Part shown: piece after piece, positions 1-42,153 of the stretch | Position numbering within the stretch: position 1 is the stretch's first letter | How the letters are laid out: every line of letters begins with the position of its first letter | Translations under genes and position numbers: made by a program | The notes under the pieces: generated by a model | Databases searched by the model: none | Seen by the model: the letters and a program-made list of their open reading frames with translations, nothing else | Told to the model about the DNA's origin: nothing | DNA from: Candidatus Omnitrophota bacterium | GTDB taxonomy: Bacteria; Omnitrophota; Gorgyraeia; Aquiviventales; Aquiviventaceae | Direction: 5' to 3' | DNA length: 42,153 nt | Assembly (NCBI GenBank): GCA_016180575.1 | Contig: JACPAY010000003.1 | Span: 1-42,153 of the forward strand

Positions 1-401
1 CGCCGCTTGGCGTCGATGGCGACCACGATGCACTGCGCGCCGAACCGGTCTGAGGCTTCATTGATGAGGTCCGGGCGCTCCACCGCCGCCGTGTTGATGG
101 AGACCTTGTCCGCGCCGGCGCTGAGCAGCGCCCGGATGTCCTCGACGCTGCGGATGCCGCCGCCGACGGTGAGCGGCATGAACGCCACCGCAGCGGTCTT
201 CGCCACGACGTCCAAGATGATCGGCCGCTGCTCGTGGCTCGCCGTGATATCGAGGAATACCAGCTCATCGGCCCCGGCGTCGTTGTAGGCCTTGGCCGCC
301 TCCACCGGGTCGCCGGCGTCCCGGAGGCTGACGAACCGCACCCCCTTGACGACGCGTCCCTTATCGACGTCCAGGCACGGGATGATCCGCTTGGCGAGCA
401 T
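1..401 (-). CDS. hisF: Imidazole glycerol phosphate synthase subunit HisF (3' end truncated by window edge)
   Basis: Minus translation from ATG at 401: [23 protein letters not shown]...[28 protein letters not shown]...; classic HisF N-terminus; no stop in window. Confidence 0.95.
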
Positions 402-440
402 TGTTAGAATCACCAATCACCGCTCTCGAAAACCCCATGT

Positions 441-537
441 GGCCGCGGGTCCTGCCGCGCCGCCACCCCGTCGGCTGTCCTCGGCCTCCGGCCTGCGGGC
501 AGGCGACGGGGGCCCCGGCTCCGCGTCACCCGCGGCC
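441..537. repeat. R1 palindromic intergenic repeat, copy 1
   Basis: GGCCGCGGGT...ACCCGCGGCC termini; internal CCCCGTCGGCTGTCC / GGGCAGGCGACGGGG stem; related to copies at 1246, 1974, 9878 and 11228. Confidence 0.85.
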
Positions 538-544
538 CTACTGG

Positions 545-1211
545 TCATTTCATGGCCTCAATGGCTTCGGCCAGGTCGATGGTCCTCTCGTAGAGCGCCT
601 TGCCCACGATCGCGCCGATGACCCCCTTGGGCTCAAGCGTCTTGAGCCGCTTCAGGTCATCGAGCGAGGCGATGCCGCCCGAGGCGATGACCCGCCTGGG
701 TCCTGCGCCCAGCACCTCCTGGAGCAGCGCGAGGTTGGGCCCCCTCGTGGGCGAGCGCAGCCGGCGTGAGCGCGGTCGCGGCGACCCATCCGCGCGAGAC
801 GACCTGGCCGGCCTTGGCATCGATCGCGACGGCGATTTTGTCGCCGTGCTGTTTGGCGGCCCGTTGGACAAAGCTGGGATCCTCGCACGCCTTCGTCCCC
901 AGGACGACCCGCGCGGCCCCGGCCTTGATGGCCTGCGCGAGCGCCTGCGCCGAGCGGATGCCGCCGGAGAGCTCCACCTGGAGCCCGCAGGCTTTGATGA
1001 GCCGGCGCGCGACCGGCAGGTTGGTGTAGGCGCCGTCGAAGGCGCCGTTTAAGTCCACGACGTGCAGCCACGCCGCGCCGGCCGCCGCCCAGCGGCGGGC
1101 CACCGCGACCGGGTCCTCGGAGTAGACCGTCACCTGGTCGCGCCGGCCCTGGGCGAGCCGCACCACCTTGCCGTCCAAGAGGTCAATCGCGGGGAGGATC
1201 ACCATGGTCAA
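545..1211 (-). pseudogene. hisA: HisA (phosphoribosylformimino-5-aminoimidazole carboxamide ribotide isomerase), reading frame disrupted
   Basis: N-part MTMVILPAIDLLDGKVVRLAQG...VAATALTPAALAHEG in one frame (from 1211); C-part GPNLALLQEVLGAGPRRVIASGGIASLDDLKRL...AIEAMK in another frame (to 545); junction near 735-760 lacks the expected TDIxRDGT segment. Confidence 0.85.
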
Positions 1212-1245
1212 GAAGTACTAGATGCTTTGTCGAACATCACCGTGT

Positions 1246-1338
1246 GGCCGCGGGACCTGCCGCTGCGCCACCCCACCGGCTGTCCTCGCTGCGCTGCGGG
1301 CAGGCGGCGGGGGCCCCGGCTCCGCGTCACCCGCGGCC
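1246..1338. repeat. R1 palindromic intergenic repeat, copy 2
   Basis: GGCCGCGGGa...ACCCGCGGCC termini and the same internal CGGCTGTCCTCG...GGGCAGGCGGCGGGGGCCCCGGCTCCG core. Confidence 0.85.
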
Positions 1339-1971
1339 CAACGAGGTATTCGACATAGGAAGGGCGATGAAGTTCTTGAGCAGCCGCAGGCCGATCGCCT
1401 GGCTCTTCTCAGGGTGGAACTGGGTCGCGAACAGGCTGTCGCGACAGACCATGGCGGCAAACCGCACGCCGTAGTCCGTCTCAAGCGCCGTCACGGCGCG
1501 CTCGGCCGGCTCGGCGTAGTACGAGTGGACGAAATAGACGAAGCTGCCGTCAGGGACGTCCCGCAGGAGCGGGCAGCCGTCCCGCGCGCCTGGCCGCCTG
1601 ACGTCGTTCCAGCCCATGTGCGGGATCTTGCGGGAGGCAGCGGGCGCAAACCGCTTCACAGTACCCTTCAGCACGCCGAGCCCCGCAGCGCCCTCCCCTT
1701 CCTCGCTCGACTCAAACAGCAGCTGGAGCCCCAGGCAGATGCCCAGGTAGGGCTTGCCGGAGGCGATGAACCGCTTGATGGGCTCCACCAGCTTGCGGGC
1801 GGAAAGCTCCCGCATCGCGGCCGGGAACGCCCCGACACCAGGCAGGATGAGCTTGTCGGCTGCGGCGACCGCCATCGGCTCGCTGGACACACGGACCGAG
1901 GCGCCCAGCGACTCAAGCGCCTTCGAGACGCTGCGCAAGTTGCCCATGCCGTAGTCCACAACAACGATCAT
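1327..1971 (-). CDS. hisH: Imidazole glycerol phosphate synthase glutamine amidotransferase subunit HisH
   Basis: MIVVVDYGMGNLRSVSKALESLG...LGICLGLQLLFESSEEG...FATQFHPEKSQAIG; start chosen at 1971 rather than the longer ORF start at 2085. Confidence 0.95.
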   Translation of the reverse strand: MIVVVDYGMGNLRSVSKALESLGASVRVSSEPMAVAAADKLILPGVGAFPAAMRELSARKLVEPIKRFIASGKPYLGICLGLQLLFESSEEGEGAAGLGVLKGTVKRFAPAASRKIPHMGWNDVRRPGARDGCPLLRDVPDGSFVYFVHSYYAEPAERAVTALETDYGVRFAAMVCRDSLFATQFHPEKSQAIGLRLLKNFIALPMSNTSLGRG

Positions 1972-1973
1972 CG

Positions 1974-2107
1974 TGGCGGGTCCTGCCGCGCCGCCACCCC
2001 GCCGGCTGTCCTCGTCCCGCCATCGGCGGGACTGCGGGCAGGCGGCGGGGGCCCCGGCTCCGCCTGCCTGTGCCGTGCCCGGCACGGCAGACAGGCGTCA
2101 CCCGCCA
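1974..2107. repeat. R1 palindromic intergenic repeat, copy 3 (long form)
   Basis: TGGCGGGT...ACCCGCCA termini; same core; contains an extra 33-nt palindrome CCTGCCTGTGCCGTGCCCGGCACGGCAGACAGG. Confidence 0.85.
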
Positions 2108-2140
2108 TCACGAGTCCCGTTGTTGCACTCGAGCATCGCA

Positions 2141-2740
2141 TCATAGCCGGCCCTTCGATGACGGGACACCCTTGACGCGCGGGTGGAGCCGCGTCGCCTG
2201 CTCGAGGGCGCGCCCCAGCGCCTTGAACACCGCCTCGCAGGTGTGGTGGAAGTCGGACCCGGAGAGGACGTCCACGTGCACCGTCAGCTTCGCCGTGCGC
2301 GCGAACGACTCCAGGAAGTGCTCCGCGTCCCCCCAGGTATAGGCGGCGCTGCGGGTCAGCGGCCGCTTGACCGCCTGGGCCTTGCGGCGCAGGATGAGCT
2401 TCGGCCGGCCCGAGATGTCCACGACCACGCGGGCCAGCGCCTCGTCCATCGGGACGTAGGCGGAGCCCATCCGGGTGATGCCCTTGCGGTCCTTCAGCGC
2501 CTGGTCGAAGGCCTGGCCAAGGACCAGGCCGATGTCCTCGTTGGTGTGGTGCAGGTCAATGTCGAGGTCGCCGCGGGCCTTGATGCTGAGGTCGAAGAGC
2601 CCGTGCGTGCCCAGCAGCGTCAGCATGTGGTCCAGGAACGGGATGCCGGTCTTGACCGACGTCTTCCCGTTCCCGTCGAGCTTCACCGTGACGCTGATGT
2701 TCGTCTCGTGGCTCTTGCGCGTGGCGGTCGCCTGTCGCAT
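2141..2740 (-). CDS. hisB: Imidazoleglycerol-phosphate dehydratase HisB
   Basis: TGIPFLDHMLTLLGTHGLFDLSIKARGDLDIDLHHTNEDIGLVLGQAF... HisB signature. Confidence 0.95.
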   Translation of the reverse strand: MRQATATRKSHETNISVTVKLDGNGKTSVKTGIPFLDHMLTLLGTHGLFDLSIKARGDLDIDLHHTNEDIGLVLGQAFDQALKDRKGITRMGSAYVPMDEALARVVVDISGRPKLILRRKAQAVKRPLTRSAAYTWGDAEHFLESFARTAKLTVHVDVLSGSDFHHTCEAVFKALGRALEQATRLHPRVKGVPSSKGRL

Positions 2741-2761
2741 GTCGATGACTCCGCTCCCCCG

Positions 2762-3978
2762 TTACGTGAGGCGGACTTTGATCGCGTCGTAGTGGCGGGG
2801 CAGCCCCTCGATCGCCGTCAGCCGTTCCAGCGGCTCTCGCATCCGCTCGAGCGCCTTCTTCGTGTAGCTGATGAGGTGCGTGCGCCGGATGAAATCGTCG
2901 ACCCCCAGGCCCGAGAACGCCCGCGCCGAGCCGCCGGTCGGCAGGACGTGGCTCGGGCCCGCGACGTAGTCCCCGACGGTCACCGGCGAATAGGGCCCGA
3001 GGAAGATCGCCCCCGCCCGGGTGATGCGCTTGGCCAGGGTGTGGGGCGAGCGCACCATGATCTCCAGGTGCTCCGGGGCGAGCCGGTTGGCGACGTCGGC
3101 CGCCTCGTTGAGGTTCTTCACGAGGATGCAGGTGCCGCCCGGCACCTGCTTGCGGGCCGACTTCGCCAGCGCCCGCGACGTCGTGATGAGGAACCCGACG
3201 CCGCCGGCGTGCTCCGTCTCGCCCAGGAGGTCGGCCAGCACGTACTGGGCGTTGGAGTGCCGGTTGGCGATCACCGCGATCTCCGAGGGGCCGGCGATCG
3301 TGTCCACGTCCACGAACCCGAACACCTGCCGCTTGGCCTCGGCGACGAAGGCGCTCCCGGGGCCGACGATCTTGTCGACCTTGGGGACCGTCTTCGTTCC
3401 GAACGCCATCGCCGCGATGGCCTGCGCCCCGCCCATCTTGTAGACCTCGTCCACGTCAAGGAGGCTCGCCACCGCGAGGATGTGCGGGTCAGCACTCCCG
3501 TCCTTCCGCGGCGGCGTCGCGAGGATGATCCGCTTCACCCCGGCCCGCTTGGCGGGGATCACCGTCATGTAGACGGTCGAGACGAGGCTCGCGGTCCCGC
3601 CCGGGATGTAGATCCCCACCCGCTCGATGGGGTCGAACTTCTCGCTGAGGATGACCCCGTCGCCGTCCACGGAGCGCACCGGCTTCAGGCGCGGCCGCCC
3701 GTAGAACGCCTGGACGTTCTGGATGGCGCTCTTGAGCTGGAGCGCGAACTTCGGGTCCAGGTGCTGGAAGGCGCCGGAGATCTCCGCTTCGGTGACGCGC
3801 AGCTGCTTCGGCGTGAGCTTCACCTTGTCGAAGCGCCGCGTGTAGCGCAGGAGCGCCTCATCGCCGCTTTGGTGGACGTCGTCGAGGATCCGGCGTACCC
3901 GGTCCTCGATCCGCCGCCGGCGCACGAGCTGCCGCGCAGAGAGGCGCTGCCACTCCTGGCTGGCCGTCGTGATGACCT

Positions 3979-3982
<4 letters not shown>
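2762..3982 (-). CDS. hisD: Histidinol dehydrogenase HisD
   Basis: MKVITTASQEWQRLSARQLVRRR...GIYIPGGTASLVSTVYMTVIPAKRAGVKRI...; ATG at 3982 overlaps the alaS stop. Confidence 0.95.
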
Positions 3983-6612
<2,630 letters not shown>

Positions 6613-6628
6613 CAGGGGAATGTCGGTG

Positions 6629-7144
6629 TTAGGATGGCAGCGACTCGCCGACGATCCGCTCGATCAGGTCCGCCTCAAAGCCTCGGGCGGCCAGCCCCCG
6701 CGCCAGGCGCCCTGCCTGCGCTGCGCGTGTCAAATCCTTCTTCGGCGCGGCAGGCAGGCCGGCCTGCCGCGCGCCCCGCCGACGCGCGGCCGCCGCCGCC
6801 AGGCGCGCCCGCGCCTCCTCATCCGCCGGCGCGCCGTAGGCGCGCGTCGCGTCCGCAATCACCTCGTCGGGCAGCCCCCTGGCCGCCAGCTTCAGACGGA
6901 TGGCGGAGGCGGCATAGCCGCGCCGCGCCCACTGCTCGGCCCACAACCGCGCGCAGGCGCGGTCATCCAGGAGGCCCCGGGCCCGACAGTCGGCCACGGC
7001 GCGCAAGGCTGCCTGCGGCGGCACGCCCCGCCGGATGAGGTAGTCCGCGGCCTCGCGCGCGGAGCGGACGCGGGTCCTGAGATAGCGCGGCAGCGCGGCG
7101 AGGGCGGCCTGCGCCTCATCCGCCGACGGCTTTGATGACGACAT
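6629..7144 (-). CDS. recX: Regulatory protein RecX
   Basis: Three-helix repeats (AADYLIRRGVPPQAALRAVADCRARGLLDDRACARLWAEQWARRGYAASAIRLKLAARGL...LARGLAARGFEADLIERIVGE); near recA. Confidence 0.85.
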   Translation of the reverse strand: MSSSKPSADEAQAALAALPRYLRTRVRSAREAADYLIRRGVPPQAALRAVADCRARGLLDDRACARLWAEQWARRGYAASAIRLKLAARGLPDEVIADATRAYGAPADEEARARLAAAAARRRGARQAGLPAAPKKDLTRAAQAGRLARGLAARGFEADLIERIVGESLPS

Positions 7145-8633
7145 AGCCGCGGTTGGTGCGCACGAGGGCGTTGCCCTTCACCTGGGCGATGGCGCTGCGG
7201 TAGTCGCTCACGCTCTCGATCCGCGCCCGGTTGATCTCGTTGATGACGTCGCCCGGCCGCAGGCCCGCCTGCTCGGCGAGGCTGCCGGCGGCCACGTCCA
7301 CCACGAGGACCCCGGTCGTGCCGGGCGGCAGGTTGAACTGCTCCAGCTGCTCAGGCGAGAGGCCGCTCACCCGCAGGCCGCGCCACGCCTCGGTGGCGCC
7401 GCCCTCCGCCAGCTCCACGTCCAGCGGCCGCTCGCCGATCTCGACCTGGAGCGTCTGGCGCGAACCGTCGCGCAGGATCTCGACGCTCACGCGACGCCCC
7501 GCCTTGGTCTGGCTCACGCGGTCGATCAGCTCCCGGGAGTGGCGGATCGGCTGCCCGTCGAAGGCCTTCACGATGTCGCCGTCCTTCAGCCCCGCCTGGC
7601 TGGCCGGGCTGTCGGGCAGCACCTGGTACACCAGCACCCCCTCGCGGTCGGTGAGGCCGTAGTACTCCGCCACGTCGTCGGTGATGTCCTGGATCTGGAT
7701 CCCCAGCCAGCCATAGATGACCTTCTTCCCCTCCTTGAGGGTGTCGAGGACGATCTTGGCCTTGTTGATGGGGATGGCGAAGCCAATGCCCTCGAACCCG
7801 CGGGAGCTGGTGAGGATCGCCACGTTGATGCCGATCACCTCGCCGCGGAGGTTCAGGAGGGGGCCGCCGCTATTGCCCGGGTTGATGGCCGCGTCCGTCT
7901 GGATGAGGCCCGAGTAATCGCGGTCGTACTTGGGGGACGCGCGCGGCAGCGAGCGGTTGAGCGCGCTGATCACGCCCACCGTCAGCGTCGGCTCGGCTCC
8001 CATCGCGCGCACCGACGGGCCCACTCCCATCAGCCCGAATGGGTTGCCCAGCGCCACCGCCCACTGGCCGGTCTGGACGGTCTCCGAGTCCCCCAGCGGC
8101 GCGGCGGGCAGCGACTTTGCGTCGATCTTGATGACGGCCAGGTCCGAGCGGGGGTCCTTGCCCTTGACCGCGCCGGTGAACTCCCGCCCGTCCGCCAGCG
8201 TGACGGTGATCTTCTCGGCGTCCGCCACGACGTGCTCGTTGGTCAGGATGAAGCCCTCCGGGTCGATGATGACCCCGGAGCCGAGGCCGAAGCGGCGGAA
8301 CTCCCGCTCCGGCTGGTCGCCGTAGAACTGGCGGAAGAAGTCCTCAAACGGCTCCTCGCCGAAGAAGGGGTGGAAGCGGAAGTACTGCCGGACCCGCTCG
8401 ATCTGCTCGGTGGAGATGCTCACGACCGCCGGCCCCGCCTGCTCGGCGATGCGCTGGAAGGCGCTCTGGAGTCCTTCGGCCTCGCCGAGGCCCGCCGCCT
8501 GCGCCGACGCGGTCCCGGCCTGGGCGGGCCTTGCGCTGCTGGACCAGAGGTCCACCCGTCCGCCCAGGAGCCCGATGAGCGCCACACTGATGACCCCCAC
8601 CAGCCCGACCACGCGCTGAGCACGCCTGTCCAT
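7116..8633 (-). CDS. degP: Do/DegP-type periplasmic serine protease with two PDZ domains
   Basis: TNEHVVADAEKITVTLADGREF, DPRSDLAVIKID, NPGNSGGPLLNLRGEVIGIN, two PDZ-like segments; N-terminal hydrophobic segment from MDRRAQRVVGLVG at 8633. Confidence 0.93.
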   Translation of the reverse strand: MDRRAQRVVGLVGVISVALIGLLGGRVDLWSSSARPAQAGTASAQAAGLGEAEGLQSAFQRIAEQAGPAVVSISTEQIERVRQYFRFHPFFGEEPFEDFFRQFYGDQPEREFRRFGLGSGVIIDPEGFILTNEHVVADAEKITVTLADGREFTGAVKGKDPRSDLAVIKIDAKSLPAAPLGDSETVQTGQWAVALGNPFGLMGVGPSVRAMGAEPTLTVGVISALNRSLPRASPKYDRDYSGLIQTDAAINPGNSGGPLLNLRGEVIGINVAILTSSRGFEGIGFAIPINKAKIVLDTLKEGKKVIYGWLGIQIQDITDDVAEYYGLTDREGVLVYQVLPDSPASQAGLKDGDIVKAFDGQPIRHSRELIDRVSQTKAGRRVSVEILRDGSRQTLQVEIGERPLDVELAEGGATEAWRGLRVSGLSPEQLEQFNLPPGTTGVLVVDVAAGSLAEQAGLRPGDVINEINRARIESVSDYRSAIAQVKGNALVRTNRGYVVIKAVGG

Positions 8634-8656
8634 TGCCGTCTCCTCTCCTACGCCGG

Positions 8657-9727
<1,071 letters not shown>

Positions 9728-9812
9728 CACCGCTTCTCCTTGTCGTTCATCCGTGCTCACCGCGCGCGCCGCCCCCCAGCTGGGCACACCGGCCCGCCAT
9801 TTGAGATGCCCT

Positions 9813-9842
9813 ATTATAGGGCGAACGCGCTTCCCTTGTAAA
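9813..9842 (-). promoter_or_regulatory. Sigma70-type promoter for recA
   Basis: Minus strand TTTACA-N18-TATAAT (-35 at 9837-9842, -10 at 9813-9818), about 85 nt upstream of the recA ATG. Confidence 0.75.
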
Positions 9843-9877
9843 GTGACCCGCCTGCCGAGCGCGATCGCGTCTCTATG

Positions 9878-9972
9878 TGCCGGGTGACGCGGAGCCGGGG
9901 ACCCCGCCGCCTGCCCGCAGGCCGACGAGGCCGAGGACAGCCGGCGGGGTGGCGGCGCGGCAGGACCCGGCA
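9878..9972. repeat. R1 palindromic intergenic repeat, copy 4 (opposite orientation)
   Basis: TGCCGGGT...ACCCGGCA termini; reverse complement carries CCCCGCCGGCTGTCCTCGGCC...GGGCAGGCGGCGGGG. Confidence 0.85.
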
Positions 9973-9990
9973 AAAAGGAGACCATCAGCC

Positions 9991-9999
9991 TGGTATAAT
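9991..9999 (+). promoter_or_regulatory. Extended -10 promoter for cinA
   Basis: TGGTATAAT (TGn-TATAAT) with -10 ending 6 nt before the cinA ATG at 10006; no good -35. Confidence 0.6.
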
Positions 10000-10005
10000 G
10001 GCGCC

Positions 10006-11490
10006 ATGCGCACGGAAATACTGACCATCGGGTCCGAGCTGACCAGCGGGGCGACGGTCAACACGAACGCCGCCTACCTCGCCAGGCGCCTGGCGGAGGC
10101 GGGCTTCCCCTGCGCCCGCCAGGTGGCCGTCCCGGACGAGCGGGAACCACTGGTCGAGGCGCTGCGGCAGGCGCTGCCGCGCTGCGAGCTCCTCGTGACG
10201 ACCGGGGGTCTGGGACCGACCTTCGATGACATCACCATGGCCGCCGTGGCGGAGGCGGTGCAGCGCCCGCTTGTCTACGTCCCGTCGGCCGCAGCGGCCA
10301 TCCGGCGCTTCTACACGCGGCGCCACCGGCGGCTGCAACGCGCGGCGCTGCGCCAGGCCTACCTGCCGCGCGGCGCGGTCCCTCTGCCCAATCCGCTCGG
10401 CACCGCCCCGGGGATATGGCTGCCGCTGGATGGGATGGTGCTCGTGGCGCTGCCCGGCGTCCCGCGGGAGCTGCACGCCATCCTGGACCGGCACGTCCTG
10501 CCGCGCCTCAGGCGCCTTGCGCCTTCCCGGATCCTCGAGGGGCGTACGCTCAGGACCGTCGGCATCGTGGAGCTGGCCATCGAAGCGGCGCTTCGGCGGA
10601 TCCGGATTCCGCCGTCCGTCTCGGTCGGGCTCTACCCGCACCTGCGCGCCGTCGATGTCCGGCTCACCGCCACGGGCCGCTCTCGCGGCGAGGCGCGAGG
10701 CGCGCTCGCCACGGTCGAAGCGGCGCTGCGAAAGGCGCTGGGGGCTGCGGTCTACGGCACGGACGAGGAGACGCTGGAGGGGGTGCTCGGCGCGCAGCTC
10801 GTGCGGCGGCGCAAGACGCTGGCCGTCGCCGAGTCGTGCACCGGCGGCCTGCTCGCCGCCCGGATCACCGACGCGCCGGGCAGCTCCCGCTACTTCCTCG
10901 GCGCGGTGGTCGCCTACCACAATGACGTGAAACGACGCTCCCTCGGCGTCCCCGCCGCCACGCTGGCCCGGCACGGCGCGGTCAGCGCCCAGGTTGCCAA
11001 GCAGATGGCGCAGGGCGTGCGGCGCCTGGCCGGCTCGGATATGGGGATGGCGGTCACGGGGGTCGCCGGCCCGTCGGGCGGGACGCGTCGCAAACCGGTC
11101 GGCCTCGTCTACGTGGGCCTCGCGGATGGGCGCCGGACCCTGAGCAGGCGGTACCAGTTCTTCGGCGACCGCTCCGCGGTCCGGGCCCAGGCGGTCCAGC
11201 TTGCGCTGGACTGGCTCCGCCGATGTCTGGCCGCGGGTCCTGCCGCTGCGCACCCCCACCGGCTGTCCTCGGCCTCCGGCCTGCGGGCAGGCGGCGGGGG
11301 TCCCCCGCTCCGCCTGCCTGTGCCGTGCCCGGCACGGCAGACAGGCGTCACCCGCGGCCACTCAGTGGCACGTCCGCCAGGACGGTGTAGCGCGGGCCGC
11401 CGGGTCCCAGCACGCTCTGAAAGAGCGCGAGCGACGTCACGCGCCAGGGCGCTGGCGGCTGCCAGACGGTTTCCTGCAGGCGGCGCGTGA
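10006..11490 (+). CDS. cinA: CinA/CinA-like competence-damage protein, with C-terminal extension read through repeat R1 copy 5
   Basis: [34 protein letters not shown]...[21 protein letters not shown]...[20 protein letters not shown]...; homologous part ends near [10 protein letters not shown], remainder is repeat-derived. Confidence 0.92.
11228..11360. repeat. R1 palindromic intergenic repeat, copy 5 (long form)
   Basis: TGGCCGCGGGT...ACCCGCGGCCA perfect terminal inverted repeat; contains the same 33-nt palindromic insertion as copy 3. Confidence 0.85.
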
Positions 11491-11914
11491 GCTGCTGGCG
11501 GTGGGACCCTGAGCGCACGCGGCCGATCGTCACGTGGGCCGCAAACGGGCGGTTCTCTTTGACCAGCGCGAGCGCCGCGCCGCCTCGCTCGATCGCTTCC
11601 GCCATCCGCTGCACCCGCTCCCGGCCCTCAGCCAACCCCACCCAGATCACCCGCGGCGCGGCGGCGGAGGGAAACGCCCCGAGCGTCTGCACGCCCAGCA
11701 GAAACGGCGCCTCGCGCTCGGCAAGGCGCCGCAGCATCGCCTCAACGGCGCGGCGCTGGTCCTCGGTGATCTCCCCGAGGAACTTCATCGTCACATGCAG
11801 GTTGGGCGGCTCCACCCACTTCACGTCGGCGCGCGAGGCCGCCAGGTCCTGCTGGAGGCGCTCCAGCGCTTCGCGCACCTCCGCGGGCAGCGCGATCGCG
11901 ATGAACGCGCGCAT
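11348..11914 (-). CDS. thpR: RNA 2',3'-cyclic phosphodiesterase (2'-5' RNA ligase family, ThpR)
   Basis: MRAFIAIALPAEVREALERLQQDL...NLHVTMKFLGEI...FAAHVTIGRVRS: two HxT motifs. Confidence 0.93.
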   Translation of the reverse strand: MRAFIAIALPAEVREALERLQQDLAASRADVKWVEPPNLHVTMKFLGEITEDQRRAVEAMLRRLAEREAPFLLGVQTLGAFPSAAAPRVIWVGLAEGRERVQRMAEAIERGGAALALVKENRPFAAHVTIGRVRSGSHRQQLTRRLQETVWQPPAPWRVTSLALFQSVLGPGGPRYTVLADVPLSGRG

Positions 11915-11920
11915 GTGGGC

Positions 11921-12406
11921 TCAGAGGAAAATAGAAGCGTCCCCGGTCGAAGAGGTGACCGCGACGCTCCGGATGACCCAAACGATTAGGATCGTGTAGG
12001 CGGAGGCGCCGGCATCGTCCGCCATGATGCCCCATCCGGCCGGCAGGCGCGCCAGCCGTTTCAGCGGCGGCGGCTTGACGATGTCGAAGACTCGAAAGAG
12101 CGCCAGGGCGCCCAGGAGCCAGCCCCACGACGCGGCCGTCCACGGGAGCGCGATGACGACGGCCGCCATGCCCCACACCTCATCCAAAATCACCGCCGGC
12201 GGATCGTGCTGCGCGAGCTGCCGTTCCGCGCGCGTGCCGATGTGCGCGCAGCCGGCGAACGTGAGGACCAAGAGCGTCCACCCGAGCGCCGGGCTGATCG
12301 TGTGCGCGGCGAGCCATCCCAGCGCAAGGCCCACCACGCTGCCCCACGTCCCCGGGGCCCATGGCACCCGGCCGAGCCCGCCCACGGTTGCCATCGTCCG
12401 GTACAT
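11921..12406 (-). CDS. pgpA: Phosphatidylglycerophosphatase A
   Basis: GLGRVPWAPGTWGSVVGLALGW...DPPAVILDEVWGMAAVVIALP...FDIVKPPPLKRL...GWGIMADDAGA. Confidence 0.92.
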   Translation of the reverse strand: MYRTMATVGGLGRVPWAPGTWGSVVGLALGWLAAHTISPALGWTLLVLTFAGCAHIGTRAERQLAQHDPPAVILDEVWGMAAVVIALPWTAASWGWLLGALALFRVFDIVKPPPLKRLARLPAGWGIMADDAGASAYTILIVWVIRSVAVTSSTGDASIFL

Positions 12407-12407
12407 G

Positions 12408-12958
12408 CTAGAGCACGTCCCGCAGGACGCTCCGGTGCCGCCAGAAAAACGCCGCCCCGGAGACGACGGTCAGGATCACGGCCACCCAGAGGCAGCCAAG
12501 GACCGCGACCGCCAGGGACCGCCGGGGAGCTCCTGGAGGACCAGGACCGCGAGGATGACGATGATGGCGACCATCTGCGAGACCGTCTTGTGCTTGCCCT
12601 CTGTGGCGGCCGGCAGGACGAGCCGGCGGCCCGCCACGTAGAGCCGGATGCCGGTGATGAGGAACTCCCGCAGGGCGATGACGAGCACCATCCAGGCCGG
12701 GACGAGCCGCAGCTGCACGAACGCGAGGAACGTCCCCAGGACCAGCACCTTGTCGGCGATGGGGTCAAGCAGCGCCCCGAGCGGGGTCGTCTGGCGCCAG
12801 CGGCGGGCGAGGTAGCCGTCCAGCCAATCCGTCAGGCTGGCGGCGAGGAACAGCGCCAGCGCGGCCAGTTTGGCGGCCCACCCCGGCACGAAGAGGCACC
12901 CCATGACGAGGAACGCCAGCACGATGCGGAGGACGGAGAGCTTCGTCGGCAGGGTCAT
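12408..12958 (-). pseudogene. pgsA: CDP-diacylglycerol-glycerol-3-phosphate phosphatidyltransferase PgsA, frameshifted near the C-terminus
   Basis: MTLPTKLSVLRIVLAFLVMGCLF...LTDWLDGYLARRWRQTTPLGALLDPIADKVL...VLVLQELPG in one frame; continuation AVAVLGCLWVAVILTVVSGAAFFWRHRSVLRDVL* in another, stop at 12408-12410. Confidence 0.85.
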
Positions 12959-12960
12959 TC

Positions 12961-13033
12961 AAATGAGGAGACCGGTTCCCTCTTTCCTATCGGACAACGC
13001 CAGGAAACAGGGAACCGGTCCCGGGACTATCGG
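12961..13033. repeat. R2 hairpin repeat, copy A
   Basis: 73 nt AAATGAGGAGACCGGTTCCCTCTTTCC...GGAAACAGGGAACCGGTCCCGGGACTATCGG; same-length relative at 28299-28371. Confidence 0.85.
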
Positions 13034-14438
13034 AGACAATGGCAGTTCCGACCAGGTCGTACTCGTAGCTGTCGGTGATGCGGACTGGGACAAATGTCCC
13101 CGGCGCGAGCGGGGCCCGGCTGTGCACGTAGACGACACCGTCCACTTCGGGGCAGTCCGCGCGCGTGCGGCCCACGAACTGCCGCGGATCCCCGGGGTCC
13201 GGCTCGTCGATGAGGACTTCGCTGGTGCCGCCGACGGAGCGGGCGTTGACCGCCGCGGCGATCTCCTGCTGCAGCCGCATGAGCCGGTCGAACCGCTCCT
13301 CCTTGACGGCGTCCGGCACCTGGTCGGGGAACCGAAAGGCGGCGCTTCCCTCCTCGTGGGAATACCGGAAGGCGCCCAGCCGCTCGAACTGGATGTCGCG
13401 CAGGAACGCGAGCAGCCGCGAAAACGCCTCCTCGGTCTCGCCGGGGAACCCGACGATGATGGAGGTCCGGAGGGCGATGCCGGGGATCGCGGCGCGCAGG
13501 GCCTCGATCCGCTCCCGGAGCATTGCCTGGGTGATCCCGCGGTTCATCCGCTGAAGGACGGCGTCGTCGGCGTGCTCGATCGCCATGTCGAGGTACTTGC
13601 AGACCGCCGGCTCGTCGCGGATTGCCTCGATGAGCTCGCCCGTGATGCCGCGCGGGTGGCAGTAGAGGAGGCGGATCCACCTCAAGCCCTCGATGCGGCC
13701 CAGGCGACCCAGCAGCTCAGGCGTGCGCGCGCGGCGGTACAGGTCCACGCCGTAATCCGATGTGTCCTGCCCGACGACGATGAGCTCCCGCACCCCGCGC
13801 TCCTCCACGAGCTGGCGCGCCTCGTCCACGACCGCCTCAAGCGGCCGGCTGCTCAGCGGGCCCTTGATCTTCGGGATGACGCAGAAGCTGCAGCCCTTGA
13901 GGCAGCCCTCCGAGATCTTCAGGTAGGCGTAGTGGGGAGGGGTGAGGGGGCTGCGCTCGACGCGGCGGCCGCGGTGCGGCAGCCGGGGACGGGGCCGGAG
14001 GTGCTGGGGGCGCTCGCCGTGCAGGGCGCGCTGCACGACGGTCTCGATGTCCTCGAAGCCGTCCACGCCGACGAAGCCGTCCACGTCCGGCAGCTCGGCG
14101 ATGAGCGATTGCTTGAACCGCTGGACCAGGCAGCCCCCGACGATGACCGCCTTCACCTTGCCCTGCTTCTTGAGCGCCACCGCCCGGAGGACGGTGTCGA
14201 TGGACTCCTGGATCGACTCCTGGATGAAGCTGCAGGTGTTGATGAGGACCGTGTCCGACCCCTCGACCTCGTCCACCACTTGAAACCCGGCGCGCGCAAG
14301 CCGCCCGAGGTAGAGCTCGGAATCCACGAGCGTCCTCGGGCAGCCCAGGCTGATGAGGCTGACGGTGCGCTGTTGAAACCCTCCAGTCTCGCGTAATGGG
14401 TAATGCGTAATGCGTAACGGGTCTCGAGAGGGTCCCAT
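12987..14438 (-). CDS. rimO: Ribosomal protein S12 methylthiotransferase RimO (radical SAM)
   Basis: SLISLGCPRTLVDSELYLGRL...YLKISEGCLKGCSFCVIPKIKG (CxxxCxxC); C-terminal TRAM-like region. Confidence 0.93.
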   Translation of the reverse strand: MGPSRDPLRITHYPLRETGGFQQRTVSLISLGCPRTLVDSELYLGRLARAGFQVVDEVEGSDTVLINTCSFIQESIQESIDTVLRAVALKKQGKVKAVIVGGCLVQRFKQSLIAELPDVDGFVGVDGFEDIETVVQRALHGERPQHLRPRPRLPHRGRRVERSPLTPPHYAYLKISEGCLKGCSFCVIPKIKGPLSSRPLEAVVDEARQLVEERGVRELIVVGQDTSDYGVDLYRRARTPELLGRLGRIEGLRWIRLLYCHPRGITGELIEAIRDEPAVCKYLDMAIEHADDAVLQRMNRGITQAMLRERIEALRAAIPGIALRTSIIVGFPGETEEAFSRLLAFLRDIQFERLGAFRYSHEEGSAAFRFPDQVPDAVKEERFDRLMRLQQEIAAAVNARSVGGTSEVLIDEPDPGDPRQFVGRTRADCPEVDGVVYVHSRAPLAPGTFVPVRITDSYEYDLVGTAIVSDSPGTGSLFPGVVR

Positions 14439-14464
14439 TACGCTTTACGCATTCCGCATTACGC
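14391..14464. repeat. R3 imperfect inverted repeat of TAATGCG/TTACGC units
   Basis: GCGTAATGGGTAATGCGTAATGCGTAACGGGTCTC / GAGAGGGTCCCATTACGCTTTACGCATTCCGCATTACGC. Confidence 0.75.
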
Positions 14465-14489
14465 AAACCTGAGGTGTTCGGTGGGGCAG

Positions 14490-15299
14490 TTAGTCGGCGT
14501 CTGCCAGCGGGGTCACGCCGCGGGGGGTGATCAGGATGCGGCCCTTGTGCGCCACCGCGAACGGGCTGATGGATTGCCCATTGAGCGACAGCTCCACCTG
14601 GGTCGGGTTGGCGATGACGAGCTCAAACTGTTTCTTGGCGGTCCACCGCTCCTTCGCCCCGCGCGGCAGCCGCTGCTGGGTCAGCAGCTTCCCGTCGGCC
14701 CGGACCCTGATCCAGGTCGTCCGGTGCGCGGTCACGGAGAGCTCAAGCGGCTGCACCGCCGCCAAGGGGCCTGGCGGCGGCGGCGGCACGGACACCGATT
14801 CGCGCACCGGCGTCACGCTGGCCAGCGTCGGTGCGGCCGGCTTCGCCGCCGGCTCGGCCTTCTTCGCTTTCGCCACCTTCGGGGCTGCCACGGCGGGCAG
14901 TGAGATCCGCGAGAGCCACTGCACCGGGTTGACGGCGATCAGGCCCGCGGCCACCCCGGCGATGGCCACCGCCGCGCCGGCCCGCCGCAGCAGCGGCAGC
15001 GGGATCCGCGGCCACTGGAACGTGAACGGCACCGCAGGCGCCGACGGCGGCAGATCCTCCAGCACCGGATCGGGCTTCGGCCACGGCACGGCGGCGAGCA
15101 GCGGCTCCGGCGCGAGGTGGAGGAACTTGGCGTAGCTCGTGAGGAACCCCTTGACGTAGATGGGGCTCATCATCTCCTGGAGCCGGTCCGCCTCGATCGC
15201 CTCCAGCACCCATGGCTGGATCTTCGTGGCGTTGGTGATGTCGGCCAGCGACAAGTTCCGCTCGCCGCGCGCCTGCCGCAACTGGGTCCCTGGTGTCAT
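14490..15299 (-). CDS. RodZ-like protein: HTH domain, TM segment, C-terminal DUF4115-like domain
   Basis: LRQARGERNLSLADITNATKIQPWVLEAIEADRLQEMMSPIYVKGFLTSYAKFL...; TM AAVAIAGVAAGLIAV; C-terminal beta-rich domain. Confidence 0.82.
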   Translation of the reverse strand: MTPGTQLRQARGERNLSLADITNATKIQPWVLEAIEADRLQEMMSPIYVKGFLTSYAKFLHLAPEPLLAAVPWPKPDPVLEDLPPSAPAVPFTFQWPRIPLPLLRRAGAAVAIAGVAAGLIAVNPVQWLSRISLPAVAAPKVAKAKKAEPAAKPAAPTLASVTPVRESVSVPPPPPGPLAAVQPLELSVTAHRTTWIRVRADGKLLTQQRLPRGAKERWTAKKQFELVIANPTQVELSLNGQSISPFAVAHKGRILITPRGVTPLADAD

Positions 15300-17560
15300 G
15301 CCGTCGACTCCCCCTGCTCGCTCGGTTCCCGACTGACAAGAATTTCCCGGGGCCGGCTGCCCTGCGGCGGGCCGACCACGCCTTCCTGCTCCATGAGATC
15401 CAGAATGCGCGCCGCCCGGCCGTAGCCGAGGCGCAGCCGCCGCTGCAGCAGCGACGTGGAGGCCTGGCCGCTCTCCAGGACGATGCGCTTGGCCATGTCG
15501 TAGAGCTCGTCTTTCTCCGTGATGAGGGCGCCCTCGGGCGTTCGCGCGCGCTCGGCGAGCCGCTCGTCATAGGCGGGCGGGCGCTGCTGCTTCAGGAACG
15601 CCGTGATCCGCTCGATCTCTCCGTCGGTCACGAAGGCACCCTGGGCCCGGATCGGCTTGGCGGTGCCGGGGCGCAGGAACATGAGGTCCCCGCGGCCGAG
15701 CAGCTTGTCGGCGCCGTTCATGTCGAGGATGGTCCGCGAGTCGACCTTGGAGGCGACTTGGAACGCGATGCGGGCCGGGAAGTTCGCCTTGATCACGCCG
15801 GTGATGACGTCCACCGACGGCCGCTGCGTGGCCAGGATGATGTGGATGCCGACGGCCCGGGAGAGCTGCGCCAGGCGCGTGATCGCCGACTCGACGTCCT
15901 GGGACGCCACCATCATCAGGTCGGCGAGCTCGTCGATGACGATGACGAGGTATGGCAGCGGTCCTTCCGCCTCCGCCGGCGCCTCGGGCGCGCCATCCAC
16001 GGCCGCGGGAGCGGCCGGCGCCGGCGCAGCACCCCGGGAGGCCAGGCGCTTGTTGTAGAGGTCGATGTTGCGCACCCCGGCCTCCGCGAGGAGCTGGTAG
16101 CGGCGCTCCATCTCCTCGACCGCCCAGTGGAGCGCCACGGACGCCTTCTTCGCATGGGTGACGACCGGGGCGGACAGGTGGGGGATCTCGTTGAAGAGCG
16201 AGAGCTCGACCATCTTCGGGTCGATCATCAGGAACCTGACCTGCTCGGGGCTGGCGTGGGTCAGGATGCCGGTGAGCAGGCTGTTGAGGCAGACCGTCTT
16301 GCCGGATCCGGTGGCGCCGGCGATCAGCAGGTGGGGACACTCCCGCAGGTCGGTGACGATGGCGTGCCCGGAGACGTCCTTGCCGATGGGCAGGACGAGC
16401 GGAGAGGGGGTGCCGGCGAACTCGTGCGCGGTGAGGATCTCCTTGAGGTACACCATCGTCGTGGTCGTGTTCGGCACATCCACCCCGACGCGGCCCCTGC
16501 CGGGGATCGGGGCGACCACATGGCAGCTCGCCGCCTTCAGCACCAGCGCCAGGTCATCGGCGAGCGACACGATCTTCGTCAGCTTGACCCCCGGCGCCGG
16601 CGTCAGCTCGTAGCGCGTCACGGCCGGCCCCCGGTCGATGTTGACGACGGTTGCCTCGACCCCGAACTCCCGCAGCGTCTCCTCGAGGATCCGGGCGTTC
16701 ACCTGGAGGTCCTCGGTGACCTGCCGCTCGGACATCGGGGGCGGCGTCGCCAGGAGGTCGAGCGGAGGCAGCTGGAACCCGCTCGGGGTGCTGCGTTTGG
16801 GCGGCGTGGGGATGGTCTTCAGCTTCGGGGCCACCACCGTCGACCGGATGCGGACCGGCGGCAGGAGCGAGCGGTCCGGCGGCTCGGCCGGCCCATCATC
16901 AGGCGCCTCGTCGGAGGCGGCCTCGCGGCCGAGCCCTTCCCTGACGCGAGGCCGCGGCAGCGCCGCAGCCACCGGCTCCACGCTGGCCCCGGCGGTCGCC
17001 GGGCGCCGGATGCCCGACGCCACGAGGCCGCCGAGGCGGCGCAGGACGCTGAAGCCGGTCGTCCGCAGCGTCTGGCCGGAAACGACGAGCCACGAGAGGA
17101 GGCCGACGCAGGACGCGGTCAGCACCGTGCCGACCGTGCCGAGGTAATAGCGGCCGCGGTCTGCCAGCAGGAAGCCGACGATCCCGCCGAGATCTCCCTG
17201 GAGGACCGGGGTGGGGCCGGCGAGCGCCAGGAGCGTGCCCCCGCTGCTGAGCAGGCCGACCGTCGCGACCGTGAATGAGAGCCCGTGGAGCTCAGGCGCG
17301 GCCCCCCGCCAGACCCGCCACGCCCACACGAGGCCGAGCAGGGGGAGCATGAACGAGGCCCAGCCGAACCCGCCGCGCCCGACCCAGCCGAGCCACACGC
17401 CGAGCGTCCCGCCGAGATTGCCGACGGGCCGCCGGGGGGGATGGCTGAGGAATGAGACGTCCTGCGGGGCGTAGGTGAGGAGGCACAGCGCGAGGAACAC
17501 CCCGGCCGAGGCGAGGACGACGCTCGCCGCGATGCGCGCCGTTCCTCGGGGAGGGGTCAT
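15296..17560 (-). CDS. ftsK: DNA translocase FtsK/SpoIIIE
   Basis: N-terminal TM segments; PHLLIAGATGSGKTVCLNSLLTGIL Walker A; LVIVIDELADLMM Walker B; C-terminal winged-helix gamma domain. Confidence 0.96.
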   Translation of the reverse strand: MTPPRGTARIAASVVLASAGVFLALCLLTYAPQDVSFLSHPPRRPVGNLGGTLGVWLGWVGRGGFGWASFMLPLLGLVWAWRVWRGAAPELHGLSFTVATVGLLSSGGTLLALAGPTPVLQGDLGGIVGFLLADRGRYYLGTVGTVLTASCVGLLSWLVVSGQTLRTTGFSVLRRLGGLVASGIRRPATAGASVEPVAAALPRPRVREGLGREAASDEAPDDGPAEPPDRSLLPPVRIRSTVVAPKLKTIPTPPKRSTPSGFQLPPLDLLATPPPMSERQVTEDLQVNARILEETLREFGVEATVVNIDRGPAVTRYELTPAPGVKLTKIVSLADDLALVLKAASCHVVAPIPGRGRVGVDVPNTTTTMVYLKEILTAHEFAGTPSPLVLPIGKDVSGHAIVTDLRECPHLLIAGATGSGKTVCLNSLLTGILTHASPEQVRFLMIDPKMVELSLFNEIPHLSAPVVTHAKKASVALHWAVEEMERRYQLLAEAGVRNIDLYNKRLASRGAAPAPAAPAAVDGAPEAPAEAEGPLPYLVIVIDELADLMMVASQDVESAITRLAQLSRAVGIHIILATQRPSVDVITGVIKANFPARIAFQVASKVDSRTILDMNGADKLLGRGDLMFLRPGTAKPIRAQGAFVTDGEIERITAFLKQQRPPAYDERLAERARTPEGALITEKDELYDMAKRIVLESGQASTSLLQRRLRLGYGRAARILDLMEQEGVVGPPQGSRPREILVSREPSEQGESTA

Positions 17561-17566
17561 GGGGCG

Positions 17567-19735
17567 TCACTGGCCGGTTTTGTGTTCGCTCCGGTGGGGC
17601 CGGGGGCGCTCGGGCCGTTCAGGCCGCTCGGCCCGGTCCGGCTCGGACGGCGCCGACGGCATCGCCCGCTTCCGGGAGAGATTGACGCGCCCCTGCTCGT
17701 CGATCTCGATGACCTTCACGGGGAACTCATCCCCGATCTTGACGACGTCCTCGACCTTGTTCACGTATTTGGTGTCCAGCTCCGAGACATGGACCAGCCC
17801 CTCCTTGCCGGGCAGGATCTCGCAGAACGCGCCGAAGTTCATGAGGCGCTTGACCTTGGCCTGGTAGATCTTCCCGACCTCGACGTCTTCCGTCAGGGTC
17901 CGGATGATCTCCTGCGCCCGCGCGGACTTGGCGGCGTCCGAGGACGCGATGGAGACGCTGCCGTCATCCTCGACGTCGATCGTCGCCCCGGTCTCCTCGA
18001 TGATCTTGCGGATCGTCCGCCCGCCCGGGCCGATCACATCGCGGATCTTCTCGGGGTTGATCTTGATGAGGGTGATCCGGGGGGCGTAGGCGGAGAGCTG
18101 GGCCCGCGGCCGGTCGAGGGCCGTGCTCATGAGGTCGAGCACGCGCATCCGCGCCGGATGCGCCTGCGCCAGGATCTGCGTGATGAGCTCGACGTCGAGC
18201 CCATCGGTGAGCTTCACGTCGACCTGCAGCGCCGTCGTCCCCTTCCGGGTGCCGGCCACCTTGAAATCCATGTCGCCGACGTGGTCTTCCAGGCCGGAGA
18301 TGTCGGTCAGGATGGCGACGCGGCCGCCGTCCTTCACGAGGCCCATCGCGACGCCGCTGACGGCGGCCTTGACCGGCACCCCCGCGTCCATCAGCGAGAG
18401 CGTCCCGGCGCAGACGGTGGCCATGCTGGAGGAGCCGTTCGACTCCAGGATGTCGGAGACCACGCGGACCGTGTAGGGGAACTCCTCCTTCGCAGGGATC
18501 ATCGGCGACAGGGCGCGCTCCGCCAGCGCGCCGTGGCCGATCTCCCGGCGGCCCGGCCCGCGCACCGGCCGCACCTCGCCGACGGAAAACGGCGGGAAGT
18601 TGTAGTGCAGCATGAACCGCTTGTAGGACTCGCCCTCGAGCGCCTCGACGAGCTGCTCGTCGTCGCTCGTGCCCAGCGTCGTCACCGCCAGGCTCTGCGT
18701 CTCGCCGCGGGTGAAGAGGCCGGAGCCGTGCGTGCGGGGCAGCACGCCCACCTCGCAGACGATGTCGCGCAGGTCGGTGTAGCCCCGCCCGTCCATGCGG
18801 GTCTTCCGGTCCAGGATCGCGCGGCGGGCCTCCTCCCGGTCCACCGCCTCGAACGCCAGCGTGACGTCTTCCGGCGCCACCGTGCCGTTCACCGCCACCT
18901 CCTGCAGGATCGTCGCGGAGAGCTTGGCCATGGCCTCGTGCCGCGCGGCCTTCTTCTTCGGCTCGTTGATGCGCGAAAGCTCCGGCACGGCGAGCGAGCG
19001 GACGCGCTCGACGACCTCAGGCGGCGGCATGCGGATCTGCCAGGAATCGGCCTTCGGCTTGCCGGCCTTCTGGGCCAGCTCCTCCTGCATGGCGATCATC
19101 GTCTTCAGCTGCTGGGCGCCGAAGGCGATGGCGTCCGCGAGCTGCTGCTCCGGCACCTCGCAAAGGCCGGCCTCGATGGTCAGGATGCCGTGCCGGGTCC
19201 CGGCGAGGACGAGGTCAATGGGGCTCTCGGCGAGCTGCTGGTAGGTCGGGTTGACCGCAAACTGCTTGTCGACCACGCCGACCCGCAGCGCGCCCAGCGC
19301 GTCGGGGAACGGGATGGACGAGAGCCGCAGCGCGCAGGAGGCGCCGAGCACCGCCAGCACGTCGGGGTCATACGCGCCGTCCGAGGAAAGGACCGACGCC
19401 ATGATCTGGAGCTCGTGCTGGAACCCCTTCGGGAACAGGGGCCTGATCGGGCGGTCCATGAGGCGGGCGGTGAGGATCTCCTTCTCGGTGGGCCGGCCCT
19501 CCCGCTTGAAGAAGCCGCCGGGGATCTTCCCGGCGGCGTAGGTCTTCTCGCGGTAGTCGCACGTCAGCGGGACGAAGCCGCTTTTGGTGGAGGGCGTCTC
19601 GCTCGCCACCGACGTCACGAGGACGACGGTGCCGCCCTGCTGGACGACGACGGAGCCGTCCGCCTGCCGGGCCCACGAGCCGGTTTCCAGGGACAGGGTC
19701 GACGCCCCAAACTGGGTGGAGACCTTGGCGGTCAT
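17567..19735 (-). CDS. pnp: Polynucleotide phosphorylase
   Basis: Duplicated RNase PH domains, KH (KIRDVIGPGGRTIRKIIEETGATIDVEDDG) and S1 domain. Confidence 0.97.
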   Translation of the reverse strand: MTAKVSTQFGASTLSLETGSWARQADGSVVVQQGGTVVLVTSVASETPSTKSGFVPLTCDYREKTYAAGKIPGGFFKREGRPTEKEILTARLMDRPIRPLFPKGFQHELQIMASVLSSDGAYDPDVLAVLGASCALRLSSIPFPDALGALRVGVVDKQFAVNPTYQQLAESPIDLVLAGTRHGILTIEAGLCEVPEQQLADAIAFGAQQLKTMIAMQEELAQKAGKPKADSWQIRMPPPEVVERVRSLAVPELSRINEPKKKAARHEAMAKLSATILQEVAVNGTVAPEDVTLAFEAVDREEARRAILDRKTRMDGRGYTDLRDIVCEVGVLPRTHGSGLFTRGETQSLAVTTLGTSDDEQLVEALEGESYKRFMLHYNFPPFSVGEVRPVRGPGRREIGHGALAERALSPMIPAKEEFPYTVRVVSDILESNGSSSMATVCAGTLSLMDAGVPVKAAVSGVAMGLVKDGGRVAILTDISGLEDHVGDMDFKVAGTRKGTTALQVDVKLTDGLDVELITQILAQAHPARMRVLDLMSTALDRPRAQLSAYAPRITLIKINPEKIRDVIGPGGRTIRKIIEETGATIDVEDDGSVSIASSDAAKSARAQEIIRTLTEDVEVGKIYQAKVKRLMNFGAFCEILPGKEGLVHVSELDTKYVNKVEDVVKIGDEFPVKVIEIDEQGRVNLSRKRAMPSAPSEPDRAERPERPERPRPHRSEHKTGQ

Positions 19736-19745
19736 GGTTCGACGC

Positions 19746-19767
19746 GGCCCCGCCGTACGGCGGGGCC
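19746..19767. repeat. 22-nt perfect palindrome (hairpin) upstream of pnp
   Basis: GGCCCCGCCGTACGGCGGGGCC. Confidence 0.8.
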
Positions 19768-19776
19768 TTGCTCACC

Positions 19777-19812
19777 ATGATCCTGAGCGAGCGAAGCGAG
19801 TCGAAGGATCAT
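19777..19812. repeat. Palindromic element at the rpsO stop codon
   Basis: ATGATCCTGAGCGAGCGAAGCGAGTCGAAGGATCAT with 8-nt perfect outer arms. Confidence 0.7.
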
Positions 19813-20081
19813 TTGCGCAGATGCAGCGCGTCGAGGAGACGGCGGTAGGCCTCTTCGTCGTGGCGCTTGAGGTACTCGAGGAGCCGGCGGCGGCGGCTGA
19901 CCATCTTCAGCAGCCCCTGGCGGGAATTGAAGTCGCGCTTGTGGGCCTGGAAGTGCGACGACAGGTGGTTGATGCGGTCGGTCAGCAGGGCGACCTGGAC
20001 CTGCGGAGAGCCGGTGTCAGTCTCATGCAGGCGGAGCTGTTGGATGACGGCGGTCGCCGCCGTGGAGGCTAGTGCGTCCAT
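19809..20081 (-). CDS. rpsO: 30S ribosomal protein S15
   Basis: [53 protein letters not shown]. Confidence 0.97.
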
Positions 20082-20094
20082 TCGTAGTGGTTCA

Positions 20095-20122
20095 GTATAC
20101 GCTCACCATGCGTCATCGTCAA
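20095..20122 (-). promoter_or_regulatory. Sigma70-type promoter for rpsO-pnp
   Basis: Minus TTGACG-N16-TATACT (-35 20117-20122; -10 20095-20100), just downstream of the rnpB 3' end. Confidence 0.7.
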
Positions 20123-20133
20123 GCGAACCGTCG

Positions 20134-20486
20134 CCCGGGGGGACCGCCTGTAAGCCGAGTCCTGTCCCCCGCCTCGCGGCGGGGGGATGGTCATCCATCT
20201 CGCCCTGGTGTTGCCGCCAGGGTCCTGCGGCCTACCCTCCTGCCGTCCCGGCGCACCGCACCGGGTCTCGGACGGGCCGCCCGATAGGCAGGCCGTTTGG
20301 CCTTGCTCCGCGTAGAGATTGCCGCGTTTCACGTGGGCCCTTGCGGGCTTGCTCGTCTCTGTGGCTCTGATCCGCCCTGACGGGTGGTCCGTCAGAGGCC
20401 CCGACGTTATCGGGGTACGCTGCCCTGTGGAGCTCGGACTTTCCTCAGCCCTCGTCGGGCCGCGACCATCCGGCTGCCCCCCTGGG
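20134..20486 (-). ncRNA. rnpB: RNase P RNA (bacterial type A-like)
   Basis: Minus GGGCUGAGGAAAGUCCGAGCUCCACAGGGCAGCGU..., CCACAGAGACGAG..., GUGAAACG..., GGGUAGGCCGCAGGACCCUGGCGGCAACACCAGGGCGAGAUGGAUGACC..., GACAGGACUCGGCUUAC; P1 CCCAGGGGGG/CCCCCCGGG. Confidence 0.95.
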
Positions 20487-20496
20487 ACGACGGTTC

Positions 20497-20928
20497 TCAA
20501 AGAGCGGTCATGCGCGCGCGGTGCTCGGCGATCGCGCGGCCGGCCAGCCGGTCGGCCAGCGCGTTCTGCTCGCGCGGGATGTGCTGGACCTCGCAGGCGC
20601 TGAAGGCCTCCGCCAGGTGGCGCGCCAGGTCATGGAAGAGCCGAAGCCTCGCGTCCCGCACCCGATAGCGGCCGCTGAACTGTCGGGCGAGCAGCTCGCT
20701 GTCGGTCTTGACCGTCAGCGCCGTGTAGCCGGCGCGGAGCGCCTCCTGCAGCGCGTAGACCAGCGCGAGGTACTCCGCGACGTTGTTCGTGGTCTCCCCG
20801 AGATAGCGGGAGAGCTGCCGGAGGGGCTGCGCCTTCCCGTCCATGAAGACCACCCCGATGCCCGCCGGTCCCGGATTGCCGCGGCTGGCCCCATCGATGT
20901 AGACCTCACCGCTGCGCGGTGGCGTCAT
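20497..20928 (-). CDS. rnhA: RNase HI-like protein (RVT_3 type)
   Basis: VYIDGASRGNPGPAGIGVVFMDG...NNVAEYLALVYALQEALRAGYTALTVKTDSELLARQF...IPREQNALADRLA. Confidence 0.88.
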   Translation of the reverse strand: MTPPRSGEVYIDGASRGNPGPAGIGVVFMDGKAQPLRQLSRYLGETTNNVAEYLALVYALQEALRAGYTALTVKTDSELLARQFSGRYRVRDARLRLFHDLARHLAEAFSACEVQHIPREQNALADRLAGRAIAEHRARMTAL

Positions 20929-21625
20929 CGACGTACAGGATCCGATTGCAGGTCTCGCACGTGACCAGGTCCGCCTTCAGGTAGACCTGGCTGATGACCT
21001 GCGGCGGCAGCCGCCGGTGGCAGCCCCCGCAGGACTCGCTCACCAGCGGCACCATCGCCAACCCGTCCCGGATGTCGAGGATGCGCTCGTAGGCCGCCAG
21101 GGCGGCCGGGGCGATGTCCGGCACGAGGGCCTCCCGGCTGCGCTCGAGCTGCGCGAGCTGCTCGCCGACGGCGGCCAGCTCCCGCTCGATCCGCTCGCGC
21201 TCCAGCCGCAGCCGCTCCTGCTGCTGAGCCAACCGCTCCTGCTCGCGCCGCCGCTCCTGCGCCGCCTGGTCGATCGCATCGAAGAGGCGCAGGACCGCTT
21301 CCTCCAGGAGGGAGTTGTCGGCCTTCAGCGATTCGATCTCCCGCTGCATCGCCGAGTACTCCTTGTTCGTCTTGACCTGGAAGAGCTGGCCCTGCAGCTT
21401 CCTCACCTGCCCTTCCCGCGTCTGCAGCTCGACCTCTTTCTCCTTCTGGGAGAGCTGCAGCGTCTTCAGGCGGGACTCGACCGCCTTGAGCTGCGCTTCC
21501 TGGGCCGCCACGGCGGAGGCGGCCTGCTCGAGCTGGCGGGGCTTCTCCTCCTGCTCCCGCCGGAGCCGGAAGAGCTGGCTGTCGAGCGCCTGCAGGCGCT
21601 TCAGGATGTCAAGCTGATCCGCCAT
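20906..21625 (-). CDS. Coiled-coil, C-terminal zinc-ribbon protein (CT398/DUF164 family-like)
   Basis: Long coiled coil then CGGCHRRLPPQVISQVYLKADLVTCETCNRILY. Confidence 0.85.
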   Translation of the reverse strand: MADQLDILKRLQALDSQLFRLRREQEEKPRQLEQAASAVAAQEAQLKAVESRLKTLQLSQKEKEVELQTREGQVRKLQGQLFQVKTNKEYSAMQREIESLKADNSLLEEAVLRLFDAIDQAAQERRREQERLAQQQERLRLERERIERELAAVGEQLAQLERSREALVPDIAPAALAAYERILDIRDGLAMVPLVSESCGGCHRRLPPQVISQVYLKADLVTCETCNRILYVDDATAQR

Positions 21626-21645
21626 GTCCTCGCATCGAAAACCCT

Positions 21646-21718
21646 GGGCGGTACAGGACTCGAACCTGTGACCTCATGCATGTGAGGCATGCGCTCTAAC
21701 CGGCTGAGCTAACCGCCC
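21646..21718 (-). tRNA. tRNA-Val (CAC)
   Basis: Minus gggcggttagctcagccggttagagcgcatgcctcacatgcatgaggtcacaggttcgagtcctgtaccgccc; cloverleaf, loop CTCACAT. Confidence 0.93.
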
Positions 21719-21727
21719 GTGTCAGGT

Positions 21728-21798
21728 GGGCCGGGGACGGATCGAACGTCCGACCAACTGGTTATGAGCCAGCTGCTCTGCCACTGAGCTACCGGCCC
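21728..21798 (-). tRNA. tRNA with CAT anticodon (elongator Met or Ile2)
   Basis: Minus gggccggtagctcagtggcagagcagctggctcataaccagttggtcggacgttcgatccgtccccggccc; loop CTCATAA. Confidence 0.9.
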
Positions 21799-21829
21799 GT
21801 CGCAGCTATCGTCAAGCGAGGGCTGCTCC

Positions 21830-21862
21830 CCAAGAGGGGAAACCGATGGTTTCCCCTCTTGG
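21830..21862. repeat. 15-bp stem hairpin between the tRNAs and rpoD
   Basis: CCAAGAGGGGAAACC-GAT-GGTTTCCCCTCTTGG. Confidence 0.8.
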
Positions 21863-21956
21863 CGCTCGCGTCCTGCCGTATCCCACAGACGCTCGCTATT
21901 CTCCCCTTCCGCAGATGAGAAGTACCGTCAACAGGCTACGGGCAGTCTCAAAGCAT

Positions 21957-21987
21957 AAAGTGGAGGGCCCACGTGACCCTCCACTTT
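21957..21987 (-). terminator. Putative rpoD terminator hairpin
   Basis: Minus AAAGTGGAGGG-N9-CCCTCCACTTT followed by a weak T-rich stretch (ATGCTTTG). Confidence 0.6.
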
Positions 21988-22028
21988 AGCACGGTTGCGG
22001 GGGAACTTTCCACCGCTTTCGGCCGGTT

Positions 22029-23645
22029 TCAGGTCGTGTGGGTCTTCTCCTTTGCGAAGGTCAGCTCGAGGAAGTTGCGCAGGCGGCGGCTCCGGGTGGG
22101 ATGGCGCAGCTTGCGCAGCGCCTTCGCCTCGATCTGCCGGACCCGCTCCCGGGTCACGTTGAACATCTGGCCGACCTCTTCCAGGGTGCGGGGCGAGCCG
22201 TCCTGCAGCCCGAAGCGCAGCATCAGCACCTGCCGCTCGCGGTCGGAGAGCGTCACGAGCACGTCGCCGATCTGCTCCTTCAGCATGCTGTAGGCGGTCG
22301 CATTGGCCGGGGAGACCGCTCGCTTGTCCTCGATGAAGTCGCCGAAGTGGGTGTCGCCGTCCTCCCCGATCGGGGTCTGCAGCGAGATGGGCTCCTGCGC
22401 GATCTTCAGGATCCCCCGCACCTTGTCGACCGGGATGCCGGTGGCCCGCGCGACCTCCTCGGGCATGGGCTCGCGGCCCGTCTCCTGCACGATCGCGCGC
22501 GAGACGCGGATGAGCTTGTTGATCGTCTCGGTCATGTGGACGGGGATGCGGATCGTCCGCGCCTGGTCGGCGATGGAGCGGGTGATCGCCTGCCGGATCC
22601 ACCACGTCGCGTAGGTGGAGAACTTGTAGCCCCGCTGGTACTCGAACTTCTCGACCGCCTTCATGAGGCCGATGTTCCCCTCCTGGATGAGGTCCAGGAA
22701 GGAGAGCCCGCGGTTGGTGTATTTCTTCGCGATGCTGACCACGAGGCGCAGGTTCGCCTCGACGAGCGCCTTCTTCGCCCGCGTGTACTCCAGCTCCCGC
22801 TGATCGATGGCCTTCAGGGACTGGCGGATCGCCTCCGGCGGGGCGCCCAGCCAGCGCAGCTGCTCCAGCCGCTTCTTGCGCAGCTCCCGCAGCCGCCGCG
22901 CCGAGCCGGCGCGCCGGACGCGCTTGACCTGCGTGATCTGGCGCTCGGTCGTCTCCACGGCGCGCAGGCCCCGCTCCGCCTGCCCGATGAGCCACTCGAT
23001 GGCCTTGATGGTCAGGTGGTAGGCCTCGATCACCTTCCGGGCGCGGGCCTTGCTGCGCGCCTTCCGGAGGCGCCGGCGCAGCTGGACGAGCTGCTCCACG
23101 AGCTCCTCCCGCTTGAGGTTGGGATCGTCCTTGGAGTACTCCTCCGGGTTGAGCGCGCCCTCGATCAGGAGATCGGTCAGCCGGAGGATCTCCCGCCGGG
23201 AGATCTTCAGCGACAGGACCGCGTCCCGGTAGGCGAGCTCCGCCGCCTCGATCTTCTTCGCCAGGGTCAGCTCCTGCTCGCGGGTGAGCAGCGAGATCTG
23301 CCCCATCTGGCGCAGGTACATCTTCACCGGATCGTCGAGCTGCCCGACCTCCGCCAGCTCCGCGGCCTCCTCCTCCCGCTGCTCCTTCTCTTCCCGCTCT
23401 TCCAGGCGGGAGCCGGGGGAGGGCTTGTCGACGATCTCGATGTTCTCCTTGCCCAGCAGGGTCAACAGCTCGTCGATCTCCTCGGGCGAGGCGACATCCT
23501 CCGGGAGGAGGTTGTTGAGCTCATCGTACGTCAGCCGGCCCTTGTCCCGCCCCAGGGTGATGACCTGGGCGAGCCGCTCGCTGATGGGCTTGCGTTTCGC
23601 TGTCTCGACCATCGCCGTGCCGCTCCTTCCCTCAGGCTTGCTCAT
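22029..23645 (-). CDS. rpoD: RNA polymerase primary sigma factor (sigma70)
   Basis: [59 protein letters not shown]...; region 4.2. Confidence 0.97.
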
Positions 23646-25417
23646 CGCTGCGGTGCCAACTCGTGCTGATACGCCGCCAACAATCGCTGGACTTCAGCCT
23701 CGTGCCCGGCCTCCTGGGCAGTCTGAATCTGTTCCCGCATGGCCGCCAGCTCCCGGGTCCGCGCCGCGGCCCTGATGCGCCGCGCACAGTCCTCAAACGC
23801 CTCATCCTTCGATGGGGTGGCCCCGGCCAGCTCCACCAGCTCCGCGACCGCGGCCCCCTGCCCCTCCTCTGAAAGGCGCGAGGCGACCTGGGCCGGCGAG
23901 GCCGAGAGGCCGGCCGCCGCCAGCTCGCACACCACGGCGAGGATCCTCCGCAGCGCGGGATCCGTGATGTCGCCAAGCGACACCGGCTCGCTCCCGCGGG
24001 TCCAGCGGGCCGCATCGTCCAGCACGAGCGCGGTCAGCAGCGCCTCGGGACCTCTCGTCGCGGGGCGCGCCGCCTGATCCGCCCTCGGTGAGCCGCCCTG
24101 CGCGGCGCGGGGTGCTGCGGAGCCGCGGGGCTGCGCTTTCGCCAGCTCCTCAGCCACCGCGCCAGCATCGAGCCGGAGCCGCTCGGCCAGGAGCCTGACG
24201 TATTCGCTGCGCCGCATCGCGCTGGGCACCCTCGCTATTGTGGGGAGCACAAACTGTGCCGCCTGCACCCGGCTCTCGGTGTCTCCGCCGGGATGCCGCC
24301 GGAGCGCCGTCTCGAGGAGCACGTCGAAGATCCCCTTGCTGCGGTCCAGGAGCTGCTCAAGCCCTTGGCGCCCATAGGCCCCCAGGTACTCGTCCGGGTC
24401 CATCCCCTGCGGCAGCTGGGCGACCCGGACCTGCAGCCCCGCCTCCACCAGGAGGTCGATGCCGCGCAGCGTCCCCTGCTCCCCGGCCGCGTCCGCATCA
24501 AAGGCCAGGATGGCCTGCTCGGCGTAGCGCTTCAGCAGGCGCGCCTGCTCCACCGTCAGCGCCGTCCCGAGCGGCGAGACGACGTGGGCCACGCCTCCGT
24601 CCGCCAGCGCCACGCAATCGAAATAGCCTTCCACCACCACGGCGGCCTTGGCGTGGATGACGGCATCCTTCGCCTGACTCATCCCGAAGAGGTGCCGGCC
24701 CTTGGTGTAGAGCGGGGTTTCCGGACTGTTGAGATATTTCGGCTCCTGCGCATCGAGGCTGCGCCCACCGAACCCCACCACCCGGCCCCGGAGGTCCACA
24801 ATCGGGAACATCAGCCGATGGCGGAAGCGGTCGTAATAGCCCGACCGGCCCTTGATGACCAATCCCGCCGCCTCCAGCTCTTCGGTCGAGACGCCGGTGG
24901 CCTTGGCCGCCTCAAGCAGCCCCTGCCAGCCGCTCGGCGCCAGGCCCAACCGGAACGCCTGGCGCGCGCGCGCCGAGACACCGCGCCGCGAAAGGTACTC
25001 CCGCGCGGCCTTGCCGCCTGCCGGGTCGAGGAGCCGGCGCTCGAAGTGCTGGCAGACCTTCTCGAGGAGGGTGCTCATCGACGCGTGCGCCGTGCGGCTC
25101 GAGGCTTCGGCCTCGTCGGGAATCCGCACGCCCGCGTGGTCGGCCAGCTGCCGGACCGCTTCCGGGAACGTCAGCCGGTCATGCTGCATGAGGAAGCCGA
25201 AGATGTTCCCCCCGACCCCGCAGCCGAAGCAGTGGAAGATCTGCTTCTCCGTGTTCACCATGAACGACGGCGTCCGCTCCTTGTGAAACGGGCAATGCGC
25301 CTTGAAATGGCGGCCCGCCCGCTTGAGCGGGACGTAGCGGCCGATCAGGTCGGCGATGTCGGTCCGCGCCTGGACCTCGTCAAGGATCCCTTCGGGAATC
25401 AATGGCATCCGCTTCAC
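23642..25417 (-). CDS. dnaG: DNA primase
   Basis: [36 protein letters not shown] zinc finger; Toprim [16 protein letters not shown]. Confidence 0.97.
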
Positions 25418-25962
25418 CTGTCCGACGGCTTCATCCGCGGCACCAGCTCATCGCTGCGTCCTGCGGCGCCGGGGAAGACGTCCGCCGCCCGCGCGAGGCC
25501 CTGGCGCGAAATCCCCAGCAGCCTGGGGCCGAAGACGGACCGCTCTTCCACGCTCTGCCGCAGGAACAGAAATCCGCTGGACACCAACACCACCAGGAGA
25601 AATCCGGTCCACCACAACGCCCGGACGCCGCCGAGGACGAGGCCGATCCCCTGCACCATCCAGTGGAGCCGTTCCCATTTGACCACCTCGGTCACCCGCC
25701 GCGCGACGTAATGCACCGCCGTCATCAGCGCGAGGAACAGCCCCCAAAACCCCGCCAGCGCGGTCACCTGCGGCGTCAGCCAGCCCCACTGTTCCAGCCA
25801 CGCGCTCACCGTCCCCGCATAGTTCAGCGTCAAGGAGGTGATGCACACGGCGCCGGCCAGGCTCAACAGTTCCGTCAGGAGGCCTCGACCGAACCCGCTA
25901 TAACACCCTCGTATTAAGAGGGTTATGATAATCAAATCAATCCAGTTGGGCCAGGTGGCCAT
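25414..25962 (-). CDS. CvpA family membrane protein
   Basis: NWIDLIIITLLIRGCYSGFGRGLLTELLSLAGAV...; four hydrophobic segments; ATG at 25962 (track starts at an in-frame TTG, 25968). Confidence 0.85.
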   Translation of the reverse strand: MATWPNWIDLIIITLLIRGCYSGFGRGLLTELLSLAGAVCITSLTLNYAGTVSAWLEQWGWLTPQVTALAGFWGLFLALMTAVHYVARRVTEVVKWERLHWMVQGIGLVLGGVRALWWTGFLLVVLVSSGFLFLRQSVEERSVFGPRLLGISRQGLARAADVFPGAAGRSDELVPRMKPSDR

Positions 25963-25972
25963 CCGCAATTGA

Positions 25973-26002
25973 AGTATACCTGACCGCTCAGAAGGGTGTC
26001 AA
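25973..26002 (-). promoter_or_regulatory. Sigma70 promoter for cvpA-dnaG-rpoD
   Basis: Minus TTGACA-N18-TATACT (-35 25997-26002, -10 25973-25978). Confidence 0.8.
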
Positions 26003-26037
26003 GGTAGCGCTACCTTATTTTCTGGTAGCGCTACCAG
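26001..26037. promoter_or_regulatory. Two tandem 16-bp palindromes (putative operators)
   Basis: AAGGTAGCGCTACCTT (26001-26016) and CTGGTAGCGCTACCAG (26022-26037); centres 21 bp apart, overlapping/abutting the -35. Confidence 0.7.
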
Positions 26038-26054
26038 CGGGCTGCTTGCGGGGG

Positions 26055-26336
26055 TCAGTTGATGGTGGCGCGGATCTTCACGATCTTGAGCTCTTCCATG
26101 ACTTCATCGAATCGCTGGAAGATTTTTTCCTGGTTTGCGAGGATCTGGTCGAGCTTGTCCTCGAGCTTCTTGTCCGGCTGGGCGCTGGTGCCCGTGCTGC
26201 CGTCCGCTTTGGCGCGGCTGGTCCGCGACCGCTCCGCCGCCTGGCTTTCTGCTCCCATCCATGCCCCGGTCACCACGGCGAGGGCCGCGACTGTGTGCGG
26301 CCATCGCCCCATCCGACGCTGCGTCATGCCACTCAC
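26055..26336 (-). CDS. Small exported coiled-coil protein at end of pil operon
   Basis: Signal-peptide-like N-terminus (VAALAVVTGAWMGAESQAAE) and C-terminal coiled coil LEDKLDQILANQEKIFQRFDEVMEELKIVKIRA. Confidence 0.65.
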   Translation of the reverse strand: MSGMTQRRMGRWPHTVAALAVVTGAWMGAESQAAERSRTSRAKADGSTGTSAQPDKKLEDKLDQILANQEKIFQRFDEVMEELKIVKIRATIN

Positions 26337-26351
26337 CTCCTCGAGAACCGG

Positions 26352-27878
26352 CTATTGCGCGGCCGTTGAGGCGACCGCCTGCGGGGGAACATCCTCCCGC
26401 TTCTCCAATGTCACGGTGAGGAAGATCAGCAGATCCTGCTGGAGCGTCGGGCCGCTGCTCCCGTCAAATTCCCGGCGGTTCGTGAAGAGCAAGCCGATGA
26501 TGGGGATGTCGCCCAGCACCGGGACCTTGGTGTTCTGCTTGACCTTGGTCTCTTTCACCAGCCCGCCGATCGCGATGGTGTTGCCGTCAAGGATCCGGAC
26601 CTGCGTGGAAACGGTCTGGGTGCTGAACCGCGGCAGCTCGGCCGAGAAGCCGCCGCCCACGTCGAAGGAGACCTCCGACAGCGCCGTGATCACCTCCGGC
26701 TTCAAGTCCACGACGATCTCCTGGCTCGGGTTGACGTGCGGCGTCACCGTCAGCACCGTCCCGATCGTCTTCGTCTCGAACCCGCTGATGATCGTCCGGC
26801 CCGTCGAGGGGTCCACCGAGAAGGTCGGGATCGGGTACTCCTCCCCGATGTGGATCTTCGCCTCCTGGTTGTTCAGGACGGTGAGCGTCGGGTTGGAGAC
26901 GATCTTGGTATTGGTGCGCTGCTTCAGCGCGTTCAGCGTCAGGCTCATGGCCGGCCCCGTGAGCGTGCCGAGCGTGACGGTGCTGGATTTCGTCACCGGG
27001 GTCGCCAGGAACTTGTTGCCGAACCCGCCGAGGGTGCTGTCCCCAGGAAACGGGAAGCTGGACCCGAATGCCGTGGCGGTCTGGCTCATGCCCACCGAGT
27101 CCGACCAGTCGATCCCGAGGTTTTCGGTCTTCTCCAGCTTCGTCTCCACGATCCGCGATTCAATGAGGACCTGGGGGGTGCGCTGGTCGAGGCGGGCGAC
27201 GACCTCCTTGATCTGGAACAGCGTGCTGGGGACGTCGGTCACGATGACGGTGTTGGTCCGCTCATCGAACTTGACGCGGCCCCGGTCCGAGAGCATCTCC
27301 CCGATGACATCCGGCACGTTCTTCGCTGTGGCGTAGCTCAGCGGGAACACCTCGGTCGCCAGCGCCTCCTGCTCCAGGGCGTCCAGCGTCATGACGCGGA
27401 CGATGGTGCCCTTCCGCTCATAGGTGAACCCATAGGTGCGCAGGAGGATATCCAGCGCCTGCTCCCAGGGCACATTGGTGAGCTTGATGGACACGAGGCC
27501 CTCGACGTCCGCGCCGGCCACGATGTCCACGCCGCTCTTCAGCGAGATGACGCGGAGGACCTGCCGGATGTCCGCGTCCTTGAAATCGACGCTGACGAGG
27601 CGGTTTTCGCCGGCGGCCGGCTGCGGGAGCTGCACGGCTTCCTCCTCGGCGGGGGCGCTGGCGGGTCCGGCGTCATCAGGCGCCGTGGCGGCGGCGTCGG
27701 TTTCCGGCGGGTCGGCGGCCGTCTCAGACGGCGCGGCCGATTCCCCCTGTTGAGGCGACTCGGCCTCGTCCCATCGGGGCCAGCCCGTCTCCGGATCCGC
27801 AAAGACGCGCGCGGCCGCCACCCCGACCAGCGCGATCCCCACCACCAGCAGCACCCCGTGCCATGCGTGTCGCTTCAC
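26352..27878 (-). CDS. pilQ: Type IV pilus secretin PilQ
   Basis: STN domain (VDFKDADIRQVLRVISLKSGVDIVAGADVEG), secretin domain (VSFDVGGGFSAELPRFSTQTVSTQVRILDGNTIAIGGLVKE...PVLGDIPIIGLLF). Confidence 0.92.
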   Translation of the reverse strand: MKRHAWHGVLLVVGIALVGVAAARVFADPETGWPRWDEAESPQQGESAAPSETAADPPETDAAATAPDDAGPASAPAEEEAVQLPQPAAGENRLVSVDFKDADIRQVLRVISLKSGVDIVAGADVEGLVSIKLTNVPWEQALDILLRTYGFTYERKGTIVRVMTLDALEQEALATEVFPLSYATAKNVPDVIGEMLSDRGRVKFDERTNTVIVTDVPSTLFQIKEVVARLDQRTPQVLIESRIVETKLEKTENLGIDWSDSVGMSQTATAFGSSFPFPGDSTLGGFGNKFLATPVTKSSTVTLGTLTGPAMSLTLNALKQRTNTKIVSNPTLTVLNNQEAKIHIGEEYPIPTFSVDPSTGRTIISGFETKTIGTVLTVTPHVNPSQEIVVDLKPEVITALSEVSFDVGGGFSAELPRFSTQTVSTQVRILDGNTIAIGGLVKETKVKQNTKVPVLGDIPIIGLLFTNRREFDGSSGPTLQQDLLIFLTVTLEKREDVPPQAVASTAAQ

Positions 27879-28369
27879 GGTTCCTCACCTCCCGTTGTGG
27901 CGCCCGGGGAGGGCTCGCTGGGCGCCGGCTCATACGTGATCCGGAGCACCACCGGTTTCCCCCCGCCGTCCAGCACCACGGCGTCCCGTTGAATCGCCTT
28001 CACCCGGAAGCCGGCGATCGTGTCGCCGACCCGGACTTCCGCGTCGTTGATCAGCGCGATCGAATCCCCCTGCGGATCCCAGAGGATGCCGTAGAGCGCC
28101 GGCGTCTCCGCGTCGACCTGCACCCCCTCGGTGGTCCCGACCAGCCGCCCCTCGCGGAACAGCGGAACGAAGGGGTCCCGCCGCCCGCCCGAGTCGTAGC
28201 GGAACGGCTCGGGGTTGGCCTCTTCTGCAGCCGACTCACCCGGCATCACCGCGGCGTCGATCAGCATCGCCGCGGCGGCGAGCGCCGCAATGATCGTCCC
28301 GATAGTCCCGGGACCATTTCCCTTTTTCCTCTTGACGTCCGATGGGAAAAAGGGAAACGGTCTCCTCAT
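27875..28369 (-). CDS. pilP: PilP-like pilus assembly protein
   Basis: FRYDSGGRRDPFVPLF...LYGILWDPQGDSIALINDAEVRVGDTIAGFRVKAIQRDAVVL; position in pilMNOPQ. Confidence 0.8.
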   Translation of the reverse strand: MRRPFPFFPSDVKRKKGNGPGTIGTIIAALAAAAMLIDAAVMPGESAAEEANPEPFRYDSGGRRDPFVPLFREGRLVGTTEGVQVDAETPALYGILWDPQGDSIALINDAEVRVGDTIAGFRVKAIQRDAVVLDGGGKPVVLRITYEPAPSEPSPGATTGGEEP

Positions 28370-28371
28370 TT
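28299..28371. repeat. R2 hairpin repeat, copy B
   Basis: Reverse complement AAATGAGGAGACCGTTTCCCTTTTTCC...GGAAAAAGGGAAATGGTCCCGGGACTATCGG; 73 nt, matches copy A. Confidence 0.85.
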
Positions 28372-28986
28372 GTTGCCCCCGATCGCAACCGCGTTGCTCG
28401 TCGCGAAGTACGCTTGGATGACCAGCTTGATGCGGAACCGCTTGGCTTCCCGCGGGTCCGTCGCAATCTCAAGGCTGGAGACCTGCATCGGTTTGTCCCC
28501 CGACTCCACCAGGCTTAAAAACGTCCCCAGCTGATGATAGCCCGCCAGCGCGTCCACCTGGATCAGGACGTCCTTGTAGACCGCAGGCACGGCGCTGGCC
28601 TTCGCCGGAGACGCCGTCGGCGCCCCAGGCGCCTCCGCGGAACGCTGAGGGAAGATCGTCTGGATCTTCACCTGCGACCGGCCCGCCAGCTCGGAGAGCA
28701 GCTCGATGACGCGGGGCACCTCCTCTTCAGCGGGCAAGAGGCTGCGCAGCGATGCGACCGTCTCTTGAACCTGACGATGCTGCTCGCGCAGCGCCGCTTC
28801 ATTCATCGTCGAAAGCTCCAGGACCCGGAGCTGCTCGCTGGCGGTGCGCATCAGCTCGTTGGAGCGCCGTCCCTCCTTCAGCAGCGGCCCGATGATGAGG
28901 GCGAGATACACCCACGCGATCAGGACGAACAGCGCGACGACCACCGCGAGGGTGCGCTGCTCGCGCGCGGAGAGCCGAAGCTTCAT
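28366..28986 (-). CDS. pilO: PilO-like pilus assembly protein
   Basis: Single N-terminal TM, coiled coil, then ferredoxin-like domain (EVPRVIELLSELAGRSQVKIQTIFPQR...VDALAGYHQLGTFLSLVESGDKPMQVSSLEI). Confidence 0.87.
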   Translation of the reverse strand: MKLRLSAREQRTLAVVVALFVLIAWVYLALIIGPLLKEGRRSNELMRTASEQLRVLELSTMNEAALREQHRQVQETVASLRSLLPAEEEVPRVIELLSELAGRSQVKIQTIFPQRSAEAPGAPTASPAKASAVPAVYKDVLIQVDALAGYHQLGTFLSLVESGDKPMQVSSLEIATDPREAKRFRIKLVIQAYFATSNAVAIGGNK

Positions 28987-29561
28987 GGGGTCGGCGCGGC
29001 CGCGAGCGCGCCGGTCAGCGTGAACTGCACGATCTCGGTGTCCTCCTCCTGGATCCGCTTGATCGATTCAATCTGGATATCCCCTACCGCGGAGGCGAAA
29101 TCGGAGTTCTCCTGCAGGCTCTGGACCAGCCGGCCCACCCGCACCATCTCCGAGCCGCCCTCCCCGATCACCGATCCCTGGATGACCAGGCCCTTGGCCG
29201 GGTCGAGCGTGAGTTCGGTGAACCACACGCCGTCGGGCGTGACGTCGGAGAGGATGTTCAGCCGCTTCGACCAGAGCCCCTGTCCCCGCTTCAAGCCGTG
29301 GAAGGCCGCTTCCTGCGCCCGGAGCTGCTGCAGGAGCTTCTGGATCTGGTCGACTTCGGCCTTCTTCGGGGTGAGAACCTGGATCTTGGCGTTGAGCGCC
29401 TGGAGCCGGCGATGGGCCAGGGTCACCGGGATGGACAGCGAGACAGCGAAGAACACCATGGCGGCCGCGACGAGCCACACGAGGGGGGTTCGATGCAGCT
29501 GCTCAAGCGGGGACAGCGTGGTCTTGCGCGCGCCCTCGGGCAGCAGGTTGATCTTGAGCAT
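28983..29561 (-). CDS. pilN: PilN-like pilus assembly protein
   Basis: MLKINLLPEGARK... plus TM and coiled coil, VWFTELTLDPAKGLVIQGSV. Confidence 0.88.
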   Translation of the reverse strand: MLKINLLPEGARKTTLSPLEQLHRTPLVWLVAAAMVFFAVSLSIPVTLAHRRLQALNAKIQVLTPKKAEVDQIQKLLQQLRAQEAAFHGLKRGQGLWSKRLNILSDVTPDGVWFTELTLDPAKGLVIQGSVIGEGGSEMVRVGRLVQSLQENSDFASAVGDIQIESIKRIQEEDTEIVQFTLTGALAAAPTP

Positions 29562-29564
29562 GGC

Positions 29565-30596
29565 CTAGGAGGCCCTCAAGGCGAGCCCGTAGGCGACGGC
29601 GAACTGTCCCGTCAGCCCGCGCCCGGGCGTCCACGGCGTCACCGGCTGGGTCAGGTGACGCTTCAGCACGTCAAGGAAGAGGGCCGACTGGCCGAGCCCC
29701 CCGCTCAGAAAGGTCTCCTCCGGGGGATGGCCAAACCGGTTCTCAAAGTAGTCGAACGAGAGCTGGAGCTCGTCCACCAGCGCCTGTGTCACCAGCTCCG
29801 TCGAGCTCCGCTGGTCCGGGGTCAGCTCGCCCTTCACGAGCGACGCGGCCACGGCGGCCGCATCGGCGCCGAGATGCTCGGCGACGCCGCGGGCGAGTTT
29901 GTCCGCCCCCCAGGGGATGTCCCGCACCAGGTACGGCACCTCCCCCTGGAGGATGACGAGGTTGGTGAGCTGGGAGCCGACGTTGATCAGGGCGCGGGTC
30001 CCGTCGCGGCGAGCCGCCCCGCTGGCCTGGAAGGCGTTGGTGAGCGCCAGCGCGTCGACATCGATCAGCGCCGTCTCGCAGCCGGCCTGCTTGACGCCGT
30101 CCATCCGGCGCTCGACGAGCTCCTTCTTGCAAGCGACGATCAGGACCCAGTTTTTCTTGGGGCCGGATGACCCGAGCACCACCCCGTCGAGCACGACATC
30201 GCGCACGTTGAACGGCAGGTACCGCTGGGCCTCGAAGGGCAGGGCCTGCTTCAGCTCGGCGGGCTTCATGACGGGCATCTCCACGACCCGCATGATGACC
30301 CACTGCCCGCTGACGCCGACGTTGACCGACCGGCTCGAGAGCTTGAGCGCGCTCACCGCCGTCTTGATCGCCTCAGACGCGTTCGTGTCCTGTCCCCCAT
30401 CGAGCGGCGCCAGGTGCTGGGCCAGAACCGGCCGGGGCCCCAGCCCCTTGCGGGGGCCGAGCGCGATGGCCTTCACCGACGCAGACCCGATGTCCAGCCC
30501 GATGGTGAGCTTGGGGTCCTTGGGCGCGATGGTCGTGAGGCGCCTGAACAGCTCCGCCGCGGATTGGACCACGTTGGCAAACGGGACGGCAGGCAT
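29565..30596 (-). CDS. pilM: PilM, actin-like pilus assembly ATPase
   Basis: LTIGLDIGSASVKAIALG...LPFEAQRYLPFNVRDVVLDGVVL...LINVGSQLTNLVILQGEVPYLVRDIPWGADKL. Confidence 0.94.
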   Translation of the reverse strand: MPAVPFANVVQSAAELFRRLTTIAPKDPKLTIGLDIGSASVKAIALGPRKGLGPRPVLAQHLAPLDGGQDTNASEAIKTAVSALKLSSRSVNVGVSGQWVIMRVVEMPVMKPAELKQALPFEAQRYLPFNVRDVVLDGVVLGSSGPKKNWVLIVACKKELVERRMDGVKQAGCETALIDVDALALTNAFQASGAARRDGTRALINVGSQLTNLVILQGEVPYLVRDIPWGADKLARGVAEHLGADAAAVAASLVKGELTPDQRSSTELVTQALVDELQLSFDYFENRFGHPPEETFLSGGLGQSALFLDVLKRHLTQPVTPWTPGRGLTGQFAVAYGLALRAS

Positions 30597-30614
30597 CTAC
30601 CGCATAAACGGGGC

Positions 30615-30652
30615 GGGGCGGCTCAACGGCCAAGAGCCCATTGAACCGCCCC
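30615..30652 (-). promoter_or_regulatory. Stem-loop between pilA and pilM (processing or partial termination)
   Basis: Minus GGGGCGGTTCA...TGAGCCGCCCC, 11-bp stem with one G-U pair. Confidence 0.6.
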
Positions 30653-30704
30653 GGCACCCTCCGACATCACCCACGGCAATTCCACCACGTCACGGATCCG
30701 GCCC

Positions 30705-31214
30705 TCAACACGGGTTGGTGGGACCCTGGTCGATCGTGGCATCCGTCACGGCCGCCAGGTCGCCCTGGTTCACCACCACGCAGTGCCGGATCGTGCCCGT
30801 CTCGTCCACGAAGAACGCCCGCGTGCCGGTCCGCAGGGCCGTCTGCGGCGTGCCCGTCATGGTGTACTGCGTGCAGTTCGGCTCGGCACAGCCGCCCACG
30901 GCGGTGTACACGTAGTTGTAGCCCTGGACGGTCTGCGCCGCCGCGAGGTTCAGGTTGAACGAGGGGGGGCCGAAGTCCGGGTTGGCGTTGGTGTACATGT
31001 CGGCCTGCCAGGCGTCCGGGTAGCTGTTCGTCACCGACCGGTACATCTCGAGTGACGAGACGAGCGCCCGCAGGTTGCCGACCGCGGCCGCCTCGTTCGC
31101 CGAGGTCCGTCCGCGCAGGACGTTCGGGATCGCGATCGCCGCCAACAGGGCGATGATGGCGACCACGATCATGATTTCCACGAGCGTGAAGCCTCCTTCG
31201 CGTGAGTGTCTCAT
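30705..31214 (-). CDS. pilA: Type IV pilin (prepilin)
   Basis: MRHSREGG/FTLVEIMIVVAIIALLAAIAIPNVLRGR: prepilin peptidase site, Glu5, hydrophobic helix. Confidence 0.94.
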   Translation of the reverse strand: MRHSREGGFTLVEIMIVVAIIALLAAIAIPNVLRGRTSANEAAAVGNLRALVSSLEMYRSVTNSYPDAWQADMYTNANPDFGPPSFNLNLAAAQTVQGYNYVYTAVGGCAEPNCTQYTMTGTPQTALRTGTRAFFVDETGTIRHCVVVNQGDLAAVTDATIDQGPTNPC

Positions 31215-31315
31215 CGTCGTGCCTCCTGATTGGACAAGAGATGGATAAGGCCTGCCGACTTCCCCGGACGCTCAGGATCCGACACCGCTAGCCGACCGTC
31301 ACCCCCTTCCAGACG

Positions 31316-31348
31316 AAAAAAGCCATTGCCGCATGGACAATGGCTCTT
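31316..31348 (-). terminator. Intrinsic terminator in pilA leader
   Basis: Minus GCCATTG-N9-CAATGGC-TTTTTT. Confidence 0.8.
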
Positions 31349-31515
31349 CGTGCTTTCCAGCGGCAACCCAGCCACCCTCGGGACAGACGTAGATGCGCCG
31401 CCCTCGGTCCGCCGGTCCCGGGAAGACCAACGGCCTGACGGCTTTCTCACGCCTCGCCAGTTCCCAAGGGTCTGTGGTTTTCCGACCCCGCCTCACGGCG
31501 AGTGTGGCCTGAACG
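31349..31515 (-). ncRNA. Structured leader RNA upstream of pilA; possible divergent GEMM-like element
   Basis: GGAAAACC...GAGAAAGCC...GGGUGGCUGGGUUGCCGCUGG, many nested inverted repeats, followed by a terminator; identity unproven. Confidence 0.5.
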
Positions 31516-31535
31516 CTGAATCAATTGTCGACCTA

Positions 31536-31564
31536 ACTATGCCATACAACCCTTAGGGAGTCAA
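31536..31564 (-). promoter_or_regulatory. Sigma70-like promoter for the pilA leader
   Basis: Minus TTGACT-N17-CATAGT (-35 31559-31564, -10 31536-31541). Confidence 0.6.
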
Positions 31565-31588
31565 GGGAAAACGGGGACATCAGGAAAA

Positions 31589-31654
31589 CGGGGACAGCCA
31601 CTAATTTACGAATGGAACGGTTTGTGTCCAGGCATAAATTAGTGGCTGTCCCCG
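31589..31654. repeat. REP-like hairpin with 20-nt perfect inverted repeat
   Basis: CGGGGACAGCCACTAATTTA...TAAATTAGTGGCTGTCCCCG, plus a partial extra AAAACGGGGACA unit at about 31568-31579. Confidence 0.85.
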
Positions 31655-31655
31655 A

Positions 31656-32870
31656 TTAGCGGCTGACCAGGGTGGAGATCTTGAAGATGGGCAGGAAGAG
31701 GGCGACGACGATGCCGCCGATGACCACCCCCAGGATGGCGATGACCAGCGGCTCGATGAGGCTCGTCAGGGCGGTGACGGCGGCGTCCACCTCGTTCTCA
31801 TAGAAGTCGGCGATCTTGGTCAGCATCTTCTCAAGCTCCCCCGTCTTCTCCCCCACGGAGATCATCCGGGTCACCATCGTCGGGAACACCTGGCTCAGGG
31901 CGAGCGGGTTGGCGATGTTCTCCCCTTCCTTGATGCTGGCCCGGGCCGCCAGGACCGCCGCCTCCACCACCTTGTTCCCGGCCGTCTTGGCCACAATCTC
32001 GAGGGAGGTGAGGATGGGCACGCCGGATTTCACCAGCGTGGCCAGGGTGCGGGCGAACCGGGCGATGAAGACCTTCTGCAGCAGCTTGCCGACGACGGGC
32101 AGCCGCAGGGTGAGCCGGTCGCACTGGAACCGGCCGGCCGGCGTGCCGATGTACAGGCGCGCGCCGACGACCAGGGCGAGGACCCCCACCACCTCGAAGG
32201 CGAGGTACTTCCCCATGAACTCGCTCACGCTCAGGAGGAGCTGCGTCGGCGCCGGGAGCTGGCCGCCCAGCGCCGTAAAGATCTCCTTGAACTTCGGCAC
32301 GATGACCACCAGGAGGAAGGTCGTGATCCCCATGGCGAGGACGGTGACGAACGCCGGATAGAACAGGCTGGCGCGCACCTTCCGCTGGAGCACGCTGACC
32401 TTTTCGATGTACGCGGCCACCCGGTCCAGGATCTCGTCGAGGCGGCCGGACGATTCTCCCGCCCGGATCATGTTGATGAAGAAGTCGGAAAACGCCCGCG
32501 GGTGCCGGCCGACGGCCTCGGAGAGGCTGGAGCCGGCCTCGATGTCGCTCCGCACCTTCTTGAGGATCTGCCGGAACGTCCGGTCCTCCATCTGGTCGCC
32601 CAGGACCTCGAGCGCCTGCGCGATCGGGATGCCGCTGTCGACCATCGTCGCCAGCTGGCGGGAAAAGATGACGAGCTGCTCGGACTTGACGCGGGGCTGG
32701 CCGACCTTCAGGACCGCGAAGGCGCCGCCGTGCCCGCGCTCCTCGATCGACAGGACGACGAACTCCCGCCTCCAGAGCTGCTCGATGAGGGTGTTGCGCG
32801 ACTCGGCGTCCAGCGTGCCGCTGTGCGTCTTGCCGAGCTTGTCCTTCACCACGTACCCGAACGTCGGCAT
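31656..32870 (-). CDS. pilC: Type IV pilus inner-membrane platform protein PilC (GspF family)
   Basis: MPTFGYVVKDKLGKTHSGTLDAES...FSRQLATMVDSGIPIAQALEVLGDQ...GVPILTSLEIVAKTAGN. Confidence 0.94.
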   Translation of the reverse strand: MPTFGYVVKDKLGKTHSGTLDAESRNTLIEQLWRREFVVLSIEERGHGGAFAVLKVGQPRVKSEQLVIFSRQLATMVDSGIPIAQALEVLGDQMEDRTFRQILKKVRSDIEAGSSLSEAVGRHPRAFSDFFINMIRAGESSGRLDEILDRVAAYIEKVSVLQRKVRASLFYPAFVTVLAMGITTFLLVVIVPKFKEIFTALGGQLPAPTQLLLSVSEFMGKYLAFEVVGVLALVVGARLYIGTPAGRFQCDRLTLRLPVVGKLLQKVFIARFARTLATLVKSGVPILTSLEIVAKTAGNKVVEAAVLAARASIKEGENIANPLALSQVFPTMVTRMISVGEKTGELEKMLTKIADFYENEVDAAVTALTSLIEPLVIAILGVVIGGIVVALFLPIFKISTLVSR

Positions 32871-32883
32871 CGTCGCGCTACTC

Positions 32884-34587
32884 CTACTCCTCGGACGTCA
32901 CGGCGACCACTTCCTCGAGGGTCGTCAGCCCCAACGCGGCCTTCTGCAGGCCGTCCTCCCGCAACGGGACCATCCCCAGCGCCTTGACGGCGTGCGCCTT
33001 GATCTCCCAGGACTGGGCCCGCGAGACGATCAGCTCCCGGACCCGCTCGTCCACCTCGAAGACCTCGATGATGCCCATGCGGCCCCGGTAGCCCGTCCCG
33101 TGGCACAGCCGGCACCCCTTGGCCTCGAAGAAGGTCGTCCCCTTGGAGGGGCGCACCCCCAGGCGCTCGAGGAGGGCCGGGCTCGGCGAAAACGGCTGCC
33201 GGCACTTGGCGCACAGCTTGCGGACGAGCCGCTGGGCCTCGATGAGACTGACGCTGGAGGCCACGAGGAACGGCTCGACCCCCATGTCGATGAGCCGCGT
33301 CACCGCCGAGGCGGCGTCGTTCGTGTGCAGGGTCGAGAGGACGAGCTGCCCGGTCAGGCTGGCCTTCATGGCGATGTCGGCGGTCTCGAAGTCCCGGATC
33401 TCCCCGATCATCACGATGTCCGGGCTCTGCCGCAGGAGGGCGCGGAGGCCGCTGGCGAACGTCAGCCCCGCCTCCGGGCGGATCTGCACCTGCGTGATCC
33501 CTTCAATCTGATACTCCACCGGGTCCTCGATGGTGATGAGGTTCCGCGTCGGCTGGTTCAGCTGGGTCAGGACGGAATAGAGCGTGGTCGATTTCCCCGA
33601 GCCGGTGGGGCCGGTCACGAGGATCATCCCGTGGGGCCGCTGCACCGCGGCCTTGAACTGCTCGATCGATTGCGGGAGGAACCCCAGGTGATCCAGGCCG
33701 ATCGACAGGTTGGCCTTGTCCAGGAGCCTCAGGACCGCCTTGCTCCCGTGCGTGATGGGCAGGATCGACACCCGGAAGTCCACCTCCCGCTCCTCCAGCC
33801 GCACCTTGAACCGGCCGTCCTGCGGGATGCGCCACTCGGTGATGTCGAGCCCGGACATGATCTTGAGGCGGGTCAGCATCGGGTTCTGCACCGCCTTGGG
33901 GAAGCGGTGGGTTTCGACGAGACGCCCGTCCACCCGGTAGCGCACGCGCAGCGCGTCCGCCAGCGGCTCCACGTGGATGTCGGAGGCGCGGGACCGCATC
34001 GCCTCGATCACCAGGAGGTTGAGGACCTGGACGATCGGCGCGTCGGTGTTCTCCTGCTCGCTGAGCAGCAGGGCGACCGCCGTGTCGATGGTGTCCTCCG
34101 ACCCCGCCTCCCCCTCGCCGCCGGAGGCGGCATCCGGCGCGGCCGCCGGCTCCTGCTGCGCGTAGGCCTGCTCAATGGCCCGCCGGATCTCCACCTCGGA
34201 GGCCAGCACCGGGTCGATGGCGACCTGGGTGAGGGCCTTGAGATCGTCCACGGCCATGATGTTCATCGGATCGCTCATCGCCACGACCAGACGCTCCCCG
34301 AACTTCGCCAGCGCGATCAGGTTGTACTGGCGCGCGAACCGCTCCGGGATGAGCCGGGTCACGGCGGGGTCCATGCGGTACTTCTCCAGGGAGATCATGG
34401 GGAGGCCGAACTCTTTGGACAGCAGCTCGTTGAGCTTCGACTCGGAGACCACCCCCTGGTCGATGAGCAGGCGGGCGAAGCTCTTCCCGTTCCGGGACGC
34501 GTCGGCCCCCAGCTTGGCCAGCTGCTCCGGCTTGACGAGCTGCTGCGCGATGAGCAGCGCAGCGACCCGCTCCCTGAAGCTGCTCAT
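32884..34587 (-). CDS. pilB: PilB/GspE-type secretion ATPase (paralog 2)
   Basis: N-terminal MshEN-like domain; ILVTGPTGSGKSTTLYSVLTQLN; Asp/His boxes; Zn tetracysteine CAKC...CRLCHGTGY. Confidence 0.93.
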   Translation of the reverse strand: MSSFRERVAALLIAQQLVKPEQLAKLGADASRNGKSFARLLIDQGVVSESKLNELLSKEFGLPMISLEKYRMDPAVTRLIPERFARQYNLIALAKFGERLVVAMSDPMNIMAVDDLKALTQVAIDPVLASEVEIRRAIEQAYAQQEPAAAPDAASGGEGEAGSEDTIDTAVALLLSEQENTDAPIVQVLNLLVIEAMRSRASDIHVEPLADALRVRYRVDGRLVETHRFPKAVQNPMLTRLKIMSGLDITEWRIPQDGRFKVRLEEREVDFRVSILPITHGSKAVLRLLDKANLSIGLDHLGFLPQSIEQFKAAVQRPHGMILVTGPTGSGKSTTLYSVLTQLNQPTRNLITIEDPVEYQIEGITQVQIRPEAGLTFASGLRALLRQSPDIVMIGEIRDFETADIAMKASLTGQLVLSTLHTNDAASAVTRLIDMGVEPFLVASSVSLIEAQRLVRKLCAKCRQPFSPSPALLERLGVRPSKGTTFFEAKGCRLCHGTGYRGRMGIIEVFEVDERVRELIVSRAQSWEIKAHAVKALGMVPLREDGLQKAALGLTTLEEVVAVTSEE

Positions 34588-36314
34588 ACGGCCACCACCT
34601 CCCCGATGGTGGTGCGGAACACCTCATCGAGGGTCGTGATGTGCGCCGCCACCTTCGCCAACCCATGTTCCCGCAGCGTCTTCATGCCGCCCTTGCGGGC
34701 CGCGTTCTGCACCTCGCGCTCCGGCGCGCGCTTGAGGATCAGCTCCCGGATGGGGGGGCTCATGACGAGCGTCTCAGCGATGACCTCGCGTCCGGCGTAG
34801 CCCGACTTGAAGCACGCGCGGCAGCCGGCGCCCCGGGCGAGCTCCAGCGGCTCTCCCCCCTTGTCCACCAGCCCAAGCTTCTCGGCCATCCCTTTCGGAG
34901 GGCGGTAGCGCTCCAGGCACTTCGGACAGATCTTGCGGACCAGCCGCTGGCCGAGGACCGCCATGACGCAGGAGTTGATGAGGAAGGGCTCCATGCCCAT
35001 GTTGACGAGGCGAACGACCGAGCCCGCCGCGCTGTTGGTGTGGAGCGTGCTCAGCACGAGATGCCCGGTCAGCGCGGACTTGATCGCCATGTCCGCCGCC
35101 TCGGCGTCGCGGATCTCCCCCACCATGATCACGTCGGGATCCTGGCGCAGGATCGACCGCAGGGCCGCGGCGAACGTCAGCCCGATGTCCGTCTTCACGC
35201 TGACCTGGTTGATCCCCCCCAGGTCGAACTCCACCGGGTCCTCGACCGTCAGGATATTCTTCTCGGGGCTGTCGATCATCTTCAGCAGCGCGTAGAGCGT
35301 CGTGGTCTTGCCCGAGCCGGTCGGGCCGGTCGACAGGAGCATGCCGTGCGGCCGGCGGGCGCAGGCCTTCAGCCGCTCCAGGTCCTCGGGGGAGAACCCG
35401 AGCGTGTCGATGTCGAGCTTGACCTCGCCCTTGTCGAGGATCCGGACGCAGACGTTGCCGCCGAAGCTGGAGGGGAGGACGGACACCCGGAAGTCAATCA
35501 GGCGCTCATCCACGCGGAAGTTGAAATGGCCGTCCTGCGGAAGCCTTCGCTCGGCGATGTCGAGCTCCGACATGATCTTGATGCGGGAGACCACCGCCGG
35601 ATGCAGGTGCTTGGGGGGCGCCGGCCCCTCCTGGAGGATGCCGTCGACCCGGTAGCGGACTCGGACGGTCTTCTCCCGCGGCTCGATGAAGAGGTCCGAG
35701 GCGTGGATCCGGACCGCGCGGGTCAGGATGGCGTCGGTCAGCTTGATGACGGGCGCCTCTTGGGTCTGCCGCAGCAGCTGCTCCGCCTCCGACTCCCCCT
35801 CCAGCTCCTCGGCGCCGGTGATGATCGCCTGGGAGCCGGACTCGGTCTTCCTCACCATCTCGCGCAGCGTCTCCTCGACGCCGGTCCCATAGAAGGTGTC
35901 GATGGTGTCCCGGATGTCCTTGGGCGTGGCCAGGACCGGACTGATCGAGAGGCCGGTCATGGCGGAGAGGGTGTCGAGCGCGAACACGTTCAGCGGGTCG
36001 GCCATCGCGATGGTCAGGGCCTGGCCGGTGCAGGAGACGGGGATGAGCTGGTACTGCAGGGCCAGATCCCGGGGGATCAGCGCCTTCAGGCCGACGTCCA
36101 GCTTCATGCGGGACAGGTTGATCGGCGGGATGCCGATGCCCTGGCTGACGGCCGCCACCAAATCCGCCTCGCTCACGAGGCCGCGCTCCATCAGGAGGGT
36201 CTGGAGGCTGCCCCCCTGGGTCCGCTGCACCGCGAGGACCTCCTCCATCTGCTTCTCTGTGAGGAGGCCGCGGGAGAGCAGCGCGTCAATGATGCGTTTC
36301 TGAAGACCCGCCAT
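34584..36314 (-). CDS. PilB/GspE-type secretion ATPase (paralog 1)
   Basis: MAGLQKRIIDALLSRGLLTEKQMEEVLAVQ...; LSTGPTGSGKTTTLYALLKMID; CPKC...CRACFKSGY; start at 36314 preferred over track start 36395. Confidence 0.93.
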   Translation of the reverse strand: MAGLQKRIIDALLSRGLLTEKQMEEVLAVQRTQGGSLQTLLMERGLVSEADLVAAVSQGIGIPPINLSRMKLDVGLKALIPRDLALQYQLIPVSCTGQALTIAMADPLNVFALDTLSAMTGLSISPVLATPKDIRDTIDTFYGTGVEETLREMVRKTESGSQAIITGAEELEGESEAEQLLRQTQEAPVIKLTDAILTRAVRIHASDLFIEPREKTVRVRYRVDGILQEGPAPPKHLHPAVVSRIKIMSELDIAERRLPQDGHFNFRVDERLIDFRVSVLPSSFGGNVCVRILDKGEVKLDIDTLGFSPEDLERLKACARRPHGMLLSTGPTGSGKTTTLYALLKMIDSPEKNILTVEDPVEFDLGGINQVSVKTDIGLTFAAALRSILRQDPDVIMVGEIRDAEAADMAIKSALTGHLVLSTLHTNSAAGSVVRLVNMGMEPFLINSCVMAVLGQRLVRKICPKCLERYRPPKGMAEKLGLVDKGGEPLELARGAGCRACFKSGYAGREVIAETLVMSPPIRELILKRAPEREVQNAARKGGMKTLREHGLAKVAAHITTLDEVFRTTIGEVVAV

Positions 36315-36780
36315 CGCCCGCCCCGTTGTCCGCCGCCTTCGGCGGCGCATAGTGTTTGGTGATCGCCTTCTCGATCTCGGTCGGCGTGCTGACAAACGTC
36401 TGGACGATGCATTTCGTCAGGAGCTCGACCTCCTCGATCGCCTTGACGTTGGAGGGGTCGGCCATGACCAAGGTCAGGGCGTTCCCGATGCGGTCGATGG
36501 GGATCAGGCAGTACTGCCGGGCCACCGTCTCGGGGATCAGCGACGTCAGCCCGCCGTCGATCTCATAGTTGTCGAGCGGCAGATACGGAAAGCCGTACTG
36601 CGCGGTCAGCGCCAGCGCGATCTCCTCCTCCGTGGTGTAGCCGAGGTGGATGAGCACCTGGCCCAGGAGGCCGCCGTGCGCCTTCTGGTACGCCAGGGCC
36701 TCCTCGAGCTTGGTGCGGGTGATGACCCCGCGCTCGAGGAGCACCTCGCCGATCCGTTTCGTGATGATCCGTTTCGCCAT
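36286..36780 (-). CDS. Standalone MshEN (GspE N-terminal) domain protein, candidate c-di-GMP receptor
   Basis: RIGEVLLERGVITRTKLEEALAYQ and LLGQVLIHLGYTTEEEIALALTAQYG match the tandem 24-residue MshEN motif; no ATPase domain follows. Confidence 0.85.
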   Translation of the reverse strand: MAKRIITKRIGEVLLERGVITRTKLEEALAYQKAHGGLLGQVLIHLGYTTEEEIALALTAQYGFPYLPLDNYEIDGGLTSLIPETVARQYCLIPIDRIGNALTLVMADPSNVKAIEEVELLTKCIVQTFVSTPTEIEKAITKHYAPPKAADNGAGDGGSSETHH

Positions 36781-36784
36781 CAGG

Positions 36785-37861
36785 CTACCGGTTCATGAGC
36801 CGCGTGAGATCGTCCGGGTCGCTGGAGCGCGCCAGCGCATACTCCAGGGTGATGACCCGGTTCGCGTACAGTTCGTAGAGCGACTGGTTCATCGTCTTCA
36901 TGCCCTCTTTCTGCCCCGTCTGGATCACGGAGTAGAGCTGATGGATCTTCTGCTCGCGGATGAGCGAGCGGACCGCGTGGTTCACCACGAGGAACTCCAT
37001 CGCCAGCACCCGGCCGCGGCCGCCCGCCTTGGGAATGAGCTGCTGGGAGATGACGCCGAGGAGCTCCAGGGAGAGCTGGACGCGGACCTGGTTCTGCTGG
37101 CTCGCCGGGAAGACGTCCACGATGCGGTTCACCGTCTGCATCGCGTCGGAGGTGTGGAGCGTGGCCAGGACGAGGTGGCCGGTCTCCGCGACGATCAGCG
37201 CCGTCTCGATGGTCTCGAGGTCGCGCATCTCCCCGATGAGGATGACGTCCGGGTCCTGCCGCAGGACGTGCTTCAGCCCCTGGGCGAACGACTGGGTGTC
37301 GCTGCCCACCTCCCGCTGGTCCACGATGGACCGCTTGCTCGTGTGCGTGTACTCGATGGGGTCCTCGATGGTGACGACGTGGAAGGTCTTGTTCGTGTTC
37401 AGGTAGTCCAGCATGGCGGCGAGCGTCGTGGTCTTGCCGGAGCCGGTGGCGCCGGTGACGAGGACGAGGCCCTGCGGCTTCTCGCAGAGATCCGTCATCA
37501 GCTTGACCGGCAGGCCGAGCTCCGCGAAGTTCATGATCCGGAACGGGAGCATCCGCAGCGCCGCGCCCACGTAGCCCTGCTGCACGAAGTAGTTGGCGCG
37601 GAACCGCGCGAGGCCCTCCACCGAAAAGGCGAAGTCCAGCTCCTTCCAGCGCTCGAAGCGCTCGATCTTCTCCGGCGCGAGCAGGCTGTAGGCGAGCTCC
37701 TTCACCTCCTTGCCGGAGAGCGCGGGGTGGTCCGTGGCGACCAACCGGTCATCCAGGCGCAGGTGGGGAGGGCTGTTCGCGCCGAGGTGGAGGTCGGTCG
37801 CCCCCTGCTCGACGACGAGCCGCAGGAGCTCTTCCATGGTGGGCTTCGCTGACGCGGCCAT
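36785..37861 (-). CDS. pilT: Twitching motility retraction ATPase PilT
   Basis: MEELLRLVVEQGATDLHLGANSPPHLRLDD...VLVTGATGSGKTTTLAAMLDYLN...VILIGEMRDLETIETALIVAETGHLVLATLHT; start at 37861. Confidence 0.96.
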   Translation of the reverse strand: MAASAKPTMEELLRLVVEQGATDLHLGANSPPHLRLDDRLVATDHPALSGKEVKELAYSLLAPEKIERFERWKELDFAFSVEGLARFRANYFVQQGYVGAALRMLPFRIMNFAELGLPVKLMTDLCEKPQGLVLVTGATGSGKTTTLAAMLDYLNTNKTFHVVTIEDPIEYTHTSKRSIVDQREVGSDTQSFAQGLKHVLRQDPDVILIGEMRDLETIETALIVAETGHLVLATLHTSDAMQTVNRIVDVFPASQQNQVRVQLSLELLGVISQQLIPKAGGRGRVLAMEFLVVNHAVRSLIREQKIHQLYSVIQTGQKEGMKTMNQSLYELYANRVITLEYALARSSDPDDLTRLMNR

Positions 37862-38133
37862 CAGGCTCGCCTCCCCCGCATCTTGTGCATCATGGCGTCC
37901 ACGATCCGCTGCTCGAACTGCTCCGCGGTGCTGATCCCCTCGCCGGTCAGGTTGAGCCGCTTCAGCGCATTGACCATGGCGGCGAGGATCTGGGTCCTGG
38001 AGAGCTTCAGCCCTGAGGAGAACTGGGCATCCTTGCCCAGCTGATCGAGGTAGTCCACCTGCTCGCGGTTGAGCGAGGCGATGACGCGATGGGCGTGACG
38101 GTGATTGCCGGCGTTTCGTGGCGATTGTCGCAT
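37861..38133 (-). CDS. Small ribbon-helix-helix-like protein upstream of pilT
   Basis: HRVIASLNREQVDYLDQLGKDAQFSSGLKLSRTQILAAMVNALKRLNL resembles a beta-helix-helix fold; stop overlaps the pilT ATG; SD-like GGAAGG upstream. Confidence 0.65.
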   Translation of the reverse strand: MRQSPRNAGNHRHAHRVIASLNREQVDYLDQLGKDAQFSSGLKLSRTQILAAMVNALKRLNLTGEGISTAEQFEQRIVDAMMHKMRGRRA

Positions 38134-38151
38134 GGATCATCCTTCCGGTCG

Positions 38152-38184
38152 AAAAAAACAGACGGCCGGTGAAAAGGCCGTCTG
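38152..38184 (-). terminator. Intrinsic terminator of the riboswitch
   Basis: Minus CAGACGGCC-TTTTCACC-GGCCGTCTG-TTTTTTT. Confidence 0.9.
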
Positions 38185-38189
38185 CTCGT

Positions 38190-38278
38190 TCCCGGTGGCA
38201 GCCCGCCCTTCTGGTGCCTGGCACCAGACGCCTGGCTTTGCGCCCCCACGTCACCGTGGGTTTGCCCTTTTCACGCGG
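38190..38278 (-). promoter_or_regulatory. c-di-GMP-I (GEMM-I) riboswitch aptamer
   Basis: Minus GGGCAAACC-CACG-GUGA-CGUGG-GGGCGCAAAGCC...UCUGGUGCCAGGCACCAGA...GGGCUGCC; GNRA tetraloop; equivalents of Vc2 G20 and A47 retained. Confidence 0.85.
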
Positions 38279-38296
38279 TCAAATTCAATCGCCCAA

Positions 38297-38326
38297 ACTA
38301 TACCACATGGCGCGAACCAGCATCAA
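38297..38326 (-). promoter_or_regulatory. Promoter for the riboswitch-pilT operon
   Basis: Minus TTGATG-N18-TATAGT with TGG extended -10 (-35 38321-38326, -10 38297-38302). Confidence 0.65.
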
Positions 38327-38339
38327 GTCGACTTGATGC
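38320..38339. promoter_or_regulatory. 20-bp perfect palindrome overlapping the -35 (putative operator)
   Basis: GCATCAAGTCGACTTGATGC. Confidence 0.75.
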
Positions 38340-38360
38340 AAAAGGACATCGGGACATTTG

Positions 38361-39446
38361 TCACTCGTGCACTTCCCACCACCGCAGGCCCTGGAGCAGC
38401 CCGAGGGCCGCCCAGATGGTGAGCATGGAGGACCCGCCGTAGCTGATGAGCGGCAGGGGGACCCCCACGACCGGGACGAGGCCCATCACCATCCCGATGT
38501 TCACGAAGACCTGGTAGCCGAGCCACGCGCACGCCCCGGCCAGGAACAGGCGTCCCTGCGAATCGGTGAGCTCCCGGGCGACGCGGAGCATGCGCACCAG
38601 CAGGATCCCGAAGAGCGCGATGACGGCCGCGGAGCCCGCAAATCCCCACTCCTCCCCGATGACCGAGAAGATGAAGTCGGAGTGGCGCTCCGGCAGGAAG
38701 CTCAGCTGGTTCTGGGTGCCGGCGAACCATCCGCGGCCCCACCACTGGCCGGACCCGATCGCGATCGTGGATTGGATGATGGCGTAGCCGGCCCCCAGCG
38801 GGTCCGCGTGGGGGTTGATGAACACGAGCAGGCGGTCCCGCTGATAGTCGTGCAACAGGTGCCAGCCGATGGGGAGGATGGCCAGGAGCGAGGCGGCGAT
38901 CCCCGCCAGCAACCGGGGGGATGCGCCGGCCATCCAGACCATCCCGATCCAGACCGCGCCGAAAATGGACGCGGAGCCGAGATCCGGCTGCAGGAAGATC
39001 AGGAGCGCCGGCACGCCGGCGATCAAGAGCGATCCCCCTACGGCCCGGAGCGGCAGCGGCCGCGGCTGGCCGGCGAGGTACCGGGCGAGCAGGGTGATCG
39101 TCGCCAGCTTCATGAATTCCGATGGCTGCAGGCTCAATCCGAAGACCGAGAGCCAGCGGGAAGCGCCCAGGCGCACCGCGCCGGCGGCAAGGACCAGCGC
39201 GAGCGCGGAGACGGTGAGGCCGTAGGCCGCCCCCGCGGCATCCATCCAGCGGCGGGGGGACAGCCTGGCGACGGCGAACGACACGGCCATCCCCAGCGCG
39301 ATCCACGTCGCATGGCGCACGGCCAGCCGGGGGTTCACCGCGGCGCTGGCGCTGCACATCGCCAGGCCCCCGAGGAGGGCCAGCGACGCGGCGGCGGCCA
39401 GCACGGCCCAGTCCCAGGCGCGCGAGGAGCGGAGGGCGACGCGCAT
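38361..39446 (-). CDS. rodA: Rod shape-determining protein RodA (SEDS family)
   Basis: LQPSEFMKLATITLLARYLA...FLQPDLGSASIFGAVWIGMVWMAG...GFAGSAAVIALFG...GVPLPLISYGGSSML; start at 39446. Confidence 0.95.
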   Translation of the reverse strand: MRVALRSSRAWDWAVLAAAASLALLGGLAMCSASAAVNPRLAVRHATWIALGMAVSFAVARLSPRRWMDAAGAAYGLTVSALALVLAAGAVRLGASRWLSVFGLSLQPSEFMKLATITLLARYLAGQPRPLPLRAVGGSLLIAGVPALLIFLQPDLGSASIFGAVWIGMVWMAGASPRLLAGIAASLLAILPIGWHLLHDYQRDRLLVFINPHADPLGAGYAIIQSTIAIGSGQWWGRGWFAGTQNQLSFLPERHSDFIFSVIGEEWGFAGSAAVIALFGILLVRMLRVARELTDSQGRLFLAGACAWLGYQVFVNIGMVMGLVPVVGVPLPLISYGGSSMLTIWAALGLLQGLRWWEVHE

Positions 39447-41143
39447 CAGAGGGCTTCCGGCGCGGTCACGTACTCGCAGATGGTCCGGGCGATCTCCGCC
39501 GGGAGGTCGCCCCCGGAGCCTCCGTACTCGGCCAGCACGGCGATCGCCGCGCGCGGATGGTCGACAGGGCAAAAGCCCACGAACCAGCCGTGGGTCCGGC
39601 CGGGGACATGGGTCTGCGCCGTGCCCGTCTTGCCCGCGGCGGAGACGAGCGGACTGAACGCCCGATGGCCGGTGCCGTCGGGATCGCGGACCACCGCCTC
39701 CATGCCGGCGCGCACCGCCTCAAACGTCTCCGGGGACCAGGGGATCGGCCGGCGGGACGGCCGCCGGGGCGGCGGCCGGTGGGCGATCTCCCGCACGACC
39801 CACGGCTCCACCGCCCAGCCGTGGTTGGCAAAGGCCGCGGCCATGACCGCGGCCTGCAGCACCGTGACCAGCACCTCCCCCTGGCCCATGGCCAGCATGG
39901 CGACTTCCCCTTCGGTCAGCGGGCGATCGGGAAGATGCCCGCGCTGCTCCTCCAGCGGCCACCCGGTCCGCCGGGACAACCCGACCGCTTCCAGGGCCGC
40001 GCGCAGGCGCTTCAGCCCCAGCCGACGGCCGATCTGCATGAAGTACACGTTGCAGGACTGCATGAGGGCGTCCCGCAGCGTCATCGGACCATGGCCGTCC
40101 AGATTCCAGCAGTGGAAGACCCGATCGCCGATCGTGAGCGAGCCCGGGCAGACGATCGTCGTCGACGGGGTGATCACACCCGCCTCCAGGGCGGCGGAGG
40201 CGGCGACCAGCTTGAGGATCGAGCCCGGCAGGTAGACCCCGACGGTCGTCCGGTTCATCAGGGGTGAGCGCGGATCGTCAAGCAGCGACCGGATGACGGG
40301 CGTCTCCGGATCGATGAACGCCTCCGGCTGGAACGCCGGCACGCTGACCATTGCCAGCACCTCGCCGGTTTCGGGATCGAGGACCACGCACCCGCCCGCC
40401 TGCGTCCCGAACGCCTGTTCGATGAGCGACTGGAGCTGCGCGTCGAGGGTCAGGGTGACCTTGGAACCGGCCTCCGGCGTGCGCCGCCCGATCACCCGGA
40501 CCTGCCTCGCGCGATGGTCGACCTCCACCATGAGGCCGCCCGAGCGCCCCCGCAGCTCCTCATCCAGCAGCCGCTCGAGCCCGGAGCGCCCCACGAGGTG
40601 CTGCGGGCGGACCCCGTACGATTTCAGGGCCGGGAGCTCCTCGGCGGTGGGCTGGCTCAGGTACCCGAGGAGCTGCGCGGCGCTCGACCCGCCGGGATAA
40701 TGCCGGACCGTTTCCGGCTTCACAAAGAGTCCAGGAAACTGCCACCGCGTTTCTTCGAGGCGGATCGCCACCTCCTTGGGGACATACGAGACGACGGTGG
40801 CCGGCATGAAGGCCAGGCTCCGCTCGCGCCGGTATTCGCGGTTGAGGGCGTCAGGAGAGCGGTGCGTGAGGGCGCCGATATGCCGGAGGACCCCGGGGAA
40901 GTCCTCCAGCTCCTGCGGCACGATGGCCACGCGGAAGACGGTCTGGTTGGAGGCGAGCAACCGTCCGCGCCGGTCGAGAATGAGCCCTCGAGGGGCCGGC
41001 TCGGGCACGAGCCGCAGGCGGTTCTGCTCGGCAAGCCGGCGGTAGTGGGCGCCTCGGACCAGCTGCAGGTGCACGAGCCGGACCACCAGCAGCCCCAGCG
41101 CCAGCGAGAGGATGAGCTGTAACCGGACGAGCCGACCCGTCAT
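39446..41143 (-). CDS. mrdA: Penicillin-binding protein 2
   Basis: PRGLILDRRGRLLASN; YLPGSILK (SxxK); SCN; GKTGTAQ. Confidence 0.95.
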   Translation of the reverse strand: MTGRLVRLQLILSLALGLLVVRLVHLQLVRGAHYRRLAEQNRLRLVPEPAPRGLILDRRGRLLASNQTVFRVAIVPQELEDFPGVLRHIGALTHRSPDALNREYRRERSLAFMPATVVSYVPKEVAIRLEETRWQFPGLFVKPETVRHYPGGSSAAQLLGYLSQPTAEELPALKSYGVRPQHLVGRSGLERLLDEELRGRSGGLMVEVDHRARQVRVIGRRTPEAGSKVTLTLDAQLQSLIEQAFGTQAGGCVVLDPETGEVLAMVSVPAFQPEAFIDPETPVIRSLLDDPRSPLMNRTTVGVYLPGSILKLVAASAALEAGVITPSTTIVCPGSLTIGDRVFHCWNLDGHGPMTLRDALMQSCNVYFMQIGRRLGLKRLRAALEAVGLSRRTGWPLEEQRGHLPDRPLTEGEVAMLAMGQGEVLVTVLQAAVMAAAFANHGWAVEPWVVREIAHRPPPRRPSRRPIPWSPETFEAVRAGMEAVVRDPDGTGHRAFSPLVSAAGKTGTAQTHVPGRTHGWFVGFCPVDHPRAAIAVLAEYGGSGGDLPAEIARTICEYVTAPEAL

Positions 41144-41565
41144 GGCAACGCGAGCCGGCGGACGAGGGGGAGCGCGGCGCAGGTCATCCCCACGTGGATG
41201 ACGGCCAATCCCACCAGCGGCACCGACCAGAGGTTATGGAGCCAGAGCGACCCGAAGGTCAGGCAGGCGGCGGCCCCTCCGAGCAGAATCGCCTGCACCT
41301 TGGCATCGGCCGCGTCCCAGCGCCGGCCCAAGACCTGCACGGCCGCTCCGACCGCCAGGTAGCCGGCGAGCAGCGGCGCCTGGAATCGAACCGCCCAGAG
41401 GACGGTCCAGAGCCCCGCGATCCCTGAGAGGAGGAGCCAGCGCCCGGGCGAGCGGGCGACCGCCACGACCAGGCCCAGCAGCGTCAGGTCGGGCACCCAC
41501 CACGGCCAGGGGATGACCTGGGCCATCACCGCGTGGACGATGAGACAGACCAGCAGCAGGGCCAT
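41140..41565 (-). CDS. mreD: Rod shape-determining protein MreD
   Basis: Small multi-TM protein MALLLVCLIVHAVMAQVIPWPWWVPDLTLLGLVVAVARSPG...; ATG at 41565 overlaps the mreC stop. Confidence 0.85.
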   Translation of the reverse strand: MALLLVCLIVHAVMAQVIPWPWWVPDLTLLGLVVAVARSPGRWLLLSGIAGLWTVLWAVRFQAPLLAGYLAVGAAVQVLGRRWDAADAKVQAILLGGAAACLTFGSLWLHNLWSVPLVGLAVIHVGMTCAALPLVRRLALP

Positions 41566-42153
41566 CACGAGCTGTCCGGCGGAAGGCAGAGGACCTCTTC
41601 CAATCGTCCCAGGCGCGCCGCGGGCGCGACGGAAGCCCACGCCGCCCCCACCTGCTCATCCCGGACGACCTGGCCCACCGTCCCGAGCGGCATGCCTTTC
41701 GGGAATTGGCCCCCGAGGCCGGCCGTCACCACGCGGTCCCCTTCCTGGACATCCGCGTCCACATCGAGATAGAGGAGCTCGCAGCGCCCTCGGCCGCGGC
41801 CGACGAGCAACCCCGTCTCGCGGGACCGCTCCACGAGCGCCGCCACACGGCTCTCGGGATCCGTCAGGAGCGTCACCAGGGCGGTCGCGGCGTGCAGCTC
41901 GGTCACGCGGCCGACGAGGCCCGCGGCGTCCAGGATCACGCTCTCCCGGCTGAGGCCCTGGCGCTCGCCGTGGTCCAGGAGAACCGTCTGCTGCGTCGGA
42001 ATGGTGGAGCGGCCGATGACGAGCGCCACCAGGCCCCGTCGGCCCGGCGGGACCGTCTCGAGGAGCCGGCCGGCCTGCTGGGCGTGGCGCAGCCCCTCGC
42101 GCGCCTGCGCGTCTTCCACCTGTCGCTGCAGCAGCTCGGCCCGGAGGGCATCG
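41565..42153 (-). CDS. mreC: Rod shape-determining protein MreC (5' end truncated by window edge)
   Basis: Coiled coil then ALVIGRSTIPTQQTVLLDHGERQGLSRESVILDAAGLVGRVTELHAATALVTLLTDPESRVAALVERSRETGLLVGRGRGRCELLYLDVDADVQEGDRVVTAGLGGQFPKGMPLGTV. Confidence 0.92.
   Translation of the reverse strand, partial: DALRAELLQRQVEDAQAREGLRHAQQAGRLLETVPPGRRGLVALVIGRSTIPTQQTVLLDHGERQGLSRESVILDAAGLVGRVTELHAATALVTLLTDPESRVAALVERSRETGLLVGRGRGRCELLYLDVDADVQEGDRVVTAGLGGQFPKGMPLGTVGQVVRDEQVGAAWASVAPAARLGRLEEVLCLPPDSS

Follow-up and report, generated by a model that had tools for sequence, protein, structure and literature searches.

Class I c-di-GMP riboswitches (c-di-GMP-I or GEMM-I; RF01051) contact their ligand through G20, A47, and C92 in Vc2 numbering (PMC4744006, PMC3764141). 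In C. difficile, the class I riboswitch Cd1 is an OFF switch of the flgB operon, and Cdi-2-4 is a class II ON switch of pilA1 (PMC6366702). At the protein level, c-di-GMP is received by the MshEN domains of MshE-type ATPases (PMC5013675). A literature search for c-di-GMP riboswitches in Omnitrophota found no paper. Here, we analyzed a stretch of 42,153 nucleotides from a Candidatus Omnitrophota bacterium (contig JACPAY010000003.1; hereafter the window), in which one riboswitch stands ahead of the pilus motor genes and a second ahead of a pilin gene. The RNA class of both is known. The novelty lies in the taxon, in the gating of one pilus locus by two riboswitches, in the conservation of the antiterminator, and in the link to a 90-aa protein, and none of these amounts to a new type of RNA device.

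The pilus locus and its operon riboswitch

On the minus strand, the locus runs from a rodA-like gene through riboswitch 1, a 90-aa ORF (ORF90, 37861-38133), pilT (358 aa, 36785-37861; TIGR01420, 477.7 bits against a cut-off of 319), a stand-alone MshEN-domain protein (164 aa, 36286-36780; PF05157; NF053729, 63.0 bits against a cut-off of 38), two PilB-type ATPases with MshEN domains (34584-36395, with the true start probably at about 36314, and 32884-34587; both PF00437 and PF05157), and pilC (31656-32870; PF00482). Riboswitch 2, pilA, and pilM/N/O follow pilC, and pilQ lies further on. The stand-alone MshEN-domain protein, whose first motif is RIGEVLLERGVITRTKLEEALAYQ, is likely to bind c-di-GMP. 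The named relatives of the pilT protein are from Omnitrophota MAGs, with 96% identity in isolate nzgw327. The first-pass annotation had placed riboswitch 1 at the head of a pilT-MshEN-pilB-pilB-pilC block, followed by a U-tract terminator and an SD-ATG. The block, the terminator (with a 7-U tract), and the SD-ATG are all present, but the first gene is ORF90 and not pilT. The ATG is the start of ORF90 (38133), and pilT starts at 37861, where its ATG overlaps the ORF90 stop. The same annotation gave no direction of control and missed the second riboswitch ahead of pilA.

The window was scanned against all 4227 Rfam families. RF01051 matched at 38276-38194 on the minus strand with 53.8 bits (E 6.7e-8); because the gathering score of this family is 35 bits, the match is not due to chance, and the GEMM-I identity proposed earlier is supported. 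The sequence landmarks on which that proposal was based (GGGCAAACC, the CCCACG-GUGA-CGUGGG stem-loop, GGCGCAAAGCC, a second long stem, and GGGCUGCC) were all read at their places on the minus strand. The alignment with the Rfam model placed G20 at 38266, A47 at 38239, and C92 at 38198, so all three ligand contacts are kept in aptamer 1. In both riboswitches, the P2 loop is GUGA (a GNRA loop) and the interhelical pair C44-G83 is kept, with C44 in place and a G in the P3 bulge. By all testable features, riboswitches 1 and 2 are class I c-di-GMP riboswitches and are predicted to bind c-di-GMP. Upstream of aptamer 1, we infer a sigma-70-like promoter with an extended -10 element (TTGATG - 18 nt - TATAGT, 38297-38326, minus strand), which ends 20 nt ahead of the aptamer; the consensus scan found one such site, compared to 0.1 expected in shuffled sequences.

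Predicted switching of riboswitch 1

Helix P1 of riboswitch 1 is formed by CCG.GUG and CACCGG (38192-38197), as read from folding and sequence. A second copy of CACCGG is made up of the loop UUUUCACC and the GG of the 3' arm of intrinsic terminator 1 (GCAGACGGCC UUUUCACC GGCCGUCUGU and the U tract, 38152-38185; hairpin of about -19 kcal/mol). This terminator begins 11 nt past C93 and has no base in common with the aptamer. The 5' strand of the aptamer, CCGcGUGAAAAGG (38266-38278), comprises the 5' strand of P1 and J1-2 with G19 and G20, and is complementary to CCUUUUCACCGG (38166-38177), which spans the terminator loop. The two segments can pair over 12 bp with one bulge and would form the 5' and 3' halves of an antiterminator. 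In growing-transcript folding, with pseudoknots and ligand ignored by the free-energy models, the antiterminator fold was 7.4 kcal/mol better than the aptamer fold at 131 nt, when the terminator loop has just emerged (-56.2 versus -48.8 kcal/mol), and the combined aptamer and terminator fold won from about 140 nt. The arrangement found, a terminator independent of the aptamer together with an antiterminator that uses aptamer bases, is that of an OFF riboswitch.

The complementarity between the 5' strand and the terminator is conserved. Compared to shuffled terminators, the window and its 12 orthologs in the family (13 members) had a mean z of -2.5 (Fisher p 5e-11), and eight distant homologs from other families had one of -1.7 (Fisher p 6e-5). 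For these values, the limits of the 5' strands and of the terminators were set by eye, and the orthologs, which share ancestry, are not independent. In an earlier test on the loop region, the mean z was -3.4. Six ON-type riboswitches of the same lineage served as a negative control and remained near 0 (z -0.8 to +1.1), and swapping partners among family members weakened the pairing (permutation p = 0.015). Compensating changes were observed in three orthologs: AACaGGGC/GCCCGUU (L050), ACAAGGGC/GCCCUUG (L046), and GAAGAGG/CCUUUUU (L052). The complementarity was weak or non-significant in five family members (L045, L049, L056, L057, and L062), as it was in most of the distant homologs when taken singly. 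A different antiterminator, between P3 (GGCGUCUG) and the 5' arm of the terminator (CAGACGGCC), was noticed first but then discarded: P3 differs even between the window and its congener, in contrast to the conserved 5'-strand pairing.

The aptamers with their contact residues, the promoter-like sites, the terminators, and the conserved complementarity were all shown computationally, and from them we infer ligand, direction, and phenotype: riboswitch 1 is quite probably a GEMM-I transcriptional OFF switch, and riboswitch 2 would act likewise on pilA. At low c-di-GMP, CCGcGUGAAAAGG with its G20 would pair with the terminator as it emerges, engaging its loop and the inner bases of its arm, and RNA polymerase would continue into ORF90-pilT-MshEN-pilB-pilB-pilC. 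At high c-di-GMP, the ligand would lock G20, P1, and the junction, which would make the 5' strand unavailable, so that the terminator could form and the operon would be cut off. Ligand binding would thereby tip the choice between the antiterminator fold and the aptamer and terminator folds. Since G20 is needed in both structures, ligand binding and antitermination should be mutually exclusive, which points to an OFF switch.

The opposite direction, in which the bound ligand prevents the terminator and riboswitch 1 is an ON switch, is unlikely. Such switches do appear to occur in the same genome: in L001, L003, and L006, and by eye in L005 and L009, the 5' arm of the terminator is the aptamer's own 3' strand, as expected of ON switches. 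Moreover, pilA1 of C. difficile is turned ON by c-di-GMP, via class II (PMC6366702). However, terminator 1 takes no base from the aptamer, and the complementarity conserved here is of the antiterminator kind.

The OFF reading takes c-di-GMP as the ligand. That aptamer 1 instead senses another dinucleotide (3',3'-cGAMP) or represents the variant class c-di-GMP-I-GGC (RF03167), of which Weinberg et al. 2017 is reportedly the source, is less likely still. RF03167 gave the better E-value (6e-12), and orthologs such as L044 and L073 exceeded its gathering score, at 61.9 bits. The RNA of the window itself, however, was below it (53.3 versus 59 bits) and carries A at position 47, where the RF03167 consensus, as we read the model, has G. 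In cGAMP-type GEMM-I variants, the changed base is at position 20, which is A. This position is G in aptamer 1, and G20 and A47 were kept in 71/71 parsed aptamers. Judged by sequence, riboswitches 1 and 2 are neither c-di-GMP-I-GGC (score under gathering, A47 kept) nor of the cGAMP type (G20 kept). A pocket change has been described (PMC9481103).

It is very improbable that aptamer 1 is a decayed or non-functional remnant ahead of a plain constitutive attenuator or terminator: two non-standard pairs in its P3, the absence of the riboswitch in G018, and large insertions in some relatives would agree with decay, but the changes in P3 that separate the window from its congener mostly compensate each other (GGC/GCG, which has one G-G mismatch, versus CAA/UUG), and the aptamer is retained ahead of the same gene across families.

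Several of the related riboswitches show unusual architecture. Four orthologs of riboswitch 1 (L049, L052, L057, and L062) carry two extra hairpins between C44 and G45, beside the ligand pocket; Rfam at E 0.05, run on all of these but L062, returned no match for L049 and L052 and a weak partial match for L057. Hairpin pairs are also inserted in P2 of L053 and L232. The P3 loop of riboswitch 1 contains a palindromic repeat (38227-38211), and palindromic repeats occur in the P3 loops of unrelated riboswitches, with GGTATCAGATACC in L003, L007, L008, L009, and L011 and GGTGCCTGGC..GCCAGGCACC in L004, L012, L030, and L220, as though mobile palindromes could insert into P3 without harm.

Riboswitch 2, ORF90, and related riboswitches

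The second RF01051 match, at 31518-31359 on the minus strand, scored 43.8 bits in the cmscan of the window, above the gathering score. Aptamer 2 has a long P3 extension and lies behind a sigma-70-like promoter with an extended -10 element, predicted at 31536-31564 (TTGACT - 17 nt - CATAGT). Its 3' strand UUGCCGC (31360-31366, with C92 at 31363) is complementary over 7 bp to GCGGCAA (31332-31326) in the loop and 3' arm of intrinsic terminator 2 (31316-31346). Riboswitch 2 would thus use a different antiterminator, formed by the 3' strand of the aptamer, with the same OFF outcome. The z of this pairing was -3.0 in the window; three orthologs gave -1.8, -2.1, and -0.6. Riboswitch 2 appears to be an OFF switch for pilA, although the case is weaker than that for riboswitch 1. 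The congener (L073, 12289-12450) and three further genera (L229, L231, and L232) carry riboswitch 2 in the corresponding position. The gene downstream (30705-31214; 169 aa, GFTLVEIMIVVAIIALLAAIAIPN; PF07963 and TIGR02532) encodes a pilA-like prepilin with GFTLVEIMIVV. Just after pilA and ahead of pilM, at 30660-30610, there is a strong GC-rich hairpin that is likely to be a terminator or attenuator. At 31654-31589, after pilC and before the promoter of riboswitch 2, lies an inverted repeat, CGGGGACAGCCACTAATTTA...TAAATTAGTGGCTGTCCCCG, that resembles a mobile palindromic element.

Aptamer 2 carries a C21-G46 pair, C24, and U43. Aptamers with C21-G46 and C24-Y43 (riboswitch 2, L007, and L011) were considered as a new ligand class. 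Three observations speak against this reading, which was therefore rejected: G20, A47, and C92 are all retained, positions 21/46 (G-C or C-G) and 24/43 (A with A/G, or C with U/C) vary as coupled pairs without exception in 71 aptamers, and the published list of conserved positions does not include them (PMC3764141). The coupled positions are usually drawn as plain consensus.

ORF90, the first gene of the riboswitch 1 transcript, is conserved in the family, with the core HRVIASLNREQVDYLDKIGKDAQFSSG.KLSRTQILAAMVNALKRLNLTGEG, and in other Omnitrophota families, where homologues were found in 21 of the 145 genomes sampled. In all 15 loci examined from these other families, a c-di-GMP-I riboswitch lies upstream of the ORF90 homologue, at a distance of about 310 nt or less in 14 loci and about 500 nt in one. 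This near-constant association points to ORF90 as a new protein family. Searches of Pfam, NCBIfam, and PDB gave no match for ORF90. From its sequence, ORF90 might be a ribbon-helix-helix protein; the AlphaFold model (pLDDT 59) was uninformative. In G008 and G099, a gene for a GGDEF-domain protein lies between the ORF90 homologue and pilT, with the degenerate motif SGNEI in G008. Across L055, L058, L059, and L060, the GGDEF-like domain protein before pilT has degenerate motifs (SGNEI, AGNEI, GGNEI, and PGNEI). In the G018 relative (L051), the promoter and the 90-aa ORF are kept and the riboswitch is absent, which represents a natural deletion; because this relative lost it, riboswitch 1 can be regarded as dispensable.

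The assembly to which the window belongs (1.3 Mb, about 85% complete) contained 13 RF01051 matches at E < 1, of which 12 were above the cut-off. The 13th, riboswitch 2, scored lower in the genome search because of its long insert and passed in the cmscan of the window. Riboswitches of this class were found in all 27 genomes of the family, with up to 25 in one, and at least one was present in 310 of 368 sampled Omnitrophota genomes. Also encoded in the genome are two diguanylate cyclases, whose GGEEF/GGDEF motifs are intact, and two HD-GYP proteins, and c-di-GMP is therefore probably both made and degraded in this host; a search of the genome for EAL phosphodiesterases found none. The genes after the ON-type riboswitches encode proteins with signal-peptide-like N-termini and a response regulator. 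With class I switches of apparently opposite sign in one genome, a high level of c-di-GMP would be expected to switch off pilus motors and pilin and to switch on secreted proteins.

L005 and L001 are tandem c-di-GMP-I riboswitches, both apparently of the ON type, before a gene for a secreted protein (G000:C12:35411-35710). In 11 of 72 parsed aptamers (L002:1501-1650 in the same genome, and L022, L041, L113, L169, L188, L193, L200, L204, L210, and L212), a second copy of the aptamer 3' half (GAUnGCCGGGyUrCCGAA, with C92) was found 25-43 nt downstream. In most of these, the copy is the 5' arm of a terminator, and several precede minor pilin genes. The arrangement looks like a strand-exchange expression platform.

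Comparison with known systems

Put tentatively, and with slightly less than even confidence, the locus may carry an ancestral Omnitrophota module for OFF control by c-di-GMP, made up of a class I riboswitch with a permanent link to the small ORF90 protein family, which would act in pilus or motility control. Here, this module would head the pilus motor operon, and another class I switch, with an antiterminator of its own, would gate the pilin. One signal would then both repress pilus transcription and bind the motor ATPases through their MshEN domains, and other class I switches of the genome would turn secreted proteins ON. With its many class I riboswitches, predicted to answer a single second messenger with opposite signs, this small genome from an uncultured phylum is a case in which such control can be tested.

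Riboswitch 1 resembles the c-di-GMP-I/GEMM-I family (RF01051) in architecture, in G20, A47, and C92, in the GNRA tetraloop and the C44-G83 pair, and in its place ahead of pilus genes. It differs in its GC-rich, extended P3, in the antiterminator between the 5' strand and the terminator loop, and in its Omnitrophota host. With c-di-GMP-I-GGC (RF03167), it shares the overall fold and the score level, but it keeps A47 in place of the consensus G and stays under the gathering score of 59. The MshEN domains of MshE-type ATPases (PMC5013675) have counterparts in the three MshEN domains of the operon, one of which has a near-perfect first 24-residue motif; these are, however, protein-level receptors, outside the RNA switch. 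As with Cd1 and Cdi-2-4 of C. difficile, transcription-terminating c-di-GMP riboswitches are found here on pilus genes, where they stand on motility and pilus genes in C. difficile, and the class I switches of the locus are predicted to be of the OFF type. In contrast to C. difficile, the locus has two class I gates, by which pilus motors and pilin would be switched OFF. The predicted sign for pili is thus opposite, and the predicted logic for type IV pili is the reverse of that in C. difficile.
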